From the NCBI RefSeq assembly GCF_900100335.1, contig NZ_FNFE01000001.1, positions 372,001 to 436,000 on the forward strand: a DNA stretch of 64,000 nucleotides, written 5' to 3'. The position numbers were made by a program, and so were the translations under genes. The DNA comes from Natronorubrum texcoconense. Its GTDB lineage: Archaea > Halobacteriota > Halobacteria > Halobacteriales > Natrialbaceae. Of the stretch, positions 1-64,000 are shown in pieces; positions within the stretch are counted from its first letter, which is position 1; every line of letters begins with the position of its first letter. The notes beneath the pieces were generated by a model. The model saw nothing but the letters and a program-made list of their open reading frames with translations. It had not been told where the DNA came from and did no database searches.

Positions 1-479
1 GGCGAGTCCGAGCCCGCGCCGGGTTCGGTCTGGGCGAACGCCGTCGACTTCTCGGCGCGGACGGTCGGCTCGAGGTAGCGCTCCACCTGCTCACCTTCGG
101 CCTGCAACAGGAGCGGCTTCGGTCCCTCGGGGCCGGCGAGGACGTAGCGAGCCATCCCGGGACCGTAGGAGGCGAGGTGCTTTTTCGCCCGGTACCAGGT
201 GACCGGCGAGACGTCCTCGCCGCCAACGCCCTCGGGAAGGTTCATCGCGTAGAAGCCGGCCTCCGCGGAGCGACGGCGAATTTCGTCGCGGGCCTCGAGC
301 AACTCGTCGGTCCACCGGCCGTCCTCGCGGTGGCCCTTTCGCGGGTTCGTATAGACGTCACCCAACTCGTCGACGATCGGCTCGACTTCCTGGGCGACGA
401 ACTCGTCGAGGCTGTCGAGGATCAGTCCCGTCTCGTCGTCGACGGCGAAGCTCACGCCACCACTGCCGTTCGTTGACAT
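1..479 (-). CDS. Acyl-CoA dehydrogenase, N-terminal part (cut by window edge)
   Basis: The frame opens at ATG 479-477 and runs off the left edge, giving about 159 residues. Near the end of the visible part it reads FAQTEPGAGSDS, the conserved loop of acyl-CoA dehydrogenases that contacts FAD and substrate. The preceding residues are the all-helical N-terminal domain of that family. By family, the enzyme makes the first oxidation of acyl-CoA in beta-oxidation and passes electrons to ETF in the cytoplasm. It lies 24 bases downstream of an acyl-CoA ligase on the same strand, so activation and oxidation of one substrate class in one operon is likely. Chain-length preference cannot be told. Confidence 0.9.
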   Translation of the reverse strand, partial: MSTNGSGGVSFAVDDETGLILDSLDEFVAQEVEPIVDELGDVYTNPRKGHREDGRWTDELLEARDEIRRRSAEAGFYAMNLPEGVGGEDVSPVTWYRAKKHLASYGPGMARYVLAGPEGPKPLLLQAEGEQVERYLEPTVRAEKSTAFAQTEPGAGSDS

Positions 480-503
480 ACCACAACGACCGTGCGATCG
501 GAC

Positions 504-2147
504 TTAACGTTCAGCCTCCTCCCCGTCGTCTGCCTCGAGCACGATATCGAACCGATCCCGCAGCCGTTTCTTGTCGAACTTGCCCGTCGAAGTCTTCGGA
601 ATCTCCTCGATGAACTCGTAGGCGTCGGGGAGCCACCAGTCCGGGAACGTCTCGGCGAGGTGGCTCTCGAGGTCGTCCTCGGTGAGATCGGCTCCCGAAG
701 TCGGGACGACGATGGCGAGGGGCCGTTCCTGCCAGCGTTCGTGCTCGACCGCGACGACCGTCGCCTCCGCGACGCGCTCGTGGGCCATCAGTTCGTTCTC
801 GAGTTGCACCGAGGAGATCCACTCGCCGCCGGACTTGATCATGTCTTTATCGCGGTCGACGACGTCGACGTAGCCCAGCTCGTTCCGCACGGCGACGTCT
901 CCCGTCCGAAGATAGCCGTCCTCCGTAAACGCGTGTTCGTTCTCCTCGGGACGGTTGTGATAGTGGTCGGTTACCCAGGGACTGCGGACCTCGAGTTCGC
1001 CCATCGTCTCGCCGTCCCGCGGGACCTCCTCCCCGTCATCACCGATCACGCGAACCTGCATTCCGGGCACGGGAAAGCCCGCCATCGCGCGGTACTCGTA
1101 CTGCTCGTCGGCCGGGAGCTCCGCGACTTCCTTTCGGAGCGTGCTGAGCGTGCCTAGCGGCGACGTCTCGGTCATTCCCCAGCCCTGGAGGATCGGCGCG
1201 TCGTACTCCTCGTCGTAGCGGCGGATGAGCGACTCCGGAGGTGCGGAGCCGCCGACCGTCAGCCGGTCGATGTTGGAGATGTCGACCTCCGGGTTCTCGT
1301 CGAGGTATTCGGCCATCTCGAGCCAGATCGTCGGGACGGCGGCCGAGAACGTCACCTCCTCCTCGTCGATCAGGTGGGCGATCGACTCGGGATCGGTGTG
1401 GATCGAGGGGAACACCTGCTTCGCGCCGACGAACGTCGCGCCGTAGGGAATGCCCCAGCCGTTGGCGTGGAACATCGGGACGACGGGGAGCACGGTGTCC
1501 CGTTCACCGATCGCGTTGGCGTCGACGTGGCCGCCCATGACGCTGTGGAGGTACATCGCTCGATGGGTGTAGGGCACGCCCTTCGGGAGGCCCGTCGTCC
1601 CCGAGGTGTGGCACATGCCGTACTCCGTGTCCTCGTCGATATCCGGCCACTCGTACTCTGTCCGGTGGTCTGCGAGCAGCGACTCGTAGTCGGTCACCGG
1701 CTCGAGGTCGGTCTCCGGAATATCCCTCTCGCTTCCGAGGACGACATACTGATCGACGCTGTCGAGGTCGTCGGCGTTCGCCTCGACCTTCTCGACGAAC
1801 GCCGGATCGACGAAGAGCACCTCGTCTTCGGCGTCGTCGATCGTGTGGACGAAGTGGTGGTCGGGCAGGCGCATGTTGCACATGTGGATCGACCGCCCGG
1901 AGCAGGCCGGCCCGAAGTAGAGTTCGAAGTGCCGGTAGTGGTTCGTCGCGACCACGCCGACTCGCGCGCCCGCCTCGAGTCCTAGTTCGTCGAGCGCGTG
2001 CGCGAGCTGACAGATCCGCTCGTACGCGTCGGCGTACGTGTACCGGTGTGTACTCCCGTCGGGGAGTTTCGTCACCAGCTCCCGGTCGGGGAACAGGTCG
2101 ACCGCACGCTCGAGAAGCTTGTCAAGTGTTAACTGGACACCCATCAT
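504..2147 (-). CDS. Acyl-CoA synthetase (AMP-forming), fatty-acid or medium-chain type
   Basis: A 547-residue member of the ANL superfamily that activates a carboxylic acid to acyl-CoA via an acyl-AMP. Visible motifs in order are the P-loop TSGTTGLPKG (about residue 180), GWGMTETSP (about 320), YLRTGD (about 430) and the catalytic lysine context PKTSTGKFDKK near the C-terminus. The frame extends upstream to 2240, but that stretch is not protein-like. The start is put at the ATG pair 2147/2144 (MMGVQLTLDKLLERA), where typical family sequence begins. The acyl-CoA dehydrogenase follows after 24 bases. Fatty acids are the likely substrate, but the motifs do not fix chain length. Confidence 0.9.
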   Translation of the reverse strand: MMGVQLTLDKLLERAVDLFPDRELVTKLPDGSTHRYTYADAYERICQLAHALDELGLEAGARVGVVATNHYRHFELYFGPACSGRSIHMCNMRLPDHHFVHTIDDAEDEVLFVDPAFVEKVEANADDLDSVDQYVVLGSERDIPETDLEPVTDYESLLADHRTEYEWPDIDEDTEYGMCHTSGTTGLPKGVPYTHRAMYLHSVMGGHVDANAIGERDTVLPVVPMFHANGWGIPYGATFVGAKQVFPSIHTDPESIAHLIDEEEVTFSAAVPTIWLEMAEYLDENPEVDISNIDRLTVGGSAPPESLIRRYDEEYDAPILQGWGMTETSPLGTLSTLRKEVAELPADEQYEYRAMAGFPVPGMQVRVIGDDGEEVPRDGETMGELEVRSPWVTDHYHNRPEENEHAFTEDGYLRTGDVAVRNELGYVDVVDRDKDMIKSGGEWISSVQLENELMAHERVAEATVVAVEHERWQERPLAIVVPTSGADLTEDDLESHLAETFPDWWLPDAYEFIEEIPKTSTGKFDKKRLRDRFDIVLEADDGEEAER

Positions 2148-2171
2148 GACTGGGGCAAATATTACGGTCAG

Positions 2172-2183
2172 ACAGTTAACTGT
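2172..2183. promoter_or_regulatory. Perfect palindrome, possible operator
   Basis: ACAGTTAACTGT reads the same on both strands and lies just upstream of the acyl-CoA synthetase start. Its core GTTAACT recurs at 2128-2134 inside the first codons, 47 bases away. A dimeric regulator could bind here. This is inferred from position and symmetry only. Confidence 0.3.
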
Positions 2184-2301
2184 TCGGCCGCCCCTCGGGG
2201 ACGCGGTGCGCCCGGAACACCATCCTGTCAGACGGACCAATGGAGTTATTACGAGAACCGTGGTGTGTCGTTTCGTGTCATACCACGGCGTTTATGAGTG
2301 T

Positions 2302-2470
2302 GCGAAGCACTCGTTCGCACGACTCGCGGGACCTCCGGTCCCGTGCTGGCGCAAAAACATCTTCAGAAATCGGAGATTTCTGATGGGCCCGAAAGCGTAG
2401 AGCGCTTTCAGAATTCGATGAAAAACACCGAGGGACCGTTGGTCCCTCGAGCCCCTGCGCTCGCTTCTCT
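2302..2470 (+). repeat. Hairpin-rich intergenic repeat, copy A
   Basis: A chain of short perfect hairpins, mostly with 3-base loops: 2328-2342 (GGGACC arms), 2364-2382 (CAGAAATC arms), 2391-2409 (GAAAGCG arms, 5-base loop) and 2430-2448 (GAGGGACC arms). It shares long blocks with copy B at 6182-6371: the stretch ending CGTTCGCACG, CTCGCGGGACC, GCGCAAAAA and AAAAACACCG. It lies just beyond the stop of the CPA2 antiporter pair. It could be an immobile MITE-like repeat or a transcription terminator. Confidence 0.65.
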
Positions 2471-2500
2471 CTCCTTATCTGTTGTACTCCTCGGAGTACG

Positions 2501-4240
2501 TCATCGATCCGCGCTGGAGCGAGACGGTGGCGCACGCTCCAGATCGAGTTCGCGCATACTCTCCGTCCGTAGTTCGTCGGAATCGTACTCTCCGTTCAGG
2601 AGTGCTTCGAGGCTGTCGGCGAGCTGGTCGGCGGCGAGAAGGTCCGGAACGATGACGTACGTGGCCCCTCGCTCGATGAGCTCGGCGGCCATCGGCAGCT
2701 CCCTGGTCCGGACGATGACGTCGACGGTATCGGCATACGACAGGAAATACTCCGTGAGGGATTTCGATTCGGCCGTAGAGATGACCAGGCGCGCCTCCTC
2801 GAGGTTGGACACGTCCGCCGTTTCCGGCTCGATCGCGTCGCCGAACACGTAGGCGTCGCAGTCGGTCCGGAGATCGGGCAGTGCCTGCGGGTTGTTTTCG
2901 ATCACGACGTAGGACTGATCGAGTTCCTCACAGAACGCGACGAGCCGTCGGCCCTGCCGGCCGTACCCAACGATGACGACGTGGTCGGAGATGTCGTCGG
3001 GGACAGAGTTCCAGTCGTCGACGTCGTGATACGGCTGACCGAGCCAACCGCGACCGGCCACGAACCCGTAGATCTCGTCGTCGTACGTGTGGGTGAGGTT
3101 CGAGAGGATCATCGACACCGCGGCCGCGAGGATGATCGCCTCGAACACCGGCTCGATCAGCAGTCCGAGAACGAGCGCCTCGATGGCCACGATGACACTG
3201 AACTCGCCGACGTGATCCAGGTCGAGCCCCGTCAGTGTCGCTGATCGCCTGTCGTATCCGGTGTACACGAGCAGGGCACCGGTGACGATCGGCTTGATCA
3301 CGACCGTCAGGACCACGAGCCCGAGGGCGAGCGTGGCAACGGGGACGAAGGGATCGAGAGGGAGCGTCACCAACGCCCCGACGGTCGCAAAGAAGATCGC
3401 GACGAAGAACTCCTGGATCGAGGTCAACCCGTTGAACACCTCCGAGTATTCGACGGGCTTATCCCTGACTGCGATCCCGGCGGCGAACGCGCCGACGACG
3501 ATCGATGTCTCGAGGAACTCCGCCGTAGCGAGGAAGCCGATCAACAGCGCCACGATGCTGATGAGCATCGCCTCGTCGGACCCTCTGGCGAGTCGGTCGA
3601 TGATTCCGAAGAGATACCGGTTGATGACAATCGCCGCGGCGATGAGCATGACCCCGTATCCAAGCTGCGTCGCGACCGGATCCAGTGCGAATGCACCAGC
3701 GCTGACGACGAGCAGCAGGATCACCGCCAGGAGGTCGTTGAACGAATCGATCTCGCTCGAGAGGTAGTCGTGAACGATGTCGGACTGTGATCTGGTAAAC
3801 AGCGTGGTCCCGACGATCGACGACGAGAGCGCGGCCGCGATCCCGACGAAAAGCGCCTGTTCGACCGTCAGTGGCTCGTCGAGCCCCACGTCGGCGAGCG
3901 CCTCGAGTTCTAGCGTGACGCCGACTACGATTGCAAAGAGGATTCCGAGCGCACCGAGGACGACCGCCTGAACGATGGCGACAATTTCGGTGTTTGAGAC
4001 GACCGTCCGGACGCGTTCGGTGTGGATCTGCACGCTGAACGTGAAGACGAGAAACGCGATCCCAAGCCGGGCGAGTTCGAGCATGATCTCTTCCTCGATG
4101 ACATCCAGCTGTCCGACGAGCAACCCGGCCAGGATCAGCGACGGGATCAGCGAGAGTCCCAGCCCCTTCGCGACCAGCAACAGCGGCCCGACGACGACGA
4201 AGAGGATCGCCAGTGCGGTGAGTAACGCGACGTCAGTCAT
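2501..4240 (-). CDS. CPA2-family cation/proton antiporter with TrkA-type domain (second of pair)
   Basis: A 579-residue membrane protein. About 12 hydrophobic segments (residues 1-385) form a Na+/H+ exchanger fold, followed by a TrkA-N/KTN Rossmann domain starting near residue 415 with an intact nucleotide motif, VIVGYGRQGRR. In the transport core the ion site reads FNDLLAV (Asn-Asp) where Kef proteins usually have Gln-Asp. The start is ATG 4240, giving MTDVALLTAL. It overlaps the stop of the upstream antiporter gene by eight bases, so the two are translationally coupled. The likely role is K+ or Na+ efflux coupled to H+, gated by nucleotide. The long upstream extension of this frame is an artefact inside the neighbouring gene. 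Confidence 0.88.
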   Translation of the reverse strand: MTDVALLTALAILFVVVGPLLLVAKGLGLSLIPSLILAGLLVGQLDVIEEEIMLELARLGIAFLVFTFSVQIHTERVRTVVSNTEIVAIVQAVVLGALGILFAIVVGVTLELEALADVGLDEPLTVEQALFVGIAAALSSSIVGTTLFTRSQSDIVHDYLSSEIDSFNDLLAVILLLVVSAGAFALDPVATQLGYGVMLIAAAIVINRYLFGIIDRLARGSDEAMLISIVALLIGFLATAEFLETSIVVGAFAAGIAVRDKPVEYSEVFNGLTSIQEFFVAIFFATVGALVTLPLDPFVPVATLALGLVVLTVVIKPIVTGALLVYTGYDRRSATLTGLDLDHVGEFSVIVAIEALVLGLLIEPVFEAIILAAAVSMILSNLTHTYDDEIYGFVAGRGWLGQPYHDVDDWNSVPDDISDHVVIVGYGRQGRRLVAFCEELDQSYVVIENNPQALPDLRTDCDAYVFGDAIEPETADVSNLEEARLVISTAESKSLTEYFLSYADTVDVIVRTRELPMAAELIERGATYVIVPDLLAADQLADSLEALLNGEYDSDELRTESMRELDLERAPPSRSSADR

Positions 4241-5987
4241 CGTCACCACCCGGACGATCCGTGACGTCGGGGAACAGCTGCCCGCTTCGCAACAACTCCA
4301 TGTCGGCGGCGATCTCCCGGTCGAAGGTCGGTCTGTCCTCGAAGTATGACTCGAGGTACTGGATGAACTGTGCAACACCGAGCTGTGGGGCCAAAATGAC
4401 GTATTGAGCGCCGAGTTCGTACAGCCGTTCTGCCTCTTTGGCAGTCTTGGCCTCGACGAACACGGTCGTCTCCGCCGTCGTCTCCCCGAGCAGGATCTCG
4501 TTGATTTCCAGCTGATCCGACGACGAGAACACGAAGTCGGCGTATTTTACGCCGGCGTCCTTGCGAATCTTCTCGTACCGGAAGTCGCCGAACAGGACAT
4601 CGTACCCGGCGTCTTCGATCGCTTCGATGTGCTCGACGTTCCGGTCGACGACTACGATCTCGTCGTACTGATCCTCGAGAATCCGCAACGCCCTGCGTGC
4701 GATTTCGTCGTAGCCGACCACGACGACGTGGTCTCGATACTCCGTATCGGCCGGTTCGACGGGATCGGACTGTTCCCACCGCGAGAGGTACGGTTCCACT
4801 CGCTCGAACAGCTCTCGGTTGTACTGGATGAAGTACACCGAGACGCTCATCGTCATGAGCGCGAGGAGAGTGATGAAGCCGAGCTCCGCTTGCCCGATGA
4901 ACGGAGGATCGCTCTCGGCCGCAGCGACGGCGATGACGATCCCGAACTCGCTAACCTGGATCATCCCGACGCTGCCGAGGAACGACGTCTCGAGGTCGAA
5001 CTGCTGCCAGTTGAAAAGCGTAAAGAACACGACGAACTTGACGACCATCAACACCGCAGCGACGACGACGGCTTCCTGCCAGTACGCGAGGAGATCGCTG
5101 GCCTCGAAGTCGAGGGCGACCGAGACGAAAAACACCATCACGAACAGGTCCGTCAGCGGGTTGACCCGGCCCTGGAGATCCTTGCTGTAGGGCAGTTGGG
5201 CGATCGCAAGGCCGGCGAGGAACGCCCCCATCTCGACGGAGAGGTACGCGTCGACCCCGAACGGTGCGAGGAGGACGTCGATCTGGTCGGAGACGAGAAC
5301 GAACAGGAAGAGCCACGAAATGGCGACGAGAAAAAACAGGGTCGTGTCGTCGGCGATCCGTCTAAAAAGTGGCGGAAGCACGTATTTGGACGCCGTGATC
5401 GCCACAACTGCAGTAACTGTAACGAGCACCATCACGATAGCGAGCGTCGCCGCGATGTCGGCGGCGCCTTCGGGTCGGCCTGCGGCCAGCACTGCGAGAA
5501 TGATAACGACGACGATGTCCTGGGCGAGGAGCACACCGACGTCGATCTTGCCGTGTAGCGACGTCGCTTCGCCCTTATCGTTAAGCATCTTGATGACCAC
5601 GGCGGTAGAGCTGTACATTACCGCCAGCCCGATGATCACCGCTACCTCGAAGGAAAACGGGAGGGTGACCGCGAGACCGAACCCGACGAGTCCGATCGCA
5701 GCCATCTGTGGAACGGATATCTTTACGATTGGGGCGATGAGATGTCGGATCTCGTCGAAACGCATCTTGATTCCGAGCAAGAACAGCAAGAATGCGAGGC
5801 CGAGTTCGGCCATCGTCTCGGTGATGACGCTCGGTTCCACGAGTCCGAGTCCAACCGGACCGATCACGACGCCGGTAAGGATGTATCCGATGATCGTCGG
5901 CTGACCCAGCCGAACCGCGAGGACCCCGACGAACGCAGCAGCGACGAGGATAAAGGCTACTTCGCTCGCGAGGCCGACATCTACCAT
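4233..5987 (-). CDS. CPA2-family cation/proton antiporter (KefB/KefC-like), first of pair
   Basis: A 584-residue antiporter. The N-terminal 390 residues are transmembrane and contain AQDIVVV, the Gln-Asp ion-site motif of Kef-type carriers. The C-terminal part is a TrkA-N-like domain, but its nucleotide motif is VVGYDEIARR instead of GxGxxG, so binding may be lost or altered. The strand-2 acidic residue (VVVDRN) remains. The start is ATG 5987, with GGTGA upstream as a ribosome site. It overlaps the next antiporter gene by eight bases. Two coupled, non-identical CPA2 subunits suggest a heteromer, although independent homodimers cannot be excluded. It probably serves K+/Na+ and pH homeostasis in the membrane. 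Confidence 0.9.
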   Translation of the reverse strand: MVDVGLASEVAFILVAAAFVGVLAVRLGQPTIIGYILTGVVIGPVGLGLVEPSVITETMAELGLAFLLFLLGIKMRFDEIRHLIAPIVKISVPQMAAIGLVGFGLAVTLPFSFEVAVIIGLAVMYSSTAVVIKMLNDKGEATSLHGKIDVGVLLAQDIVVVIILAVLAAGRPEGAADIAATLAIVMVLVTVTAVVAITASKYVLPPLFRRIADDTTLFFLVAISWLFLFVLVSDQIDVLLAPFGVDAYLSVEMGAFLAGLAIAQLPYSKDLQGRVNPLTDLFVMVFFVSVALDFEASDLLAYWQEAVVVAAVLMVVKFVVFFTLFNWQQFDLETSFLGSVGMIQVSEFGIVIAVAAAESDPPFIGQAELGFITLLALMTMSVSVYFIQYNRELFERVEPYLSRWEQSDPVEPADTEYRDHVVVVGYDEIARRALRILEDQYDEIVVVDRNVEHIEAIEDAGYDVLFGDFRYEKIRKDAGVKYADFVFSSSDQLEINEILLGETTAETTVFVEAKTAKEAERLYELGAQYVILAPQLGVAQFIQYLESYFEDRPTFDREIAADMELLRSGQLFPDVTDRPGGDDD

Positions 5988-6005
5988 CTCCTAGTTCACC
6001 TGTGT

Positions 6006-6064
6006 GGACTCTTTGAGTCCGTAATGCGAAAAACCCTCTGCGGGATTAGTAAACGGGGGTTTAC
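6006..6064 (-). promoter_or_regulatory. Two inverted repeats upstream of the antiporter operon
   Basis: GGACTC/GAGTCC with a 3-base loop (6006-6020) and GTAAAC/GTTTAC with a 4-base loop (6049-6064) lie 19-77 bases upstream of the first antiporter start. On the minus strand the second overlaps an AT-rich stretch that could be the TATA box. They look like operators or leader hairpins. Function is inferred only from position. Confidence 0.35.
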
Positions 6065-6181
6065 GAACGGCAACTGAAGAACAACGGAGTACTCATCCTC
6101 TCGATTCAGCAGTTCATTCTCAACAGTAATTCGGTAGTTCGATCACGTTCTGCTGCCCACGTACCTTTTTCCGCCTCGGGA

Positions 6182-6371
6182 TTCCTCGCTGCGCGAGGAA
6201 CCGCTCGTCTGCTCACGGGCGCGAAGCGCCCGTTCGCACGGCTCGCGGGACCTATGGTCCCGCGCTGGGCGCAAAAATCTACGCTAAAAACACCGGGGAA
6301 CTTCGTTCCCCGAGCCCTCGTTCACTTCGTTCACGAGGAGGCCGCTCACTCGCTTCGCTCGTTCGCGGGTG
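6182..6371 (+). repeat. Hairpin-rich intergenic repeat, copy B
   Basis: Same orientation and family as copy A (2302-2470). Hairpins with 3-base loops lie at 6182-6200 (TTCCTCGC arms), 6217-6231 (GGGCGC arms), 6247-6261 (GGGACC arms) and 6295-6311 (GGGGAAC arms). The last corresponds in position to A's GAGGGACC hairpin, but its arms differ and still pair, so the structure rather than the sequence is kept. It flanks the antiporter pair on its upstream side. Confidence 0.65.
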
Positions 6372-6507
6372 CTACGCTTGTGCTCAGACCGCAGCGGTAA
6401 CGCCTTCGCCTGTACTGAACGGTAAATCCGTGTGCGAGCGCACCGATTCGACGACCGCTCATCGACCTTCCGTCGCTAACCGAACTGGACTCGAGCGGAG
6501 TTCGCTG

Positions 6508-7443
6508 TCAATCGTCGCCCTCGAGACGCACCAACTCGTCGACGTCGGGGATGTCGGCTGCGGCGTCCGTGATCTGGCGCATCCGATCGGTGTGTTTGTC
6601 GACGGCGTAGGCTGCCAGCTCCCCGTCCTGCAGACCGACGCGCTCCTCACCGGGGTCGGGCTGGAATCGGTCGTCCTCGGTAATGCCCTGTACGAGCGGC
6701 AGCAGTTCGTTGACCGTCCCCTCGATCAGTTCGGGATCGACGCCCTCCTCGCGGATGAGCGTCTTGAGCTGATTCATGCCGAACCCGACGTGGCGGCCCT
6801 CGTCGCTTCTGATCTTCGTAAAGCCCTCGACCAGTCCCGGCAGATACGGCAGTTCCTCGAACTCGCCGCCGTAGGAGGTTTGCATCCCGTAGTAGCCCGT
6901 CTGGGCGAGGATCCCCTCGACGGTGAGGTGGTAGTGGCAGTACGCCTTCGCGCGGTTCTCGGGGATGTCGTCCTCGAGCAGTCGATCCTGCGCTTTCTTG
7001 TTCCGGTCGAACAGTTCGATGTAGGGGTCGTTGAACCACTTCTCGTCGCGGGGGTTCGACCGTTCCCAGCCGAGTTCGTCTTCCACCGTCCAGATCACCT
7101 CGCGCCAGTAGCGGTCGAAGAAGTCGGCGTGTTTGGCCTCCTCGTAGAGCTGGGTCGTCAGGAACAGCTGGTCGTCGATGTCCTCGAGCACCGTCGCCAG
7201 CGGCGCGAGATCCTCGGTGACGGCGTCCTCACCCGCACCGAACTTGGCGATGCCGTTCAGCGTTCGGTCCCACGCCTGGGCGTCGTAGTCCTCGGCGCCC
7301 TCGATGTACTCGAGGAGGTTTTTCACATCTTGCTCGAGGTCGATCTCGCCGGGATCCCAGTGCCGTTCGACGGCGTTCCGGTAGTATCGGTTCGATCGTG
7401 ACTCCCGATCCATCAGCTCGGACGGTGTGTAGTCCGTTGCCAT
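6508..7443 (-). CDS. R2-like di-metal oxidase (ribonucleotide-reductase small-subunit fold)
   Basis: A 311-residue ferritin-like helical protein with the carboxylate-histidine metal ligands of the class Ic/R2lox group: an acidic residue near 87, E102-x2-H105, E176, and E215-x2-H218 (DEGRH). No ribonucleotide reductase large subunit lies nearby, and the length fits R2-like ligand-binding oxidases (about 310) better than NrdB. Such proteins hold a Mn/Fe or Fe/Fe centre. Some bind a fatty-acid-like ligand and catalyse oxidations of unclear physiological purpose. The start is ATG 7443. The gene seems monocistronic. Annotation pipelines often call this family ribonucleotide reductase beta. Confidence 0.82.
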   Translation of the reverse strand: MATDYTPSELMDRESRSNRYYRNAVERHWDPGEIDLEQDVKNLLEYIEGAEDYDAQAWDRTLNGIAKFGAGEDAVTEDLAPLATVLEDIDDQLFLTTQLYEEAKHADFFDRYWREVIWTVEDELGWERSNPRDEKWFNDPYIELFDRNKKAQDRLLEDDIPENRAKAYCHYHLTVEGILAQTGYYGMQTSYGGEFEELPYLPGLVEGFTKIRSDEGRHVGFGMNQLKTLIREEGVDPELIEGTVNELLPLVQGITEDDRFQPDPGEERVGLQDGELAAYAVDKHTDRMRQITDAAADIPDVDELVRLEGDD

Positions 7444-7555
7444 GACCCAAACTAGTCGGCGCGGCTACTAAAACTGCTCTTCATCAGACGGTGAAAGAAC
7501 CGGTCGTCGGTATCCCGCACTGGCGTCGTCCTCGCCCGAAGCGGCAGTCCGCGAA

Positions 7556-8065
7556 CTACGCTCGCTGCGGTGCCGAGCCGATCTCGAAGATCTCCGCGTA
7601 GAGGCTCTCGGCCAGCGCGTCGATGTTCTCTTCGGCCTCGCTGGCGGCCATCGTGTCGCCGACGCCCTGCCACTCGACGGACAGCTGGGCGACCGGGACC
7701 AGTGCGATCCCGCCGACGGTGATATCGCCGTCGGGGGTGTGAACCGTCCACTCCGTTCGCATGCCGTCCGACGAGCGAGTGACGTCGTCGATTCGACCGC
7801 CGGCCGCGGCCCACCGTTCGACGAGCCCGTCGGTGATCCGGCGCAGCTTTCGTTCGCCGAGGACGTGGACGGCGACGCCCGCAGCCACGAGCGCGACGAA
7901 CGCGACGAGCGCTACCGGTAACCCGCCGTACGGGACGTTCACCGACGCCGCGAGTCCCGCGGTGACGACAACGAGTCCGAGAACCCGCGCGTCGACCGCA
8001 CTAGGGATCGTTCCGCTCCAGCCGGCTGTCCGGCTCTGGCTCTGAGTCGGCTGCTCGAGTTGCAT
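7556..8065 (-). CDS. Conserved membrane protein of unknown function
   Basis: A 169-residue protein that I do not recognise. Two hydrophobic segments (about residues 27-66, broken by a short PYGG turn) follow a polar N-terminus and are followed by a roughly 100-residue soluble domain rich in beta-type sequence, ending with a helix. The start is ATG 8065. It lies between the E1-alpha gene and the R2-like oxidase on the same strand, with 77- and 112-base gaps, so co-transcription is possible but not shown. The topology suggests a small membrane-anchored cytoplasmic domain. Confidence 0.7.
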   Translation of the reverse strand: MQLEQPTQSQSRTAGWSGTIPSAVDARVLGLVVVTAGLAASVNVPYGGLPVALVAFVALVAAGVAVHVLGERKLRRITDGLVERWAAAGGRIDDVTRSSDGMRTEWTVHTPDGDITVGGIALVPVAQLSVEWQGVGDTMAASEAEENIDALAESLYAEIFEIGSAPQRA

Positions 8066-8142
8066 CTCGTCTATGTCTGTCGAGGACGCCCGGGTAGTCG
8101 TTGGCCTGTCCCAGTGTTCGCTTTATAGGCGAGCTGTCAGTT

Positions 8143-9282
8143 TCATTCGTAATCGAGTAATTCTTCGTCGCCGTGACGTTCGCGCAACGCGTCGAGATCC
8201 GCTCGCTGTTCCTCGAGTCGCGGCGTCGGGTCCGCGTACACGTACTGAAACATCTCGCGAGGGTCGACGTCCGAATCGGCGTCCTCCGCGCGGTCGATCA
8301 GGCGCTCGAGGGTCGCGTCGATTTCGGACTCGATCGACTCGATTTGCTCGTCGTCGAGCAGGTCGCGACTGCGCAGGTACGCTTCGAACCGATCGATCGG
8401 GTCCCGGTCGCGCCAGCGCTCGACCTCCTCGTCGTCCCGGTAGACCGACGGATCGTCGGCCGTCGTGTGCGCGCCGTAGCGGTACTGAACGGCTTCGATC
8501 AGGGTCGGTCGCATCCGGTCGCCGTCGCCGTCTGCCTGGAGTGCCTTTTCCCGTGCGGCTTTCGTGACCACGTAGCTCGCCAGCGGATCCATCCCGTCGA
8601 CCTGCACCCCTGCGAAGCCGTAGGCGTCGGCCTTCTGCGCTAAGGTGGCGCTGGCCGTCTGGCGCTCTCGCGGGACCGAAATCGCCCACTGGTTGTTGTT
8701 ACAGAAGAAGACCGTGGGCGTATCGAAGACGCCGGCGAAGTTCATCGCTTCGTGGAAGTCGCCTTCCGACGTCGACCCGTCGCCGAAGTGGACGAGGCTC
8801 ACGCGCTCGTCGTCGTTCAGTTTCGCGGCCCACGACCAGCCGACCGCCTGGGGGAGGTGGGCGCCGATCGAGATGTTCAGCGGGAAGACGTTGATCTCGT
8901 CGATCGCCGCGTTGCCATCTTCGTGGCCCATCCAGTACAGCAGGTACTCCCAGGGTAGCTCCCGGGAGACGAGCGCGCCGTGTTCCCGATACTGGTAGGA
9001 GATCATATCGTCGTCCGTGAGCGCGTAGGTCGACCCGATCTGTGAGCCCTCCTGGCCGGCCAGCGAGGAGTACGTCCCCATTCGGCCCTGTCGCTGGAGG
9101 CTGATCATTCGCTCGTCGAACCGCCGTGAAAAGCGCATATCGCGGTACATTCCGAGCAGCGTCTCGTCCTCGAGCTCCGGCTCGAGGTCCGGTGCGACGA
9201 TGGCCCCGTCGCTATCGAGCACCCGAATCCGATCGTCCGGCGCTCGCTCGAGAACGGCGTGCTCGAGGGCGTCTTCTGACAT
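8143..9282 (-). CDS. pdhA: 2-oxoacid dehydrogenase E1 component, alpha subunit
   Basis: A 379-residue thiamine-diphosphate enzyme subunit. The TPP/Mg motif GDGSTSEGDFHEAMNFA is present near residue 170, followed by NNNQWAISVP. The substrate-channel region has QGRMGTYSSLAGQEGSQ. By family it decarboxylates pyruvate or branched 2-oxoacids and transfers the acyl group to lipoyl-E2. It normally needs an E1-beta partner, but none is encoded here. The neighbours are an unknown membrane protein and, divergently, an acyl-CoA synthetase. The start is ATG 9282. The substrate cannot be decided, so the pdhA symbol is by resemblance only. An unlinked beta subunit is the simplest explanation. Confidence 0.85.
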   Translation of the reverse strand: MSEDALEHAVLERAPDDRIRVLDSDGAIVAPDLEPELEDETLLGMYRDMRFSRRFDERMISLQRQGRMGTYSSLAGQEGSQIGSTYALTDDDMISYQYREHGALVSRELPWEYLLYWMGHEDGNAAIDEINVFPLNISIGAHLPQAVGWSWAAKLNDDERVSLVHFGDGSTSEGDFHEAMNFAGVFDTPTVFFCNNNQWAISVPRERQTASATLAQKADAYGFAGVQVDGMDPLASYVVTKAAREKALQADGDGDRMRPTLIEAVQYRYGAHTTADDPSVYRDDEEVERWRDRDPIDRFEAYLRSRDLLDDEQIESIESEIDATLERLIDRAEDADSDVDPREMFQYVYADPTPRLEEQRADLDALRERHGDEELLDYE

Positions 9283-9342
9283 GCCTGCACCGTGGGGTTC
9301 GGACTACATAACGGTACTCGTGCCGGAACTGCAGTCGGAACC

Positions 9343-9386
9343 CGACGGGACCGGGTCACCGACGGGACCGGGTCACCGACGGAACC
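9343..9386 (+). repeat. 17-bp tandem repeat, 2.6 copies
   Basis: The unit CGACGGGACCGGGTCAC occurs at 9343-9359 and 9360-9376, with a partial third copy at 9377-9386. It sits in the divergent promoter region between the E1-alpha gene and the acyl-CoA synthetase. It may be slippage or repeated regulator half-sites. Confidence 0.7.
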
Positions 9387-9427
9387 GTGGCGAAAAACGC
9401 TATGTGCTGGCCCCGGTACGGCTGCGT

Positions 9428-11098
9428 ATGACCTGGACGGTGATGCCGACGTTCGAGGACTACACGCAGGCACGAGCGGCGTTCGAGTGGGATCTTCCCG
9501 ATGCGTTCAACCCTGCCGTCGACTTCCTCCGGAAACACGACGACACGAGTCGGACGGCGCTCCGCTACGAGGATCCCGACAGCGGTCTCGAGACGTACTC
9601 CTTCGACGATCTCGACGATCGCTCCGATCGGCTCGCGGCCGCGCTCGCCGGCCTCGGCGTCGAAGCGGGCGACCGCGTCGGCGCCGTCGTTCCGCAGAAG
9701 CCGGAGAATCCGATCACCCATCTGGCGAACTGGAAGCTCGGTGCCGTCTCCGTCCCGCTAACCGTGCTCTTCGGGCGCGACGCACTGCAGTATCGGCTCT
9801 CCGATAGCGAGGCCACTGCCGTCGTCGTCGATCCGAGCGTCCGCGAAACCGTCGAGGAGATTCGAGACGAGTGTCCCGACCTCGAGCACGTGATCGAACT
9901 CGGAACCGACGACTCGGTCTCGGGGAACGCCCGCGCCTTCGACGACCTGCTCGCGGCCCACGATCCTGGTCTCGAGGTCTACGACGCGACCCCGGCGACG
10001 CCGTCGGCGATCATGTACACGAGCGGGTCGACGGGACCGCCGAAGGGCGTCCGCCACAGTCACGCTCTCTGGCTCGGCCGGGCCGCGGCGGCGTACAACT
10101 ACTTTGATCAGGGGCTCGAGCCGGGTGAGACCACTCTCTGGACGCCGGCCGACTGGGCCTGGGGGGCCGCGCTGGGCGGCACGCTCTTCGCCGCCTGGCA
10201 CCACGGCTGTACGATCGTCGGCTGGCCGCGCGACGGGTTCGATCCCGAAGCGGCCTACGACCTCATGGCACGACACGACGTGGACAAGGCGTTCATGCCG
10301 CCCACTGCGCTCCGGATGCTGATGTCGGTCGACGATCCCGAAGACCGGTTCGATCTCTCGCTCGAGACGTTCGCCTCGGCGGGCGAACCCCTCACGTCCG
10401 AAGTCGTCGATTGGGTCGACGCCACCTTCGAGAGCGTCTCGGTCAACGAGTTCTACGGCCAGACCGAACTCAACCTCGTCGTCGGCAACTCGGACGCCTG
10501 GTTCGACACTCGGCCTGGGAGCATGGGGAAGCCGTTCCCCGGCTACGAGGTTCGCGTGCTCGACCCCGACGGCGACGAAGAACTCGAGACCGGCGAGGTG
10601 GGCGAACTCGCGGTGAAACCGGGGGACCGACGCGTCTTCTTCGACGAGTACTGGAAGCTGCCGGAGAAGACGGCCGAGAAGCAGACCGATTCGGGCTGGT
10701 TCAGGACCGGCGACCTCGTGAAGCGCGACGCAGACGGCTACCTGTGGTTCGTCTCCCGCACCGACGACGTGATCCTCACGAGCGGCTACCGCGTCGGCCC
10801 GATGGAAGTCGAGGAGGCCATCCTCCACCACCCCGACGCCGAACAGGCGGGTGTCGTCGGCGTCCCGGACGAGACCCGCGGCGAGGCGATCAAAGCCTAC
10901 GTCCAGCCCGCGACTGCCGACTACGACCCGGCCCAACTGCGCGAGGAGATTCGCGACCTCGTTCGGGAGCGCCTCGCGGAGTACGAGTACCCACAACACA
11001 TCGAGTTCGTCGAGGAGCTTCCGACGACGACCACCGGCAAGATCCAGCGTCGATCGCTCCGAAATGGCGGGACCCCCTCGGACGGGACCGACGACTGA
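9428..11098 (+). CDS. Acyl-CoA synthetase (AMP-forming), medium-chain/acetyl-CoA-synthetase-like
   Basis: A 556-residue ANL ligase. Motifs in order: [12 protein letters not shown] (about residue 197), [13 protein letters not shown] in the acyl pocket region, [10 protein letters not shown] (about 345), FRTGDLV (about 430), [11 protein letters not shown] hinge, and the catalytic lysine in [12 protein letters not shown]. The WTPADWAW segment and overall order resemble medium-chain acyl-CoA and benzoate-CoA-type ligases. The start is ATG 9428 ([12 protein letters not shown]), since upstream in-frame sequence is promoter DNA with the tandem repeat. Divergent from the E1-alpha gene by 145 bases. 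The substrate is likely a short, medium or aromatic acid and is not fixed by the sequence. Confidence 0.9.
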
Positions 11099-11216
11099 TA
11101 CGGTTTGCTGTAGGTTTACCGACTCGAGACTCCTCGCGGAGCGTATCGAGACGGCTGATTCCCCGGAACCGACAGTCAAAGTCGGTTTTATGAGTCCACT
11201 GTGTGAACGTTACCCC

Positions 11217-11642
11217 ATGCACCGCGTGCTACTCCCCGTCGACACGAACGAGAGTCGGGCGATCAAACAGGCGACGTACGTCGCCTCGCTGCCGGACGCA
11301 GCGCAATCGGTCGAAGCGCACATCCTGTTCATCTTCGACGAGGACAGCGCGGACCTGCCAAAGGAGTTCGAGCAGTACAAATCGGCCTCGAGAATCAGTT
11401 CCGTCCGACGCGCAGCGGAGCGACTCGAGGAGGCCTCGGTCGACGTCACCGTCCTCGACAAAAGCGGCGGGGCGGAGGGCGGGGACATCCTCGAGACGGC
11501 CCGAGAGTACGACGTCGACTCGATCGTCCTCGGCGGCCGGAAACGCTCGCCGGTCGGCAAGGCGGTGTTCGGCAGCGTCACGCAGTCGGTCATCCTCGAG
11601 ACCGATCGCCCGGTCGTCGTGACGGGCGGCGGGCGGGACTGA
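11217..11642 (+). CDS. Universal stress protein (UspA family)
   Basis: A 141-residue single-domain USP. It begins [13 protein letters not shown], and the C-terminal nucleotide-site region reads [22 protein letters not shown], the G-x2-G-x9-GS(V/T) pattern of ATP-binding USPs. A T-rich TATA-like element TTTTATGA (11186-11193) lies 24-31 bases before ATG 11217, so a leaderless transcript is likely and the earlier ATG at 11190 is rejected. It lies 118 bases downstream of the acyl-CoA synthetase and appears to have its own promoter. The cellular role is unknown beyond a general stress association. Confidence 0.88.
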
Positions 11643-11931
11643 GTCGGTTCGGGGCCGGTCTTTCGATCGATTCTACGGATTTCTGATCGTTCGAGTCGCG
11701 AGCGGCCGCGCTCCGCTCGAGTTTAAGCGCGGATTCGACCTGCCTTCAGCCGATGGCGCCGCGTCGTCTGCCGATTTGTTATTGCGTCCAGTGGTTTACG
11801 CCCGGTCTCTCTCGCCGTTCGACGGACCGGGTAGCGGGGCTGTGACGGCGTCTCGAGCCGAATCGCGGGAGCATCTCCGTCTCACCTGCCCGTTTGCTGA
11901 CTCTTATCCGTTCGACGGTCGATGTGTGTGC

Positions 11932-12795
11932 ATGGCACTCGAGAAACCGGATCTCTCCGGCCAGACGGCGTTCATCACGGGAACGACCCGCGGCATCGGC
12001 AAGTCGATCGCGCTCGCCCTCGCGGAGCAGGGCTGCAACATCGTTTCGACCGGGAAAACGAGCGAGGAAGACGACGATTACGAGGACCGCGACCTCGAGG
12101 GGTCGATCGAGCAGACGGCTCGCGAGGCGGAGGAGCGGGGCGTCGACGCGCTGTCGATCAAGCTCGACGTCCGCGACGAGGCGGCGGTCGAGGCTGCGGC
12201 CGACCACGCGATCGACGAGTTCGGGGAGGTCAACATCGTCATCAACAACGCGAGCGCGATCCAGCTCGCGTCCGTCGAGGACCTCCCGCCCAAGCGGTTC
12301 GACCTCATGACCGATGTCAACGTTCGGGGGACGTACCTCACCTCGAGAGCCTTCGCCGACCACCTCCGCGAGGTCGAGAACGCCTGGCTGCTCACGAACT
12401 CGCCGCCGGTCGGCATCGACCGCTCCCCCGGATCGGGCCCGTACGCGTGGTCGAAACTTGGCATGTCGTTCGTCACGCTCACGCTGGCGAGCGAGCTCGG
12501 CGGCGACGACGTCGGCTGTAATACGTTCTGGCCCGTGACGGCGATCGACACCCGCGCGACGCGGTACTTCGGGATGGGGACGGAAGACGACTGGCGAACG
12601 CCAGAAATCGTCAGTGACACGGTGCTCGAGATCCTCGGTCGCGACCCGGCCGAGTTCACCGGAAACGCCGTTTACGACGAGGAACTGCTTCGAGAAGCGG
12701 GTGTGGACGATTTCTCGCAGTACAATCTGACCGAGGGCGATCCGGCGCCCGGATCGGCGCAGTTGTTCGATCCGGAGTACTCCCGGCCGGAGTGA
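11932..12795 (+). CDS. Short-chain dehydrogenase/reductase (HSDL2-like)
   Basis: A 287-residue NAD(P)-dependent SDR with TGTTRGIG (cofactor glycines, residues 17-24), NNAS, and the catalytic YAWSK tyrosine and lysine. The usual active-site Ser region reads LLTNSPPVG. The TTRGIGKSIALALA and NSPP features resemble hydroxysteroid-dehydrogenase-like 2 proteins, where this SDR branch acts on lipid-type substrates. The start is ATG 11932, with CTTATC about 27 bases upstream as a TATA candidate. It is preceded by 289 bases without a gene. The substrate is unknown. Confidence 0.87.
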   Translation: MALEKPDLSGQTAFITGTTRGIGKSIALALAEQGCNIVSTGKTSEEDDDYEDRDLEGSIEQTAREAEERGVDALSIKLDVRDEAAVEAAADHAIDEFGEVNIVINNASAIQLASVEDLPPKRFDLMTDVNVRGTYLTSRAFADHLREVENAWLLTNSPPVGIDRSPGSGPYAWSKLGMSFVTLTLASELGGDDVGCNTFWPVTAIDTRATRYFGMGTEDDWRTPEIVSDTVLEILGRDPAEFTGNAVYDEELLREAGVDDFSQYNLTEGDPAPGSAQLFDPEYSRPE

Positions 12796-12906
12796 GTTTC
12801 GGCTGTCGCCCGCACGGCGGGGCCGACCGAACGTTCACGACCCGGTTACTAGCGGCGTAGAACTGGCGGAACGACTATTTTTGGCCACGTGGGAGTACTA
12901 CACATC

Positions 12907-13350
12907 ATGTACGATCAAATACTCGTCCCCACGGACGGGAGTAAGCCGGCAGCGGCCGCAGTCGAAGAGGGAATCGAACTCGCTCGGCAAAACGACGCCG
13001 CGATCCACGCGCTGTACGTGGTCGAACCGATTCCGCTCGGTCAATTCTCCGCCGGTTCCGGCCCAGCCTCCTCGGAGTGGGGCGATGTCGTGGAGGAACA
13101 GCGAACCGAAGGGGACGCGGCCACGACCGACGTTGCCGACCGCGCGAGCGAGTACGACCTCGTGGTCGTTCAAGCGATCGAGCACGGCAAGCCACACGTA
13201 CAGATCCTCGAGTACGTCGACGAGCACGATATCGATGCGATCGTCATGGGAACGCACGGCCGTGCTGGGGTCGACCGACTCGTTCTCGGAAGCGTCACCG
13301 AAAAAGTCGTCCGAAAGAGCGAGGTTCCAGTCCTTACCGTCCGAGAGTAA
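12907..13350 (+). CDS. Universal stress protein (UspA family)
   Basis: A 147-residue USP starting MYDQILVPTDGSKPA, with the nucleotide-binding tail MGTHGRAGVDRLVLGSVTEK, a canonical G-x2-G-x9-G(S/T). The TATA element TATTTTT (12876-12882) is 25-31 bases upstream of ATG 12907, so it is probably leaderless and monocistronic. It is the second USP in this stretch and more canonical in the ATP motif than the one at 11217. It probably binds ATP and forms dimers. The role is undefined. Confidence 0.9.
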   Translation: MYDQILVPTDGSKPAAAAVEEGIELARQNDAAIHALYVVEPIPLGQFSAGSGPASSEWGDVVEEQRTEGDAATTDVADRASEYDLVVVQAIEHGKPHVQILEYVDEHDIDAIVMGTHGRAGVDRLVLGSVTEKVVRKSEVPVLTVRE

Positions 13351-13382
13351 ATCGTTTTAGTTGCCACTAATTCACGTGAACG

Positions 13383-14966
13383 TCACGCTGCCGGCGCGAG
13401 TGCGGCCGGCGGCTCACTCGAGGAACTCCCGCCCGTCTCTTCGACGACGTATCGCTGGCCCAGCATCGGATCGAGCAAGCTGTCGACCTCGCCGCGGTCG
13501 TCCCGGAGGATCGGCGCGTCGGGGTCGGGTTCGCCCAGGTGGTTGTCGATCTGGTCCGCGAGGTCGACGCTCAGTTCGCGGTCGTCGTTGCGCTCGAGGA
13601 GGTCGGCCTCGGAGAATCCGGTCTCCTCGTTCGTCGCCACGATTTGGATGTTCTGGATGGCACTCGAGTCAGACGTGCGGTAGGCGTATGTGTCGGGGAA
13701 AACCTCGTCCATCGTCCCCTGCTGGGCGTGATAGAACTCGGCGGCCGGCCCGTTCGGTGCGGCGATGACGTTTGCGTGGAAGATGCCGTCGTCGGTCAGT
13801 CGGTCGCTCACGAGGTCCATGAACTCCACGGTGGTCAGGTGGAACGGGACCTGATCCTGCTTGTAGGCGTCGAGGACGATCAGGTCGTAGGTTTCGTCGG
13901 TGCTCTGGAGGAACTGCCGCCCGTCGTAGACGTGTGAGGTCATGTTCTCGTCGTGCTCGAGGCCGAAGTAGTCCTCCGCGGCTCCGGTGACTTCGGGATC
14001 GATCTCGACCACGTCGATGTCGACGTCGTACTGTTCCTCGAAATCCTGCGGGCCGGTGTAGCCCCCGCCCCCGATGAACAGCACGTTGTCGACGTCCTCG
14101 ACGTCGTCGGTCATGAGCATCGGCAAGTGAAAGTAGGTCGTGTACTCGAAGACGTGTCGGTCGGGATCCTCGAGGTCCACCGCGCTGTGTCGCGCGCCGT
14201 CTAAGTACATCGTTCGTTCGTCGCCGTCGTCGACGATCTCGAGTTCCTGATGGGCCGTCTGGGTCTGGTAGACGACGTCGCCGCGGTGATCGATGGCGAC
14301 CGGCCCGGCACCGGTCGCGGCGACCAGCAGGAGGAGGACGACGACGCTCGTGAGGACGGGTTTCCGCGGGAGCGTGGGGAGATTGAGTACGAACGCCGTG
14401 CCGACGAGCATGAGGCCGAACAGGAGGCCGATGCCGTCGATACTCAGCCCCGGAATGAGGATGAACGTGGTCGCTCCCGAGCCGAGGATGCTGCCGATCG
14501 TCCCCAGCGCGTAGACGTGTCCCGACGCTTCGCCGGTTCCCTGCTTCTGTGAGAGTTCCGCGGCGTAGGGGCTGATGAATCCGAGCAGGTACGTCGGCGG
14601 GCCGAAGAGGATGATCGCCGCCGGGAGCGCGGCGTATCGCGGGGGCAACGCGAGCGTCGCGGTGTACCGCAGGAGGAAGTCGCTCGCGTAGATCACGACC
14701 GCGACGTACACTGCCGTCCCGAGCAACAGCCACGACATCTCCCGGTTCGTCGCGGTGCTGGCTCGCTTCCCGCCCTGCCAGTAGCCGATGCTCAACGCGG
14801 CGAGGACGACCGTCAGGATCCCGCCGACGGTGTAGATGTGGCTGCCGAACTGGGGGGCGATGAGTCGGACGGCCAAAATCTCGAGACCCATGCTGGTGAC
14901 CCCCGAGACGAAGACGGCGAGTTCGGGTTTCGTGGGTCGATAGTTCGCGGCGGTCCGCACGTCCAT
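13383..14966 (-). CDS. Membrane-anchored spermidine-synthase-like protein
   Basis: A 527-residue fusion. Residues 1-240 hold about seven hydrophobic segments of the permease-like type found in fused spermidine synthases. A polyamine synthase/methyltransferase Rossmann domain follows, with FIGGGGYTGP and VDVVEIDPEV (decarboxy-AdoMet or SAM site) and LIVLDAYKQDQVPFHLTT. The start is ATG 14966 (MDVRTAANYRP). The frame upstream is the neighbouring promoter and is excluded. By family it transfers an aminopropyl group, but for membrane-fused archaeal members this is not established. It is followed closely by a convergent USP gene (33-base gap). Confidence 0.83.
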   Translation of the reverse strand: MDVRTAANYRPTKPELAVFVSGVTSMGLEILAVRLIAPQFGSHIYTVGGILTVVLAALSIGYWQGGKRASTATNREMSWLLLGTAVYVAVVIYASDFLLRYTATLALPPRYAALPAAIILFGPPTYLLGFISPYAAELSQKQGTGEASGHVYALGTIGSILGSGATTFILIPGLSIDGIGLLFGLMLVGTAFVLNLPTLPRKPVLTSVVVLLLLVAATGAGPVAIDHRGDVVYQTQTAHQELEIVDDGDERTMYLDGARHSAVDLEDPDRHVFEYTTYFHLPMLMTDDVEDVDNVLFIGGGGYTGPQDFEEQYDVDIDVVEIDPEVTGAAEDYFGLEHDENMTSHVYDGRQFLQSTDETYDLIVLDAYKQDQVPFHLTTVEFMDLVSDRLTDDGIFHANVIAAPNGPAAEFYHAQQGTMDEVFPDTYAYRTSDSSAIQNIQIVATNEETGFSEADLLERNDDRELSVDLADQIDNHLGEPDPDAPILRDDRGEVDSLLDPMLGQRYVVEETGGSSSSEPPAALAPAA

Positions 14967-15039
14967 TACCCGATCTGAATGGGCCCCGCCGTGAGTAGTT
15001 GTCGTCTCGGTAGCGGTCCGGGACGCTTTCCGGGGTCTA

Positions 15040-15264
15040 CTACGGCCGCGTGATAACGTGCGTGAGCACGAACACCGCAACCGCGACGACGGCGACGGTC
15101 ACGACGCCGAACTCGAGGGCCCCGACGAGGTCCGCACCCCAGACGAACATGGCGGCGAACAGCGTCGACAGCACCGCGTTCAGCGGGACCAGTACGCGCG
15201 GGTCACCCTCCGAGGACTCGAGTCCCTCCTTCAACCCGTCCGGTTCGGCGTCGGGGTCTGTCAT
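15040..15264 (-). CDS. Small two-span membrane protein, unknown function
   Basis: A 74-residue protein with an acidic N-terminus (MTDPDAEPDGLKEG) and two hydrophobic segments near residues 28-47 and 50-70. The start is ATG 15264. CTTATCC read on the minus strand about 27 bases upstream (around 15290) fits a leaderless promoter. The gene lies 73 bases upstream of the spermidine-synthase-like gene on the same strand. I do not recognise the family. Confidence 0.7.
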   Translation of the reverse strand: MTDPDAEPDGLKEGLESSEGDPRVLVPLNAVLSTLFAAMFVWGADLVGALEFGVVTVAVVAVAVFVLTHVITRP

Positions 15265-15340
15265 GGCTGAATACGCGAACGTCGCCCACTTATCCGTTTC
15301 CCTGTCGGAGTCGGCCGTCGCACACTCGGCGACACGGGCA

Positions 15341-15347
15341 TTTATAT
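15341..15347 (+). promoter_or_regulatory. TATA box for the SRPBCC-domain gene
   Basis: TTTATAT lies 24-30 bases upstream of ATG 15371, the spacing expected for a leaderless haloarchaeal transcript. It supports that start over the upstream in-frame codons. Confidence 0.7.
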
Positions 15348-15370
15348 CGATTCCCACGAAGGTGGCCGGT

Positions 15371-15787
15371 ATGCGCGAGGTGACGGTCTCTCGAGTCGTC
15401 AACGCGTCGCCGGTCGTGGTGGCCCGGTGGCTCGATCCGCCGACGATCGTCGAGGCGGAGGGCAGTTTCACCGTCGAGACGATCGACGAGCACGGGGACG
15501 CGACGATCGTCGTCGCCAGCGGCCCCGGCATGCAACTGCCGCTGCGGTTCGAGGAGCGCGATGAATCGATCTACTACACGCAGGAGGGCGACCAGGGGCC
15601 GTTCTCCCACATGGAAACGTGGATCGACCTCGAGGACGTGCCCGACGGCACGCAAATTACGATTCGGTCGTCGGTCTCGCTCGCCGCACCGCTTCCGTTC
15701 GGTGATCGGCTGGCCGCCTGGAAACGGAAGGGCGAACTGAAACGAGCGCTCGACGCGCTCGTCGAGGAGTTTGGCGACGTCGAGTAA
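15371..15787 (+). CDS. SRPBCC/START-like domain protein
   Basis: A 138-residue protein with the layout of the polyketide-cyclase/START-like fold: MREVTVSRVVNASPVVVARWL at the N-terminus (first strand and helix), a central beta-rich section ending in HMETWIDLED, and a long C-terminal helix (AAWKRKGELKRALDALVEEF) that would close the ligand cavity. Such proteins bind hydrophobic ligands, and the ligand here is unknown. The start is supported by the TATA box at 15341-15347. It is convergent with the CobW gene. Confidence 0.75.
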   Translation: MREVTVSRVVNASPVVVARWLDPPTIVEAEGSFTVETIDEHGDATIVVASGPGMQLPLRFEERDESIYYTQEGDQGPFSHMETWIDLEDVPDGTQITIRSSVSLAAPLPFGDRLAAWKRKGELKRALDALVEEFGDVE

Positions 15788-15837
15788 GTCGCAGTCGTGA
15801 AATCGATCCGGGGCTCTCGTAGCACTACCGAAACCGG

Positions 15838-17157
15838 TCAGGGCTCTCGGAGGACGACACCGTCGCCGTCGTCCGCCTCGCTCGGGAACGGGTTCTCGAG
15901 ATCGGTCTCCTCGCCCCACTCCTCGTCCGTGACGAGACAGTCTTCGAGCATCGCCCCGATCCGTTTCTCGTCGGTGTCGGTGCCGATGAAGACCAGTTCC
16001 GTCCGTCTGTCACCGTGCTCATCGTGCCACTCGAGATCGGGTCGGTTGGATCGGTAGAGGTCCCGCTGCACCTCCGGGAGGGCGGCGATCCACGGGCCGT
16101 TGGTGCTCGCGCGAACTGACGGGCCCGCGTGGGAGACGTCTATTTTGACGTCTCGTCCGGCGATCCAGACGACTCCCTTCGAGCGAACGATCCCGTCGGG
16201 AAGCTCCCGGAGGAACGACGCGAACCGTTCGGGGTGGAACGGCCGCCGCGCGCGAAAGACGACGGAGTCGACGCCGTAGACCTCGTCGGGATGGCGGTGG
16301 TCGTGATCGTGATCGTGCCCGTCGTCGCTGTGGTTGTGGTCGTGTTCGTCGTGTCCATCGCCGTGGTCGTGGCTGTGGCCGTGTTCATCCTCGCCGCGCT
16401 CGTCGTCACCATCTTCGCCCTCGTCCGCCAGCGCGCGCTGCCAGCCGGCAATCTCTCCCATCCGATCCGGATCGAAGAGCCCGATGCCGAGTACGCGGCC
16501 GGGATCGACGGCACTGAACTCCGTGCGGACGATCTCGGCCTCGGGCTGGAGCGCGTGAACGAGCGTCTCGGCCTCCTCGAGTTCTTCGGGCGTACAGAGG
16601 TCGGCCTTGTTGCACAGAACGAGGTTCGCGACCTCGAGTTGCTCGATCATGAGATCCGAGAGCGGGCGCGTTTCGTCCTCCTCGTCGCCCGCGACGTTCC
16701 CCTGCCGTTCGGGCACCTCGTCGCCGGCGAAGCAGTCGAGAAACCGCCGGGTGTCGAGGACGGTCACGAGCGCGTCGATCTCGTAGCTGGCTGCCACTCG
16801 AGAGGTGGTCGTAAAGAGCCTGGCAACCGGTTCGGGCTCCGAGATCCCCGAGGATTCGACGAGCAGGTGATCGAAGTCGCGCTCGCGGGCGAGTCGCACG
16901 ACGGCGGTTTCGAGGTCGTCCTGTAGTTCACAGCAGATACAGCCGTTCGAGAGCTCCGCGACGCCGTCCTCGAGGTCGAGGTCGGAGCCGTCGGCGACCA
17001 GTTCGGCGTCGACGTTGACCTCGCCCATATCGTTGACGAGTACGGCGAGGTCGCGTTCGCCCGCGTTCTTCAGCAGGTGATTGAGGAGCGTCGTCTTGCC
17101 CGCGCCGAGATTTCCCGAGAGCACGGTGACGGGAATGCCGCCGGATTCGGATGACAT
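15838..17157 (-). CDS. CobW/COG0523-family GTPase (probable metal chaperone)
   Basis: A 439-residue G3E GTPase. Motifs: Walker A GNLGAGKTT (residues 15-23), the metal-binding ELSNGCICCELQ (C-x-C-C) at about 68-79, ESSGISEP, and NKAD for guanine. A His/Asp-rich linker of about 45 residues (encoded around 16270-16420) separates the GTPase from the C-terminal CobW_C domain, which ends near DEEWGEE. Family members insert or store Zn, Co or other metals, and the His-rich linker supports metal handling. No cobalamin genes are adjacent; those here lie 23 kb away. The start is ATG 17157. Zinc homeostasis is the likeliest job, but the metal is not proven. Confidence 0.88.
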   Translation of the reverse strand: MSSESGGIPVTVLSGNLGAGKTTLLNHLLKNAGERDLAVLVNDMGEVNVDAELVADGSDLDLEDGVAELSNGCICCELQDDLETAVVRLARERDFDHLLVESSGISEPEPVARLFTTTSRVAASYEIDALVTVLDTRRFLDCFAGDEVPERQGNVAGDEEDETRPLSDLMIEQLEVANLVLCNKADLCTPEELEEAETLVHALQPEAEIVRTEFSAVDPGRVLGIGLFDPDRMGEIAGWQRALADEGEDGDDERGEDEHGHSHDHGDGHDEHDHNHSDDGHDHDHDHRHPDEVYGVDSVVFRARRPFHPERFASFLRELPDGIVRSKGVVWIAGRDVKIDVSHAGPSVRASTNGPWIAALPEVQRDLYRSNRPDLEWHDEHGDRRTELVFIGTDTDEKRIGAMLEDCLVTDEEWGEETDLENPFPSEADDGDGVVLREP

Positions 17158-17271
17158 ACCGGTGAGGTTGTAACTCGAGGGTCAAGAAGCGTCGTGTTGC
17201 GGCCGACACGGCTCGCGGACGGGGTGTTCGACGCGACAGCTTTTTGCCTTCGGGCCCGAGCATGACCGACG

Positions 17272-17568
17272 ATGACACTCGCCGATCGGATCGCGTCGTT
17301 CCGGGAGACACTCGAGGAGTGGCTCCGCGGACTCTTTCACGGGATGTTCACGCACCCGGCCTACGAGAAGATCGAGGCCGAAGCCGAAGACACGGAGGAT
17401 GCGTTCATGTTGGCGTGTTTCCCCGACGCCTTCGGCATTCCGAGTCCCGTCTCCTACTACACGGCCGAACTGCTACCCTACCTCGAGGACGAGTATCAGG
17501 CCTGGGAACGGCGCATGTGGGACCGCCAATCCGTGATCGAACGCAAGGGCCACCAGTACCACTTCTGA
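17272..17568 (+). CDS. Small acidic protein linked to ArsA-like ATPase, unknown function
   Basis: A 98-residue soluble protein, mainly helical: MTLADRIASFRETLEEWL, then a conserved-looking middle AFMLACFPDAFGIPSP and an aromatic-rich tail ending in GHQYHF. There are no cysteine clusters or membrane segments. It ends three bases before the ArsA-like ATPase start at 17572, so the two are almost certainly co-transcribed and coupled. I do not recognise the family. A partner or adaptor for the ATPase is the natural inference. Confidence 0.75.
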   Translation: MTLADRIASFRETLEEWLRGLFHGMFTHPAYEKIEAEAEDTEDAFMLACFPDAFGIPSPVSYYTAELLPYLEDEYQAWERRMWDRQSVIERKGHQYHF

Positions 17569-17571
17569 TCG

Positions 17572-18546
17572 ATGGCGACCTTCACTTTCTTCGGCGGCAA
17601 GGGCGGCGTCGGCAAGACGACCGTCTCGAGCGCCTACGCGCTCGAGTGCGTCGAGGCCGGACTCGAGACGCTCGTCGTTTCGACGGACCCGGCCCACAGC
17701 ACGGCCGACGTCTTCGACCAGGAGTTCAGTGACGAACCGCAGCCCGTCGAGGGCTACGACGGGCTCTCCGCGATGGAGATCGATCCGGAACAGGAGGTCC
17801 AGGATCACCTGATGGACCTGCGTCGACAGCTCGACTCGCAACTGTCGGCGGCGATGGTCAACGAGGTCGACATTCAACTCGAGATGGCCCACCAGACGCC
17901 GGGGGCCTACGAGGCCGCCCTCTTCGACCGGTTCGTCGAGGTCATGCGGAACGCAGACCCCTACGATCGGGTGGTGTTCGACACCTCGCCGACCGGGTCG
18001 ACGCTCCGCCTGCTCGCTCTGCCGGAACTCCTCGAGCGCTGGATCGACCGGCTGATGGACAAACGCCGACGCAGCATCGACCTCTTCGAGAAAGCCGCGA
18101 TCGGCAACCAGGAGCCCCGGCGAGTGATGGAGGGCGATCCGATCCTCGCGCGCCTGCAGGGGCGCAAAGAACGCTTCGAGTTCGCCGGCGAGGTGCTCCG
18201 CGAGGACGCCTCGTTCTACCTCGTCCTCAATCCCGACGAGCTCTCGATCCGGGAAACTGCTCGGTCGCTCGAGACGCTCTCGGAGGCCGAGTTGCCCGTT
18301 CGCGGCCTCGTCGTCAACCGGCTGACGCCCGAGCCGGAGCCCCACGAGGAGGGCCGCGGTGCGACCTACCTCCGCGACCGGGTCGAAACGGAGCGCGACC
18401 GTTTGGCGTATATCGAGCGGGAGTTCGACGCGCCAGTCGTCGCGACCATCGAGACGCGCGTCGCGGAAGTTCGGGGGAGTATCCTCGAGGACGTCGCCGG
18501 CGAACTCGAGATTTCGGTTGGTGATGACCGACCGCGGCCGAGCTAA
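17572..18546 (+). CDS. ArsA/Get3-family ATPase
   Basis: A 324-residue single-domain ATPase with the deviant Walker A GGKGGVGKTT (residues 8-17), STDPAHST (the switch I/A-loop of ArsA/Get3), and FDTSPTGSTLRLLALP (switch II). One NTPase domain is as in Get3/TRC40, whereas bacterial ArsA is doubled. No arsenic genes (arsB, arsR, arsM) lie nearby, so targeting of tail-anchored proteins or another chaperone role is more likely than arsenite export. It lies three bases downstream of a 98-residue gene. CxxC zinc-site cysteines of eukaryotic Get3 are not seen. Confidence 0.88.
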   Translation: MATFTFFGGKGGVGKTTVSSAYALECVEAGLETLVVSTDPAHSTADVFDQEFSDEPQPVEGYDGLSAMEIDPEQEVQDHLMDLRRQLDSQLSAAMVNEVDIQLEMAHQTPGAYEAALFDRFVEVMRNADPYDRVVFDTSPTGSTLRLLALPELLERWIDRLMDKRRRSIDLFEKAAIGNQEPRRVMEGDPILARLQGRKERFEFAGEVLREDASFYLVLNPDELSIRETARSLETLSEAELPVRGLVVNRLTPEPEPHEEGRGATYLRDRVETERDRLAYIEREFDAPVVATIETRVAEVRGSILEDVAGELEISVGDDRPRPS

Positions 18547-18670
18547 GAAACTCGGTCGTTTTCACGATCGAACGGTTATCACGGAGCGGAGTGTCTGTTT
18601 GGTTTACAACAATCGCCGTTCTCGGGGGTATCTGGGCATATGATCAGGGCTAGAACAAACCACAATAAAT

Positions 18671-18680
18671 TATATTTATA
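18671..18680 (+). promoter_or_regulatory. TATA region of cstA
   Basis: TATATTTATA lies in an unusually AT-rich stretch (18660-18682), 38-47 bases before ATG 18718. Initiation about 25 bases downstream would leave a short leader of 10-15 bases containing GGGAG, a possible ribosome site. The promoter is stronger-looking than its neighbours. Confidence 0.6.
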
Positions 18681-18717
18681 ATGCTCCCGTTCAACACACG
18701 GTTAGGGAGACAATACC

Positions 18718-20583
18718 ATGGCAGGTGTAATCTGGATCGTGGCACTGGTGCTGACGACGTTTACCGTCGCGTACATCGGGTACGGACGGTACCTCTCACA
18801 GTTCGTGGGGTTAGACGACAGTCGGGAGACGCCAGCACACAAGTACCAGGACGGACAGGAGTACGTCCCGGCGAAGAAGCCGGTACTACTGGGGCATCAC
18901 TATTCGAGTATCGCGGGCGGCGCACCCGTCGTCGGGCCGATCACGGCCGCACTGGTCTGGGGCTGGGTGCCGGCCGTGCTGTGGGTGGCGATCGGGAACC
19001 CGCTGATGGGCGCGGTTCACGACTTCATCTCGCTGTCGAGCAGCCTTCGACACGAGGGGAAGTCGATCGGCTACATCATCGGCGAGTACGTCGGTGAACG
19101 GGGCAAAAACATGCTCCTGTGGTTCGCGTTCTTGCTGACGATCCTCGTCGTGGCAGTGTTCGCACTCGTCATCGGGGTCGTGTTGAACGCCTACCCGTCG
19201 GCGGCGACCGCGAGCCTGCTGTACATTACGCTCGCGTTCATTTTCGGAATCTGGCTGTACCAGATGGGACTGCCGTTCTCGGTCGGGACGGTCGTCTTCG
19301 TCGCGGGCGTCTTCGCGTCGGTCTGGGTCGGCATCCAGTACCCGCTCGCGATCGTCCCCGGCGAGTATCCCGAGGGCACGATCGTTCTGCTCGAGTCGAC
19401 GGCGTTCTTCCCGGAACTGCTCGACAGCGCGAACATCGGTGCGTGGGTGCTGATAATACTCGTATACGGGGCCGCTGCGAGCGTCCTACCGGTGTGGATG
19501 CTGTTGCAGCCGCGTGACTACCTCTCGTCGTTCCTCCTGTACACGGGGGTCGGCGGGAGCCTGCTGGCGGTCATCGTCGGCACGTTCATCACCGGGATGG
19601 GCAGCGACGCGGTCCACCCCGATACCGGTAATCAACTGAGCTTCGACATTGCGACCGGGGCTTGGTACGGCTTCCTCGGCGAAGGCGGACCACTCGCCGA
19701 GATGCTGCCGCTCATGCCGTTGTTCCCGCTTCTGTTCCTCACCATCGCGTGCGGGACCATCAGCGGTTTCCACTCGCTGGTGTCCTCGGGAACGACCTCG
19801 AAGCAACTGAACAAGGAGACCGACGCCAAACTGATCGGCTACGGCGGGATGCTCGCGGAAGGGCTGCTCGCGGCAGTCGCTCTCTGTGCAGTGACGATCG
19901 TCGCGATTCCCGCTGCGGACGGCGGGATCGGTCTCGCGCTGCCGAACTTCGCGACCGGCGGCGGGGCGATCCTCACCGCGCTCGGCATTCCGTTCGAGTA
20001 CGCCGCGCCGTTCATGGCGCTCGTGCTCGCGAGCTTCCTGTTGACGAGCATGGACACGGCCGTTCGACTGGGCCGGTACATGCTAGAGGAGATCGTCGGC
20101 ACGCCGGAGACGCCGGTCGAGGAGTACGCATCCAACCGCTACATCAACACGACGGCCATCGCTGTCGCGGCGTTCTTCTTGCTCGGCAGCGGCCGATGGG
20201 AGGACCTCTGGACGCTGTTCGGCGGTGCGAACCAGCTGCTGGCGTCGCTGGCGCTGCTCTCGGGCACCGTCTGGCTGGCCAACTGGAGCAAATCCAAGCA
20301 GCTGATCTCGACCGGCGGTCCGATGCTGTTGATGGGCTTCATCACGGTTATCGGCCTCAGCTGGGTCGGGATCTACCAGATCCTCGCGGGTCGACTGCTC
20401 GGTATCACCGCCGAGGCGGAGACGGGACTGATCGGGCAGGTGTCGGCGGTCGCCCAGCTCGTGATCATCGTCGTCCTCATCTACCTCGCGCTGTCGCTGT
20501 TCAAGATCGGTTACGACAACATGCAGACGGCTCGAGAGACCGGTGACGGCGTTGCAGCCGACGTGAGTACGGACGACGACTGA
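18718..20583 (+). CDS. cstA: CstA-family carbon-starvation/peptide-pyruvate transporter
   Basis: A 621-residue polytopic membrane protein with 16 or more hydrophobic segments. The family marks are GYGRYLSQFVGLDDSRETPA, LGHHYSSIAGGAPVVGPITA, GNPLMGAVHDFISL and FHSLVSSGTTSKQL. CstA proteins import pyruvate or peptides, chiefly when carbon is scarce. The start is ATG 18718, preceded by the AT-rich promoter. It is monocistronic and convergent with the gene at 20702. Length and motifs match the family, with no truncation. Confidence 0.93.
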   Translation: MAGVIWIVALVLTTFTVAYIGYGRYLSQFVGLDDSRETPAHKYQDGQEYVPAKKPVLLGHHYSSIAGGAPVVGPITAALVWGWVPAVLWVAIGNPLMGAVHDFISLSSSLRHEGKSIGYIIGEYVGERGKNMLLWFAFLLTILVVAVFALVIGVVLNAYPSAATASLLYITLAFIFGIWLYQMGLPFSVGTVVFVAGVFASVWVGIQYPLAIVPGEYPEGTIVLLESTAFFPELLDSANIGAWVLIILVYGAAASVLPVWMLLQPRDYLSSFLLYTGVGGSLLAVIVGTFITGMGSDAVHPDTGNQLSFDIATGAWYGFLGEGGPLAEMLPLMPLFPLLFLTIACGTISGFHSLVSSGTTSKQLNKETDAKLIGYGGMLAEGLLAAVALCAVTIVAIPAADGGIGLALPNFATGGGAILTALGIPFEYAAPFMALVLASFLLTSMDTAVRLGRYMLEEIVGTPETPVEEYASNRYINTTAIAVAAFFLLGSGRWEDLWTLFGGANQLLASLALLSGTVWLANWSKSKQLISTGGPMLLMGFITVIGLSWVGIYQILAGRLLGITAEAETGLIGQVSAVAQLVIIVVLIYLALSLFKIGYDNMQTARETGDGVAADVSTDDD

Positions 20584-20701
20584 TCGCAACTCGGCGTTGC
20601 GATTTCGACTGCAATTTTGCTTTTTTGGCTCGAGTAAGAGCGACTGCGACCGCTCGTCGCGCGGATTCGGAGCGAAAAGAGACTCGCCGTGTCGGTCGCG
20701 A

Positions 20702-21370
20702 CTACAGCTGTAACCGTCGGGAGATCAGATCGAGAATGCCCGGCTCCTCGCGTTCGATCGAGTCCCAGAGGCGAAAGGCGGTCGCGACGTCGGCGTTCTC
20801 GCTCGCGGCGAGGGCCTCGCTCTCGGGGGAGACGACGGCCAGGTTGATCTCGTAGTGGCCGTGGTAGCCGTACTTCAGCAGCGTTCTCCCGTCGAATCCC
20901 GTGACGCGGTCGCGGATCTCGTCGGGGATCGAGGGAGCGACCGCGACGAAGGTAAAGTCCGTCGAGAAGTGTTCCTCGTCGGGATCGATCCAGTCGTCGG
21001 CAAGTCGCTCGCCGAGGTCGACGAATCGGTCGAGCGTCCGGTCGTCGACGCGGTCGACCCGCCTGACGAACAGGTGTTCGGTGGACTCGTGTTCGGCCAG
21101 CGACAGCGCGGGGTGGAGGAAGTGTTTCTTGCTCGAGAGCGCCATCTGGCCGTACAGCGTGAACGCCTCGCCCTCGACCGCGTAGTCCTTCTCGAGGTCG
21201 TAGTTGTGCATGAGTCGGTCGCTCACCCGGTCGACGTACTCGTCGTCCCAGTCGGGGACGCCCTCGAGCGTCTCGCTCGGAGACGGCTCGGCGTCCGCAT
21301 CCGGGGTCGTGGCCTCGAGCGGCTCTCCGGCGGTCTCGCCGTCGTCGGGGTCGCGTGTGCGATCACTCAT
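20702..21370 (-). CDS. Conserved haloarchaeal protein of unknown function
   Basis: A 222-residue soluble protein. The first 50 residues are acidic and low in complexity (MSDRTRDPDDGETAGE...). The remainder is a folded domain beginning VPDWDDEYVDRVSDRLMHNY, with EHLFVRRVDRVDD and FVAVAPSIPDEIRDRV, and it ends ILDLISRRLQL. There are no metal or membrane motifs. The start is taken at ATG 21370, since upstream in-frame sequence looks like promoter DNA. It faces cstA convergently, which says nothing about function. Not recognised. Confidence 0.7.
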   Translation of the reverse strand: MSDRTRDPDDGETAGEPLEATTPDADAEPSPSETLEGVPDWDDEYVDRVSDRLMHNYDLEKDYAVEGEAFTLYGQMALSSKKHFLHPALSLAEHESTEHLFVRRVDRVDDRTLDRFVDLGERLADDWIDPDEEHFSTDFTFVAVAPSIPDEIRDRVTGFDGRTLLKYGYHGHYEINLAVVSPESEALAASENADVATAFRLWDSIEREEPGILDLISRRLQL

Positions 21371-21546
21371 ATCGGTCACCGAGTTGATCCTCCGGGGCGT
21401 GCCAGCCGAGCGGTGGCGACTCGGCGCGTGGCCGGTCCATGTGGGCTGATGGCACGACGACTCCAAAAGTCCGTCGGCACCGTTGTGCGGTTGGATGTTC
21501 GCCCGTGCCAGCACTTAAGCCTCAGTATCGCCAACACGGGACCACT

Positions 21547-21771
21547 ATGGCCAAAAACCGCGAAGCGTGTGGCCGTTGCTCGATGTCGGTCGCCACCGAG
21601 GTCGCGAACGCGGACCGGTCCGCCGAGGAGCGGGCCGATCGAGATCCGTACGGCGAGCACCGGATCGAGGTCGACGAAGACCAGTTGCGAACGTTCTCGC
21701 CGGGCGCGTGGCTCTCGGGCGTCTCGAGCCGTCTCGACGACGCCGCCCAGCGCGTGATCTGGGGACGGTAG
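21547..21771 (+). CDS. Small CxxC protein, unknown function
   Basis: A 74-residue protein starting MAKNREACGRCSMSVATEV, with a single CGRC pair, then a charged middle and the tail FSPGAWLSGVSSRLDDAAQRV, which may form an amphipathic helix. CTTAAG about 30 bases before ATG 21547 could be the TATA box. One CxxC could be half a zinc site (in a dimer) or redox-active. It stands alone between divergent and convergent genes. Confidence 0.65.
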   Translation: MAKNREACGRCSMSVATEVANADRSAEERADRDPYGEHRIEVDEDQLRTFSPGAWLSGVSSRLDDAAQRVIWGR

Positions 21772-21895
21772 TCCGAACCGGCGAGACGCGACGGTGACTC
21801 GAGCGGCTAGCACTCGTGCAGGCGGCCGACGCTCGCCGAAGCGCTAGCGGCGGAAAAGACGCTTTTTCTCGTCGTCCGGATCTCTCTCGAGGGCC

Positions 21896-23095
21896 TCAGT
21901 TCGTCGTGATGACCTCGATCACGTCCCGCGACTCGACCTCGTAATTCTTGCCGAGTTGCCGGTTCGATCGGCAGTCGATGGCGTGGAGGAAGCCGTCGCC
22001 GATATCGGAGTGGAGGCTGTACGCGAAGTCCTCCGCGGTCGAGTTCGGCGGGATCAGATAACAGTCGGGCAGCACCTCGCCGCGTTCGTTTCCGAGGCCG
22101 TTCGCGCCGCCGGGGAACACCGGCGTCACTTCGAGGACGTCGAACAGCGCGGTCTCGATGGCCGCCTGCACGCCGCTCGCGCCGTACTCGGAGAGGAAGT
22201 CGCGGATCTGCTCTAACCCCTGTTCTTGCTCGTCCGAAATGTCACCGACGATATCGAAGTCCTCGTCTCCGGGTCGGTAGTCGACGACGCCGGCCTTGTC
22301 TGCCGACTTCAGGGCCTTCTCGGCGTGAGCGCTGCAGGGGACGATCGTCAGGTGCTCGTACTCCGGATCGCTCGTGATCTCCTCGTAGTTGTCCTGGGCT
22401 TCGGGCGTGTCCATCTTGTTCGCCGCGATGACCATCGGCTTGGTCTCCTTGCGGATCTCGCGGGCGAGTTCGAGTTTGTCGTCGTCCTCCCACTCCTCGG
22501 GGTCGAAGCCGACGTCCGTGCGCCGAATGAGTCGCTTGATCTCGTCTTCGTTGGTCTTGAACGCGCTCATCTGGACGGCGAGTTCCTCCTCGATGGCGTC
22601 GTCTTCGGTCGTGTAGCCGGAGGCGTAGCGGTCGATCCCCTTCTCGAGGACGCCGAGATACCACTGGTCGAGTTCCTCCTCTAAGAACGCGATGTCCTTG
22701 CGCGGGTCGTGGCCCTCGGTGGGTTCGCCCTCGAGGTCGGTCTCGCCGGAGAAGTCGACGACGTGGACGAGCACGTCGGTTTCGTTCAAGTCCGAGAGGA
22801 ACTGGTTCCCGAGACCGTTGCCCTCGTGAGCGCCGGGGATCAGCCCGGCGACGTCGACGAGTTTCGTCGGGACGAAGCGGGTGCCGTGGTCGCAGTAGCC
22901 GACGTTCGGGGTGCACTCCTCGTCGAACTCGGGAGCCGCACACTCGACGCGGACGTAGGCCTCGCCCACGCTGGGGTCGATGGTCGTGAAGGGGTAGGCG
23001 CCTTCGGGGACGTCGTTCATCGTCGCCGCATTGAAGAAGGAGGACTTGCCGACGGAGGGTTTGCCGACGAGTCCGATCCGGTAACTCGTACTCAT
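21896..23095 (-). CDS. ychF: YchF/Obg-family GTPase/ATPase with TGS domain
   Basis: A 399-residue P-loop protein: GLVGKPSVGKSSFFNA (G1), DVAGLIPGAHEGNGLGN (G3), and a C-terminal TGS domain ending SRDVIEVITTN. The G4 position reads ANKMD. The YchF subfamily is usually an ATPase linked to ribosomes, translation and stress. The archaeal branch has the long insert CTPNVGYCDHGTR seen here. The start is ATG 23095 (MSTSYRIGLVG); the upstream in-frame stretch is not family sequence. Nothing adjacent suggests an operon. Confidence 0.9.
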   Translation of the reverse strand: MSTSYRIGLVGKPSVGKSSFFNAATMNDVPEGAYPFTTIDPSVGEAYVRVECAAPEFDEECTPNVGYCDHGTRFVPTKLVDVAGLIPGAHEGNGLGNQFLSDLNETDVLVHVVDFSGETDLEGEPTEGHDPRKDIAFLEEELDQWYLGVLEKGIDRYASGYTTEDDAIEEELAVQMSAFKTNEDEIKRLIRRTDVGFDPEEWEDDDKLELAREIRKETKPMVIAANKMDTPEAQDNYEEITSDPEYEHLTIVPCSAHAEKALKSADKAGVVDYRPGDEDFDIVGDISDEQEQGLEQIRDFLSEYGASGVQAAIETALFDVLEVTPVFPGGANGLGNERGEVLPDCYLIPPNSTAEDFAYSLHSDIGDGFLHAIDCRSNRQLGKNYEVESRDVIEVITTN

Positions 23096-23238
23096 TGTCC
23101 GTCCCACGAGCGGGGTCACTAAACGGGTTTCCTTCCGCTCTCGCCGTGTGATGGGTGTGCGTAGCACGGAAATAGGTTGGTCGCGCATCGCTCGAGACCG
23201 TCGCTCCCCGGCGCCGCCGTCGCACTGTTTGGTACTCT

Positions 23239-23316
23239 CCGTACTGGCCCGTCCCCGGTATTCGCTCCGTACTGGCCCGTCTCCGGTATTCGCTCCGTAC
23301 TGGCCCGTCCCCGGTA
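23239..23316 (+). repeat. 28-bp tandem repeat, about 2.8 copies
   Basis: A unit starting CCGTACTGGCCCGTCCCCGG occurs at 23239-23266 and 23267-23294, with a partial third copy at 23295-23316. It lies between ychF and a small membrane protein gene and encodes nothing convincing. The copies differ at one or two positions, so the array is recent. Confidence 0.8.
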
Positions 23317-23350
23317 CCCGGTCAGAGCCGTTTCCGTCTCCAGTGCACGG

Positions 23351-23662
23351 TTAGAGCCGTTCGCGCTCGTCCGCATCTCGGCTGCGCCACCAGTGGACCA
23401 ACAGGAAGACGCCGGTGACGAAGAGTCCGAGACTGAGCAGGTCGATTGCTGTGGCCACGGCGCCACTGAAGGCGGTGACGACTTGGAGGAGACTCCACGC
23501 CAGCCACATGAGCGCGCCACCGCCGGCCAGAGATAGTTCTCGTCGGGTGATCCGCTCGCGGTCGTATCGGTACAGTGCGACGCCGATCGCAACGATCCAG
23601 GCCGCAACGAAGACAGCACCGAGCGCCGCACTCGAGAGTCCGAGTGTCTCGGGAATGCTCAT
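23351..23662 (-). CDS. Small three-span membrane protein
   Basis: A 103-residue protein starting MSIPETLGLSSAALGAVFVA, with hydrophobic segments at about 9-30, 44-66 and 70-92, then a basic-acidic tail WWRSRDADERERL. The start is ATG 23662. Upstream in-frame codons overlap the promoter of the divergent cold-shock gene and are rejected. No family recognised. Confidence 0.65.
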   Translation of the reverse strand: MSIPETLGLSSAALGAVFVAAWIVAIGVALYRYDRERITRRELSLAGGGALMWLAWSLLQVVTAFSGAVATAIDLLSLGLFVTGVFLLVHWWRSRDADERERL

Positions 23663-23822
23663 TGGTCTCGATTCGAGAACGTATCGACACGTGTTGAAGA
23701 TGTCGGTGACGATGAACGACTGAACTGGTGTCGTTTTCGCAACCTCCCTACCGGCGTCTCCCAATCGTGGTACCACGACCCTCGCAACCCTTATCCGGGG
23801 ACCGTCCCTACGTTTGGTTGTA

Positions 23823-24017
23823 ATGGCAAACGGTAAGGTTGATTTCTTCAACGACACAGGCGGCTACGGTTTCATTGAGACGGACGATGCGGACGATGAC
23901 GTTTTCTTCCACATGGAAGACGTTGGCGGTCCGGACCTCGAGGAAGGCACAGAGATCGAATTCGATATCGAACAGGCCCCCAAGGGTCCGCGCGCGACCA
24001 ACGTCGAGCGTCTATAA
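23823..24017 (+). CDS. Cold-shock-domain protein (CspA type)
   Basis: A 64-residue OB-fold nucleic-acid-binding protein with both RNA-binding motifs, GGYGFIET (RNP1, residues 13-20) and DVFFHME (RNP2, 27-33). It acts as a single-stranded RNA/DNA chaperone in the cytoplasm. CTTATCC at 23790-23796 is 27-33 bases before ATG 23823, so the message is probably leaderless. A UUCG-loop hairpin follows the stop. Length and motifs are those of a typical single-domain haloarchaeal Csp. Confidence 0.95.
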   Translation: MANGKVDFFNDTGGYGFIETDDADDDVFFHMEDVGGPDLEEGTEIEFDIEQAPKGPRATNVERL

Positions 24018-24028
24018 TATCGGTTTCA

Positions 24029-24046
24029 CGTCGCCTTCGGGCGACG
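24029..24046 (+). terminator. UUCG-tetraloop hairpin after the cold-shock gene
   Basis: CGTCGCC-TTCG-GGCGACG forms a perfect 7-bp stem with a UUCG loop, 12 bases after the stop codon, followed about 15 bases later by TTTTT. It is probably a 3' end or mRNA-stabilising hairpin. Confidence 0.6.
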
Positions 24047-24215
24047 CTGACTACTACTTCATTTTTCGCACCGCTACACTCAAGCCACTGGTGACTCCGG
24101 CGCTCGAGCCGTGCTCCGGTGGTCAGCGCCGGCTGCGAGAGACGGATGCGAGCGGCGTTCGTTCATCGACTCCGAAATCAGTATCCCTATCACGAATCGG
24201 TACTGACGGGAGTCC

Positions 24216-25085
24216 ATGAAGGTCGGCGCACACGTTTCAATCTCCGGCTCGCGCGTCTCGTCCGACGACGAAACACCGCCGTACGACGACATGCGGAACG
24301 CGGTTCACCGACAGCTCGCCTTCGGTGGCAACTGCGGCCAGGTCTTTACGACCTCCCCGCAGGTCTGGGCCCAGCCCGAACTCAGCGACGAGGCCGCCGA
24401 GGGCTTTCGAGAAGAAACCGAGGAACAACTCGAGGGCCCGTGGGTGATCCACTCGTCGTACCTGGTCAACCTCTGTACCCCTAAAGACGACCTCCGCCGG
24501 AAGTCCAAGGAGAGCATGCAGGCTGAGCTCGACGCGGCCGAGCGCCTCGACATTCCGTACGTCAACGTCCACCTCGGCGCGCACACCGGCGCCGGCGTCG
24601 AGGGCGGCCTCGACAACGCGGCGAGCCTGATCGACGAACTCGACGTGCCAGCGGGCGTCGAGATTCTCATCGAGTCCGACGCGGGCAGCGGGACGAAACT
24701 CGGCGGCGAGTTCGACCACCTCGCGGGCATCATCGACCGCACCGAGACCGAGATCGGGATCTGTATCGACACCGCCCACACGCTGGTCGCGGGCAACGAT
24801 CTGACGACGCCCGAAGCGGTCGACGAGACCGTGGGACGGTTCGACGACGAGGTCGGCCTCGAGTACCTCAAATACATCCACCTCAACGACTCGAAACACG
24901 ACGTCGGCACCCACAAGGACGAACACGCCCTCATCGGCGAGGGCTACATCGGCGAGGACGGGATTCGAGCGATCGTGAACCATCCCGACCTTCGGGACCT
25001 GCCCTTTGCGCTCGAGACGCCGACGGAGGACGGGAAGGGGTTCGCCTGGAACATCGAGAAGGTGAAGGAACTCCGAGAGGCGTAG
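24216..25085 (+). CDS. nfo: Endonuclease IV (AP endonuclease, family 2)
   Basis: A 289-residue TIM-barrel zinc nuclease starting [11 protein letters not shown]. It carries the metal-site segments [16 protein letters not shown] (Glu), GICIDTAHT (His/Asp), [18 protein letters not shown] and FALETP. It cleaves DNA 5' of abasic sites in base-excision repair. Length and all metal-ligand blocks are conserved. The start is ATG 24216. It follows the cold-shock gene but is separated by a terminator-like hairpin. Confidence 0.95.
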
Positions 25086-25131
25086 ATCCTCGAGCGCGAG
25101 CGGGAAAAATCGGTATCGTTCCTCCGAGCGG

Positions 25132-25950
25132 CTAGTTCTCATTCGACGGAAGATTCGCGAGGTACGTGCCAGCGAACAGGGCTCCGATTAGCGGCGGGAC
25201 GATCGTCCCGACGAGAATCGGCGTGGAGATCGTCACTCCTTCCCGAAGATCCACCGCCGTAATCGCCGTCAACGCCGGCGCGACGAGTGCGGCGAAGACG
25301 AGCAACACGCCCCCGCTCACGTACCCCCACGGCCGCTTCCGCCGGAGCCAGATCGCACTGATCACGAGCGCGGGAACGAGAACGCCGAGATCGATCACGT
25401 AGGTGTGTGCGGCTTCGGCCCCGAACTGTGCGATTCCGGACGGAAGATCGCCGGTCGCGAGGGCTGGCACGATGTCCGACAGCCACATCCCAGCGAGTCC
25501 GACCGCGGCGACCGCGAGAAACCCGGCGTAGGTGCGTTCCGATAGCCCGTTACTCACGGTGGCGGCGACCGCGGATGCATCCGTGCGTACGATCCCGGAG
25601 AGCAGCGTAAACACCGAGAGGGAAAACAGCGCGATATAGCCGAGGAAGAACTCGTTGTACGCGACGACGAACGCGTAATGGGTCCACATGTACGCCATGA
25701 ACGCGAGCGATCCGAGCCAGACGATGCGGCCGCGCACCGACCCGCGGGTCGCGTACCAGAGGCCGACGCCGAGGACGGGAACGCCGACGACGGCGATGAC
25801 GACGTCTTGTGCCTGTATCCGCAGGAGTTCGCCTCCGGACTCGACGTAATGACCGTCTCGAAACAGTCCGAGACCACTCGAGACGGTCGCGAGACCGAGA
25901 ATTGCGGCCGACGCAGCGATCTCCCAGCGGGTTGGTGATGAGGCAGTCAT
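25132..25950 (-). CDS. Polytopic membrane protein, unknown function (distal gene of pair)
   Basis: A 272-residue protein with about seven or eight hydrophobic segments. A notable central block reads ATRGSVRGRIVWLGSLAFMA, then MWTHYAFVVAYNEFFLGYIA. I have seen this pattern in unnamed membrane families of several phyla, but I know no function. The start is ATG 25950. It lies six bases downstream of another small membrane protein gene on the same strand, so the two form an operon and may form one complex. Confidence 0.72.
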   Translation of the reverse strand: MTASSPTRWEIAASAAILGLATVSSGLGLFRDGHYVESGGELLRIQAQDVVIAVVGVPVLGVGLWYATRGSVRGRIVWLGSLAFMAYMWTHYAFVVAYNEFFLGYIALFSLSVFTLLSGIVRTDASAVAATVSNGLSERTYAGFLAVAAVGLAGMWLSDIVPALATGDLPSGIAQFGAEAAHTYVIDLGVLVPALVISAIWLRRKRPWGYVSGGVLLVFAALVAPALTAITAVDLREGVTISTPILVGTIVPPLIGALFAGTYLANLPSNEN

Positions 25951-25956
25951 CGCGGA

Positions 25957-26403
25957 TCACGTTCGACCGAAATAGGTCCCGAAGAGCAGCGGAGCGACGA
26001 GCAACGAAAGCGGGACGACGATCCACACCTGCCCACCCAGCACGTCGTACTGTGCGACGGTCTCGCTCACCGGAATTCCCTCGAGATAGCCGACGAGGAA
26101 CTCGAATCCGACCGTCAACAGGACCCAGATCATCCCGACGAGCAGCAGTTCCGTTCGTACGTAGTCGATCGTCGTGTACGCGAAGTAGCCGGCCGAAAGG
26201 GCGAGAATCGCGACGACCAAGAGAGCCGTACTGATCAGATGGCCGGAATACGCTCCGACCTGCGGAATGATCACCGTTTCCCTGAAGATCCCGTTGGCGA
26301 CCGCGAGGGCGGCCATCGCTACCCAGAGCCCGAGCGGGTAGACGATGGCCGCTGGTCGAACGGATTGTCGCTGTGCGGCCGGCATCCGGCTCGGCGAACT
26401 CAT
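25957..26403 (-). CDS. Four-span membrane protein, unknown function (proximal gene of pair)
   Basis: A 148-residue protein with four hydrophobic segments, including AIVYPLGLWVAMAALAVANG, and YDVLGGQVWIVVPLSLLVAP near the C-terminus. The start is ATG 26403 (MSSPSRMPAA). A second ATG six codons on is possible. It is six bases upstream of the larger membrane gene at 25132-25950. Not recognised. Confidence 0.7.
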   Translation of the reverse strand: MSSPSRMPAAQRQSVRPAAIVYPLGLWVAMAALAVANGIFRETVIIPQVGAYSGHLISTALLVVAILALSAGYFAYTTIDYVRTELLLVGMIWVLLTVGFEFLVGYLEGIPVSETVAQYDVLGGQVWIVVPLSLLVAPLLFGTYFGRT

Positions 26404-26612
26404 GTTCTCCGCGACTACGCCGAGGCTCCTGAAAAATCGACGGGGGTCCGTCGTCGGCGCTGACGTATCGGATCGAATCGCGCGACTCGAGCGAGAGCGT
26501 TGCCGCTGCGGACGGCGAAGCGCGCAACCCGTAGCCGCTTGCGCTCGCGGTCGGTATCGCATCCGCGACTGTCAGGGGAAGCTATAGGATTCGCCGTCAC
26601 TAACGGTCGGGT

Positions 26613-26990
26613 ATGAGCTCTCCTGACAGGACGCCCACACTCGGTATTGGACTCGGAATCGCCCTCGTTGCCCTGGGTATCGGTTCCTACGTGCTTTCCG
26701 ACTTCGCGAGCGTCACGGCGCTCATTCCGGCCGTTTTCGGCGTCGTCATCGCTCTGCTCGGCGTCGTCGGCCGGCAAACGGCTCGTCAACGGCTCGCCGT
26801 CTACGGCATCGGGGCGCTTGCGCTGCTCGGCGTGTTAGGGTCTGCCCGTGGGATCCCGGACGTGATCGCGCTGCTAACCGGTGGGTCGGTCGAGTCGACC
26901 GTCGCCGCCGTCGCACAGGGGTCGATGATCCTCATCGGACTCGTTCTGCTCGTCGCCGTGGCTCGAGACCTGTGGAGCGATTCTCGATAA
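26613..26990 (+). CDS. Four-span small membrane protein, unknown function
   Basis: A 125-residue protein that is mostly hydrophobic: segments at about 10-28, 34-52, 60-78 and 98-118, with a short polar tail (ARDLWSDSR). The start is ATG 26613, divergent from the membrane gene pair by about 210 bases. It ends 71 bases before a methyltransferase that has its own TATA box. No family name known to me. Confidence 0.7.
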   Translation: MSSPDRTPTLGIGLGIALVALGIGSYVLSDFASVTALIPAVFGVVIALLGVVGRQTARQRLAVYGIGALALLGVLGSARGIPDVIALLTGGSVESTVAAVAQGSMILIGLVLLVAVARDLWSDSR

Positions 26991-27031
26991 CTACTCTGCG
27001 GCAGCGTCGGCCAGAACCGCGAATCGACCCG

Positions 27032-27039
27032 TTTTTACT
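27032..27039 (+). promoter_or_regulatory. TATA box supporting a GTG start
   Basis: TTTTTACT lies 23-30 bases before GTG 27062 and inside the longer open frame that begins at 26972. It indicates that the methyltransferase is translated from a leaderless GTG rather than from upstream codons. Confidence 0.65.
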
Positions 27040-27061
27040 CGGTCCATTCGTACCCCGATCC

Positions 27062-27880
27062 GTGCGCGAGTTCTCCGAATCTTACCTCGAGCGGACCCGC
27101 GAGGGGATGTGGGACGACAGCCGCGAGGCCCTCGAGCCGCTCGCCCTCGAAACCCGCTCCCGAATCCTCGACGTCGGCTGTGGCACCGGCGAACTGAGCC
27201 GCGTGCTCCGGGAGGAGGCGGCAGACGACGCCACGGTGGTCGGCTGCGACGCCGACCTCGATCTGCTCGCGGCCGCAGCCGATCGAGAATCGGCTGGCGA
27301 CTCGATCCCGGTCGTCGCCGGCGACGCCCTCAAGCTACCGTTTCCCGACGACACCTTCGACCTCGTGATCTGTCAGGCGCTGCTGATCAACCTCCCTGAT
27401 CCCGCCGCCGCGCTCGAGGAGTTCGCCCGCGTCTCTACGGACCTCGTCGCGGCCGTCGAACCCGACAACGCCGCCGTCGAGATCGATTCGAGCGTCGAGA
27501 GCGAGGATCGACTCGAGCGCCGGGCCCGACGGGCCTACCTCGCGGGCGTCTCGACCGACGTCGCGCTCGGTGCCGACGCTCGTGAGGCGTTCGAACGAGC
27601 GGGCCTCGAAGTGTGCGAGACCCGGCGGTACGATCATGTCCGAACGGTTGAACCACCCTACAGCGAGGGGGCGCTGCTCGCGGCCCGGCGGAAGGCGATC
27701 GGGGCGGGGCTGGCCGACGACCGCGAGACGATGCTTTCGGGGGCGTTGACCGAGTCGGGGTACGACGACCTCCGAAGCGCGTGGCGAGAGATGGGCCGAG
27801 ACGTGATCGAACAGATGGAGTCGCGGGAGTATCGCCGCGAGGAAGCGGTTCCCTTTTTCGTCGTCGTCGGCCGCGTGTAG
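27062..27880 (+). CDS. Class I SAM-dependent methyltransferase
   Basis: A 272-residue protein from leaderless GTG 27062 (VREFSESYLERTREG). Motif I is ILDVGCGTGELSRVL (about residue 38), motif II VVGCDADLDLL, then AGDALKLPFPDDTFDLVICQ, the classic UbiE/Methyltransf_11 order. The C-terminal half has a second helical domain ending VPFFVVVGRV. The substrate is unknown. It may be a small molecule or lipid quinone-type acceptor, judged only by resemblance. Confidence 0.85.
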   Translation: MREFSESYLERTREGMWDDSREALEPLALETRSRILDVGCGTGELSRVLREEAADDATVVGCDADLDLLAAAADRESAGDSIPVVAGDALKLPFPDDTFDLVICQALLINLPDPAAALEEFARVSTDLVAAVEPDNAAVEIDSSVESEDRLERRARRAYLAGVSTDVALGADAREAFERAGLEVCETRRYDHVRTVEPPYSEGALLAARRKAIGAGLADDRETMLSGALTESGYDDLRSAWREMGRDVIEQMESREYRREEAVPFFVVVGRV

Positions 27881-27900
27881 CCCGACGACTCTAGTCGGTC

Positions 27901-28101
27901 TCAGTCGTGATCGTCTCCGGACCGGTAGCCGACGAGCGAGACGAGGACGCCGGCGAACCCGATCGTGACGAGCAGTACGCCGGTGACGATGTCGACGACC
28001 GAAAGCAGTGCGAGCACCGACCCCGTCATCACGAGGGCGAGATTGGCGATCATCGCAGTACGCGGCGAACGGATCCGGTCGGCGAGTGACGGCGCGCTCA
28101 T
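27901..28101 (-). CDS. Small two-span membrane protein
   Basis: A 66-residue protein, MSAPSLADRIRSPRTAMIAN, then two hydrophobic segments (about residues 17-35 and 40-58) and an acidic tail GDDHD. The start is ATG 28101. It is convergent with the methyltransferase (20-base gap) and divergent from the ABC exporter. Not recognised. Confidence 0.65.
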   Translation of the reverse strand: MSAPSLADRIRSPRTAMIANLALVMTGSVLALLSVVDIVTGVLLVTIGFAGVLVSLVGYRSGDDHD

Positions 28102-28252
28102 ACCGCCGTCACTGGACGCGACGGATATAGCCGTTCTCCTCGAGGCTCGACGCTGCCGGGAGAGATGTCCGGCCCTCGGTTCGGATCGAGCCGACAGATT
28201 TTCGCGGACAGTGTCGTCGGGTTACATGTACTCCGGCGACTAACAACGCATC

Positions 28253-29251
28253 ATGGCCGCGATCGAACTCGAGGGACTCACGAAGGACTACGGGGAGGTG
28301 CTCGCCAACGACGACGTGACGTTTACCGTCGAGCGTGGCGAGATCTTCGGCTATCTCGGCCCCAACGGGGCCGGGAAGACGACGACGATTCGGACGGTGC
28401 TCGGCCTCCTGTCGCCGACCGACGGCTCGGCCCGGCTGCTCGGCCACGACGTCACCAACGAGGGCGAACTCATCGAGGCCAAACGTCGCCTCGGGTATCT
28501 CCCCGACAGTCCCGCGTTCGACGAGACCGCGACGGGCCGGGAGATCCTCGAGTTACACGCCTCGATCAAAGGCGACGAGCGCAGCGACGAACTGCTCGAA
28601 CTGTTCGATCCGCCGCTCGATCGCCCGGTTCGGGACTATTCCCACGGCAACGTCCGAAAGCTCGGCCTCGTGACGACGTTCATGCACGAACCGGAGCTGG
28701 TGATTTTGGACGAGCCGACGGGCGGGCTCGACCCGCTGATGCAACACCGGTTCGCCGAGTTCCTCCGCGACGAGCGAGAACGGGGTGTAACGGTGTTTTT
28801 CTCCTCGCACATTCTCGGCGAGGTGCGCCGGCTCTGCGACCGGGTTGGAATCATCCGCAACGGTCGGCTCGTCACGGTCGAACCCGTCGAATCCCTGCTC
28901 GACCGCAGCGGGAAGGTGGTCCGGCTGCGCGCCGCCGATCCGATTCCATACGACGCACTCGAGATCGACGGCGTCCACGACCTCGAGGCGACGCTCGACC
29001 GCGGTGCGGACTCGGAGGATTCCGCTCGTGACGATTCGAAATCGGCGTTTACGGAGTGTACGTTCACGTTCACCGGCGACGTCAACGCGTTGCTCGAACG
29101 CCTGCGAGAGTACACCTTACTCGACCTGTCAATCGAGGAAGCGCCGCTCGAGGACGTCTTCATGCGATTTTACGGCGGTGAGGTGGACGGGGAAGAGAGC
29201 ACCGCGGCCGGTCGCCAGGGGACCCCCACGGAGGTGACCGACGATGTTTGA
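28253..29251 (+). CDS. ABC transporter ATP-binding protein (ABC-2 type exporter)
   Basis: A 332-residue ATPase: Walker A GPNGAGKTTT (about residue 39), signature region DYSHGNVRKLGL (LSGGQ replaced, as often in this family), Walker B LVILDEPTGGLDP and switch His in FFSSHILGE. A C-terminal extension of about 110 residues is typical of the NatA/drug-exporter type. It overlaps the permease start at 29244 by eight bases, so the two subunits are translationally coupled. It probably exports a hydrophobic molecule or ion. The substrate is unknown. Confidence 0.92.
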   Translation: MAAIELEGLTKDYGEVLANDDVTFTVERGEIFGYLGPNGAGKTTTIRTVLGLLSPTDGSARLLGHDVTNEGELIEAKRRLGYLPDSPAFDETATGREILELHASIKGDERSDELLELFDPPLDRPVRDYSHGNVRKLGLVTTFMHEPELVILDEPTGGLDPLMQHRFAEFLRDERERGVTVFFSSHILGEVRRLCDRVGIIRNGRLVTVEPVESLLDRSGKVVRLRAADPIPYDALEIDGVHDLEATLDRGADSEDSARDDSKSAFTECTFTFTGDVNALLERLREYTLLDLSIEEAPLEDVFMRFYGGEVDGEESTAAGRQGTPTEVTDDV

Positions 29252-30038
29252 ACTCACCCGCTACGACGGTCGCCACCGCCTGAAGGGAAGCGTCTACCTC
29301 TCGATCGCGATGTCGCTGCTGGCGGTCATCGTGATCTGGATCTACCCCTCGTTCAGCGGCTCCTTCGAGGACGTCGACGAGGAGTTCCTGCAAGCCTACC
29401 CCGACCAGATAATCCAGATGTTCAACATTCAGACGATGGCCTCGCTCGAGGGCTTCCTCGCGTTCGAGCTCTACGTCTTCGGCTGGATCATCCTGCTCGG
29501 GCTCTATCTGGCCTACCTCGCGGCCGGAACGATCGCCGGCGACGTCGAGCGCGGCCGGATGGATATCCTGCTCTCGATGCCGATTTCCCGGGCTCGTACC
29601 GTCGGCGAGAAGTTCGCCTCGCTCGGCGTACCGATCGTCGTCGTCAACGTCATCACGCCGGTCGTCGTCTACGTGACCGCGCTCCTGGTCGGCGAACCGC
29701 TCTCGGCCGCGGATCTAGCGGCCGTCCACCTCCTCTCGATCCCGTACCTCTTCGCCTGCGCCGGCATCGGGCTGCTCGCCTCCGTCGTCGGCGACCGGAC
29801 GAGCATCGCCCAGCGGATCGCCCTCGGCGTCACGTTCGGGCTGTTCATGCTCGAGTCGCTGCTCTCGGGGACCGATTACGAGGCGATCGGGGCGATCGCG
29901 CCGATGCGGTACTTCGATCCGAACGAGATCCTGCTCGAGAGTACCTACGACCTCGTCGGTGCCGGCGTCCTGATCGCGATGACCGTCGCGTGCGTCGTGG
30001 TCAGTCAGCTCTGGTTCAGGCGGCGCGATATCCAATAA
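29244..30038 (+). CDS. ABC-2 type permease
   Basis: A 264-residue membrane protein with six hydrophobic segments, the first at about residues 17-35. The conserved cytoplasmic loop GDVERGRMDILLSMPISRAR is the coupling region contacting the ATPase. The start is ATG 29244, within the end of the ATP-binding gene. It forms the membrane half of the exporter encoded from 28253. Confidence 0.88.
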   Translation: MFELTRYDGRHRLKGSVYLSIAMSLLAVIVIWIYPSFSGSFEDVDEEFLQAYPDQIIQMFNIQTMASLEGFLAFELYVFGWIILLGLYLAYLAAGTIAGDVERGRMDILLSMPISRARTVGEKFASLGVPIVVVNVITPVVVYVTALLVGEPLSAADLAAVHLLSIPYLFACAGIGLLASVVGDRTSIAQRIALGVTFGLFMLESLLSGTDYEAIGAIAPMRYFDPNEILLESTYDLVGAGVLIAMTVACVVVSQLWFRRRDIQ

Positions 30039-30090
30039 CGGATTCTGCGTTGCAATCGCCGCTAACGCAGTCGAGCGACGAAAACGCGAG

Positions 30091-30270
30091 CTACGGCTCG
30101 TCCCGCCGGTGTTCGTCGTCGAGTTCTCCGAGTCGCTCGAGTTCCCGTTCCGCCTCCGGAGAGCGTCGGTGCTGGGGGGATGTGGTCGCCTCGCCGGAGC
30201 CCTCGATGCGCTCCTCGGGGTCTTCGACGGCGATCCACTCGCGCAGTCGGACGATCGCTCTCCGAATCAT
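30091..30270 (-). CDS. Small charged protein, unknown function
   Basis: A 59-residue protein from ATG 30270 (MIRRAIVRLREWIAVEDPEE). A basic amphipathic N-terminal helix is followed by a highly charged tail EAERELERLGELDDEHRRDE. TTTTACTC on the minus strand about 27 bases upstream fits a leaderless promoter and rejects the longer frame from 30309. The N-terminus could attach to membrane. Function unknown. Confidence 0.6.
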   Translation of the reverse strand: MIRRAIVRLREWIAVEDPEERIEGSGEATTSPQHRRSPEAERELERLGELDDEHRRDEP

Positions 30271-30343
30271 GCTGACACTTTCGTGTGATCGAGTAAAAGT
30301 GTAAGCCACGGAACGTGCGTTCGCAGGCCGGTTCCGGCCTTGA

Positions 30344-31006
30344 TCAGACGACGTCGCCCCGCACCGTCACGCCCTCTTGCTCCTCGCGCCAGGCGTGGAG
30401 TTCCCGGGCCGCGTCCGCGGCGGCCTCCTCGTCCATCCCGAGCATCTCGAGGGCGGCAGAGAGCGTCGGCAGCGCGAGTTCGCTCTCGCGGAGCTTTCGG
30501 AACGCCTCGTCGCTGCGGGTGCCCTCGGCCCAGAGACAGACCCCGCGGGGGTCGAGCAACTGGGTGTAATCCTCGCGCATCGTCGCGCCGCGGAGCCGCT
30601 GTGTGACGTTGTCCTCGAAAGGGGCGTTACAGACCTCGAGGTGAATCGGCTCCTCGTCGCTGGTGTCGCCCAGCAGGTGGGCGGCGAGACACTTCTCGGG
30701 CGCGGCGTGACCGTTCGCGTTCGCCCGGAGGTACTCCGGATGGTCGGCGGCCCAGTCGGCGCGGACGGACTTACCGACGCCGTCGACGGCGAACGTCGCG
30801 TCCGGATCGCCGCCGTCGGCGCTGTCGTCGCGCATCAGGATGTCCTTCGTCAGGTAAACGTCGAGCCGTTCGACGGGATCGAGTCCGAGCGCGACGTCGC
30901 CGAAGGCCCAGACCTCTCGCACCGGGACGGGCATGCGTTCTTCCTCGACGGTGTCGACGAGTCGCTCGAGACGGTCGACCGCGTCGCGGCGGTCAAATCC
31001 ACTCAT
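30344..31006 (-). CDS. Conserved haloarchaeal protein, possible nucleotidyltransferase-like fold
   Basis: A 220-residue soluble protein from ATG 31006. The N-terminal AFGDVALGLDPVERLDVYL echoes the GS...DxD pattern of minimal nucleotidyltransferases, but a clear second Asp is missing (LDVYL). The middle has HLEVCNAPFEDNVTQRLRGA, and the C-terminal half is helical, ending REEQEGVTVRGDVV. No strong family match comes to mind. It is divergent from the alpha/beta hydrolase. Function is left open. Confidence 0.65.
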   Translation of the reverse strand: MSGFDRRDAVDRLERLVDTVEEERMPVPVREVWAFGDVALGLDPVERLDVYLTKDILMRDDSADGGDPDATFAVDGVGKSVRADWAADHPEYLRANANGHAAPEKCLAAHLLGDTSDEEPIHLEVCNAPFEDNVTQRLRGATMREDYTQLLDPRGVCLWAEGTRSDEAFRKLRESELALPTLSAALEMLGMDEEAAADAARELHAWREEQEGVTVRGDVV

Positions 31007-31119
31007 TACTCGACCTGGGGACTCGAGTCGCAAAACGGTTTCTTCGGCGGCTCCCGCGCGGTCGATCCACCGTCGCCGCCGATCGTGTCCGTCCGTCCCA
31101 CACGTGTCAAGAGAGCACC

Positions 31120-31128
31120 TTTTTTATC
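31120..31128 (+). promoter_or_regulatory. TATA box of the alpha/beta hydrolase gene
   Basis: TTTTTTATC lies 23-31 bases before ATG 31151, the leaderless spacing. It rejects the much longer open frame that reads through from 30377. Confidence 0.65.
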
Positions 31129-31150
31129 AGTTCCCGGCGAACACGAGGGT

Positions 31151-31894
31151 ATGAGACACCGCATCTTCAACGAGGACGGCGACGAAGAGCTCGTCTTCGT
31201 CATGGGCTGGGGCAACCGCTGGACCCACGAGAACGTCAGCTGGCTCATCGGCACGCTGACCGAGGCCGACTACCGGGTGCACGCGTTCGAACTCCCCACC
31301 AACATCGACGACTTCAAAGCCGACTGGCTCGAGCCGATCGCCGAGTACGTCGTCGAGTTCGACGAGCCGTACCAGCTGCTGGGCCACAGCGCGGGCGCGC
31401 TCGTCGGACAGGCGCTCGACGGTGCGGAGAACCACGTCTACCTGAGCCCGTGGTGGGGGTACGGTGCGGACTACCCGGAGCTGCTGCTGGAGGCTGCCTC
31501 GAAACTGCCGACGACGCTCCCGTGTCTCCCGGCCGGCGAGATGGGCCGCGAGGCCCTCGGCGAACTGGCGACCGACCACCAGATCGCGACGACGCCGGAC
31601 TGGGTGTCGCCCGCGTTCGTCCGGGAGACCCGTCGCGCACAGGACGACCTGCTGACGATCGACCACGACGCGGTCGTCTTCTGCTCGCTGCGCGATCCCG
31701 TCGTCAGCCTCCGTCCGATCGGCGAGCGCGTTCCCGCCGAACACGTCGTGCTCTACGACGGCGGCCACGAACTGTTCTCCTCCGCGAGCCGCGACCGTCA
31801 CGTGGAGACGCTGCTCGCCGCCCTCGAGGACGGCGCCGACGCCGTCGAAGACGACGAGGACGAAGCGGACGAAGAAGAGCCGGTTCCGGCCTGA
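31151..31894 (+). CDS. Alpha/beta hydrolase
   Basis: A 247-residue hydrolase starting MRHRIFNEDGDEELVFVMGWG. The nucleophile elbow is LLGHSAGALVG (Ser near residue 82). An acid candidate is in SLRDPVV, and the catalytic His is in YDGGHELF. The C-terminal 25 residues are almost all acidic. The substrate is unknown: esterase, thioesterase or lipase-like. It has its own TATA box at 31120-31128. Confidence 0.82.
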   Translation: MRHRIFNEDGDEELVFVMGWGNRWTHENVSWLIGTLTEADYRVHAFELPTNIDDFKADWLEPIAEYVVEFDEPYQLLGHSAGALVGQALDGAENHVYLSPWWGYGADYPELLLEAASKLPTTLPCLPAGEMGREALGELATDHQIATTPDWVSPAFVRETRRAQDDLLTIDHDAVVFCSLRDPVVSLRPIGERVPAEHVVLYDGGHELFSSASRDRHVETLLAALEDGADAVEDDEDEADEEEPVPA

Positions 31895-31959
31895 GACACG
31901 CGGTTCGGTGCTGTACGTACGGTGATTCGCTGTCGATTAGAACCCATCCACAAAATTTC

Positions 31960-32499
31960 ATGACGTCGAAGCCAACGGACGAGAGCGCGACGAGCAGTGC
32001 CGTCGAATCGGTCACCGACCTCGAGAGCCTCCGCGACCGCCCCGGCGTTCAGTTTCACGAGGAGACGGAACGCGTCGACAGCGAACTGTTCGAAACGCTC
32101 GAGACCCTGGACGATATGGCCGTCGTCGGCGTTACGAACGGCGATGGCGACGTTTTGCTGATGCGCGTCACCGAGGAGTGTGCGTTGAAGCTTCCGACAG
32201 CCGAGGTCGGTCCCGATGAGGACTACGCTGCGGCCGCGCGGAACTGGGTCGAGTCGCAAGCGGGCCTCGAGATCACGCTCGATTCACTGGAAGGTGTGTG
32301 GTGTCACGAAGGGCGACTCGAAGGCACTGATCGGACGACGACGCGAGCCTTTGTCGTCTTCGGGGCCACGCCCGAAGTCGACGAGGACGGTACCGACGGT
32401 ACGACGGACAAACGCACCGAAGCGTACACCGTCGGCTGGTACGCGGAGCTACCGACCGACGCAGCCGTGGCTCCGGGGACTCGACGCTTCTTCGACTGA
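31960..32499 (+). CDS. Nudix-fold protein with degenerate catalytic box
   Basis: A 179-residue protein. Its core aligns by eye with a Nudix domain: VVGVTNGDGDVLLMR, then LPTAEVGPDEDYAAAARNWV followed by ESQAGLEI, where active enzymes have REVxEExG. The catalytic Arg and the metal-binding Glu pair are replaced (N-W-V-E-S-Q), so hydrolysis is doubtful. Ligand binding or regulation may remain. The start is ATG 31960. It lies 57 bases upstream of the tRNA thiolase gene, so co-transcription is possible. Confidence 0.7.
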   Translation: MTSKPTDESATSSAVESVTDLESLRDRPGVQFHEETERVDSELFETLETLDDMAVVGVTNGDGDVLLMRVTEECALKLPTAEVGPDEDYAAAARNWVESQAGLEITLDSLEGVWCHEGRLEGTDRTTTRAFVVFGATPEVDEDGTDGTTDKRTEAYTVGWYAELPTDAAVAPGTRRFFD

Positions 32500-32556
32500 C
32501 GGGGACACTTCGCGCAGACGAAACCGTGATGGGGACAGCCCGTCAACGGACCGCTA

Positions 32557-33516
32557 ATGGACTGTAACCGGTGTGACGAGGAGGCGATCATGCACGCCGC
32601 CTACTCCGGGGCACACCTCTGTACGGATCACTTTCGGGAGTCGGTCGAAAAGCGGGTCCGCCGCCGGGTCCGACGTGACGACCTCGTTCCCCACGGCGTG
32701 ACGCCCGAGGACCCGCTGACGTGGGTGATCGGCCTCTCCGGGGGGAAAGACAGCGTCGTCCTCACCGAAATCCTCCACGAGACGTTCGCCGAGGACCCCC
32801 GCATCGAACTCGTCGGCCTGACGATCCACGAGGGGATCGAGGGCTACCGGGACAAGAGCCTCGAGGCCTGCGTCGAACTGACCGACGACCTCGGGATCCG
32901 CCACGAGGTCGTCAGCTACGAGGAGGAGTTCGGCGTTCGGATGGACGACGTCGTCGAGGACGACCCCGAGAACATGGCCGCCTGCGCGTACTGCGGAGTT
33001 TTCCGCCGAGATCTGCTGTCGAACTACGCCGACGAACTCGAGGCCGACCTCCTACTGACGGGCCACAATCTCGACGACGAGGCCCAGACGGCGATGATGA
33101 ACTTCCTCGAGGGCGACGTCGAACAGATGGCGAAACACTTCGACGCCAGCCTCGGCCCGCTCTCCGAGCGCGACGAACAGGACGAGTTCGTCCCGCGAGC
33201 GAAACCCCTGCGCGACGTCCCGGAGAAGGAAGTCGCCCTCTACGCTCACGTCAACGACCTCCCGGCCCACATCACTGAGTGTCCCCACTCGAGCGAGGCC
33301 TACCGCGGCGAGATCCAGCAGTTGCTCTACGGGTTAGAGGAGAATCATCCCGGCACCCGCCACTCGATTCTTTCGGGCTACGAGGAGTTGGCCAGCATCA
33401 TGTCCGGCGAGTTCAGCGGCGACGACGGGGCCAACCTGCAGGACTGTGCTGAGTGTGGCTCGACGACGACCCGCGAGGTCTGTCGGAAGTGCTCGCTGCT
33501 CGAGTCACTCGTCTGA
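32557..33516 (+). CDS. ncsA: tRNA 2-thiolation enzyme NcsA (Ncs6/TtuA family)
   Basis: A 319-residue ATP-pyrophosphatase. A zinc finger at each end (CNRCDEE...C at the N-terminus; CAECGSTTTREVCRKC at the C-terminus) brackets the PP-loop LSGGKDSVVL (about residue 60). The catalytic cysteine context is AACAYCGVFRR (about 145), followed by GHNLDDEAQT. This group adenylates tRNA uridine 34 and inserts sulfur, in haloarchaea with a ubiquitin-like SAMP as carrier. The start is ATG 32557. All core motifs are intact. Confidence 0.92.
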   Translation: MDCNRCDEEAIMHAAYSGAHLCTDHFRESVEKRVRRRVRRDDLVPHGVTPEDPLTWVIGLSGGKDSVVLTEILHETFAEDPRIELVGLTIHEGIEGYRDKSLEACVELTDDLGIRHEVVSYEEEFGVRMDDVVEDDPENMAACAYCGVFRRDLLSNYADELEADLLLTGHNLDDEAQTAMMNFLEGDVEQMAKHFDASLGPLSERDEQDEFVPRAKPLRDVPEKEVALYAHVNDLPAHITECPHSSEAYRGEIQQLLYGLEENHPGTRHSILSGYEELASIMSGEFSGDDGANLQDCAECGSTTTREVCRKCSLLESLV

Positions 33517-33540
33517 TTCGGAACTGCGATTCGGCGACTG

Positions 33541-33972
33541 TCACAACTCGCCGTCGCAGTGTGTACACGTCGTTCGATCCGGATCGTTCGGCGCGCCGCA
33601 GTCGGGACAGTTCTTCGTGCGACCGGCCGCTCCAGCAGCAGCGGTGTCGGTTCCGCGATCGGATTCCGTCGCGGACTCGAGCGGCGCGCCGCAGTCCGGA
33701 CAGTATCGAACCTCCCACTGGTCGTCGTCCTCCTGCTCGCCGAAAGCATCAGTGGCGACCGCTTCGCCACAGTGTCGGCAGTAGTTCGGGCGCGCGGAGC
33801 CCGAGTCGGAGTCGCTCTCCTTAGTCTGGTTTCGATACACCTGTACGGCACCGATCGCGAGCAACGGCACGAAAACGACGAGTCCGATCGGCCCCATTGC
33901 GAGAATCGTCACGAATAGGAGGTAGCCGCCGACGAGGAGACCGAGGACTTGCAGGGCGACGTGGAGAGACAT
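33541..33972 (-). CDS. Membrane protein with C-terminal zinc ribbons
   Basis: A 143-residue protein. Two hydrophobic segments (residues 5-24 and 27-44) are followed by cytoplasmic zinc-ribbon halves: YCRHCG, YCPDCG, NCPDCG and TCTHC, four CxxC knuckles making two ribbons. Similar haloarchaeal proteins are common but uncharacterised. It may anchor a protein or nucleic-acid interaction at the membrane. The start is ATG 33972. It is convergent with ncsA (24-base gap). Confidence 0.78.
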   Translation of the reverse strand: MSLHVALQVLGLLVGGYLLFVTILAMGPIGLVVFVPLLAIGAVQVYRNQTKESDSDSGSARPNYCRHCGEAVATDAFGEQEDDDQWEVRYCPDCGAPLESATESDRGTDTAAAGAAGRTKNCPDCGAPNDPDRTTCTHCDGEL

Positions 33973-34071
33973 ATTGAACGTTATTTACTGCTCCTGATTA
34001 AACACTTCTGTACGAACAGGTTCTTCAGCGTCGTCCTCCAGCTATCGGTCAGTCGCTTCCGCTCGCGGCCG

Positions 34072-34857
34072 CTACCCCGTCGAACCGTCTCGTTCGAGAT
34101 ACTGACGCGCTCGCTCTACGTCCGCCGGCGTGTTAACGTTCAAGTGCCAGCCCTCGAGGTCGACGCCGACGTACCGGCTGCCGTCGGCGACCAGCGATTC
34201 GAGGGCGTCCGCGAGTTCGTACTCGCCGCTGTCAGCTCGGTCGACCGCGCGACACGCCTCGAACAGCGCTCGAGCGTCGTGGGTCTGGACGCCACCGGCG
34301 ATATACCCTGATTCGGGTTCGCTCGTCGAGGACTCGAGTGACCGAACCGTTCCGTCGTCGTCGAGCACGCAGCGAGCCGTCGTCTCGGCTTCGTTTCTTG
34401 CAACGCGATCGAGCAAGAGCGTTCCGTCGACGCCGGATTCGCGATGGCGCTCGACCAGTCTCGAGAGGTCGCAGTCGCTCTCGAACACGTTGTCGCCGTT
34501 GATCGTCATAACGTCGGTCGGGACCGATTCGGTTCCGATCTCGTCGATCTCTTCGGGAGCAGCAATACCGTATCCGTCCTCGAAGGCCACACAGACCGCG
34601 TGGGCGAGCCCCTCCCGATCGTCCTGAACGGCGTACCTGATCGGGACGCCGTCGATCGCGGTGCCGACGGCGTCGATCACGTCACCGGCCCGATAGCCGA
34701 CGACGATGACGATTTCATCGACTCCCGCATCGACGACCGAACGCAGCGTCCGAACGAGCAGCGGTTCGCCCGCGATCTCGAGAAGCGGTTTCGGCGTTCG
34801 GTCCGTATACGGTCGTAAACGGGTTCCTCGGCCGGCGGCGAAGACGAGTGCGTGCAT
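34072..34857 (-). CDS. Sugar nucleotidyltransferase (RmlA/GlmU-like)
   Basis: A 261-residue NTP-transferase with FAAGRGTRLRPYTDRTPKPL (the G-x-G-T-R-x9-KP signature, residues 6-25), MTINGDNVF (metal/sugar site), YIAGGVQ and WHLNVNTPADVERAR. It forms an NDP-sugar from a sugar-1-phosphate and NTP, probably for glycosylation or surface polysaccharide. It lacks the left-handed beta-helix acyltransferase tail. The start is ATG 34857. It is 178 bases downstream of ftsZ2 on the same strand. The sugar is unknown. Confidence 0.87.
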   Translation of the reverse strand: MHALVFAAGRGTRLRPYTDRTPKPLLEIAGEPLLVRTLRSVVDAGVDEIVIVVGYRAGDVIDAVGTAIDGVPIRYAVQDDREGLAHAVCVAFEDGYGIAAPEEIDEIGTESVPTDVMTINGDNVFESDCDLSRLVERHRESGVDGTLLLDRVARNEAETTARCVLDDDGTVRSLESSTSEPESGYIAGGVQTHDARALFEACRAVDRADSGEYELADALESLVADGSRYVGVDLEGWHLNVNTPADVERARQYLERDGSTG

Positions 34858-34962
34858 CGCTGATCGTAGCGAAGACTCACGCGGTACCGACTGTTGTCAC
34901 TATCGGAGTTCGGTTCTCGTAGAATCCGCAAACGGCGGGACCGGCCGCCGACCGGCACGCAG

Positions 34963-35027
34963 GTGGTGTGTCAGTTGGTGTGTCGCGTACCGTCGGTCGT
35001 CTGCCGTAACTGCAGTGGTGTGTCAGT
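34963..35027. repeat. Direct repeat downstream of ftsZ2
   Basis: GTGGTGTGTCAGT occurs at 34963-34975 and 35015-35027, with a partial relative beginning at 34975. It lies in the gap between the ftsZ2 stop and the nucleotidyltransferase start. The copies are 52 bases apart. The meaning is unknown. Confidence 0.5.
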
Positions 35028-35035
35028 CGTGCCGA

Positions 35036-36211
35036 TTACCGGATGACGTCGACGCCGTTCTGTTTGTCGAGTTCTTCGCGACCGCCGTCGCTGTGAGCGT
35101 TGAACCCGTTGTCGACGTTCTTGCTCGCGTCGAAGTCGGTGTTTTTGACGCCTTCAATGCTCTGTCGCGATTTGTCGGCCTGCTTCTGCGTCGTCGGGCC
35201 GAGCACCTGGGCGCTCTGAACGCCGGTCATGATCGCCATGACGCGGACTTTGCCCTTGTAGTTCTCCTGGATCCGGGCGCCCCAGATCACGTTCGCCGAG
35301 GCCTCGAGGCGCTCGGTGATGTTGTCTGCGATTCCTTCGGCCTCTTTGAGGGTGAGGTCGGGACCGCCGGTGATGTGGACGAGGCCACCCGACGCGCCGC
35401 GGTAGTCGACGTCCAGCAGCGGGTGGTTCATCGCGTCCTTGACGACCTCGTCGGTCTTGTTCTTGTCCTGGGTCTCACCGACCAGCATGACGGCGACGCC
35501 ACCCTGGTTCATGATGGTGGACATGTCCGCGTAGTCCAGGTTGATCAACGAGGGTTGGGTGATCGTCTCCGAGATTCCCTTGACGGTCTCGGCGATGATC
35601 TGGTCCATCACCGAGAACGCCTTGCCGATCGGGAGGTTCGGGACGTAATCGAGCAGCCGGTTGTTGTCGAGGACGATGATCGAGTCGGCCTGGTCTCGTA
35701 GCTTCTCGAGACCCTCTTCGGCCTTGACCGTGCGGGCGCGCTCGACGTTGAACGGCGTCGAGACCATCCCGACGACGATCGCACCCTGCTCTTTGGCGAT
35801 TTCGGAGACGACGGGGGCGGCACCGGTACCGGTCCCGCCACCCATGCCTGCGGTCACGAACACGAGGTCTGCATCCCCGAGGACCTCTTTGACCGTGCCC
35901 TGGGCCATCTCGGTCGCGCGTTCGCCCATCGAGGGATCGCCGCCGGCGCCGAGCCCGTTCGTGAGCGACTTGCCGACGAGGATCTTCGTGTCGGCCTCGA
36001 TCATCTTGAGGTGCTGTTTGTCCGTGTTGATCGCGACGGTGTCAGCACCGTCGACGCCGATGTTGTACAGCCGGTTGATGGTGTTGTTACCGGCACCGCC
36101 ACAGCCGACGATGACGATCCGCGGATCGCCGAACTCGTCGTCGTCCATGTCTTCCATCTCCCGGGACTCCTGTTCGGCGTTTTCGAGGGCGTCTTGTACG
36201 ATATCCTGCAT
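35036..36211 (-). CDS. ftsZ2: Cell-division tubulin homologue FtsZ2
   Basis: A 391-residue GTPase with [11 protein letters not shown], the tubulin signature [12 protein letters not shown], and the T7 loop NLDYADM that completes the partner's active site. The N-terminus [15 protein letters not shown] and the genomic link to CdrS are those of FtsZ2, which in haloarchaea acts in ring constriction with FtsZ1. The C-terminal tail after about residue 345 is polar and unstructured. The start ATG 36211 is two bases past the cdrS stop, with AAGGTG inside the end of cdrS as ribosome site, so the pair is coupled. It is probably regulated from the GTAAGAC-rich region. Confidence 0.95.
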
Positions 36212-36213
36212 CG

Positions 36214-36393
36214 TTACACCTTAGCCCAGTTGCGTTTGCCGGTCTGTTCGCTCGGTGCGTCCTGTTGTTCGTTGATCATCTCTCGGACAGCCGACCGGAT
36301 CGCCTCGCTCCGGTTCGGGAACTCGCCCGAGTCGACCAGCTGCTCTACCTCATCGATCTGCTGTTTCGGAATTCGCAGTGTCACACGCTCCAT
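36214..36393 (-). CDS. cdrS: Ribbon-helix-helix regulator CdrS
   Basis: A 59-residue protein, easily missed for its size. It starts [20 protein letters not shown], then [20 protein letters not shown], and is a complete ribbon-helix-helix DNA-binding domain (strand TLRIP, helices 11-21 and 29-42), followed by a short polar tail. In Halobacterium and Haloferax, CdrS is encoded directly before ftsZ2 and controls it and other division genes. Here the stop TAA 36216-36214 is two bases from the ftsZ2 ATG. The start is ATG 36393. The GTAAGAC inverted repeat lies about 105-125 bases upstream, so autoregulation or control by CdrL is likely. Confidence 0.93.
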
Positions 36394-36411
36394 TGTTGTA
36401 TTCCCTTTGGG

Positions 36412-36583
36412 GTAAGACGGCGCGCGCCCCTGTCAGACGCGGCGTGTCTTACACGGATTCGCCCGACATCGGGCGTTTTTCGGCGTTCGCCGACCGTTGT
36501 AAGACGACCGTCTTACGCGAATAAGTGAAATACTGGCATAGACAATAAAGCTTTCGTCGGACACGACTTTCTGTGTCTTACAC
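36412..36583 (-). promoter_or_regulatory. Five GTAAGAC boxes in the cdrL-cdrS gap (predicted CdrS/CdrL operators)
   Basis: GTAAGAC or its complement occurs at 36412-36418, 36446-36452, 36499-36505, 36510-36516 and 36575-36581. The two central boxes form the 18-bp inverted repeat GTAAGACG-AC-CGTCTTAC (36499-36516). The boxes at 36444-36454 and 36573-36583 are the same 11-mer, GTGTCTTACAC, itself a near-palindrome. A TATA candidate for cdrS, CTTATTCG on the minus strand (36518-36525), abuts the central repeat, so a bound protein would sit between the TATA box and the start of transcription. Ribbon-helix-helix dimers typically bind such short symmetric sites. Confidence 0.7.
36460..36480 (+). 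terminator. Hairpin followed by T5 in the cdrS leader region
   Basis: CGCCCGA-CA-TCGGGCG then TTTTT on the plus strand looks like an intrinsic terminator. No plus-strand gene precedes it. On the minus strand it would be a hairpin in the cdrS 5' leader. It could stop antisense transcripts or be a leader structure. Confidence 0.4.
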
Positions 36584-36589
36584 CGGTCC

Positions 36590-37252
36590 TTAAGTATGAC
36601 TGTCACGGCCGAGAACGTCAGCGGCCGGCGTCCGACGTCCACAGCCCGGGCAGAAGGCCCAGTCCGACCGAATTTCGTCACCGCAGTCGCAGAACAGTCG
36701 TCGCGAGGTTTTCTCGCCGCAGTTCGGACAGTAAACGTGGTCGTCGTCGACGTGTTCCCCACACTGGTCACACTGACTGGCTGGCTCGTCCTCGAGCGAC
36801 TCCGGCTCGACGGCGTCCTCACGGGCGGGCCGTTCGGCTCCGTCGCTGTGACTGGCGTGGCCGTCTCCGCGTGCGTGCGTATCAGTCTGAACCCGCTGGT
36901 CGTCTCGAGCCGACCGCTCCGGAACCCGCCGGTCGTCCTCGAGTGAGACACTGATCGTGACGTCACCCGTACTTCGTCCGCGCGTACGGAACTCCTGCTG
37001 TCGACTCTCGTCGAGTCCGTACTCGTGGAGCCGATCGGCGAGCAGTTCGTCGACACGCGTTCGGATCAGGTCGTCGATGGCGCCGGTCGACTCCGGCTCG
37101 CTAATCGACGCGCGTTCCGCCCCTCGGTCGGCCCCCGTGGGGCCGTCGAGGTACGCTCGAAGCGCCTCACGCATCGCTTCGCTCTTCGATACGTCGAGGC
37201 GCTCGAGTTGCTCGACGAGGTCATCGTCGGCGCGGAACGTGATCTTGCTCAT
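36590..37252 (-). CDS. cdrL: Ribbon-helix-helix and zinc-ribbon regulator CdrL
   Basis: A 220-residue protein. The N-terminal ribbon-helix-helix domain (MSKITFRADDDLVEQLERLD, then SKSEAMREALRAYL) is followed by a charged, probably disordered middle. The C-terminus carries zinc-ribbon halves CDQCG, CPNCG, FCDCG and CPGCG (residues about 160-208). Architecture and position upstream of cdrS-ftsZ2 match the long cell-division regulator of haloarchaea. The start is ATG 37252, 129 bases from tRNA-Tyr. It probably binds the GTAAGAC sites just after its own stop codon and so controls cdrS-ftsZ2. Zinc could be structural or sensory. Confidence 0.88.
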   Translation of the reverse strand: MSKITFRADDDLVEQLERLDVSKSEAMREALRAYLDGPTGADRGAERASISEPESTGAIDDLIRTRVDELLADRLHEYGLDESRQQEFRTRGRSTGDVTISVSLEDDRRVPERSARDDQRVQTDTHARGDGHASHSDGAERPAREDAVEPESLEDEPASQCDQCGEHVDDDHVYCPNCGEKTSRRLFCDCGDEIRSDWAFCPGCGRRTPAADVLGRDSHT

Positions 37253-37347
37253 GTCCGAGATACACCTGTTATTGTGACTCTAGCTATATCAATCATTCTA
37301 CCGTATGCCACACGTCACACGCCTCCCGTCACCGAGAATAACAACCC

Positions 37348-37356
37348 TTATGTTAT
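37348..37356 (+). promoter_or_regulatory. TATA box of tRNA-Tyr
   Basis: TTATGTTAT lies 26-34 bases before the first base of the tRNA at 37382, typical of archaeal stable-RNA promoters, within a locally AT-rich stretch. Confidence 0.6.
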
Positions 37357-37381
37357 CCAGAGCGGCTACGTTGAAATGCAA

Positions 37382-37455
37382 CCGCCCTTAGCTCAGACTG
37401 GTAGAGCAGTCGACTGTAGATCGACTTGCCCCCCGTTCAAATCGGGGAGGGCGGA
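37382..37455 (+). tRNA. tRNA-Tyr (anticodon GTA), no intron
   Basis: A 74-base cloverleaf. The acceptor arm CCGCCCT pairs with AGGGCGG (37448-37454), with discriminator A at 37455. The D stem is GCTC/GAGC. The anticodon stem GTCGA/TCGAC encloses loop CTGTAGA with anticodon GTA. The T stem CCCCG/CGGGG encloses TTCAAAT. The C1-G72 first pair is the archaeal tyrosine identity element. No CCA is encoded and no intron is present. It stands alone between cdrL (divergent) and a gene-poor region. Confidence 0.95.
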
Positions 37456-37792
37456 CTTTTACTGCGAACAACGTGAGCAGTCAAACGTCCAACCGAGCCG
37501 ATTCGAACACGTCGGTCACAGCCCGTGCGCGCAGCGAAGCGAGCACACCGGACCGTCTGACAGCTGTTCAAATCGGGGAGAACCAAATTCTCCGAAAATC
37601 TGCCCTATGTGATCCGTGCTTGCAAGTCGCCGCCCCGAAACGGCGCGTAGCGCTGCACCGTTGGAATGACTTCCGACTGTTCGAACGGGCGAGAAACAGC
37701 GTTCGAACAGCCGTTAGAGCGACTGATCCTCGAGCCACATCGCTGTGAGACACTCGTCTTACAGACCGCGCTGCCGGCTCATCGACACCGGA
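37456..37792. other. Gene-free region after tRNA-Tyr with att-like and inverted repeats
   Basis: No convincing protein. It contains a 15-base copy of the tRNA T-arm (37566-37580) and a perfect 10-bp inverted repeat, CTGTTCGAAC...GTTCGAACAG (37677-37686/37701-37710). The base composition is slightly lower in G+C than the flanks. It could be the scar of an integrated element or an unannotated RNA. Confidence 0.55.
37566..37580 (+). repeat. 15-bp copy of the tRNA-Tyr T-arm (att-like)
   Basis: GTTCAAATCGGGGAG at 37566-37580 is identical to tRNA bases 37435-37449, 131 bases downstream in the same direction. tRNA 3' ends are common attachment sites for archaeal integrative elements, so this may be a residual att site. 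Chance or local duplication remains possible. Confidence 0.45.
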
Positions 37793-37993
37793 TCACTCGT
37801 CGGTCACGTCGCCCTCGAGGTCGATATCCGAGACCGATTCGTCGACGGGTGTAAACTCCAGGCTCCCGCACTGACAGCCGTCACGTCTGCCGATGGGGCG
37901 GTAATCGTCCTCGCTGATCTCGAGAGCGGCATAGAGGGCACCGCATTCTTCACACATAGCGATACTCCGTCGGTTCTCGTCGCCGTCGGCCAT
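37793..37993 (-). CDS. Small zinc-ribbon-like protein
   Basis: A 66-residue protein from ATG 37993, MADGDENRRSIAMCEECGAL, then GCQCGSLEF and an acidic tail ending DVTDE. The CEEC and CQC pairs would hold one zinc. Similar tiny zinc fingers abound in haloarchaea and mostly lack known roles. A second ATG (MCEECG) is a possible later start. Confidence 0.7.
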   Translation of the reverse strand: MADGDENRRSIAMCEECGALYAALEISEDDYRPIGRRDGCQCGSLEFTPVDESVSDIDLEGDVTDE

Positions 37994-38162
37994 AGCGTGG
38001 TGCCGAGTATCGAGAGCCCACTCAAGAGTGTAATCGGAGGACACAAGCGACAACACCGCCGTTACGACTGTCGTGACAACAGCCGTACGGGCCTCGCGTG
38101 GGTGTTCGAACACAGGCGATCGCTGGCCGGTCGCTTTTTTGTCGGCCGGAGATACCACGGGT

Positions 38163-38549
38163 ATGAGCAACGAGGGTCCGAGCCGCGACCGCGCACAGGA
38201 TCGCGCTGAGCAGCGCAAGTCCGAGCGGGCCGACGAGACCGAGTCGATCCTCGACGACGTCGAGCGCCATCTCGGCGACCTCGAGTATCCGACTACGAGC
38301 GAGGAGATCGCCGCGGAGTACGGAAACGAGCCGATCGACATGCCCAACGAGACGGAGTCGCTGGGGAGCGTTTTCGATCGGCTGGCGGGCGAGCAGTACG
38401 ACACTCCCGAAGAAGTCCGCGAGGCGGTCTACGGCGAGATTACCGGCCAGGCGGGGAGTCCGAACGAGGCCAACACCGAGCGAGATCTCACCGGGCTGGA
38501 CGCAGAGAGCCAGGGATCGATCAGCGAGAGCGGCGGCGACTCGCTCTGA
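38163..38549 (+). CDS. Conserved haloarchaeal acidic protein
   Basis: A 128-residue soluble protein. A charged N-terminal third (MSNEGPSRDRAQDRAEQRKS) is followed by a small domain HLGDLEYPTTSEEIAAEYG, then PNETESLGSVFDRL and EEVREAVYGEITGQAG. This core recurs in a family of haloarchaeal proteins of unknown role that I recall as a DUF2795/DUF5789-like group, without certainty. TATA candidate CTTTTTT lies about 27 bases before ATG 38163. Followed by the palindromic element at 38560. Confidence 0.75.
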   Translation: MSNEGPSRDRAQDRAEQRKSERADETESILDDVERHLGDLEYPTTSEEIAAEYGNEPIDMPNETESLGSVFDRLAGEQYDTPEEVREAVYGEITGQAGSPNEANTERDLTGLDAESQGSISESGGDSL

Positions 38550-38559
38550 CCGGGTGAGC

Positions 38560-38642
38560 TATAGTAGCACTGCAAGTCAGTGCACACCTGATCGCCAGAT
38601 GGTTCGGCGATCAGTATGTAAATCGTTGCAGTTGTTACTATA
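38560..38642. repeat. 83-bp palindromic element (MITE-like)
   Basis: The outer arms TATAGTA...CTGCAA and TTGCAG...TACTATA pair imperfectly (7 + 6 bases around a small mismatch). Inside is a perfect 9-bp hairpin, CTGATCGCC (38588-38596) with GGCGATCAG (38606-38614). It has no coding capacity and lies between two plus-strand genes. The nested symmetry with AT-rich ends suggests a non-autonomous transposable element. A complex terminator is the alternative. Confidence 0.6.
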
Positions 38643-38691
38643 CAGGGGCTCGAGCGACGCTACGCCCGCCCCCGATCGTGATAGCAGAACC

Positions 38692-38699
38692 GATTTACG
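38692..38699 (+). promoter_or_regulatory. TATA box of the aIF2-beta gene
   Basis: GATTTACG lies 23-30 bases before ATG 38722, showing a leaderless message and fixing the start against the longer open frame from 38554. Confidence 0.6.
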
Positions 38700-38721
38700 T
38701 CAGCGTCGTCTGTTCTCGAGT

Positions 38722-39333
38722 ATGGATTACGAAGCGAGTCTCGACCGAGCAATGGACGATGTTCCGGACATCGGCGGCGACGAGGAACGACTGCAGATTC
38801 CGGACGCCCAGACCCAGAAGGACGGTGCATTTACGCGGTTTACGAACCTCGGCGACATTGCCGACGTCCTCTCCCGCGAAGCCGAGCATCTTCACCGATT
38901 TATCCAGCGAGAGATGGGGACCAGCGGCAAGTTCGAGGAGGGCCGCGGCCGGTACAACGGGACGTTCTCCGAGCAGGACTTCAACGTCGCCGTCGAGGCC
39001 TACGTCGACGAGTACGTGCTCTGTTCGGAGTGTGGTCTGCCGGACACCCGTCTCGTCCGCGAGGACCGCACGCCGATGTTGCGCTGTGACGCCTGCGGTG
39101 CGTTCCGTCCCGTCACCAAGCGCTCGACGAGCAGCCAGCAACAGCAGCAGGCCGACGCCGTCGAGGAGGGGAAGACCTACACCGTCGAGATCACCGGCAC
39201 CGGCCGCAAGGGCGACGGTGTCGCCGAGAAAGGCAAGTACACCATCTTCGTCCCCGGCGCCGAAGAGGGCGATGTCGTCGAAATCTACATCAAGAACATC
39301 TCCGGCAACCTCGCGTTCTCCCGACTGGCCTGA
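38722..39333 (+). CDS. eif2b: Translation initiation factor aIF2 beta with TRAM domain
   Basis: A 203-residue subunit of the aIF2 GTPase that delivers Met-tRNAi to the ribosome. After an N-terminal helix, the core reads FTNLGDIADVLSREAEHLHRF and the C4 zinc ribbon has CSECG (about residue 100) and CDACG (about 120). Uncommonly, a TRAM RNA-binding domain follows (YTVEITGTGRKGDGVAEKGK ... NLAFSRLA), joined by a Gln-rich linker; haloarchaeal homologues share this fusion. The start is ATG 38722, with its TATA box at 38692. Confidence 0.93.
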   Translation: MDYEASLDRAMDDVPDIGGDEERLQIPDAQTQKDGAFTRFTNLGDIADVLSREAEHLHRFIQREMGTSGKFEEGRGRYNGTFSEQDFNVAVEAYVDEYVLCSECGLPDTRLVREDRTPMLRCDACGAFRPVTKRSTSSQQQQQADAVEEGKTYTVEITGTGRKGDGVAEKGKYTIFVPGAEEGDVVEIYIKNISGNLAFSRLA

Positions 39334-39360
39334 TCGGTCGGACGAGTTGGTTTCGATCGG

Positions 39361-39858
39361 TTACTGTCGACGGATTTCTTGGGGTCCGCTCGTCTCCCGA
39401 GCGGTGGCTTTCGTTTCGGGAAGCTGCACGACTTTCTCGTGGCCGATTCGGTATCGCTCGATCACGTTTCGGTCCTCGAGATCAGAGAGAAGCCGGCTGA
39501 TCGTCGAGGACGACCACCCGTACTCGTCGGTGAACCGGCACTGTTTGACTCGGCCGCCGTGTTCGGTTACCACGGCGCGGACGTACGCCGCGGGCGAGAG
39601 ACCGTACTCGAGGATTTCACCGCGACTCGTGGGTCCCGTTTCGGGATCGGTGACCCCACCTGACGTCGGTCGTTCCGTTGTTCGGTGACGAGTGTCGGGT
39701 GTGGATCGGTCGTCATCGGTCCGTTCGGTTCGACCTCCCGCCTCGACTGTGAGGTCTAACGATCCGATCATCGCGAGACTCCGCCGAACGAGACGACGGA
39801 GCCTGTCGACCAGGGTGGAGGGTGGTCGTCGGTGGTCCATGTACCCGAACGAGACCAT
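39361..39858 (-). CDS. Winged-helix (MarR-like) transcription regulator
   Basis: A 165-residue protein. The N-terminal 75 residues are polar linker. The C-terminal half is a wHTH: SPAAYVRAVVTEHGGRVKQC, then EYGWSSSTISRLLSDLEDRN (recognition helix) and VIERYRIGHEKVVQLPE (wing). The start is ATG 39858 or the ATG at 39840 (MDHRRPP). Divergent from the HAD/cobamide operon (102-base gap), so regulation of that operon is possible but unproven. Confidence 0.75.
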   Translation of the reverse strand: MVSFGYMDHRRPPSTLVDRLRRLVRRSLAMIGSLDLTVEAGGRTERTDDDRSTPDTRHRTTERPTSGGVTDPETGPTSRGEILEYGLSPAAYVRAVVTEHGGRVKQCRFTDEYGWSSSTISRLLSDLEDRNVIERYRIGHEKVVQLPETKATARETSGPQEIRRQ

Positions 39859-39927
39859 TGGAGTTTGAAAGAGCTATTCACAGAATCGTCCAATAGTCGA
39901 TGGAAACGCGGCGCGCGGTGGACCGCG

Positions 39928-39935
39928 AAATTAAA
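39928..39935 (+). promoter_or_regulatory. TATA box before the HAD/cobamide operon
   Basis: AAATTAAA lies 26-33 bases before GTG 39961, marking the probable promoter of the HAD gene and perhaps of the whole cobamide operon. Confidence 0.55.
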
Positions 39936-39960
39936 GATAGTTTGTGCTAGTCACACGTAC

Positions 39961-40599
39961 GTGGAAGTATCGTTCGACCTCTTCGGGACGCTCGTGACCG
40001 CCGACAGACCGTCCGATCCAGCCGCAGCCGTCGCGACTGAACTCGAGAAGCGAGACGTCGACGTACCGGACGACTGGGCCGACGCCTACGCCGAGCCACA
40101 CGTCGACGCGCCCGAGGGTGCGGAGGTGCCGTTACCCGCTCACGTCTCGCACGCGCTCGCGAGCCGAGGGGTCAGCTACGAGCACAACGCGGTCCGACGG
40201 GCGGTCGTCGCCGCATTCGATCCCGACGTCGAGACCAGAGACGGCGCCAGAGCGGCCGTCGACGCCGCCAGCGAGCGGGGTCCCGTCGCGATCTGCTCGA
40301 ACTGCAGCGTTCCGGAACTGGTCGGTCGAACGCTCGTCCGATCCGCGTTCGACCGCGACGAGTTCGACGCCATCGTGACGAGCGTCGGCTGTGGCTGGCG
40401 CAAACCCGCCCCCGAGATCTTCGAGCTCACCGCTGCCCAGCTCGAGGTCGACTCGGACCGACTCGTCCACGTCGGCGACGACTCTCGGACCGACGGCGGT
40501 GTCGAGGCAGTCGGCGGGACGGCACTGTTACTCGAGGAACACCCGCTCGAGACGATCCCGTCCCGGCTGGCGACGCTCGCGGAGTCGGAGAAGTCATGA
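39961..40599 (+). CDS. HAD-family hydrolase heading the cobamide operon
   Basis: A 212-residue HAD phosphatase from leaderless GTG 39961 (VEVSFDLFGTLVTADRPSD). Motif I is FDLFGTL (nucleophile Asp), motif II ICSNCS, motif III the Lys of GWRKPAPEIF, and motif IV HVGDDSRTD. Motif I has Phe where phosphatases usually have the second Asp, as in the dehalogenase-like subgroup. It lies 67 bases before cbiB on the same strand. The operon lacks a recognisable CobC/CobZ phosphatase, so removal of phosphate from alpha-ribazole-P or cobalamin-P is a reasonable, untested job. Confidence 0.82.
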   Translation: MEVSFDLFGTLVTADRPSDPAAAVATELEKRDVDVPDDWADAYAEPHVDAPEGAEVPLPAHVSHALASRGVSYEHNAVRRAVVAAFDPDVETRDGARAAVDAASERGPVAICSNCSVPELVGRTLVRSAFDRDEFDAIVTSVGCGWRKPAPEIFELTAAQLEVDSDRLVHVGDDSRTDGGVEAVGGTALLLEEHPLETIPSRLATLAESEKS

Positions 40600-40666
40600 C
40601 CGCGCGACGGGATGGTGGGGGTCTGAGCGGAGCGCGCCACCTCGCTGAGCCCCGGGAGGGACGATC

Positions 40667-41794
40667 GTGATACTAACGACGATCGCACTGTTCGGACTGG
40701 CGTTCAGCTTGGATCTGCTGATCGGTGAGCCTCCGAACGCGCTCCATCCGGTGGCCTGGTTCGGCCGTCTGGTCGGCGCGCTCGATAGGGAGTGGGCCGA
40801 TACTGACGGTGGCCAGCGACTGGCCGGTGTCGGGATCGCCCTGTTTGCACCGCTGATTCCGGCCGTCGTCGCGGGTGGATTCGTCGTGCTAGCGAGTGTA
40901 GCGTCTCCGCTCGCGGGTGCGATCGTCGCCGGCCTCGTGCTCTTTCTGAGCACGAGCCTGCGCTCGCTGCTCGAGTTGACACAGACGGTCGTGGTAGCAA
41001 CCGACGTCGGCGACGAGTTCCGTACCGACGGGAGCGACGCATCCGGCATCGATGAAACGACTGCCGGTGCCGGCGGAACGACTGACGATACCGACGACGG
41101 CCTCGAAACGGCCCGCGATCGGGTCCGGGGCCTCGTCGGTCGTGATACCTCGACGCTCTCGCCCGCCGAAATCCGCAGTGCAGCCGTCGAGAGCGCCGGC
41201 GAGAACCTCGCAGACGGACTGGTCGCGACGTTGCTTCCGTTCGCCCTGCTCGCCCCGATTTCGCTGCCGGCGGCCGCGGCGGCCGCGGCGTGGGTCAAGG
41301 GCGTCAACACACTGGACTCGATGCTCGGCTATCCCTCGAAACCCCACGGCACCGCCAGCGCCCGACTCGACGATCTCGTAATGTGGCTTCCCGCCCGAAT
41401 CGCCGCGATCGCGATCGCCGTTGCCGGAGCCGACCCGTTCGCAGTGCTTCGCGCACGCGAGTGGGCGCGTAATCCACCGTCGCCCAACTCGGGGTGGCCC
41501 ATGGCGACGCTCGCCTGCGTGCTCTCGGTTCGACTCACCAAACCGGGCGTCTACGATCTGAACACCGCCGCCGATCTGCCGACCGTCGCCGACGGCGACC
41601 GAGCCGTCTCCGTGGTCGGGCTGGCCGCCGTCGTGTCGGTGCTCGTCGCTATCGCTCTCGCCGCGGGGGTAGCGATCACCGTGACGTCGCTCGAGGGAAC
41701 GCAGGTAGGTGCGACGGCTCCTACCGCGGTTCTCGAGACCGGGTCTAACGTCGTTTTCGAGGCGTTTACGTGGCCTGGGGAGGCGAGTCGATGA
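40667..41794 (+). CDS. cbiB: Adenosylcobinamide-phosphate synthase CbiB
   Basis: A 375-residue membrane enzyme that attaches aminopropanol-phosphate to adenosylcobyric acid. Family marks are LDLLIGEPPNALHPVAWFG at the N-terminus, SAAVESAGENLADGLVA, WVKGVNTLDSMLGYPSK and ARLDDLVMWLPAR. About five hydrophobic segments. A charged insertion near residues 120-150 is typical of halophilic loops. The start is GTG 40667 with GGGAGGG about seven bases upstream. The stop overlaps cobS (ATGA). Works with CobD, which supplies the aminopropanol phosphate. Confidence 0.93.
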   Translation: MILTTIALFGLAFSLDLLIGEPPNALHPVAWFGRLVGALDREWADTDGGQRLAGVGIALFAPLIPAVVAGGFVVLASVASPLAGAIVAGLVLFLSTSLRSLLELTQTVVVATDVGDEFRTDGSDASGIDETTAGAGGTTDDTDDGLETARDRVRGLVGRDTSTLSPAEIRSAAVESAGENLADGLVATLLPFALLAPISLPAAAAAAAWVKGVNTLDSMLGYPSKPHGTASARLDDLVMWLPARIAAIAIAVAGADPFAVLRAREWARNPPSPNSGWPMATLACVLSVRLTKPGVYDLNTAADLPTVADGDRAVSVVGLAAVVSVLVAIALAAGVAITVTSLEGTQVGATAPTAVLETGSNVVFEAFTWPGEASR

Positions 41795-42546
41795 GCTGGC
41801 TCGCCGCCGTCCGCGGTGGGCTCGGATTCCTGACGCGGCTACCAGTCGGCCACCGAGACGGTGACTGGGAGGCGTTTCGCACGCGGCCGGTGGCGTTCCC
41901 CGTTGTCGGATTCGTCGCGGGCGCGATCGCAGCAATTCCGTTACTGGCGACCGAGACGCTAGCCGCGCCGACCGTCGCTTTCGGCTATCTACTTGCCGTG
42001 TACGCCGTAATGGGGGTCCATCATCTCGACGGCGTGGCGGATCTCGGCGACGCGCTCGTCGTCCACGGCGACGCCGACCGCCGCCGCGAAGTCCTGAAGG
42101 ATACGACGACGGGCGTCGGTGCGGTTCTCGCGGTGGCAATCACCGTGGCGGGGCTCGCCCTCGCCGGTCTCGGACTCGCCGGACTCCCCGTCTTCCTCGC
42201 GGTCGCCGTCGCGATCGCTGCCGAAGTCGGGACGAAACTCGGGATGGCGGCGATGGCGTGTTTCGGTCACGCGAGCCACGACGGTATGGGACGGCAGTTT
42301 ACGACCGCGGCCGTCCCAACATCGTTCGTCGCACCCGCCGGCGTCGCCCTCCCGGCAGCCCTCCTTTCCTGGCCCCACCCGGTCGCTGCAGTCGCGCTCT
42401 CGGGAGCCGTTGCCGGGGTTGCCCTCCCCTGGTACTGGGCGACCCGCTACCTCGGCGGCATCAACGGCGACGTCTTCGGTGCGGCCAACGAGATCGGCCG
42501 CCTCGCCGGCGTCCACTTGGGGGTGATCGCGTGGACGCTATCGTGA
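41791..42546 (+). CDS. cobS: Adenosylcobinamide-GDP ribazoletransferase CobS
   Basis: A 251-residue integral membrane enzyme that joins adenosylcobinamide-GDP to alpha-ribazole (phosphate) as the last step of nucleotide-loop assembly. The marks are FLTRLPVGHRDGDW, HHLDGVADLGDALVVHGDA and RRREVLKDTTTGVGAV, the conserved Asp-rich metal site. There are six to seven hydrophobic segments. ATG 41791 shares ATGA with the cbiB stop. It overlaps cobY by 16 bases, so the three are coupled. Confidence 0.93.
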   Translation: MSWLAAVRGGLGFLTRLPVGHRDGDWEAFRTRPVAFPVVGFVAGAIAAIPLLATETLAAPTVAFGYLLAVYAVMGVHHLDGVADLGDALVVHGDADRRREVLKDTTTGVGAVLAVAITVAGLALAGLGLAGLPVFLAVAVAIAAEVGTKLGMAAMACFGHASHDGMGRQFTTAAVPTSFVAPAGVALPAALLSWPHPVAAVALSGAVAGVALPWYWATRYLGGINGDVFGAANEIGRLAGVHLGVIAWTLS

Positions 42547-43145
42547 TGTGCGGCGGGAGGGGGACGCGACTCGAGAGCGTCCACGAAAAACCGCTCCACC
42601 CGATCGACGGCGTCGCGATGGTCGACCGGGTGCTGGCGGCGCTCGAGGCAAGCGGCGTGAACTCGATCTACGCGGCCGTCTCGCCGAACGCCCCGGAGAG
42701 CCGCGCCCACCTCGAGCGTGGCGACGGCGAAACTCCGACCGTGACCACCCTCGAGACGGCCGGCGACGGCTACGTGGCCGATCTGATGGCCCTCCTCGAT
42801 CGACCCGCCATCTCGTCACCAGTGCTGACCGTCGCCGCGGACCTTCCGTTACTCGAGGCTCCCGTTATCGACCGAATTCTCACGACTCACGGCGAGTACG
42901 ACGCCTCGCGGACCGTCTGCGTCCCCGTCGCGCTCAAACGCCGGCTCGGCGCGAGCGTCGACTCGACGCTCGAGCCCGAAACCCACCTCGCGCCGACCGG
43001 GGTCAACGTCGTCGGCGACGCATCCGATCCCCAGACCATGACAGACGTATACTACGACCCACGACTCGCGATCAACGTGAACCGACTCGAAGACGCTCGT
43101 CTCGCGGCGAACGAACTACCGCGTCTCGGCGCGGAGGGGCGATAA
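42531..43145 (+). CDS. cobY: Adenosylcobinamide-phosphate guanylyltransferase CobY
   Basis: A 204-residue archaeal CobY, the non-homologous replacement of CobU. GTG 42531 gives VDAIVMCGGRGTRLES, the nucleotidyltransferase glycine-rich loop, followed by KPLHPIDG, AADLPLLE and GVNVVG. It converts adenosylcobinamide-P plus GTP to adenosylcobinamide-GDP. GGGGGTGA about 5-12 bases upstream is a strong ribosome site and fixes the GTG start inside the cobS end. One base separates its stop from the cobT start. Confidence 0.92.
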   Translation: MDAIVMCGGRGTRLESVHEKPLHPIDGVAMVDRVLAALEASGVNSIYAAVSPNAPESRAHLERGDGETPTVTTLETAGDGYVADLMALLDRPAISSPVLTVAADLPLLEAPVIDRILTTHGEYDASRTVCVPVALKRRLGASVDSTLEPETHLAPTGVNVVGDASDPQTMTDVYYDPRLAINVNRLEDARLAANELPRLGAEGR

Positions 43146-43146
43146 C

Positions 43147-44208
43147 ATGCGCGTGATCCTCCCCGCCGGCACGACCGAGACCGCGCTGATCGACGGTATC
43201 AGCGCCGCCGGAGCGTCCCCGGACCTGATGGAACACACGCCCTCTGCAGACGTCGAGATTCTCGCGTACGGCGAGCCGACGATGGCCCCCGTCACGCCGG
43301 TGAGTCCGAACGGCTGTCCGACGCCGGCGGCGGTGACGCGGGCCGTCCGCGAGGTGATCGACTTCGACGTCTCGGTCGTCGACGCTGGCCTCGCACAGCC
43401 GACTGGCGCACCCACGGTCGACCTCGGCGTCGAACCGGGAGCGGACATCCGCGACCCCGTCGCCGTCCCCGACACACGGGCGATCTTCGACCGCGCCCAC
43501 GCCTACGGCGCGAGCCTGCCCGACGACGAACTCCTGATCGGCGAGACGGTCCCCGGCGGGACGACGACGGCGCTCGGCGTCCTCACCGCGCTCGGCGAAC
43601 CGGCCGGCGTCTCCTCCTCGCTCCCGAAAAACCCCATCGAGCGTAAACGGCAGGTCGTCGACGAAGCCCTCGCCGCGAGCGACGCTTCGGCCGGGAGCTT
43701 CGACGGCCGCCCGCTCGAGGCGATCCGTGCCGTCGGCGATCCCGTACAGGCGACCGTCGCGGGGATCGCCGCCGGCGCGCTCGAGTCGGGTATCGACGTC
43801 ACCCTCGCCGGCGGCACGCAGATGGTGGCCGTCGCGACCGTCTTACGCCACGCCGGCGTCGACGCACCGTTCTCGATCGCGACTACCTCGTTCGTCGAGC
43901 GCGAGCAGGGCGACCAGCTCGGCGAGGCCTGCTACCGGTTGAACTGCCAGTTGACCGTCACCGACCCCGGATTCGACGCACGCGACCACGTCTCCATGAA
44001 GCGCTACTGCGCCGGCGTGGCGAAAGAGGGCGTCGCGATGGGCGGCGCGCTCTCGCTCGTCCCAGACGAGCGGATGGAGTCGGTGCTGGATCGGTTCGAA
44101 ACGGTCTGCGGCCGTCTCGGAATCGAAGACGACGGCGGGAGCGGGAGCGAAAACGGAAACACCAACGAACCCGCGAACTCGACCCCGGAGGATGATCGTG
44201 CACCCTGA
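43147..44208 (+). CDS. cobT: Nicotinate-nucleotide-dimethylbenzimidazole phosphoribosyltransferase-like CobT
   Basis: A 353-residue archaeal-type CobT. Starts MRVILPAGTTETALIDGISA. Conserved blocks are IGETVPGGTTTALGVLTALG, LAGGTQMVAVATVL and HVSMKRYCAGVAKEGVAMGG. It activates the lower base to alpha-ribazole phosphate. Which base is used is not visible. The last 35 residues are low-complexity and overlap the cobD start. ATG 43147. Confidence 0.9.
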   Translation: MRVILPAGTTETALIDGISAAGASPDLMEHTPSADVEILAYGEPTMAPVTPVSPNGCPTPAAVTRAVREVIDFDVSVVDAGLAQPTGAPTVDLGVEPGADIRDPVAVPDTRAIFDRAHAYGASLPDDELLIGETVPGGTTTALGVLTALGEPAGVSSSLPKNPIERKRQVVDEALAASDASAGSFDGRPLEAIRAVGDPVQATVAGIAAGALESGIDVTLAGGTQMVAVATVLRHAGVDAPFSIATTSFVEREQGDQLGEACYRLNCQLTVTDPGFDARDHVSMKRYCAGVAKEGVAMGGALSLVPDERMESVLDRFETVCGRLGIEDDGGSGSENGNTNEPANSTPEDDRAP

Positions 44209-45286
44209 GTCGATACGAACCGGGGACCGCGTCCCCCACGGCGGCGAGACCGACCGGGACGTCCTCGACTTCTCGGCAAATACCAACCCGTACACGCCCG
44301 ACGGCGTCGAAGCGGTGTACGAACGCGCACTCGAGGCGTCTCGCAGGTACCCCGACGACGACTATCACGACTTCCGGACCGCCGCGGCCGCGTTCGTCGG
44401 CTGCGAGCCGGAGCGAGTAATCCCCACTCCTGGCGGGCTAGCTGCGATTCGGCTGGCGATGGAGTGTTCGCTCGAGCCCGACGACGAGGCGCTGATTCCG
44501 TACCCGAGTTTCGGCGAGTACGCTCGCGAAGTGCGTTTACAGGGGGCGTCACCTCGATTCGTTCCACACGACGAGCTACTGGCAGTGGACGACGGGCTTC
44601 TCGAGGACTGCCAGTTCGCGGTGGTCTGTACGCCGAACAACCCTACCGGCGAGGCGACCGATCCGGACGCGCTGGCGGCGTTTGCGGCCCGCTGTGGCGA
44701 GGCGGAAACGACGCTGTTGGTCGACGAGGCGTTTCTCGGCTTTACGGATCTGCCGTCTGCGGCCCGACTCGAGGCCGAGCACGTGATCGTCGCCCGTTCG
44801 TTAACCAAACTGTTCGGGCTGCCGGGACTGCGAGCGGGATTCGCGGTCGCGACAGGTGAGCGGCGAGACGCACTCGAGACGGCCCGTCGCGCGTGGTCGC
44901 TCGGCACGCCGGCCGCACGCGTCGGTGCGCACTGTCTTCGCCAGGATGCGTTCGTCCGCGAGACGCGCGAACGCGTCGAACGCGAGCGCGAGCGGATGCA
45001 CGAGGCGCTCAAGCGGCGGTTCGACGTCGTGCCGTCGGACGCACCGTACCTGCTGTGTGACGTCGGCGACCGCAGCGTCGACGACGTGATCGCGTCCGCT
45101 CGTGAGAACGGTGTCGCCATCCGGGACGCGAGGACTTTCAGGGGTATCGACTCGCACGTCCGCGTCGCCGTCAAGGACCGAGAGCGAAACGACGGACTGC
45201 TCGCGGCGCTCGGGGTGCTCGAGGCTGACGAGGGCTACGGCACCGACGGGGGCGACGACATCGACGAGGGGACGAGGTCCGAATGA
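44198..45286 (+). CDS. cobD: Threonine-phosphate decarboxylase CobD (PLP enzyme)
   Basis: A 362-residue fold-type-I PLP enzyme: FSANTNPYTPDG, CTPNNPTGEATDP, LVDEAFLGF, and SLTKLFGLPGLRAG with the PLP lysine. It makes aminopropanol phosphate, the CbiB substrate. The start is taken as GTG 44198 (VHPESIRTGDRVPHGGE), because GGAGG at 44187-44191 is six bases upstream and the sequence then matches the family N-terminus. ATG 44192 is the alternative. It overlaps cobT by 11 bases and cbiZ by four. Confidence 0.9.
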   Translation: MHPESIRTGDRVPHGGETDRDVLDFSANTNPYTPDGVEAVYERALEASRRYPDDDYHDFRTAAAAFVGCEPERVIPTPGGLAAIRLAMECSLEPDDEALIPYPSFGEYAREVRLQGASPRFVPHDELLAVDDGLLEDCQFAVVCTPNNPTGEATDPDALAAFAARCGEAETTLLVDEAFLGFTDLPSAARLEAEHVIVARSLTKLFGLPGLRAGFAVATGERRDALETARRAWSLGTPAARVGAHCLRQDAFVRETRERVERERERMHEALKRRFDVVPSDAPYLLCDVGDRSVDDVIASARENGVAIRDARTFRGIDSHVRVAVKDRERNDGLLAALGVLEADEGYGTDGGDDIDEGTRSE

Positions 45287-46032
45287 CAGAGTCCGATCCA
45301 GCGTACGGTGCGTTCCGCCGCGACGGCGTCCTCCGGGTACGCCGGCCCGGAACGGAGTGGCTCTCGACCGGTTGGAACGGCGGCCGACGGACGGCCGACT
45401 GCGCGTACAACGTCTCGGTACCCGAGGGGTGGGATCGGACGGACCTCGGAGCGTACGTCGACGAGCGCCTCGAGCGGGCGGAATTTTCTCACGCCAGCGA
45501 TGGCCCGGTTCTGCTCACCGGGGTCGATCAGGCGGACGCCCGCGGAGCCCGGTACGGTCCCGTCACGGCCTACGCGACCGCCGGCATCTCGAACCCGGCC
45601 GCGTTGCCGATGGATCCCGACGAGCAGTCGGTGAGCGACGACTCTCGTTCGGACTCGCGCTCCCACCCGGGACCCGGAACGGTCAACGTGATCGCCGGGA
45701 CGACGCGGGCGCTCGCACCCGGCGCGCTGGCGAACCTGATCGCCGTCGCCGCGGAGGCGAAGGCGGCGACGTTGCTCGCCGAGACCGGGTTTCCGGGTAC
45801 GACGACGGACGCCATCGTCGTCGGCCACGACCCGACGGGCGAACGCGTCGAGTTCTCCGGCAGCGGCACCGACGTCGGCGCGGCGACGCGCGCCTGCGTT
45901 CGGGAGGCCGTCTCCGCCTCGCTTCGGGCACACTACGAGGAGCGCGACGAGACCCTACCCGGCTCGGTCGCGGACGCGACGTACGGCGTCTCGACCGACG
46001 TCCGAGCGACGGTGTTCCGACCGTCGCGGTGA
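45283..46032 (+). CDS. cbiZ: Adenosylcobinamide amidohydrolase CbiZ
   Basis: A 249-residue enzyme that cleaves the aminopropanol side chain of salvaged adenosylcobinamide to adenosylcobyric acid, so that CbiB can rebuild it. Marks: STGWNGGRRTADCAYN, VLLTGVDQADARGAR, TAGISNPAALP, NVIAGTTRALAPGALANL and TTTDAIVVGHD. ATG 45283 overlaps the cobD stop (ATGA). Its presence shows that the organism salvages incomplete cobamides from outside. Last gene of the operon. Confidence 0.92.
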   Translation: MTESDPAYGAFRRDGVLRVRRPGTEWLSTGWNGGRRTADCAYNVSVPEGWDRTDLGAYVDERLERAEFSHASDGPVLLTGVDQADARGARYGPVTAYATAGISNPAALPMDPDEQSVSDDSRSDSRSHPGPGTVNVIAGTTRALAPGALANLIAVAAEAKAATLLAETGFPGTTTDAIVVGHDPTGERVEFSGSGTDVGAATRACVREAVSASLRAHYEERDETLPGSVADATYGVSTDVRATVFRPSR

Positions 46033-46090
46033 GCACGGTGTCCCTTCTCGGCTCGAAACGTTAACCCGTCTCGAGGCGAACATCCCGACT

Positions 46091-46513
46091 ATGGCTGGGG
46101 AGGAAGACGACGATCCGACGGCGATCCGTTCGCTCGCGCTCTCGCCGGCGGACGCTGCCGACGCCTACGCGTACACCCGGGAGAACCCGGGCGAGGCCGT
46201 GCTCCGCGTGACGCCGCCGTTTCACGGCCGTATGCGGGCGCGTATTCACGTGTACCACCTCGACGACACCGAACTGACCGGTGCCGTCCACGTCGCCCCG
46301 CAAGTCGTCATCGCCGACGACGTCGTCGACGACTATCCCACGCTCGAGACCGAACTCGAGGACGTCGATCCGAGCGAAACGGATCGCGTTCGAAGGCGAC
46401 ACGGTGAGGCGGTCGAAGCATGGCAGAAACGCGCGCGGGAGGCGATCGTCGACGAGGTCACGCTCGAGACCGACGACGGCCCGCATCCGGTCGAGATCAA
46501 ACGGATCGGATAG
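46091..46513 (+). CDS. Conserved haloarchaeal protein, unknown function
   Basis: A 140-residue soluble protein: MAGEEDDDPTAIRSLALSPA, then VLRVTPPFHGRMRARIHVYH in a beta-rich middle, and the long helix ETDRVRRRHGEAVEAWQKRA. It ends with a short strand HPVEIKRIG. It stands 58 bases after cbiZ and may share its transcript, but has a separate AT-rich patch (CGTTAACC) upstream. Function not recognised. Confidence 0.7.
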   Translation: MAGEEDDDPTAIRSLALSPADAADAYAYTRENPGEAVLRVTPPFHGRMRARIHVYHLDDTELTGAVHVAPQVVIADDVVDDYPTLETELEDVDPSETDRVRRRHGEAVEAWQKRAREAIVDEVTLETDDGPHPVEIKRIG

Positions 46514-46639
46514 CGCGACCTGACTAAGACTCGTTCTGGTCGTGACGCTCGAGTTTCTACGGCACACGTTCGCTGTCCTGTACTTTCACTTTCACTCCGG
46601 GTGGATCGGATTAACGTACTATCCGTCTCATTGACTGGT

Positions 46640-46855
46640 ATGGCACTGATCGTCGACCGGAGTGAGGACCGAACCGAGCAGACCGATAGCACCGACACGG
46701 CAACGACACTCGAGCCAGAGCCGGAACGGCGCCGTATCGACGTCACCGACCTGCACGCCGCCGGAATCGAGGAGTTCGTCGAGTCGAACGTCGACACAGA
46801 GTTCGTCTCGCTCGAACACCGCGGCGCGCGGACCTACCTCGTCCTCGAGGACTGA
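46640..46855 (+). CDS. Small acidic protein, unknown function
   Basis: A 71-residue protein from ATG 46640: a polar, disordered-looking first half (MALIVDRSEDRTEQTDSTDT) and a small structured second half, RRIDVTDLHAAGIEEFVESN, ending GARTYLVLED. GATTAACG about 27 bases upstream is a plausible TATA box. No motif of known function. Confidence 0.62.
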   Translation: MALIVDRSEDRTEQTDSTDTATTLEPEPERRRIDVTDLHAAGIEEFVESNVDTEFVSLEHRGARTYLVLED

Positions 46856-46934
46856 GCGAGAACCACGCCGCGAATCGGTCGGACGCACAACTGGTTCCCC
46901 CACTGTTTTCACCGGGACCGTGGGAGGTGGGCGC

Positions 46935-47984
46935 ATGACCGACACTCGAGATCGAGAGGCGGGACACCCGCGGAGTTTGACGACGCGGCGACGCGTTCTC
47001 GGGAACGGTGCCGGTCTCGTCGGTATCGCTGGCGTCGTCGGAGTCGGCCAGTCGTCGGCAGGCGGGACGGGCCGCAGGACCGAGTCGGGCGACGACGAGA
47101 CGCCCCCTCGAGTCGACACGACGCGGGACGACTCCGCTGCGGACCTGCCCCTGATCGACGCGCACACGCACCTGATACCCGAGCAAACGCTCGATCGGGA
47201 TCCGTTGAGCGCCGACGAACTGGTGGCGTGGATGGACGCCCACGGCATCGATCACGCGGTCGTTCAGGCGCTCGATTCGCCCGAGAGCTATCCCGTCCAG
47301 GCGCCGAGCTGGTGGGTCCTCGAGCAGGTCGAGGCGTATCCGGACCGCCTGCTCCCCTTCTGTACGGTCGACCCCCGAACGCTGGTCTACGAGGCGGATT
47401 TCGGGGCCGTGACGGAGCTGCTCGAGCGCTACGTCGACCGCGGCGCGCGCGGCTTCGGCGAGCTCAAAGCCGGGCTCCCGATCGACGATCCGCGACTCGA
47501 GCGGCTCTACGAGCTGTGTGCCGACCACGACTTGCCGGTTCTCTTTCACACCGACGAGAAAGCGATGATGGACGAGGTCGGGCTGCCGCGACTCGAGGAC
47601 GTGCTGGCTTCGTTCCCGTCGGTCGACTTCGTCGCCCACGCCCACGCGTGGTGGGCCCACATCTCCGCGGACGTGAGCCGGGAGGACCGAGGCGACTACC
47701 CGACGGGACCGATCGAACCGGGCGGGCGCGTCCCCGAACTGTTGTCCGAATACGACAACGTCTACGGCGACGTCTCCGCCGGTTCGGGCTGGAACGCGCT
47801 CACGCGCGACGAGGCGTACGCGCAGGGGTTTCTCGAGGACCACCACGAGCAGTTGGTGTTCGGAACGGACTTCCTCGCGCCGGATCAGGAAGTGCCACAG
47901 TTCGAGCTGTTCGACCGGTTCGACCTGCCCGCGGAGGCGTGGGCGAACATCCGGTATCAAAACGTTGAGGAATTACTCCGGTGA
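46935..47984 (+). CDS. Tat-exported amidohydrolase-family protein
   Basis: A 349-residue metal-dependent hydrolase of the amidohydrolase_2 (TIM-barrel) group. The N-terminus TTRRRVLGNGAGLVGIAGVV (residues 16-35) is a twin-arginine signal. The first metal motif is IDAHTHLIP (about 77), followed by GFGELKAG, LFHTDEKAMM and VAHAHAWW, and the final Asp is in VFGTDFLAPDQE. GGGAGGTGG five bases before ATG 46935 is an excellent ribosome site. No lipobox cysteine is seen, so it is probably soluble outside the cell or membrane-held by the signal. The substrate is unknown. Confidence 0.85.
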   Translation: MTDTRDREAGHPRSLTTRRRVLGNGAGLVGIAGVVGVGQSSAGGTGRRTESGDDETPPRVDTTRDDSAADLPLIDAHTHLIPEQTLDRDPLSADELVAWMDAHGIDHAVVQALDSPESYPVQAPSWWVLEQVEAYPDRLLPFCTVDPRTLVYEADFGAVTELLERYVDRGARGFGELKAGLPIDDPRLERLYELCADHDLPVLFHTDEKAMMDEVGLPRLEDVLASFPSVDFVAHAHAWWAHISADVSREDRGDYPTGPIEPGGRVPELLSEYDNVYGDVSAGSGWNALTRDEAYAQGFLEDHHEQLVFGTDFLAPDQEVPQFELFDRFDLPAEAWANIRYQNVEELLR

Positions 47985-48002
47985 GACCGGGGGCGCAGCC
48001 GG

Positions 48003-48042
48003 ATCAGAACAATTGGAGTCGAATCAGAACCGTTGGAGTCGG
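48003..48042. repeat. 20-bp tandem duplication at the end of the PRC-barrel gene
   Basis: ATCAGAACAATTGGAGTCGA (48003-48022) is followed by a near copy at 48023-48042 that differs at three positions. The second copy carries the stop codon and last residues of the minus-strand PRC-barrel gene. The first lies just beyond the stop. Confidence 0.75.
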
Positions 48043-48272
48043 ATTTCGTCCGCCGTAACCTCGTCGACGTACTCCTCGCCGAGTTGATAGTTCTCCATCC
48101 CGTCGGCGACTGCTCGATCCCGCCGGAGTCGCGATTTGATCGAGTCGGCCATCTCGGGTCCGGGCTCGACGTACGCGACACCCGCGTCGACGTCCTGAAC
48201 GACGCCGATCTCCGTTCCGTTCGTGTTGACGACCGGCTTCCCCTCGTCGTCGACCGTGAAGTTGGCGCACAT
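48024..48272 (-). CDS. PRC-barrel-like small protein
   Basis: An 82-residue protein, MCANFTVDDEGKPVVNTNGT, then EIGVVQDVDAGVAYVEPGPE, a beta pattern like PRC-barrel domains, and a helical tail ending DEIRLQRF. Haloarchaea have many small PRC-barrel proteins, some linked to ribosomes or division, but the role of this one is unknown. The start is ATG 48272. Its last codons are tandemly duplicated in the DNA beyond the stop. Confidence 0.75.
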   Translation of the reverse strand: MCANFTVDDEGKPVVNTNGTEIGVVQDVDAGVAYVEPGPEMADSIKSRLRRDRAVADGMENYQLGEEYVDEVTADEIRLQRF

Positions 48273-48452
48273 ACTCCCCCGTTACCGAGCGACGATGGTA
48301 TACGCCGGACTTACATGTGCTTGTGTTCGTCAGTCGACGTGATCGACGACGAGATGGGGCGATGGACCGATCCATCTCGAGACCGTCGCTCGATTCGACC
48401 GGAACGGGATCGAACCGATATCACTACTGTTCTGGACTCGAGACCGCCGGTA

Positions 48453-49181
48453 ATGAAACTCGCGCGGATCGCGACGGACGACGGACCGGTCAGTGGCCAG
48501 TACGAGGACGGCGTCGTTCACGGTGAGGACGGCGTGTACGAAGTCGGCGTCGACGGGACGTTCCTGCCGCCCTGCGAACCCTCGGCGCTGTACTGCGTCG
48601 GTCGGAACTACGCGGCGACGCTCGATCAGATGGAGTACGAACGGCCCGACGAACCCGACTTCTTCATCAAGCCGCCGGCGTCGGTGCTGGGCCACCGGGA
48701 TCCGATCCCTTACCCCAGCTTTACTGACGAACTCACCTACGCCGGCGAACTCGCGGCGATCATCGACGACCCCTGCCACAACCTCTCGGCAGACGAGGTG
48801 TCGGACGTCGTGCGCGGCTACACGATCATGAACGATATGGACGCGCTCGATCAACAGGGCCGAACCGCTCGCAAGGCGTTCGACGGCTCCGGTCCGCTCG
48901 GGCCGTGGATCGAAACCGCGGTCGATCCGACGGGAATCGACATGTGGACCGACGTCGCCGGCGAGCGCCGACAGGAGGCCAACACCGAACTGATGCTGTT
49001 CGACCCCCACGAGATTATCTCGTATCTCTCGCGACGATTCACCTTCCGGCCCGGCGACGTGGTTGCCTTCGGGAGCCCCGCCAATCCCGGACTGGTCGAA
49101 CCCGGTGACACCGTCGAAATCACCTACGATGGTGTCGGGACGCTTCGAAACACGGTCGTGGACGGTGTGTCTGACGAGTAG
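48453..49181 (+). CDS. Fumarylacetoacetate hydrolase family protein
   Basis: A 242-residue FAH-fold enzyme. After a short N-terminal domain come the catalytic-domain blocks LYCVGRNYAATLDQME, DFFIKPPASVLG, ELTYAGELAAIID (metal-binding Glu), GYTIMNDMDALDQQG, KAFDGSGPLGPWIE and GDVVAFGSPANPG. Members hydrolyse or decarboxylate acylpyruvates and related 2-oxo acids. The exact substrate is unknown. The start is ATG 48453 (MKLARIATDDGP). The longer open frame from 48033 is mostly antisense to the PRC-barrel gene. Confidence 0.87.
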   Translation: MKLARIATDDGPVSGQYEDGVVHGEDGVYEVGVDGTFLPPCEPSALYCVGRNYAATLDQMEYERPDEPDFFIKPPASVLGHRDPIPYPSFTDELTYAGELAAIIDDPCHNLSADEVSDVVRGYTIMNDMDALDQQGRTARKAFDGSGPLGPWIETAVDPTGIDMWTDVAGERRQEANTELMLFDPHEIISYLSRRFTFRPGDVVAFGSPANPGLVEPGDTVEITYDGVGTLRNTVVDGVSDE

Positions 49182-49354
49182 GGGGACCCTCGAGCGACTC
49201 GATCGACCAGCGAAGCGGCGGCGGCGACGAGTTCGACGCGACGATCGCCAGCGAGGGTGATACGTTCGAGTGGGACGCCGAGGAAACCGGCACGCAGCCG
49301 TACTACTGTTCGCCCCACGCGGGCTTTATGTACGGCGCACTCGAGATCGAGTGA
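49182..49354 (+). pseudogene. Halocyanin/plastocyanin-type copper protein remnant
   Basis: In the frame ending at TGA 49352-49354 the sequence reads DEFDATIASEGDTFEWDAEE, then TGTQPYYCSPHAGFMYGALE. YYCSPHAGFM is the Cys-x2-His-x4-Met copper site of blue copper proteins and the ending matches halocyanins. There is no start codon or room for the first ligand His, the signal peptide or the lipobox: the frame closes with a stop at 49172, inside the preceding gene's end. About 50 residues remain, so it is a decayed 3' fragment. Confidence 0.78.
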
Positions 49355-49423
49355 CGCACCTCATCGCCGTTCGCCACGCTCCCCGCTGACGCGTACCGTC
49401 TGCGAGCAGAAACACACTTCCGC

Positions 49424-49957
49424 GTGCACCCCCTCCGAGCCGATGTGAGCGCTGATGCGACGCGACGCGTCGAAGTCTACCCCGACCGAGAGGTCGTCGT
49501 CGAGTTCGATCCCGACCTCACCTTCGAATGCGTCGAAGAGTGTACCTGGTGTTGCCAACACGGGGTCTTGCTCTACGACCGGGATCTGCTCGAGTTAGCC
49601 CAGCGAGCGAACCTCGCCGAGACCACGACCGACTTTCGCGGCGAAAAGTTCGTCACCCGCGAACAGAAGGATCGAGAGGACCACGTCGCAGACGACGGCT
49701 GCGCCTGTGCCTTCCTCCGCGAGGACGGACTCTGCTCGCTGCATCTCGAGGAGGACTGGAAACCGACCAGATGCTCCGTCTTCCCGCTCGGCGTCTGGCT
49801 CGAGGACGGCGACCTCCACGTCGACATTCGGGACTCGGCCCACGAGCACTGCGAAGGACTAAATGTCAGTGACAGGAGCGTCATCGACAATCTCGAGGCG
49901 TTCCTGCCGGAGGTGCTCTGGGAACTCGAGAATCCGGACTCGGACCGAGAGCTGTAG
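49424..49957 (+). CDS. YkgJ-family cysteine-cluster protein
   Basis: A 177-residue protein with the zinc or Fe-S cysteine set of the YkgJ family: FECVEECTWCCQHGVLLY, then CACAFLREDGLCSLH and PTRCSVFPLGV, with a late HEHCEG. The cluster type and function are not established. The start is given as GTG 49424, because the frame is open and no ATG precedes the conserved RVEVYPDREVVVEF. A later start cannot be excluded. Follows the halocyanin remnant. Confidence 0.8.
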   Translation: MHPLRADVSADATRRVEVYPDREVVVEFDPDLTFECVEECTWCCQHGVLLYDRDLLELAQRANLAETTTDFRGEKFVTREQKDREDHVADDGCACAFLREDGLCSLHLEEDWKPTRCSVFPLGVWLEDGDLHVDIRDSAHEHCEGLNVSDRSVIDNLEAFLPEVLWELENPDSDREL

Positions 49958-50048
49958 CGCTGTTTCCCGCCTTGAAGTGATACTATCCGCACAGGTTATC
50001 CGACCGGACGGTTACCATTGAGTTAGATGTTACCACGGCTCTCCAATG

Positions 50049-50056
50049 TTTTAAAC
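50049..50056 (+). promoter_or_regulatory. TATA box of the aIF1A gene
   Basis: TTTTAAAC lies 23-30 bases before GTG 50079, ideal leaderless spacing, and supports the GTG start. Confidence 0.7.
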
Positions 50057-50078
50057 GTCCGCCGTACGTAGTACGGGT

Positions 50079-50363
50079 GTGACAGAAGAATCCGGGCGTC
50101 GGAACCTCCGCATGCCCAACAGCGATGAAGTATTCGCCGTCGTAACCGAACACCTTGGTGGCAATCACGTCCAACTTCGGTGTGAAGACGGCGAGGAACG
50201 ACTCGGCCGCATCCCAGGTCGCATGAAGTACCGTACCTGGATCGAACAAGACGACATCGTCGTCGCCGAACCCTGGGACTGGCAGGACGAGAAAGCGACG
50301 ATCGAGTGGCGCTACACCAGCCAGGACGCAGATCAACTGCGTCGTGAAGGCCACATCGATTGA
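50079..50363 (+). CDS. eif1a: Translation initiation factor aIF1A
   Basis: A 94-residue S1/OB-fold factor that binds the ribosomal A site during initiation. It starts at leaderless GTG 50079, followed by [40 protein letters not shown] and [20 protein letters not shown]. The whole family core is present and of normal length. It has its own TATA box and no close operon partners. Confidence 0.95.
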
Positions 50364-50543
50364 ACCTCGGTAGCGACCACTAAACGAGATTTCTCCGCGC
50401 ACTCCTCGATACCGAGCGACGGCGTTCGACCGTTCGAATCGATACTGCCGATCATTCCCAGCGAGACGGCTTCTGCGGCGAGTCTAATCCGTTCGAGCCT
50501 CGCCTGTCGTTCGGACGGATAAACCGATAGCTGCGATAGTAAT

Positions 50544-51263
50544 TCACCGCGTCGCCTGCTTCCACGTTCGAAGGTCGACCACTGTTCCGTCGATCGCGTC
50601 CGATTCGGCGTCGGTCGCCGCCCAGACGAACATCCCGGCGATCGAGTCCGGATCGCGTCCCTGGCCGCCCGAGAGCGCCGTCGCGACCTGTCCGAGATCC
50701 AGACAGCCGACGGTGTACTCGGTGTCAGCGGCGAACCCTCGAGCCACCGCCTCCGCTGTCGCCTTCGATATCGCGTACGAACCGTAGCCCGATTTGGCTT
50801 CGCGAGCGACCGCTCCCGTCGGGACGAGCACGCGAGCGCCGGCGTTCAGGTGGGGGAGCGCCTCGAGAATCGCTCCGAAGACGCCGCGGGCGTTGATCCG
50901 CCAGTGGTCGTCGAACGCCGAGTACGACTCGCGGTCGGTCGGCGTACTCCCCGGATTGCCGTGATAGACGCCCGCTGCGGGAACGAGGACGTCGATACCA
51001 GCCGACGAACCGGTCCGCGAACCGGTCTCGACGAGTCGCTCGAGGTCGTACTCGTCGCGAACGTCGGTCCGGAGCCCTGCCGCGGCGGCGTCCGTGCTCT
51101 CGGACGACTCGAGTCGCTCCTCGAGCGCGTCGACCGTTTCCGTCACGTCGTCGCCGTCTCGAGCGCCGACGACGACCGTCGCACCCTCGTCGACGAACGC
51201 CTCGGCGACGGCGCGTCCGATCCCGCGGGTTCCACCGGTGACGACCGCTGTCGTTCCGTTCAT
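50544..51263 (-). CDS. Short-chain dehydrogenase/reductase
   Basis: A 239-residue NAD(P)-dependent SDR: VVTGGTRGIGRAVAEAF (cofactor site), LVPAAGVYHG (NAG variant), and YGSYAISKATAEA with the catalytic Tyr-x3-Lys. The start is ATG 51263 (MNGTTAVVTGG), eight codons inside the longest frame. It is divergent from the crtD carotenoid operon (174-base gap), which might hint at a linked role but proves nothing. Substrate unknown. Confidence 0.85.
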   Translation of the reverse strand: MNGTTAVVTGGTRGIGRAVAEAFVDEGATVVVGARDGDDVTETVDALEERLESSESTDAAAAGLRTDVRDEYDLERLVETGSRTGSSAGIDVLVPAAGVYHGNPGSTPTDRESYSAFDDHWRINARGVFGAILEALPHLNAGARVLVPTGAVAREAKSGYGSYAISKATAEAVARGFAADTEYTVGCLDLGQVATALSGGQGRDPDSIAGMFVWAATDAESDAIDGTVVDLRTWKQATR

Positions 51264-51437
51264 ACGGGCCGTACGGGTGGCCGACACAGGAATCCATCGG
51301 CGATGACTGCCGTTCTCTGTAGAGGGGCATCTCCCGCGCTCGTGCGATGGCTCGCGTTCACTGCCGAGACTCGATCTAGCGGCCCCCTACGTAGGTATGG
51401 CGTACGTTTATGACCGCGCCGACAGTCACGGTGATAT

Positions 51438-52934
51438 ATGCAATCGCTGGCCGACGAGTCCGTCGTCGTGATCGGGGCCGGCGTCGGCGGGCTCTCGACG
51501 GCCTGCTACCTCGCCGATCGGGGTGCCGACGTCCACGTCATCGAGAAAAACGAACAGCTCGGCGGCCGCGCGAGTCGACTCGAGGAGGATGGCTTCCGGT
51601 TCGACATGGGTCCATCCTGGTACCTCATGCCCGACGTCTTCGAGCGCTTTTTCGCCGAGTTCGACCGGACGCCGTCGGACTACTACGAACTGACTCATCT
51701 CGATCCGCACTACCGAATTTTCTTCAAGGACGGAGATCAGGTCGACGTCACGCCCGACCTCGAGCGAACGAAGGCCGTCTTCGAGGAGTACGAGACGGGT
51801 GCGGGCGAGGCGCTCGAGCGCTATCTCGACAAATCGCGGGAGAACTACGAAGTGGGAATGGAACACTTCGTCTACGAGGATCGAACGCGACTGCGAGACT
51901 ACGTCGACCTCGACGTGGCTCGGCAGGCTCGCGGGCTCTCCCTGCTGGGATCGATGCAGGGCCACGTCGAGAACTACTTCGAACACCCGAAACTCCAGCA
52001 GATCATGCAGTACACGCTGGTGTTCCTCGGCGGCTCGCCGACGAACACGCCGGCGCTCTACAACCTGATGAGCCACGTCGATTTCAACCTCGGCGTCTGG
52101 TACCCAGAGGGCGGCATCGGCGGCGTCATCGACGCAATTGCGGACCTGGGGAGCGAACTGGGCGTCACGTACGACACCGACCGACCGGCGACGGCGATCA
52201 AGGGCCGGGAAGGCGCGTTTCTCGTCGAGACGTCCCAAGGGCCGCTCCGGCCCGATCTGGTGGTCAGCAACGCCAGCTACGCCCACACCGAGCAGGAACT
52301 GCTCCCGGCCGAGCGACGGGGCTACGACGCCGACTACTGGGAGTCGCGGACGTACGCTCCCTCCGCGTTCTTGCTCTACCTCGGCGTCGAGGGCGAGGTC
52401 GAGGAACTGGCCCACCACACGCTGGTCCTCCCGACGGACTGGCAGGAGCACTTCGACCAGATCTTCGAGGATCCGCAGTGGCCGGACGAACCCGCCTACT
52501 ACTGCTGTGTCCCCTCCGAAACCGACGAGACGGTCGCTCCCGACGGCCACAGCGCCCTGTTCGTCCTCGTCCCGATCGCGCCGGGACTCGAGGACACGCC
52601 AGAGATTCGCGACGCCTATCGCGAGAAGATACTCACGGATATCGCCACAAACACCGGGGAGGAGCTTCGCGATCGGATCGTCTTCGAGGAGCAGTTCTGC
52701 GTGCGGGATTTCGCGGATCGATACAACAGCTACGACGGGACGGCGCTGGGATTAGCCCACACGCTCCGCCAGACTTCCCTCTTCCGGCCGCCCCATCGCG
52801 CGAAGGGCGTCGACGGACTCTACTTCGTCGGCGGCGACACCACGCCGGGGATCGGCGTCCCGATGTGTCTCATCAGCGGCGAACTGACCGCGGAGAAGGT
52901 ACTCGAGGACTACGGACAACCGGTAGAACAGTGA
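51438..52934 (+). CDS. crtD: Carotenoid 3,4-desaturase (CrtI/phytoene-desaturase family)
   Basis: A 498-residue FAD enzyme. Dinucleotide fold VVVIGAGVGGLSTACYLADR (residues 9-28), GRASRLEEDGFRFDMGPSWY, and the C-terminal FAD motif YFVGGDTTPGIGVPMCLISG. In haloarchaea the CrtI-like enzyme directly before lyeJ and cruF introduces the 3,4 double bonds of C50 bacterioruberin, so context favours CrtD over CrtI itself. The start is ATG 51438. The next gene begins 22 bases on. Confidence 0.9.
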   Translation: MQSLADESVVVIGAGVGGLSTACYLADRGADVHVIEKNEQLGGRASRLEEDGFRFDMGPSWYLMPDVFERFFAEFDRTPSDYYELTHLDPHYRIFFKDGDQVDVTPDLERTKAVFEEYETGAGEALERYLDKSRENYEVGMEHFVYEDRTRLRDYVDLDVARQARGLSLLGSMQGHVENYFEHPKLQQIMQYTLVFLGGSPTNTPALYNLMSHVDFNLGVWYPEGGIGGVIDAIADLGSELGVTYDTDRPATAIKGREGAFLVETSQGPLRPDLVVSNASYAHTEQELLPAERRGYDADYWESRTYAPSAFLLYLGVEGEVEELAHHTLVLPTDWQEHFDQIFEDPQWPDEPAYYCCVPSETDETVAPDGHSALFVLVPIAPGLEDTPEIRDAYREKILTDIATNTGEELRDRIVFEEQFCVRDFADRYNSYDGTALGLAHTLRQTSLFRPPHRAKGVDGLYFVGGDTTPGIGVPMCLISGELTAEKVLEDYGQPVEQ

Positions 52935-52956
52935 CCGAACCGTCGGCCAGCTTCCT

Positions 52957-53823
52957 ATGACGATGGGATCGACGTCCGCGAACGGTGACGGTCTCGCGGG
53001 TGAGCTATCGTACTTGCTGACGCTCTCGAGGCCCCGGTTCTGGCTCTATTTGGCGGGACCGGTGCTCGTCGGCGTCGCGTACGCCGCGAGTTCGGTCGAC
53101 GACCTGTTCGCACCAGCCGCGGTCGCGCTGTTCGCCTACTTCCTCGTGCCGGCGAACGTCTTCCTCTACGGGATCAACGACGTTTACGACCGCGAGATCG
53201 ACGTTGCGAATCCGAAGAAGGACGAAAAGGAGACACGGTATCGGGGTCAACGATTCGTTCCGGCCGCGGTCGTCGGCTGCGTCCTGCTGGGGCTGGCGCT
53301 CGTCCCGTTCCTGTCCCGGGCGGCCTGGCCCTGGCTCACGGTCTTTCTCGTCCTCGGGGCGGCCTACAGCGCGCCGCCGGTTCGGTTCAAGACGACGCCG
53401 ATCCTCGACTCGGTCTCGAACGGGCTCTACATCGCGCCGGGCGCGGCGGCCTACGCGGCCGTCGCGGGGGCCCAACCACCGCTGCTCGCCGTCCTCGGCG
53501 GCTGGCTGTGGGCGATGGGGATGCACACCTTTTCCGCGATTCCCGATATTGACCCCGACCGCGAGACCGGCATTCGGACGACGGCGACGGTGCTCGGCGA
53601 GTCGCGGACCTACGCTTACTGCGGCGCGTGCTGGTTCGCGAGCGCGCTCGCGTTCGCCGCGCTCGACGTCCGCCTCGGCGCGCTCATGCTGGTTTACCCC
53701 ACACTCATCGCGGCGCTCGTCACCTCGAGCGTCGCCGTCGATCGGGCCTACTGGTGGTTCCCGGCGATCAACACGGTCGTCGGCGCGCTCCTGACGATGG
53801 GCGGACTCTGGAGGCTGGTCTGA
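52957..53823 (+). CDS. lyeJ: Lycopene elongase/1,2-hydratase (UbiA prenyltransferase family)
   Basis: A 288-residue membrane prenyltransferase with the first Asp-rich motif NDVYDREID (residues 74-82), the second at IPDIDPDRETG, and seven to nine hydrophobic segments. In the bacterioruberin pathway it adds C5 units to both ends of lycopene and hydrates them. The start is ATG 52957 or the ATG two codons later. It ends at 53823, and cruF starts on the next base. Confidence 0.92.
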   Translation: MTMGSTSANGDGLAGELSYLLTLSRPRFWLYLAGPVLVGVAYAASSVDDLFAPAAVALFAYFLVPANVFLYGINDVYDREIDVANPKKDEKETRYRGQRFVPAAVVGCVLLGLALVPFLSRAAWPWLTVFLVLGAAYSAPPVRFKTTPILDSVSNGLYIAPGAAAYAAVAGAQPPLLAVLGGWLWAMGMHTFSAIPDIDPDRETGIRTTATVLGESRTYAYCGACWFASALAFAALDVRLGALMLVYPTLIAALVTSSVAVDRAYWWFPAINTVVGALLTMGGLWRLV

Positions 53824-54705
53824 ATGGACACACCGAACGTGACGCAGTCCGACGGCACTCGCGCAACCGTTCAGCGACGGCTCGAGACCATCATCCGCGA
53901 GAATCGATTCACGATCGCGGTCGTCTTTCCGTTCGTCGGCGCGGTGACGCTGGTCGCCAGCGCGGAGGGGTTACTGCCGGAGCCGTTGGCGTACAACCCG
54001 CTGTTGATCCTCTTCGGGACGATGGTGATGCGCTCGCCGCTGGTCGTCGGTCTGCTGCCGCGTATCGGCTGGTGGGCGCTCGGTTGTCTGGGCCTGCTGA
54101 CGGCGTACACGTACGCGATCGAGATCGTCGGCGTGCGAACCGACTGGCCCTACGGCGCGTTCGAGTACACCATCCAGCTCGGACCGATGCTGTTGGGGGA
54201 GGTGCCGCTGGCGCTGCCGCTCTTCTTCATCCCGCTGGTGCTGAACGCCTACCTGCTCACGCTGCTCGTCCTCGAGGACTGGAGTGCGAACCCGCTCGTC
54301 AGGATCCCGGCGGCCATCGCGGCCGTCGTCGCGATCGACCTCGTGCTCGATCCCGCCGCCGTCGCCATCGGCTTCTGGACGTTCGTCCCCCCGGGCGTCT
54401 ACTACGGCGTCCCCGTCTCGAACTACGTCGGCTGGCTGCTCTCGGGTACCGTCGCCGTCGTCCTCGTTGACCTCGCCTTCGAGCGCGCGTCGCTGCTCGA
54501 GCGGGTGCGAAACTGCGAGTTCATTCTCGACGATCTGGTGAGTTTCGTCCTGCTCTGGGGGACGATCAACCTCCTCTACGGCAACTGGCTGGCCGCCGGC
54601 GTCGCCGGGCTGTTCTGTCTCGGTCTGTTCCGGACGGATCGGTACGACCGCGAGATGATTCGCCGTTCGCTTCCTTCGAGCGGCGTCGAGAGTCGGGATT
54701 CCTGA
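53824..54705 (+). CDS. cruF: Bisanhydrobacterioruberin hydratase CruF
   Basis: A 293-residue membrane protein with about eight hydrophobic segments. Marks include AYTYAIEIVGVRTDWPYGAF, LGEVPLALPLFFIPLVLNAY and PPGVYYGVPVSNYVGWLLSG, as in the CruF/DUF422 carotenoid family. It adds water to the C50 ends to finish bacterioruberin. ATG 53824 directly abuts the lyeJ stop, completing the crtD-lyeJ-cruF operon. Confidence 0.92.
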   Translation: MDTPNVTQSDGTRATVQRRLETIIRENRFTIAVVFPFVGAVTLVASAEGLLPEPLAYNPLLILFGTMVMRSPLVVGLLPRIGWWALGCLGLLTAYTYAIEIVGVRTDWPYGAFEYTIQLGPMLLGEVPLALPLFFIPLVLNAYLLTLLVLEDWSANPLVRIPAAIAAVVAIDLVLDPAAVAIGFWTFVPPGVYYGVPVSNYVGWLLSGTVAVVLVDLAFERASLLERVRNCEFILDDLVSFVLLWGTINLLYGNWLAAGVAGLFCLGLFRTDRYDREMIRRSLPSSGVESRDS

Positions 54706-54825
54706 TCGCTGGTTTGTGCTTTCGAACGCTTCGACGGCTGGTGCATCAACTCGATCACACGACCGATTCCTCGGGGACGAACATGCTTGCTCCAAGCTTT
54801 TGCTCGTGTCGCTACTGATGGATGT

Positions 54826-54987
54826 ATGGCGACTATCGCACCGATCGAATGTCCGCTCTGTCACGACGAGCTAACGCGGAACCAAAACCTGGAGGACCAC
54901 CTCGTCGAAACGCATTCGAAGCAGACGTTGGCGAAGTTCGTCGTCGCCGAAACCGAAGCACTGGGCGAAGAGGACGTCTCGGAGTGA
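54826..54987 (+). CDS. Small C2H2 zinc-finger protein
   Basis: A 53-residue protein from ATG 54826: IECPLCHDELTRNQNLEDHL, then VETHSKQTLAKF, one complete C-x2-C-x12-H-x4-H finger, and an acidic tail. Single-finger microproteins are common in haloarchaea and some affect surface or biofilm traits, but this one is unassigned. It sits 120 bases after cruF. Its 3' hairpin is shared with the convergent small gene. Confidence 0.75.
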   Translation: MATIAPIECPLCHDELTRNQNLEDHLVETHSKQTLAKFVVAETEALGEEDVSE

Positions 54988-54989
54988 TG

Positions 54990-55007
54990 GCGCTCCTTCG
55001 GGAGCGC
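54990..55007. terminator. UUCG-tetraloop hairpin between convergent small genes
   Basis: GCGCTCC-TTCG-GGAGCGC makes a perfect 7-bp stem two bases after the zinc-finger stop and just before the opposite-strand stop at 55009. It is likely a shared 3'-end structure. No strong T-run follows on the plus strand. Confidence 0.55.
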
Positions 55008-55008
55008 T

Positions 55009-55161
55009 CTACACGAAGATACTGGTCAACGTACTGCCGAACAAGAGCAAAAGCATCACGACGACGAACGTGATCGTCAACCAGACGCCGAGTCCGACCG
55101 CGGCGGTACGGGCGTTTCGGCGATCGATAGCGAGCGGGTCGTGTGGATCGCTGGTGGACAT
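55009..55161 (-). CDS. Single-span membrane microprotein
   Basis: A 50-residue protein from ATG 55161: polar N-terminus MSTSDPHDPLAIDRRNARTA, then one long hydrophobic segment (LGVWLTITFVVVMLLLLFG) ending SIFV. N-inside topology is likely from the arginines. It lies between crtB and the zinc-finger gene. Function unknown. Confidence 0.65.
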   Translation of the reverse strand: MSTSDPHDPLAIDRRNARTAAVGLGVWLTITFVVVMLLLLFGSTLTSIFV

Positions 55162-55241
55162 ACGAGATCGACTACGCTCCGAGGGCTCACAACAGGAAAT
55201 CCACAATATAGTGGGGGTTAATAAGCAGCCGCGCGACGGCG

Positions 55242-56192
55242 TCACTGCGTTGGAACGTGACCGCCGTGACCGGAGTCGTGCCGATCGGTCTCGAGGGCGG
55301 GGACGGCGGAGACACGCCGGAAGACGGCCTCCGGATCGCGGTTCCAATGCCAGTGCCAGCGGGTCTTCGCGAGACACCACAGCTTTCGAGTCGACGATAG
55401 CGCGGGGTCTCGGCTGAGGACGTCGTAGTTCTGCGAGCGAATGACGGTGTGGTGTTCCGCGTAGAGAACGGCCGCGAGCAACACGGGAAGCTGGCAGTCG
55501 TCGGGGAGATACCGGATTCCCGCAACGCCCTCCCGATATAGATCCTCCGTTCGCTTGAGTTCGGCAGCCATCGCAGCGGCGAACGAGTCCGAGTACTCGA
55601 GTCGCTCGATCTGTGCGGTCGAAACGCCGTGGGAGTCGAGCGTCTCCTGGGGGAGGTAGATCCGATCGCGCTCGAGGACGTCTTCGCGGACGTCCCGCAG
55701 GAAGTTCGTCATCTGGAACGCCTCGCCGAGTTTGACGGCGTGCGGGAGCGCGGCTTCCCGGTCCTCGGGCTCCATGATCGCGGTCATCATCACGCCGACC
55801 GCGGACGCCGACCCTCGCATGTACGACTCGAGGTCGGCGTAGCTCTCGTAGCGGTCGGTGTCGATATCCGACTGCATCGCATCGACGAAGGAGTTGATTT
55901 CGGCGTCCGAGATGTCGTACTCGCGGCGAAGTTCGCCGAACGCCTCGAGCACGGGGCCGTCGGGTTCGGTCTCGCCGAGTGCCTGGGCACGGAGACGCTC
56001 GAGTTCGGCGCGCTGTTCTTCGGGCGGGCTGCCGTTCGCGTCATCGACGACCTCGTCGGCGATCCGAAAGAACGCGTAGAGAACGTGCGTGGCGTGGCGA
56101 ACCCGTTTCGGAAGGAATCTCGTCGCGAGATAGAACGTTTTCCCGGTCCGCCGCTGTATCGCCTTGCCTACGTCGATGTGTTCCTGTTGCAT
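55242..56192 (-). CDS. crtB: Phytoene synthase CrtB
   Basis: A 316-residue trans-isoprenyl diphosphate synthase that condenses two geranylgeranyl-PP to phytoene, the first step to bacterioruberin and, if present, retinal. First Asp-rich motif RIADEVVDD (about residues 43-51), second FLRDVREDVLERDRIYLP (about 163-180), plus KTFYLATRFLP. The start is ATG 56192, preceded by GAGGAG and a strong TATA box at 56244-56253. It lies directly downstream of the Bat-type regulator on the same strand (64-base gap) but has its own promoter. Confidence 0.95.
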   Translation of the reverse strand: MQQEHIDVGKAIQRRTGKTFYLATRFLPKRVRHATHVLYAFFRIADEVVDDANGSPPEEQRAELERLRAQALGETEPDGPVLEAFGELRREYDISDAEINSFVDAMQSDIDTDRYESYADLESYMRGSASAVGVMMTAIMEPEDREAALPHAVKLGEAFQMTNFLRDVREDVLERDRIYLPQETLDSHGVSTAQIERLEYSDSFAAAMAAELKRTEDLYREGVAGIRYLPDDCQLPVLLAAVLYAEHHTVIRSQNYDVLSRDPALSSTRKLWCLAKTRWHWHWNRDPEAVFRRVSAVPALETDRHDSGHGGHVPTQ

Positions 56193-56243
56193 TCTCTCCT
56201 CGTGCCCAACTGACGGCTGTGGGGTGTAAACGGTACGACAGTA

Positions 56244-56253
56244 GTATATAAAA
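56244..56253 (-). promoter_or_regulatory. Strong TATA box of crtB
   Basis: TTTTATATAC on the minus strand lies 52-61 bases before the crtB ATG, immediately past the stop of the Bat-type gene. Initiation about 25 bases downstream leaves a leader of about 30 bases with GAGGAG near its end. It is the most consensus-like TATA element in the window, suggesting tightly controlled, strong expression of crtB. Confidence 0.75.
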
Positions 56254-56256
56254 CGA

Positions 56257-57915
56257 TTAGCCCTTACTAAGCGGGTCCCCGTCGAATAGTTCGTCGAGGA
56301 GCTTTCGCTGTGCCGATCGGAGATGCTGGTGAAACGTGGATCGGGAGATGTCCATCGACTCCGCCAGATCCTCGCCCGAGACGTTCCGCGGCCACTCGAA
56401 GTAGTCCGCGTAGTAAGCCTTCCGGAGGGCCGTGAACTGGCGATCGGTGAGCGACGATTCCAGCCGCGCTGTCACGTCCTGTCGTGACCGCGGCGGCCGA
56501 TCCGTCTCGCGGTAGCTGAGCAGTTCGACGCTTTCGGCGCGCTCCTCGAGCAGGTCGTACACCGACCGAGCGGACTGGCCGTTCGGAACGTCGATAGTGA
56601 GATCGACGACGGGAACGTTCGCCCCCGTTCGGTGTGCCATCTGGCCGACCGCACCGCTGGCGTCGAATCGGCGAATATCGGCGCCGTGTCCCGAGAACGT
56701 CGTTACGATCGTGTCGTCGACGGCGATTTCGAGAAGCGTCCCCTCGTCGTACGTCGACAGGATCGTACAGTCGGTTACTCCGTCGAACGCCGTCGCCGGC
56801 GGGACGTCGTCGACGGCGCGGTCGACGTGGTAGAACGCGAGCGGCGTCCCGTCCCCGTCGTAGGTCAACCCACGATAGGTGATCGTCGCTTCGAGTTCGG
56901 CCGCGAGCGCCGCGACGAACAGCGAGGAATCCTCGATTGCGATCTCGAGTTCGACGACCGTATCGGTGGTGAGCATCTGCTGGGTCTCGATCGCGTTCAT
57001 CGCGGTTGCGATCGTCCCGGCGAGCGAGTCGAGGACGAGCCGCTCCCGTTCCGTGAAGGCGTCAGGCTCCGTCGCGAACAGCACGAGCACGCCGTAGGTG
57101 ATGTCGCCGTAGGTAAGGGGGAGTGCGGCGAGCGACTGGACCCGTTCGACGCCCGCGGGCCACCAGCGAGACGCGCCGTCGACCGTCTCGAGGTTTTGAA
57201 TCACCTGCAACTCTCCCGTTTCGAGCGCCCGAACGGCCGGATGGTCCTCGTCCGACTCGAGACAGAGGTCGTCGTCCTCGAGCGGGACGTCGCCGTCGTG
57301 GGACCACTCGTGCAGTGAGAGCCGACTGTTCGCGATGTCGGCCCGCCCGATCCAGGCGAGGCCGTACGGATCGGTGTCGGTGAGACACGAACAGACCCGC
57401 CGTTCGACTTCGTCGCGCGTCGTCGCACCGAGGACGGCATCAGTCACGTCACGGAGGAGTCCGTCGATTCGCTCGAGGAGATGCTCGAGCGCGCGGTGCT
57501 CTTCGCGGAGTTCCGCCGCGGTTTCTTCGGCGGCGATCTCGGCCAGTTTTCGCTCGGTGATCTCGAGGTGGACGACGGAGGCGCGAACCTCACCGTCGGC
57601 GGTGAACCGATTGGCTCGCATCATGAACCACTGCTTTCGTTCGGGAGTGTGACACGGATACTCCATCGCGAACGTCTCCTGTTCGCCCGCGATAACGGTC
57701 TCGATCCCCTCCACAGCGCGTCTGGCGTGTTCGTCGTCACCCATCCGGGCGGTTGCGATGTAGTTGACGCCGACGTGGTCCTCCCGGTACTCGTCGGGAC
57801 CGAACTCGCGCCAGGACTGGTTGGTCAGCAGGATTTCCCCGTCGCTATCGATCACACCGACGATAACCGGGAGCGTCTCGAGGGTCGCGTCGGCGAGTGC
57901 CTTCCCGGAGTGCAT
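56257..57915 (-). CDS. Bat-type PAS/GAF/HTH regulator (bacterioopsin-activator family)
   Basis: A 552-residue regulator. Domains in order: PAS (residues about 8-120, VIVGVIDSDGEILLTNQSWR), a short coiled linker, GAF (about 150-310), a bacterioopsin-activator middle domain (about 320-480) and the HTH_10 DNA-binding domain (TDRQFTALRKAYYADYFEWP, GEDLAESMDISRSTFHQHLR). In Halobacterium, Bat senses low oxygen or light and activates bop, brp and crtB1. Here the gene directly precedes crtB, so control of phytoene synthesis is likely. No opsin gene is in the window. The start is ATG 57915, with CGTTATG about 27 bases upstream. Confidence 0.88.
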   Translation of the reverse strand: MHSGKALADATLETLPVIVGVIDSDGEILLTNQSWREFGPDEYREDHVGVNYIATARMGDDEHARRAVEGIETVIAGEQETFAMEYPCHTPERKQWFMMRANRFTADGEVRASVVHLEITERKLAEIAAEETAAELREEHRALEHLLERIDGLLRDVTDAVLGATTRDEVERRVCSCLTDTDPYGLAWIGRADIANSRLSLHEWSHDGDVPLEDDDLCLESDEDHPAVRALETGELQVIQNLETVDGASRWWPAGVERVQSLAALPLTYGDITYGVLVLFATEPDAFTERERLVLDSLAGTIATAMNAIETQQMLTTDTVVELEIAIEDSSLFVAALAAELEATITYRGLTYDGDGTPLAFYHVDRAVDDVPPATAFDGVTDCTILSTYDEGTLLEIAVDDTIVTTFSGHGADIRRFDASGAVGQMAHRTGANVPVVDLTIDVPNGQSARSVYDLLEERAESVELLSYRETDRPPRSRQDVTARLESSLTDRQFTALRKAYYADYFEWPRNVSGEDLAESMDISRSTFHQHLRSAQRKLLDELFDGDPLSKG

Positions 57916-58019
57916 TGGCTGAACGTTCGTGCTTGAACCACATAACGAAAGTGGGCGACTCGAGCGAGGATTCCATCTCGGCGAGGTCGACCCAACTGAT
58001 TTCGTTCTCACATCTGAAG

Positions 58020-58027
58020 TTTAAATA
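58020..58027 (+). promoter_or_regulatory. TATA box of the surface-protein operon
   Basis: TTTAAATA is 23-30 bases before ATG 58050, the exact leaderless spacing, and so favours ATG 58050 over the GTG at 58044. It is the only promoter seen for the four overlapping genes to its right. Confidence 0.7.
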
Positions 58028-58049
58028 CTAACACGCGGCCACAGTGGAC

Positions 58050-59105
58050 ATGGACTGGGAGGCCCCCGCCGACGCCTGGTACGTGTGGGTAGCAGTCGCC
58101 ATCGTCAGTTTTGCGATGGCTGGCATCGTGCTCGGGCTCCCGACGGCGCCACCGCCGGACGCCGATGGAACGGCGAACGCAATCGAGGAGACGTCCGGCA
58201 GTTCCTACGAGGCCGCCTCGACCTACGGCTACGATGCCGACGAGATCAAGATCGACGGGACAACCATCGAACTGCGAAACGAGGAGGGAACGGATCGCTC
58301 GAGTCTCAGGTACGAGCAGGTCGTCGTCGTCAACGGCGACGATCGGCTCGAGCGACTCGTCTACGGCGAGACGTTCGAGGCGGAGTTCGAGGACGAAATC
58401 GACGATCCGCACGAAGACGCAGCGACGGTGTTCATGGATCGCCTCGCTGCTGCCGAGGAGGACAACAGCGGCGAGTGGCTCACTGCGTCAGAGGAACTAA
58501 CCGTTCGGCAGGTCGCCGTAGAGCCCAACGAGGTCCGTGATATTCACGTCGAAGCCACCGACCACCAGACCGTCGACATCATCACCGACGAGTACACCGT
58601 TCCTCGAACGATCGACGCTTCATTTTCGGGATTCGGTGACGAAAGTACTGACGTCCACTACACTGTCACCGGAACGTCGATCGTAGAGGAGGAGTACGAC
58701 GGTTCCAGTTCGTTCTGGAGCGAAGTCGCGGATACGTTTTCGGACTGGGTCGACTCAGCACGCTGCTGGCTGAGCGACTGTGAGGACGAGACCGACCCGG
58801 AAGACGAACTCAACCCGCTCTACGAGACGGAGCGGGAGTGGACTCATAGAGGAACCAGTACGCAATATGTACATCTGGATTACGAATATCGTGGGGAAGA
58901 CGAGGACGTCTGGGTCGGTGACTATCCACTCACCGTCACTGCCGAATTCGACGGGACCTCGTGCAGCGCAACGCTCGATTCCTCGTCGGACGATGCGCAT
59001 CTCTGTCCGCTCGGTACGGACTCCGAGGAGCGCGTAGACGAACTGAACTGGATCGATCGTGACGACGAGACGGAGGACTACCATGTTACACTCGTCGTCG
59101 TCTAA
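58050..59105 (+). CDS. Single-anchor extracellular protein, gene 1 of pilin-like operon
   Basis: A 351-residue protein. It begins MDWEAPADAWYVWVAVAIVS, with one hydrophobic segment at residues 9-30 and then an acidic, probably extracellular domain with beta-rich stretches (IDGTTIELRNEEG, QTVDIITDEYTVP). Four cysteines (ARCWLSDC and TSCSATL...HLC) could form disulfides outside the cell. It has no clear prepilin cleavage motif, unlike the next genes. It overlaps gene 2 by 23 bases. Family not recognised beyond unnamed haloarchaeal DUF groups. A minor pilin or pilus-assembly surface protein is inferred from context. Confidence 0.75.
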   Translation: MDWEAPADAWYVWVAVAIVSFAMAGIVLGLPTAPPPDADGTANAIEETSGSSYEAASTYGYDADEIKIDGTTIELRNEEGTDRSSLRYEQVVVVNGDDRLERLVYGETFEAEFEDEIDDPHEDAATVFMDRLAAAEEDNSGEWLTASEELTVRQVAVEPNEVRDIHVEATDHQTVDIITDEYTVPRTIDASFSGFGDESTDVHYTVTGTSIVEEEYDGSSSFWSEVADTFSDWVDSARCWLSDCEDETDPEDELNPLYETEREWTHRGTSTQYVHLDYEYRGEDEDVWVGDYPLTVTAEFDGTSCSATLDSSSDDAHLCPLGTDSEERVDELNWIDRDDETEDYHVTLVVV

Positions 59106-59559
59106 GGGCCAGACGGAGCCGCTCGCGGCACTGGTCGCCGTCATCGTTCTGGGGCTGGCGATCGTCCTCTACGGCGGGTTCGTCACCGACGTGCTCACGG
59201 ACCGCACCGATCGAACCTCCGACGACGTCGCGATCGATCTGATCTGGGACGATATCTCTCACGACGGCGTCTACTCGTCCGACCGCGGCACTGATCTCTC
59301 CGACATCGAGATGGCGTCGTTGCCACAGGGACAGAACGTCTACGTCGAGGTGACCATAATCGACGATGACGGCCACGAACGTGTCGTCGACGACTTACAT
59401 TTCGACTCCGACGGGACGAGAGCGTCCCCACAGGAAGGCCCACCCGAGGACGGCTCCGAGATCGAAACGCAGGTCAGCGAGCGCCCCATCCCCGTCGAGA
59501 CCGACGTCGCCGGTGACGTCCGCGGTGGAACCCTCCACGTCGAGGTGTGGTCACCGTGA
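59083..59559 (+). CDS. Pilin-like protein, gene 2 of operon
   Basis: A 158-residue protein from ATG 59083, with GGAGG six bases upstream inside gene 1. The N-terminus SSKGQTEPLAALVAVIVLGL resembles a class III (prepilin) signal: Lys-Gly before a Gln-Thr-Glu start and a hydrophobic helix (residues 14-33), as cut by the archaeal prepilin peptidase PibD. The remainder is an acidic globular domain ending GTLHVEVWSP. It overlaps gene 3 by four bases (GTGA). It probably is a minor pilin or TadE-like pseudopilin. Confidence 0.75.
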   Translation: MLHSSSSKGQTEPLAALVAVIVLGLAIVLYGGFVTDVLTDRTDRTSDDVAIDLIWDDISHDGVYSSDRGTDLSDIEMASLPQGQNVYVEVTIIDDDGHERVVDDLHFDSDGTRASPQEGPPEDGSEIETQVSERPIPVETDVAGDVRGGTLHVEVWSP

Positions 59560-60533
59560 GAGCCGACCGAGTCGTCAGCACCGAGCCGGTGACCGACGAC
59601 CGCGCCGTCAGTACCGTCCTCGACATCGCGCTGGCGCTGTTGTTGATCACGGCGAGCGTGCTCGTGATCGGGCTCTACCTCACCGACGACGAGGACGATC
59701 TCGAGGTCGATCGAGCCGATCACACCGCCGAAACCATAAGCGGGTCGACCGTCTCGGTCGTCTACGACGTCGAGAACGTGACGAACAGCAGTCACTACGA
59801 CGAACCCGAGGGGATCGAGAGCTACGAGCGAACGACGTACGGCCCGGCGGTCGGCACGATCGCCGAAGCGGCGGTCGTGAACGCGAAATTCGGCGGAGAG
59901 CAGTTGGTTCTGTACGCCGACTCGTTCGGCGAGAGCGTCGCCGCACACGTCGAGAGCCGCCTCGTCGGGGCCAATCACCAGGTCTACGTCACCGCTACCT
60001 GGCAGCCCTACGACGAGGCGTCGATCCACGGCAACACCACCGTCGGTAGCCAACCGCCGGTGACCGACGACATCAGTGCCGTCACGATGACAGCAGACAG
60101 CGGCATGCCAACCGTCGACGACGGCGCGTTGGCCGACGCCTACGCCAACGAGGGTGCCGACGAGGCCGCCGAACTGATAGCGGAGTCGATCGTCGAGGGC
60201 TACTTCCCCACCGAGCGATCGCAACTGGCCCTCGAGCGCCAGAACCTCGATCGGGCCCTCAAGTCCACGCACTACCTTCAGATGTCCGAGATCGTCGGGG
60301 CCGATCTCGACCGGGACGAGGCCCCGTTGGCTCGATCCGAGGCACGGGCCGACGACGCCAACGAGGAACTGGTCGACGGTCTCGCCGGCCTGATCGCCGA
60401 CGATCTCGAGTCGGGCCAGACCGGCGATTACCTCGACGAGATCGGTGATGACGAGAACGAACTGGAAGCGTACTTCGACGAGACAGTCTCGCCGGGAACC
60501 GTCGAACTGACCGTTTATACGTGGAACCCATGA
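59556..60533 (+). CDS. Pilin-like protein, gene 3 of operon
   Basis: A 325-residue protein from GTG 59556, sharing GTGA with the stop of gene 2; GAGGTG seven bases upstream is the ribosome site. The N-terminal DDRAVSTVLDIALALLLITA resembles the DDRAVSPV...hydrophobic segment of haloarchaeal type IV pilins, so PibD processing is plausible. The exterior domain is acidic and helical in its second half (LALERQNLDRALKSTHYLQM). It overlaps gene 4 by four bases (ATGA). The role is probably pilus- or secretion-related. Confidence 0.75.
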   Translation: MRADRVVSTEPVTDDRAVSTVLDIALALLLITASVLVIGLYLTDDEDDLEVDRADHTAETISGSTVSVVYDVENVTNSSHYDEPEGIESYERTTYGPAVGTIAEAAVVNAKFGGEQLVLYADSFGESVAAHVESRLVGANHQVYVTATWQPYDEASIHGNTTVGSQPPVTDDISAVTMTADSGMPTVDDGALADAYANEGADEAAELIAESIVEGYFPTERSQLALERQNLDRALKSTHYLQMSEIVGADLDRDEAPLARSEARADDANEELVDGLAGLIADDLESGQTGDYLDEIGDDENELEAYFDETVSPGTVELTVYTWNP

Positions 60534-63500
60534 CACGACACCGACCGCACACCATCTCGATCGACGACCGAGCACGAGTGCCGTTCGCGATCATCGGCGT
60601 TCTGATGCTCGTCAGCAGCATCATGATCGTGGGCGTACTCGAGTCGCGCGATACGCCCGAAACGAACGTCGATCAGACGCTCGCGATGGAACAGACCGAA
60701 TCGGCAGCCCAGAACGAACTCCGCGGTGCGGTCGTCGACGCAACCCACCAGGCTGCAGCCCAGCCGGTGACGACGTCCGAGTTGGAGGCTCTCGACGGCG
60801 ATCCGGACGACGTGTTCGAGACGTATCTCAAACTGCTGATCCATCTGCGTGCGGAACAGGCGCTACCGAACGCGGGCCAGACGATCGGCGACGCCGAAAC
60901 GACAGTGTCCATCGACGGCCTCTCAGCCAATCCCAACACCGCGGTCGGCGATGCCGACGACAGCGTCGACATCGCCCACCCCGATACCGGTTCGATCGAG
61001 GTCGCGCTCGAGGAGGTGACGATCACGCTCGAGGACGACGATCGAGTCATCAGCGAGCGGACGCTCGAGGAACTTACCGTCACCGTCGGCACGCCGATCT
61101 TCGAGCTACAGGAGAAGACCCAGGAGTTCAACGAGAGCCTCAATGAGGGCTTCTTCGAAGGAAGTCCGTCCGATCTCGACAATTTCGCTCACAAGACGGC
61201 CGTGCGTCTCTACCCGATGGCGTACTTCAAGTCGGTTATCAATCGCCTGGATTCAGGTACCGGGGATGAACGGAATCCATGGACGTTCGACGAAATCCTC
61301 AAACACGATCACACGGAAGTCATGGCGAACGACGCCATCTTCGGCGTCCAGAAAGAGGTGTTCGGCGACGATGCCGTCGATCCGTACGCCGACCGCGTGA
61401 TGCGTCCTGCGTGGGCGTGTTTCGCCGCAGACATGATCGACGAGATGGTCGGCGACGATGACGACGAAGACGAGTCGTTCGGGGCGGCGGTCTCTGTCTC
61501 AACGGGAAGCGGTGCAACCGTCTCAGTTGACGGAGAGAACCGGGGAACGACGGACGCCTCCGGCGACGTCTCGTTCGAACTGGACGAGCCGGGGTGGTAC
61601 GACGTCGTGGTCGTGAAAGACGATCACGAGCGCCTCGAGCAGAGTGTGGAGTTCGACGAGACGGACAACCGGACGACGGTCAGTCTCACCCAGTCGACGG
61701 ACCGTTCGATCGATATCTACAGTCCGACGGGGGAGCCGATCGAAGACGCTGATGTCCACCTCTGGACGGACGACGGACTCGTCTACGAGGAGGGCGTCGA
61801 CGGATCGTTCGCCCTCGACGACGGACAGACGGAGTTCACCCTCGAGATCTTCGCCGAGGGCTACGAGGACTACTCGGAGATGGTCGAGGTCGACCTATCA
61901 CGTTCCGTGATACTTACGCCGGAAGATGACGCGGCGCTCGACGAGCTCGAAGCGGACGCGGGGATATTCGATCACCTCGACGATCCAGATATCCAGGAGA
62001 GCATCTGTGATGACTACCGGGACTATATCTTCGGTGACAAAGACGGTGACCTCCCCGATGCGCCGTCGTTAGCCGAGATCATCGATACCATGTTCGGCGA
62101 TATGGATCCGCTGACTGCGGAAGAGGAGGTCACGCCGAACGATATGGCGGATATCGCATACTACGAGCTGATCGGTGTCGACTTGCTGACCGACGAACTG
62201 GGCGAACTTCCCGGCGAAATGAACCCTGGCGAGATCGACGGCAGCGAGTCGCCGATCGGGTACGACGAGAGCTTCCCCGGGAGTTCCATGGAGGACGAGT
62301 ATATCGATAGGATATACGATGTCGACGTCGAGCGAACGACGAGTACGTCGTCCTGGTCGCTTCCGACGGATCGGAGCGGGGCACCGGAGAACTACTCGTA
62401 CGAGTATTCGGAGTACAGTTCCGGTGGACTCGAGGACGTCGACGTTTCGTTGTCCCAAGACTGGCAAACTACTCAGGGCGAGTACTCCGATCGTGATATC
62501 CACAGTCTCGACATCGACGTCGAGTTCGAGTATCGGGAGCGATCGGTCTTCGAAAATAGCACGGAAAACGGGAGTGACACGATATACATCCCCCGATCCC
62601 CAGAAACGCAAACGGTCTCGCTCAGTGTCGATATCGACGCCGATCTCGTGGACGATCTCGAGGTTCCCGAGAGTCGGATCCACGACGATTTCGAAGCGGG
62701 AGAGGGGTACGACGACCGTGGCGCTATTGCCGGACTTTCGGACCCCGATAACTTCGAACCCGTCGTCGTCGATTCACTCGAGGCGTTGCTCAACGTCGGC
62801 TCGCTCGATTCGGGAGACGATCTCGAAGACCAGATCCAAGCCGAAATCAACGATTCGATATCGGTCACACACATTCCGGATTCCGACGACTCTCCCGAGG
62901 ACGAGGTCGAGAGCACGATCGAAAGCTCGATCAACGGTGCCAGTTTGACGAGCTACGACTTCAGTGATCTCGAGGGCGGATCCGATCTCGACACGGACGA
63001 ACTCGAGACGTGGCTGAAAGACGACCTCTACGAGATAAACGCGCTCGTCAAGAAAGACGTTGAGCCGGTTACAGCTGAACGAGTCGACTTCCTGCGTGGC
63101 GACTCTCCGTTCAGGGAGTTGGAAGAAAACGTCGCAGCGTTCGAAGACGAGACCATGTCGACGGGGTCGTACGACAACGTACCGGACCTGATTCGAATGG
63201 AGGTTCGGCAGGCCTACTTCGACATACTCACCGATCGAATGGCGGAGATGGCCGAGTTCCACGAGGAGACGGTCGAGGACGTCGACGACGCGATGTCCAG
63301 CGGTGATGGGGCACTCGACGACTCTCTCGGGTTCATTCAGGATATCTTCGCCGGCGACGTCGAGGAGCGGAGCGGCCATCTCGAGGGCTCTGAGCTCATG
63401 GAGGAGATGGAGTTCGAAGTCTCCGGGTCGCCGACGTACATGGATCTCGAGACGGTCGACGATACTGAAGTGCCGTCGGTTCGTCCGCCGGGCTCTACGG

Positions 63501-64000
63501 TGATGGATAACGACGTCGCCGGCGAACACGCGGCGCTCGGAGCCGAATACAACCAGCGGCTTCCGACACCTGGGCTGCCGCTGATTCCGTGGCCACCGGC
63601 GCTGTACGTCTTGCAACTCAACAGCTACAATCTCGATCTCGAGGGCGAGTACTCTCGATTCGAGGTTAGTTCAACGGCGGGTGATCCGGCCGACGGCGAG
63701 AGTACGACGTACGTTCGCGATCGAATGGATGTCGAGATCGATCTTGGAAACGGTAACGAGCGGAAAATCGGCGAGGTCGAACCGATCGAGTTCGACACCT
63801 CTCTCGAGATTGTGATTATCATGCCCGGGCTCATGCCGATGCAAACAGGTGCACCGCCGAATACCGGTGATCCATCGTTTGCAGATCCTGATGAAATCGG
63901 GTTCAGTGAGTTATTGGGAGCGATCGAGGATGCTCTCGATGAAGACGAGGCAGCAGCGCTGGGTCCATCCGAAGACAGTACCGAATACGATGATATAGGG
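60530..64000 (+). CDS. Giant pilin-like surface protein, gene 4 of operon (cut by window edge)
   Basis: The frame from ATG 60530 is open to the last base: at least 1157 residues without a stop. N-terminus ISIDDRARVPFAIIGVLMLV mirrors the pilin-like start of gene 3, giving one membrane anchor (about residues 15-35). Two Ig-like or carboxypeptidase-regulatory beta units follow: about 318-370 (GATVSVDGENRGTTDASGDV) and 392-450 (DIYSPTGEPIEDADVHLW). Beyond lie long acidic regions with helical segments. The size is extreme for a pilin, so it could be a scaffold or adhesin exposed outside the cell. Neither C-terminus nor downstream genes are visible. Confidence 0.8.
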   Translation, partial: MTRHRPHTISIDDRARVPFAIIGVLMLVSSIMIVGVLESRDTPETNVDQTLAMEQTESAAQNELRGAVVDATHQAAAQPVTTSELEALDGDPDDVFETYLKLLIHLRAEQALPNAGQTIGDAETTVSIDGLSANPNTAVGDADDSVDIAHPDTGSIEVALEEVTITLEDDDRVISERTLEELTVTVGTPIFELQEKTQEFNESLNEGFFEGSPSDLDNFAHKTAVRLYPMAYFKSVINRLDSGTGDERNPWTFDEILKHDHTEVMANDAIFGVQKEVFGDDAVDPYADRVMRPAWACFAADMIDEMVGDDDDEDESFGAAVSVSTGSGATVSVDGENRGTTDASGDVSFELDEPGWYDVVVVKDDHERLEQSVEFDETDNRTTVSLTQSTDRSIDIYSPTGEPIEDADVHLWTDDGLVYEEGVDGSFALDDGQTEFTLEIFAEGYEDYSEMVEVDLSRSVILTPEDDAALDELEADAGIFDHLDDPDIQESICDDYRDYIFGDKDGDLPDAPSLAEIIDTMFGDMDPLTAEEEVTPNDMADIAYYELIGVDLLTDELGELPGEMNPGEIDGSESPIGYDESFPGSSMEDEYIDRIYDVDVERTTSTSSWSLPTDRSGAPENYSYEYSEYSSGGLEDVDVSLSQDWQTTQGEYSDRDIHSLDIDVEFEYRERSVFENSTENGSDTIYIPRSPETQTVSLSVDIDADLVDDLEVPESRIHDDFEAGEGYDDRGAIAGLSDPDNFEPVVVDSLEALLNVGSLDSGDDLEDQIQAEINDSISVTHIPDSDDSPEDEVESTIESSINGASLTSYDFSDLEGGSDLDTDELETWLKDDLYEINALVKKDVEPVTAERVDFLRGDSPFRELEENVAAFEDETMSTGSYDNVPDLIRMEVRQAYFDILTDRMAEMAEFHEETVEDVDDAMSSGDGALDDSLGFIQDIFAGDVEERSGHLEGSELMEEMEFEVSGSPTYMDLETVDDTEVPSVRPPGSTVMDNDVAGEHAALGAEYNQRLPTPGLPLIPWPPALYVLQLNSYNLDLEGEYSRFEVSSTAGDPADGESTTYVRDRMDVEIDLGNGNERKIGEVEPIEFDTSLEIVIIMPGLMPMQTGAPPNTGDPSFADPDEIGFSELLGAIEDALDEDEAAALGPSEDSTEYDDIG

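Follow-up and report, generated by a model that had tools for sequence, protein, structure and literature searches.

Conserved GTAAGAC boxes between cdrL and cdrS-ftsZ2 in Halobacteria, a likely CdrL operator, and a predicted structured mRNA leader

Genes, boxes and promoter at the locus

The genes cdrL, cdrS and ftsZ2 are found one after the other on the reverse strand of the window (the whole 64-kb stretch of DNA that was analysed), and the features described here are collected in Table 1. Domain matches bore out the names of all three genes and confirmed that both genes flanking the cdrL-cdrS gap encode ribbon-helix-helix (RHH) proteins, as had been claimed in the original prediction. The two genes are adjacent and co-conserved, and the beta-strand SKITFRA of CdrL hardly varied among 125 loci. 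A sequence search retrieved no close solved structure for the CdrL RHH domain, and CdrL was not found in viral contigs. The same three genes form the CdrSL network described in Halobacterium, where CdrL binds upstream of cdrS-ftsZ2 (Darnell et al., 2020; PMC7439475). The main text of that paper gives neither a binding motif nor an analysis of promoter conservation nor an RNA structure.

Table 1. Coordinates of genes, promoter elements, boxes and predicted RNA features (positions in the window unless a genome and contig are given).
Feature	Position	Strand	Description
ftsZ2	35036..36211	-	PF00091, PF12327, TIGR00065
cdrS	36214..36393	-	59 aa RHH protein; NCBIfam NF058555 CdrS, 119.7 bits (cutoff 100)
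cdrL	36590..37252	-	N-terminal RHH PF01402, 25.7 bits (cutoff 20.5)
cdrL, C-terminus	36590..37252	-	double zinc ribbon PF12773, 33.1 bits (cutoff 27.3)
BRE/TATA of cdrS-ftsZ2	36543..36556	-	CGAAAG-CTTTATTG; conserved across haloarchaea
Box 1	36575..36581	-	GTAAGAC; upstream of TATA, outside the transcript from the predicted start
Boxes 2 and 3	36499..36516	-	18-bp inverted repeat GTAAGACGGTCGTCTTAC; located at the predicted start of transcription
Box 4	36446..36452	-	GTAAGAC; within the transcribed leader
Box 5	36412..36418	-	GTCTTAC; about 20-30 nt 5' of the cdrS start codon
Possible sixth box	36594..36600	-	GTCATAC; overlaps the end of cdrL; 84 bp (8 turns) from the inverted repeat
Structured 5' leader of cdrS-ftsZ2 mRNA	36394..36518	-	predicted; P1 = box 2:box 5, P2 = box 3:box 4
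Hairpins between leader stems	e.g. 36460-36475	-	predicted
Weak CdrS-type site in the cdrL promoter	37303..37320	-	GTGTGACGTGTGGCATAC; matrix score 10.8 vs 99th percentile 11.3
CdrS-type site of ftsZ1 in the own genome	G000:C3:54936-54953		about 50-70 bp upstream of ftsZ1 (loci L152-L180)

The cdrL-cdrS gap measures 196 bp and holds five exact copies of the heptad GTAAGAC/GTCTTAC. An exact match search found them at 36412 (+), 36446 (-), 36499 (+), 36510 (-) and 36575 (-), all at the predicted positions, and only two further copies were present in the whole window. On the reverse strand, from cdrL to cdrS, the order is box 1, boxes 2 and 3, box 4 and box 5. The middle pair is, as predicted, a perfect inverted repeat (IR) with 8-bp arms, GTAAGACG-AC-CGTCTTAC (36499-36516), and the 11-mer that two other boxes had been said to share, GTGTCTTACAC, does occur twice. 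None of 20,000 dinucleotide shuffles of the gap gave even three copies of the heptad, and when any 7-mer was allowed at least five copies were reached in 6 of 5,000 gap shuffles. The spacing of the possible sixth box to the IR, 84-85 bp, recurs in several other genera.

The original prediction erred on the promoter, since the TATA candidate that it had placed at 36518-36525, abutting the IR, is unconserved. The conserved TATA lies at 36543-36550, and 115 of 122 loci have a distance of 32-33 bp from the TATA to the IR downstream of it. The transcription start was predicted from the usual archaeal spacing between TATA and start; because of this spacing and of the position of the TATA, the IR would begin at about +3 of the transcript. 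As the IR overlies the predicted start site, its position suggests repression of cdrS-ftsZ2.

Conservation of the boxes in the class Halobacteria

Alignment of the gap from other haloarchaeal loci and a genome scan for the 18-bp motif had been proposed as checks on the prediction. The GTAAGAC boxes were conserved in such loci, and the same box order recurred in 80 named haloarchaeal cdrS loci. The scan returned one copy of the 18-bp IR in the 4.64-Mb genome of the window, at the cdrL-cdrS gap; a genome-wide regulon of this motif was ruled out, since the IR is single-copy. The search was extended to 391 genomes drawn from the class Halobacteria, and GTAAGAC-N3-6-GTCTTAC was present in 374 of them. 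All of the 30 IRs that were fetched lay between cdrL and cdrS. A second IR copy was detected in only 2 of the 374 genomes, compared with matches to the reversed pattern, used as control, in 8. In these two genomes, G239 and G363 (L148 and L151), the second IR is away from cdrS, at a frequency no higher than that of the control.

The 17 genomes lacking the N3-6 form comprised three with no cdrS locus in the assembly and 14 with a variant in place. The variants were an N2 spacing (six genomes of family f9), GTAAGAC-N5-GTCATAC (three genomes), the direct heptads GTATGAC-N3-GTAAGAC-N3-GTATGAC (three Haloquadratum-like genomes) and one-mismatch forms (two genomes).

The operator array was observed in the cdrL-cdrS gap, with an intact cdrL adjoining, in all of the 125 loci examined, and the heptad density reached 20.2 per kb in the gap compared with 0.21 elsewhere in the same loci (about 100-fold). 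Box 1 was present in 102 of these loci in either orientation (60 forward, 42 reverse). Box 4 kept its place and orientation in 92 loci (92/0, never reversed) and was absent or decayed in about 30, and box 5 was found in 121 of the 125, also never reversed (120/0). All 7 bp of the boxes are invariant, unlike the outer half-sites of the CdrS-type sites described below. The boxes are thus confirmed, and each haloarchaeon checked that has the locus retains them, essentially as a single set per genome. Chance clustering was ruled out by the shuffles together with this class-wide conservation.

Of 312 genomes from the phylum's other classes, 5 had the IR, a number below the reversed-pattern control and equal to background. 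The CdrL RHH domain had no match in 36 non-Halobacteria genomes, where zinc-ribbon matches only were obtained, and CdrL has been published as restricted to Halobacteria (PMC7439475). The boxes and CdrL have the same class-level distribution.

Candidate regulators of the cdrS-ftsZ2 promoter

The cdrS-ftsZ2 promoter is the only reproducible site of CdrL in ChIP-seq of Halobacterium, with a peak called in 200-bp bins and no motif given; the cdrL deletion strain of the same study carried second-site mutations (PMC7439475). CdrL is restricted to the class, is encoded next to the boxes and binds only this promoter in Halobacterium, and for these reasons it is likely that the boxes are a dedicated CdrL operator on the cdrS-ftsZ2 promoter; the contact between CdrL and the boxes is what we infer from these data. 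The original prediction had assigned the array to CdrL and/or CdrS. An operator array for an RHH regulator, conserved in 125 loci, is supported, with CdrL favoured by ChIP-seq and distribution. The CdrS half of the claim was not sustained, as the 18 sites of CdrS in Haloferax ChIP-seq do not include the cdrS promoter and two of its targets carry a different heptad, GTCnGAC.

The distances from box 1 to the IR were 42-45, 51-53, 62-65, 73-76 or 84-85 bp, depending on the lineage, with no loci at 46-50, 54-61, 66-72 or 77-83 bp and with outliers at 25 and 114 bp. This is the pattern of a site kept on one face of the helix, and it fits dimers bound there. In Haloquadratum the boxes stay 10 bp apart even though their orientation is reversed; therefore, the symmetry of the repeat is not essential. 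A comparable arrangement is known for omega (ParB of pSM19035), of which one RHH dimer binds each asymmetric 7-bp heptad in either orientation, weakly on single heptads and strongly on paired ones, over its own promoters (PMC9499535). As with omega, several 7-bp heptads in either orientation lie over the promoter of an RHH gene, whereas omega heptads are contiguous and the pair described here is 9-12 bp apart centre to centre, with the other boxes 26-85 bp off.

In the proposed mechanism, every 7-bp box would hold one RHH dimer. A pair of dimers spaced 11 bp apart on the IR would seed binding at the start of transcription, with further dimers added by boxes 1, 4 and 5, that of box 1 on the same helix face. 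Occupancy of the operator would repress cdrS-ftsZ2 and in this way set the level of FtsZ2. Three observations count against the CdrL operator: the box is asymmetric (GTA-A-GAC) and need not be preferred by a symmetric homodimer, box 4 is lost or decayed in the loci mentioned above, and the strict orientation of the transcribed boxes would also suit an RNA role. Self-regulation of cdrL via GTAAGAC was rejected, as just 4 of the 125 regions upstream of cdrL held heptads.

CdrL resembles aCcr1, the RHH repressor of cdvA in Saccharolobus (PMC12796447, PMC7617429), in that both are RHH proteins tied to a division gene in archaea. The type of division controlled by aCcr1 is the ESCRT type, not the FtsZ type. 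The RHH domain of CdrL matched NCBIfam aCcr1_fam (NF053762, E 1.8e-6) at 27.7 bits, below the cutoff of 60 for membership of that family, which hints at a tie between the regulators of FtsZ-type and ESCRT-type archaeal division.

The sites of CdrS were analyzed for comparison. ChIP-seq of CdrS in Haloferax yielded 18 sites, including ftsZ1 and dacZ, with cdrS and cdrL not listed, and sites were reported at -50 and -47 (PMC8406309). In 29 genomes, GTCnGAC-N4-GTCnGAC (up to 2 mismatches) was found just before the BRE/TATA upstream of ftsZ1, and about 19 of the 29 had a similar pair, again with up to 2 mismatches, at a constant position upstream of dacZ. These positions agree with the published ones, and GTCnGAC-N4-GTCnGAC is probably the CdrS motif. 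In Haloferax volcanii, the CdrS sites likewise represent a symmetric bipartite motif placed upstream of promoters and bound by an RHH protein from the same operon (Liao et al., 2021; PMC8406309). The putative CdrS pairs lie upstream of the TATA, whereas the GTAAGAC/GTCTTAC operator of cdrS lies at the start site. Both share the two-heptad 11-bp design and the inner half-sites GAC-N4-GTC, and they differ in the outer half-sites, GTC/GAC in CdrS-type sites and GTA/TAC in the cdrS IR. The cdrS IR does not match GTCnGAC-N4-GTCnGAC, with a matrix score of about 12 compared with 16-25 for the ftsZ1 sites.

When a matrix derived from the ftsZ1 sites was used, 59 of 124 regions upstream of cdrL exceeded the 99th percentile of the control windows, and most of these sites lay between -59 and -78 relative to the start codon. 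Halorubrum, other Haloferacaceae, f3 and f9 had strong sites in the cdrL promoter; most Natrialbaceae, to which the window belongs, had a weak one or none. Regulation of cdrL by CdrS is a prediction. Through GTCnGAC-N4-GTCnGAC, CdrS would act on ftsZ1 and dacZ and, in a good number of lineages, on cdrL as well, and its arm to cdrL would close a CdrS-CdrL feedback loop. A search of the own genome for CdrS-type pairs gave nine matches, four of them with the identical 17-mer GTCAGACGTAGTCTGAC. The copies at L185, L186 and L188 sit in one repeated sequence, which may be the end of an insertion element, and the flanks of L182 differ. This list is a poor CdrS regulon list because four of the nine are identical and three lie in the repeat. 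Additionally, a perfect pair at G000:C10:129823-129840 (L190) lies about 190 bp before a gene that, by eye, encodes an HtpX-like membrane protease.

The leaders of 13 cdrS-ftsZ loci belonging to other classes within the phylum hold GTCWGAC-type heptads and no GTAAGAC. Tandem heptads of this type lie 30-120 bp upstream of cdrS (L221-L233), up to about nine of them in L224. Their spacings are 11, 22, 33, 44 and 55 bp (16, 17, 14, 7 and 9 pairs, respectively) and almost none else, and the CdrS of these loci has the same RxTxR strand. Resting on these 13 loci, the comparison suggests that CdrS may repress its own operon in methanogen lineages and that Halobacteria may have passed this role to CdrL through a change of operator.

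These arrays in methanogen-lineage cdrS promoters, the inner half-sites common to both kinds of site and the similarity of the CdrS beta-strand RVTLR to KITFR of CdrL would also be expected if CdrS regulated itself via the boxes in haloarchaea. Such autoregulation is nevertheless very unlikely, given that its own promoter is not among the 18 Haloferax sites (PMC8406309) and that the outer half-sites of the cdrS IR are invariantly GTA/TAC. A CdrS-CdrL heterodimer, in which CdrS reads the GAC half of a hybrid heptad and CdrL its GTA half, would explain why each box combines one CdrS-type and one altered half-site, and would suit two adjacent and co-conserved genes. We know of no contact between the two proteins. 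CdrS has no ChIP peak at the cdrS promoter (PMC8406309) and omega homodimers bind asymmetric heptads (PMC9499535), which makes the heterodimer highly improbable. A CdrL motif was absent from the literature searched, as it would be if another, unnamed transcription factor conserved in Halobacteria bound the boxes; such a factor would need to share both the class restriction of CdrL and its single genomic target, and we give it hardly any credence.

The transcribed leader and a second level of regulation

A transcript beginning at the predicted start includes boxes 2-5, four of the five, in the alternating orientations forward, reverse, forward and reverse. This alternation allows two pairing schemes, 2:5 together with 3:4 and 2:3 together with 4:5. 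The leader RNA of the window folded with z = -5.3, a value expected from complementary boxes alone, and for this reason the pieces between boxes were folded separately. The stretch from box 3 to box 4 had a mean z of -2.2 over 25 genera, one locus per genus (19 below -1.5), whereas the controls gave +0.1 for sequence upstream of cdrL and -0.2 for coding sequence (p about 1e-9). In Haloferacaceae, 10 pairs showed two-sided change, a count reached in none of 500 shuffles, with 4-8 in slid structures; relatedness can lead such a count to exceed the shuffle control, and the slid control agrees. In family f3, covariation was found in 26 cells, against 9.4. The box stems are invariant, and covariation covers the hairpins and stem extensions only.

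Where box 3 is changed, box 4 was lost in 8 of 8 loci (about two events). In f3 (L100-L117) box 4 decays to GTAAAC, yet an added stem maintains and extends its pairing with box 3. Boxes 4 and 5 never flip, in contrast to the untranscribed box 1. No Rfam match was obtained in the gap, only a tRNA nearby. By its folding and covariation, the transcribed leader is predicted to have a conserved, covarying RNA structure with lineage-specific hairpins, outside Rfam. Ribosome occupancy of cdrS-ftsZ2 in Halobacterium does not track its mRNA (PMC8303175). The leader RNA would most likely be a second regulatory layer atop the CdrL operator, and the ribosome data are consistent with an effect of its structure on expression.

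The transcribed boxes could instead be mainly an RNA element, in which the leader forms a junction of 2:5 and 3:4 with hairpins and controls translation or decay, possibly by switching to the alternative pairing (2:3, 4:5), with DNA binding secondary. The z scores of the leader and hairpins, the covariation in two families, the fixed orientation of the transcribed boxes only, the joint changes of boxes 3 and 4 and the uncoupled ribosome occupancy all agree with this role. It is unlikely to be the main one, considering that box 1 lies upstream of the TATA and is phased to the IR, that the box stems never vary, that the three direct heptads of Haloquadratum cannot form the 2:3 hairpin and that CdrL binds the region in vivo (PMC7439475). 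A pure RNA hairpin as the explanation of the IR is weakened by the Haloquadratum direct repeats, the 2-nt centre in f9 and box 1.

Beyond the CdrL operator itself, the transcribed boxes would also be stems of the leader RNA, and the sequence would probably be read at both the DNA and the RNA level. A fuller account, in which the heptads are a CdrL operator and switchable RNA stems, CdrS and CdrL cross-regulate each other via sister sites distinguished by their outer half-sites, and an ancestral 11-bp array for self-repression by CdrS, which persists in methanogen lineages, was rewired to CdrL at the origin of Halobacteria, is put forward only tentatively, as a possibility that we doubt somewhat more than we believe.

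It is unusual for an entire class to retain a regulatory site in about one copy per genome. The boxes would provide a base-level target for CdrL and a probable rule separating recognition by CdrL (GTAAGAC) from recognition by CdrS (GTCnGAC), and the arrays of methanogen lineages make the cdrS promoter a clean candidate for operator rewiring. The leader RNA could explain the uncoupling of cdrS-ftsZ2 message and translation, and all of these, together with the predicted CdrS-CdrL feedback loop, concern the control of division tubulin levels in archaea.
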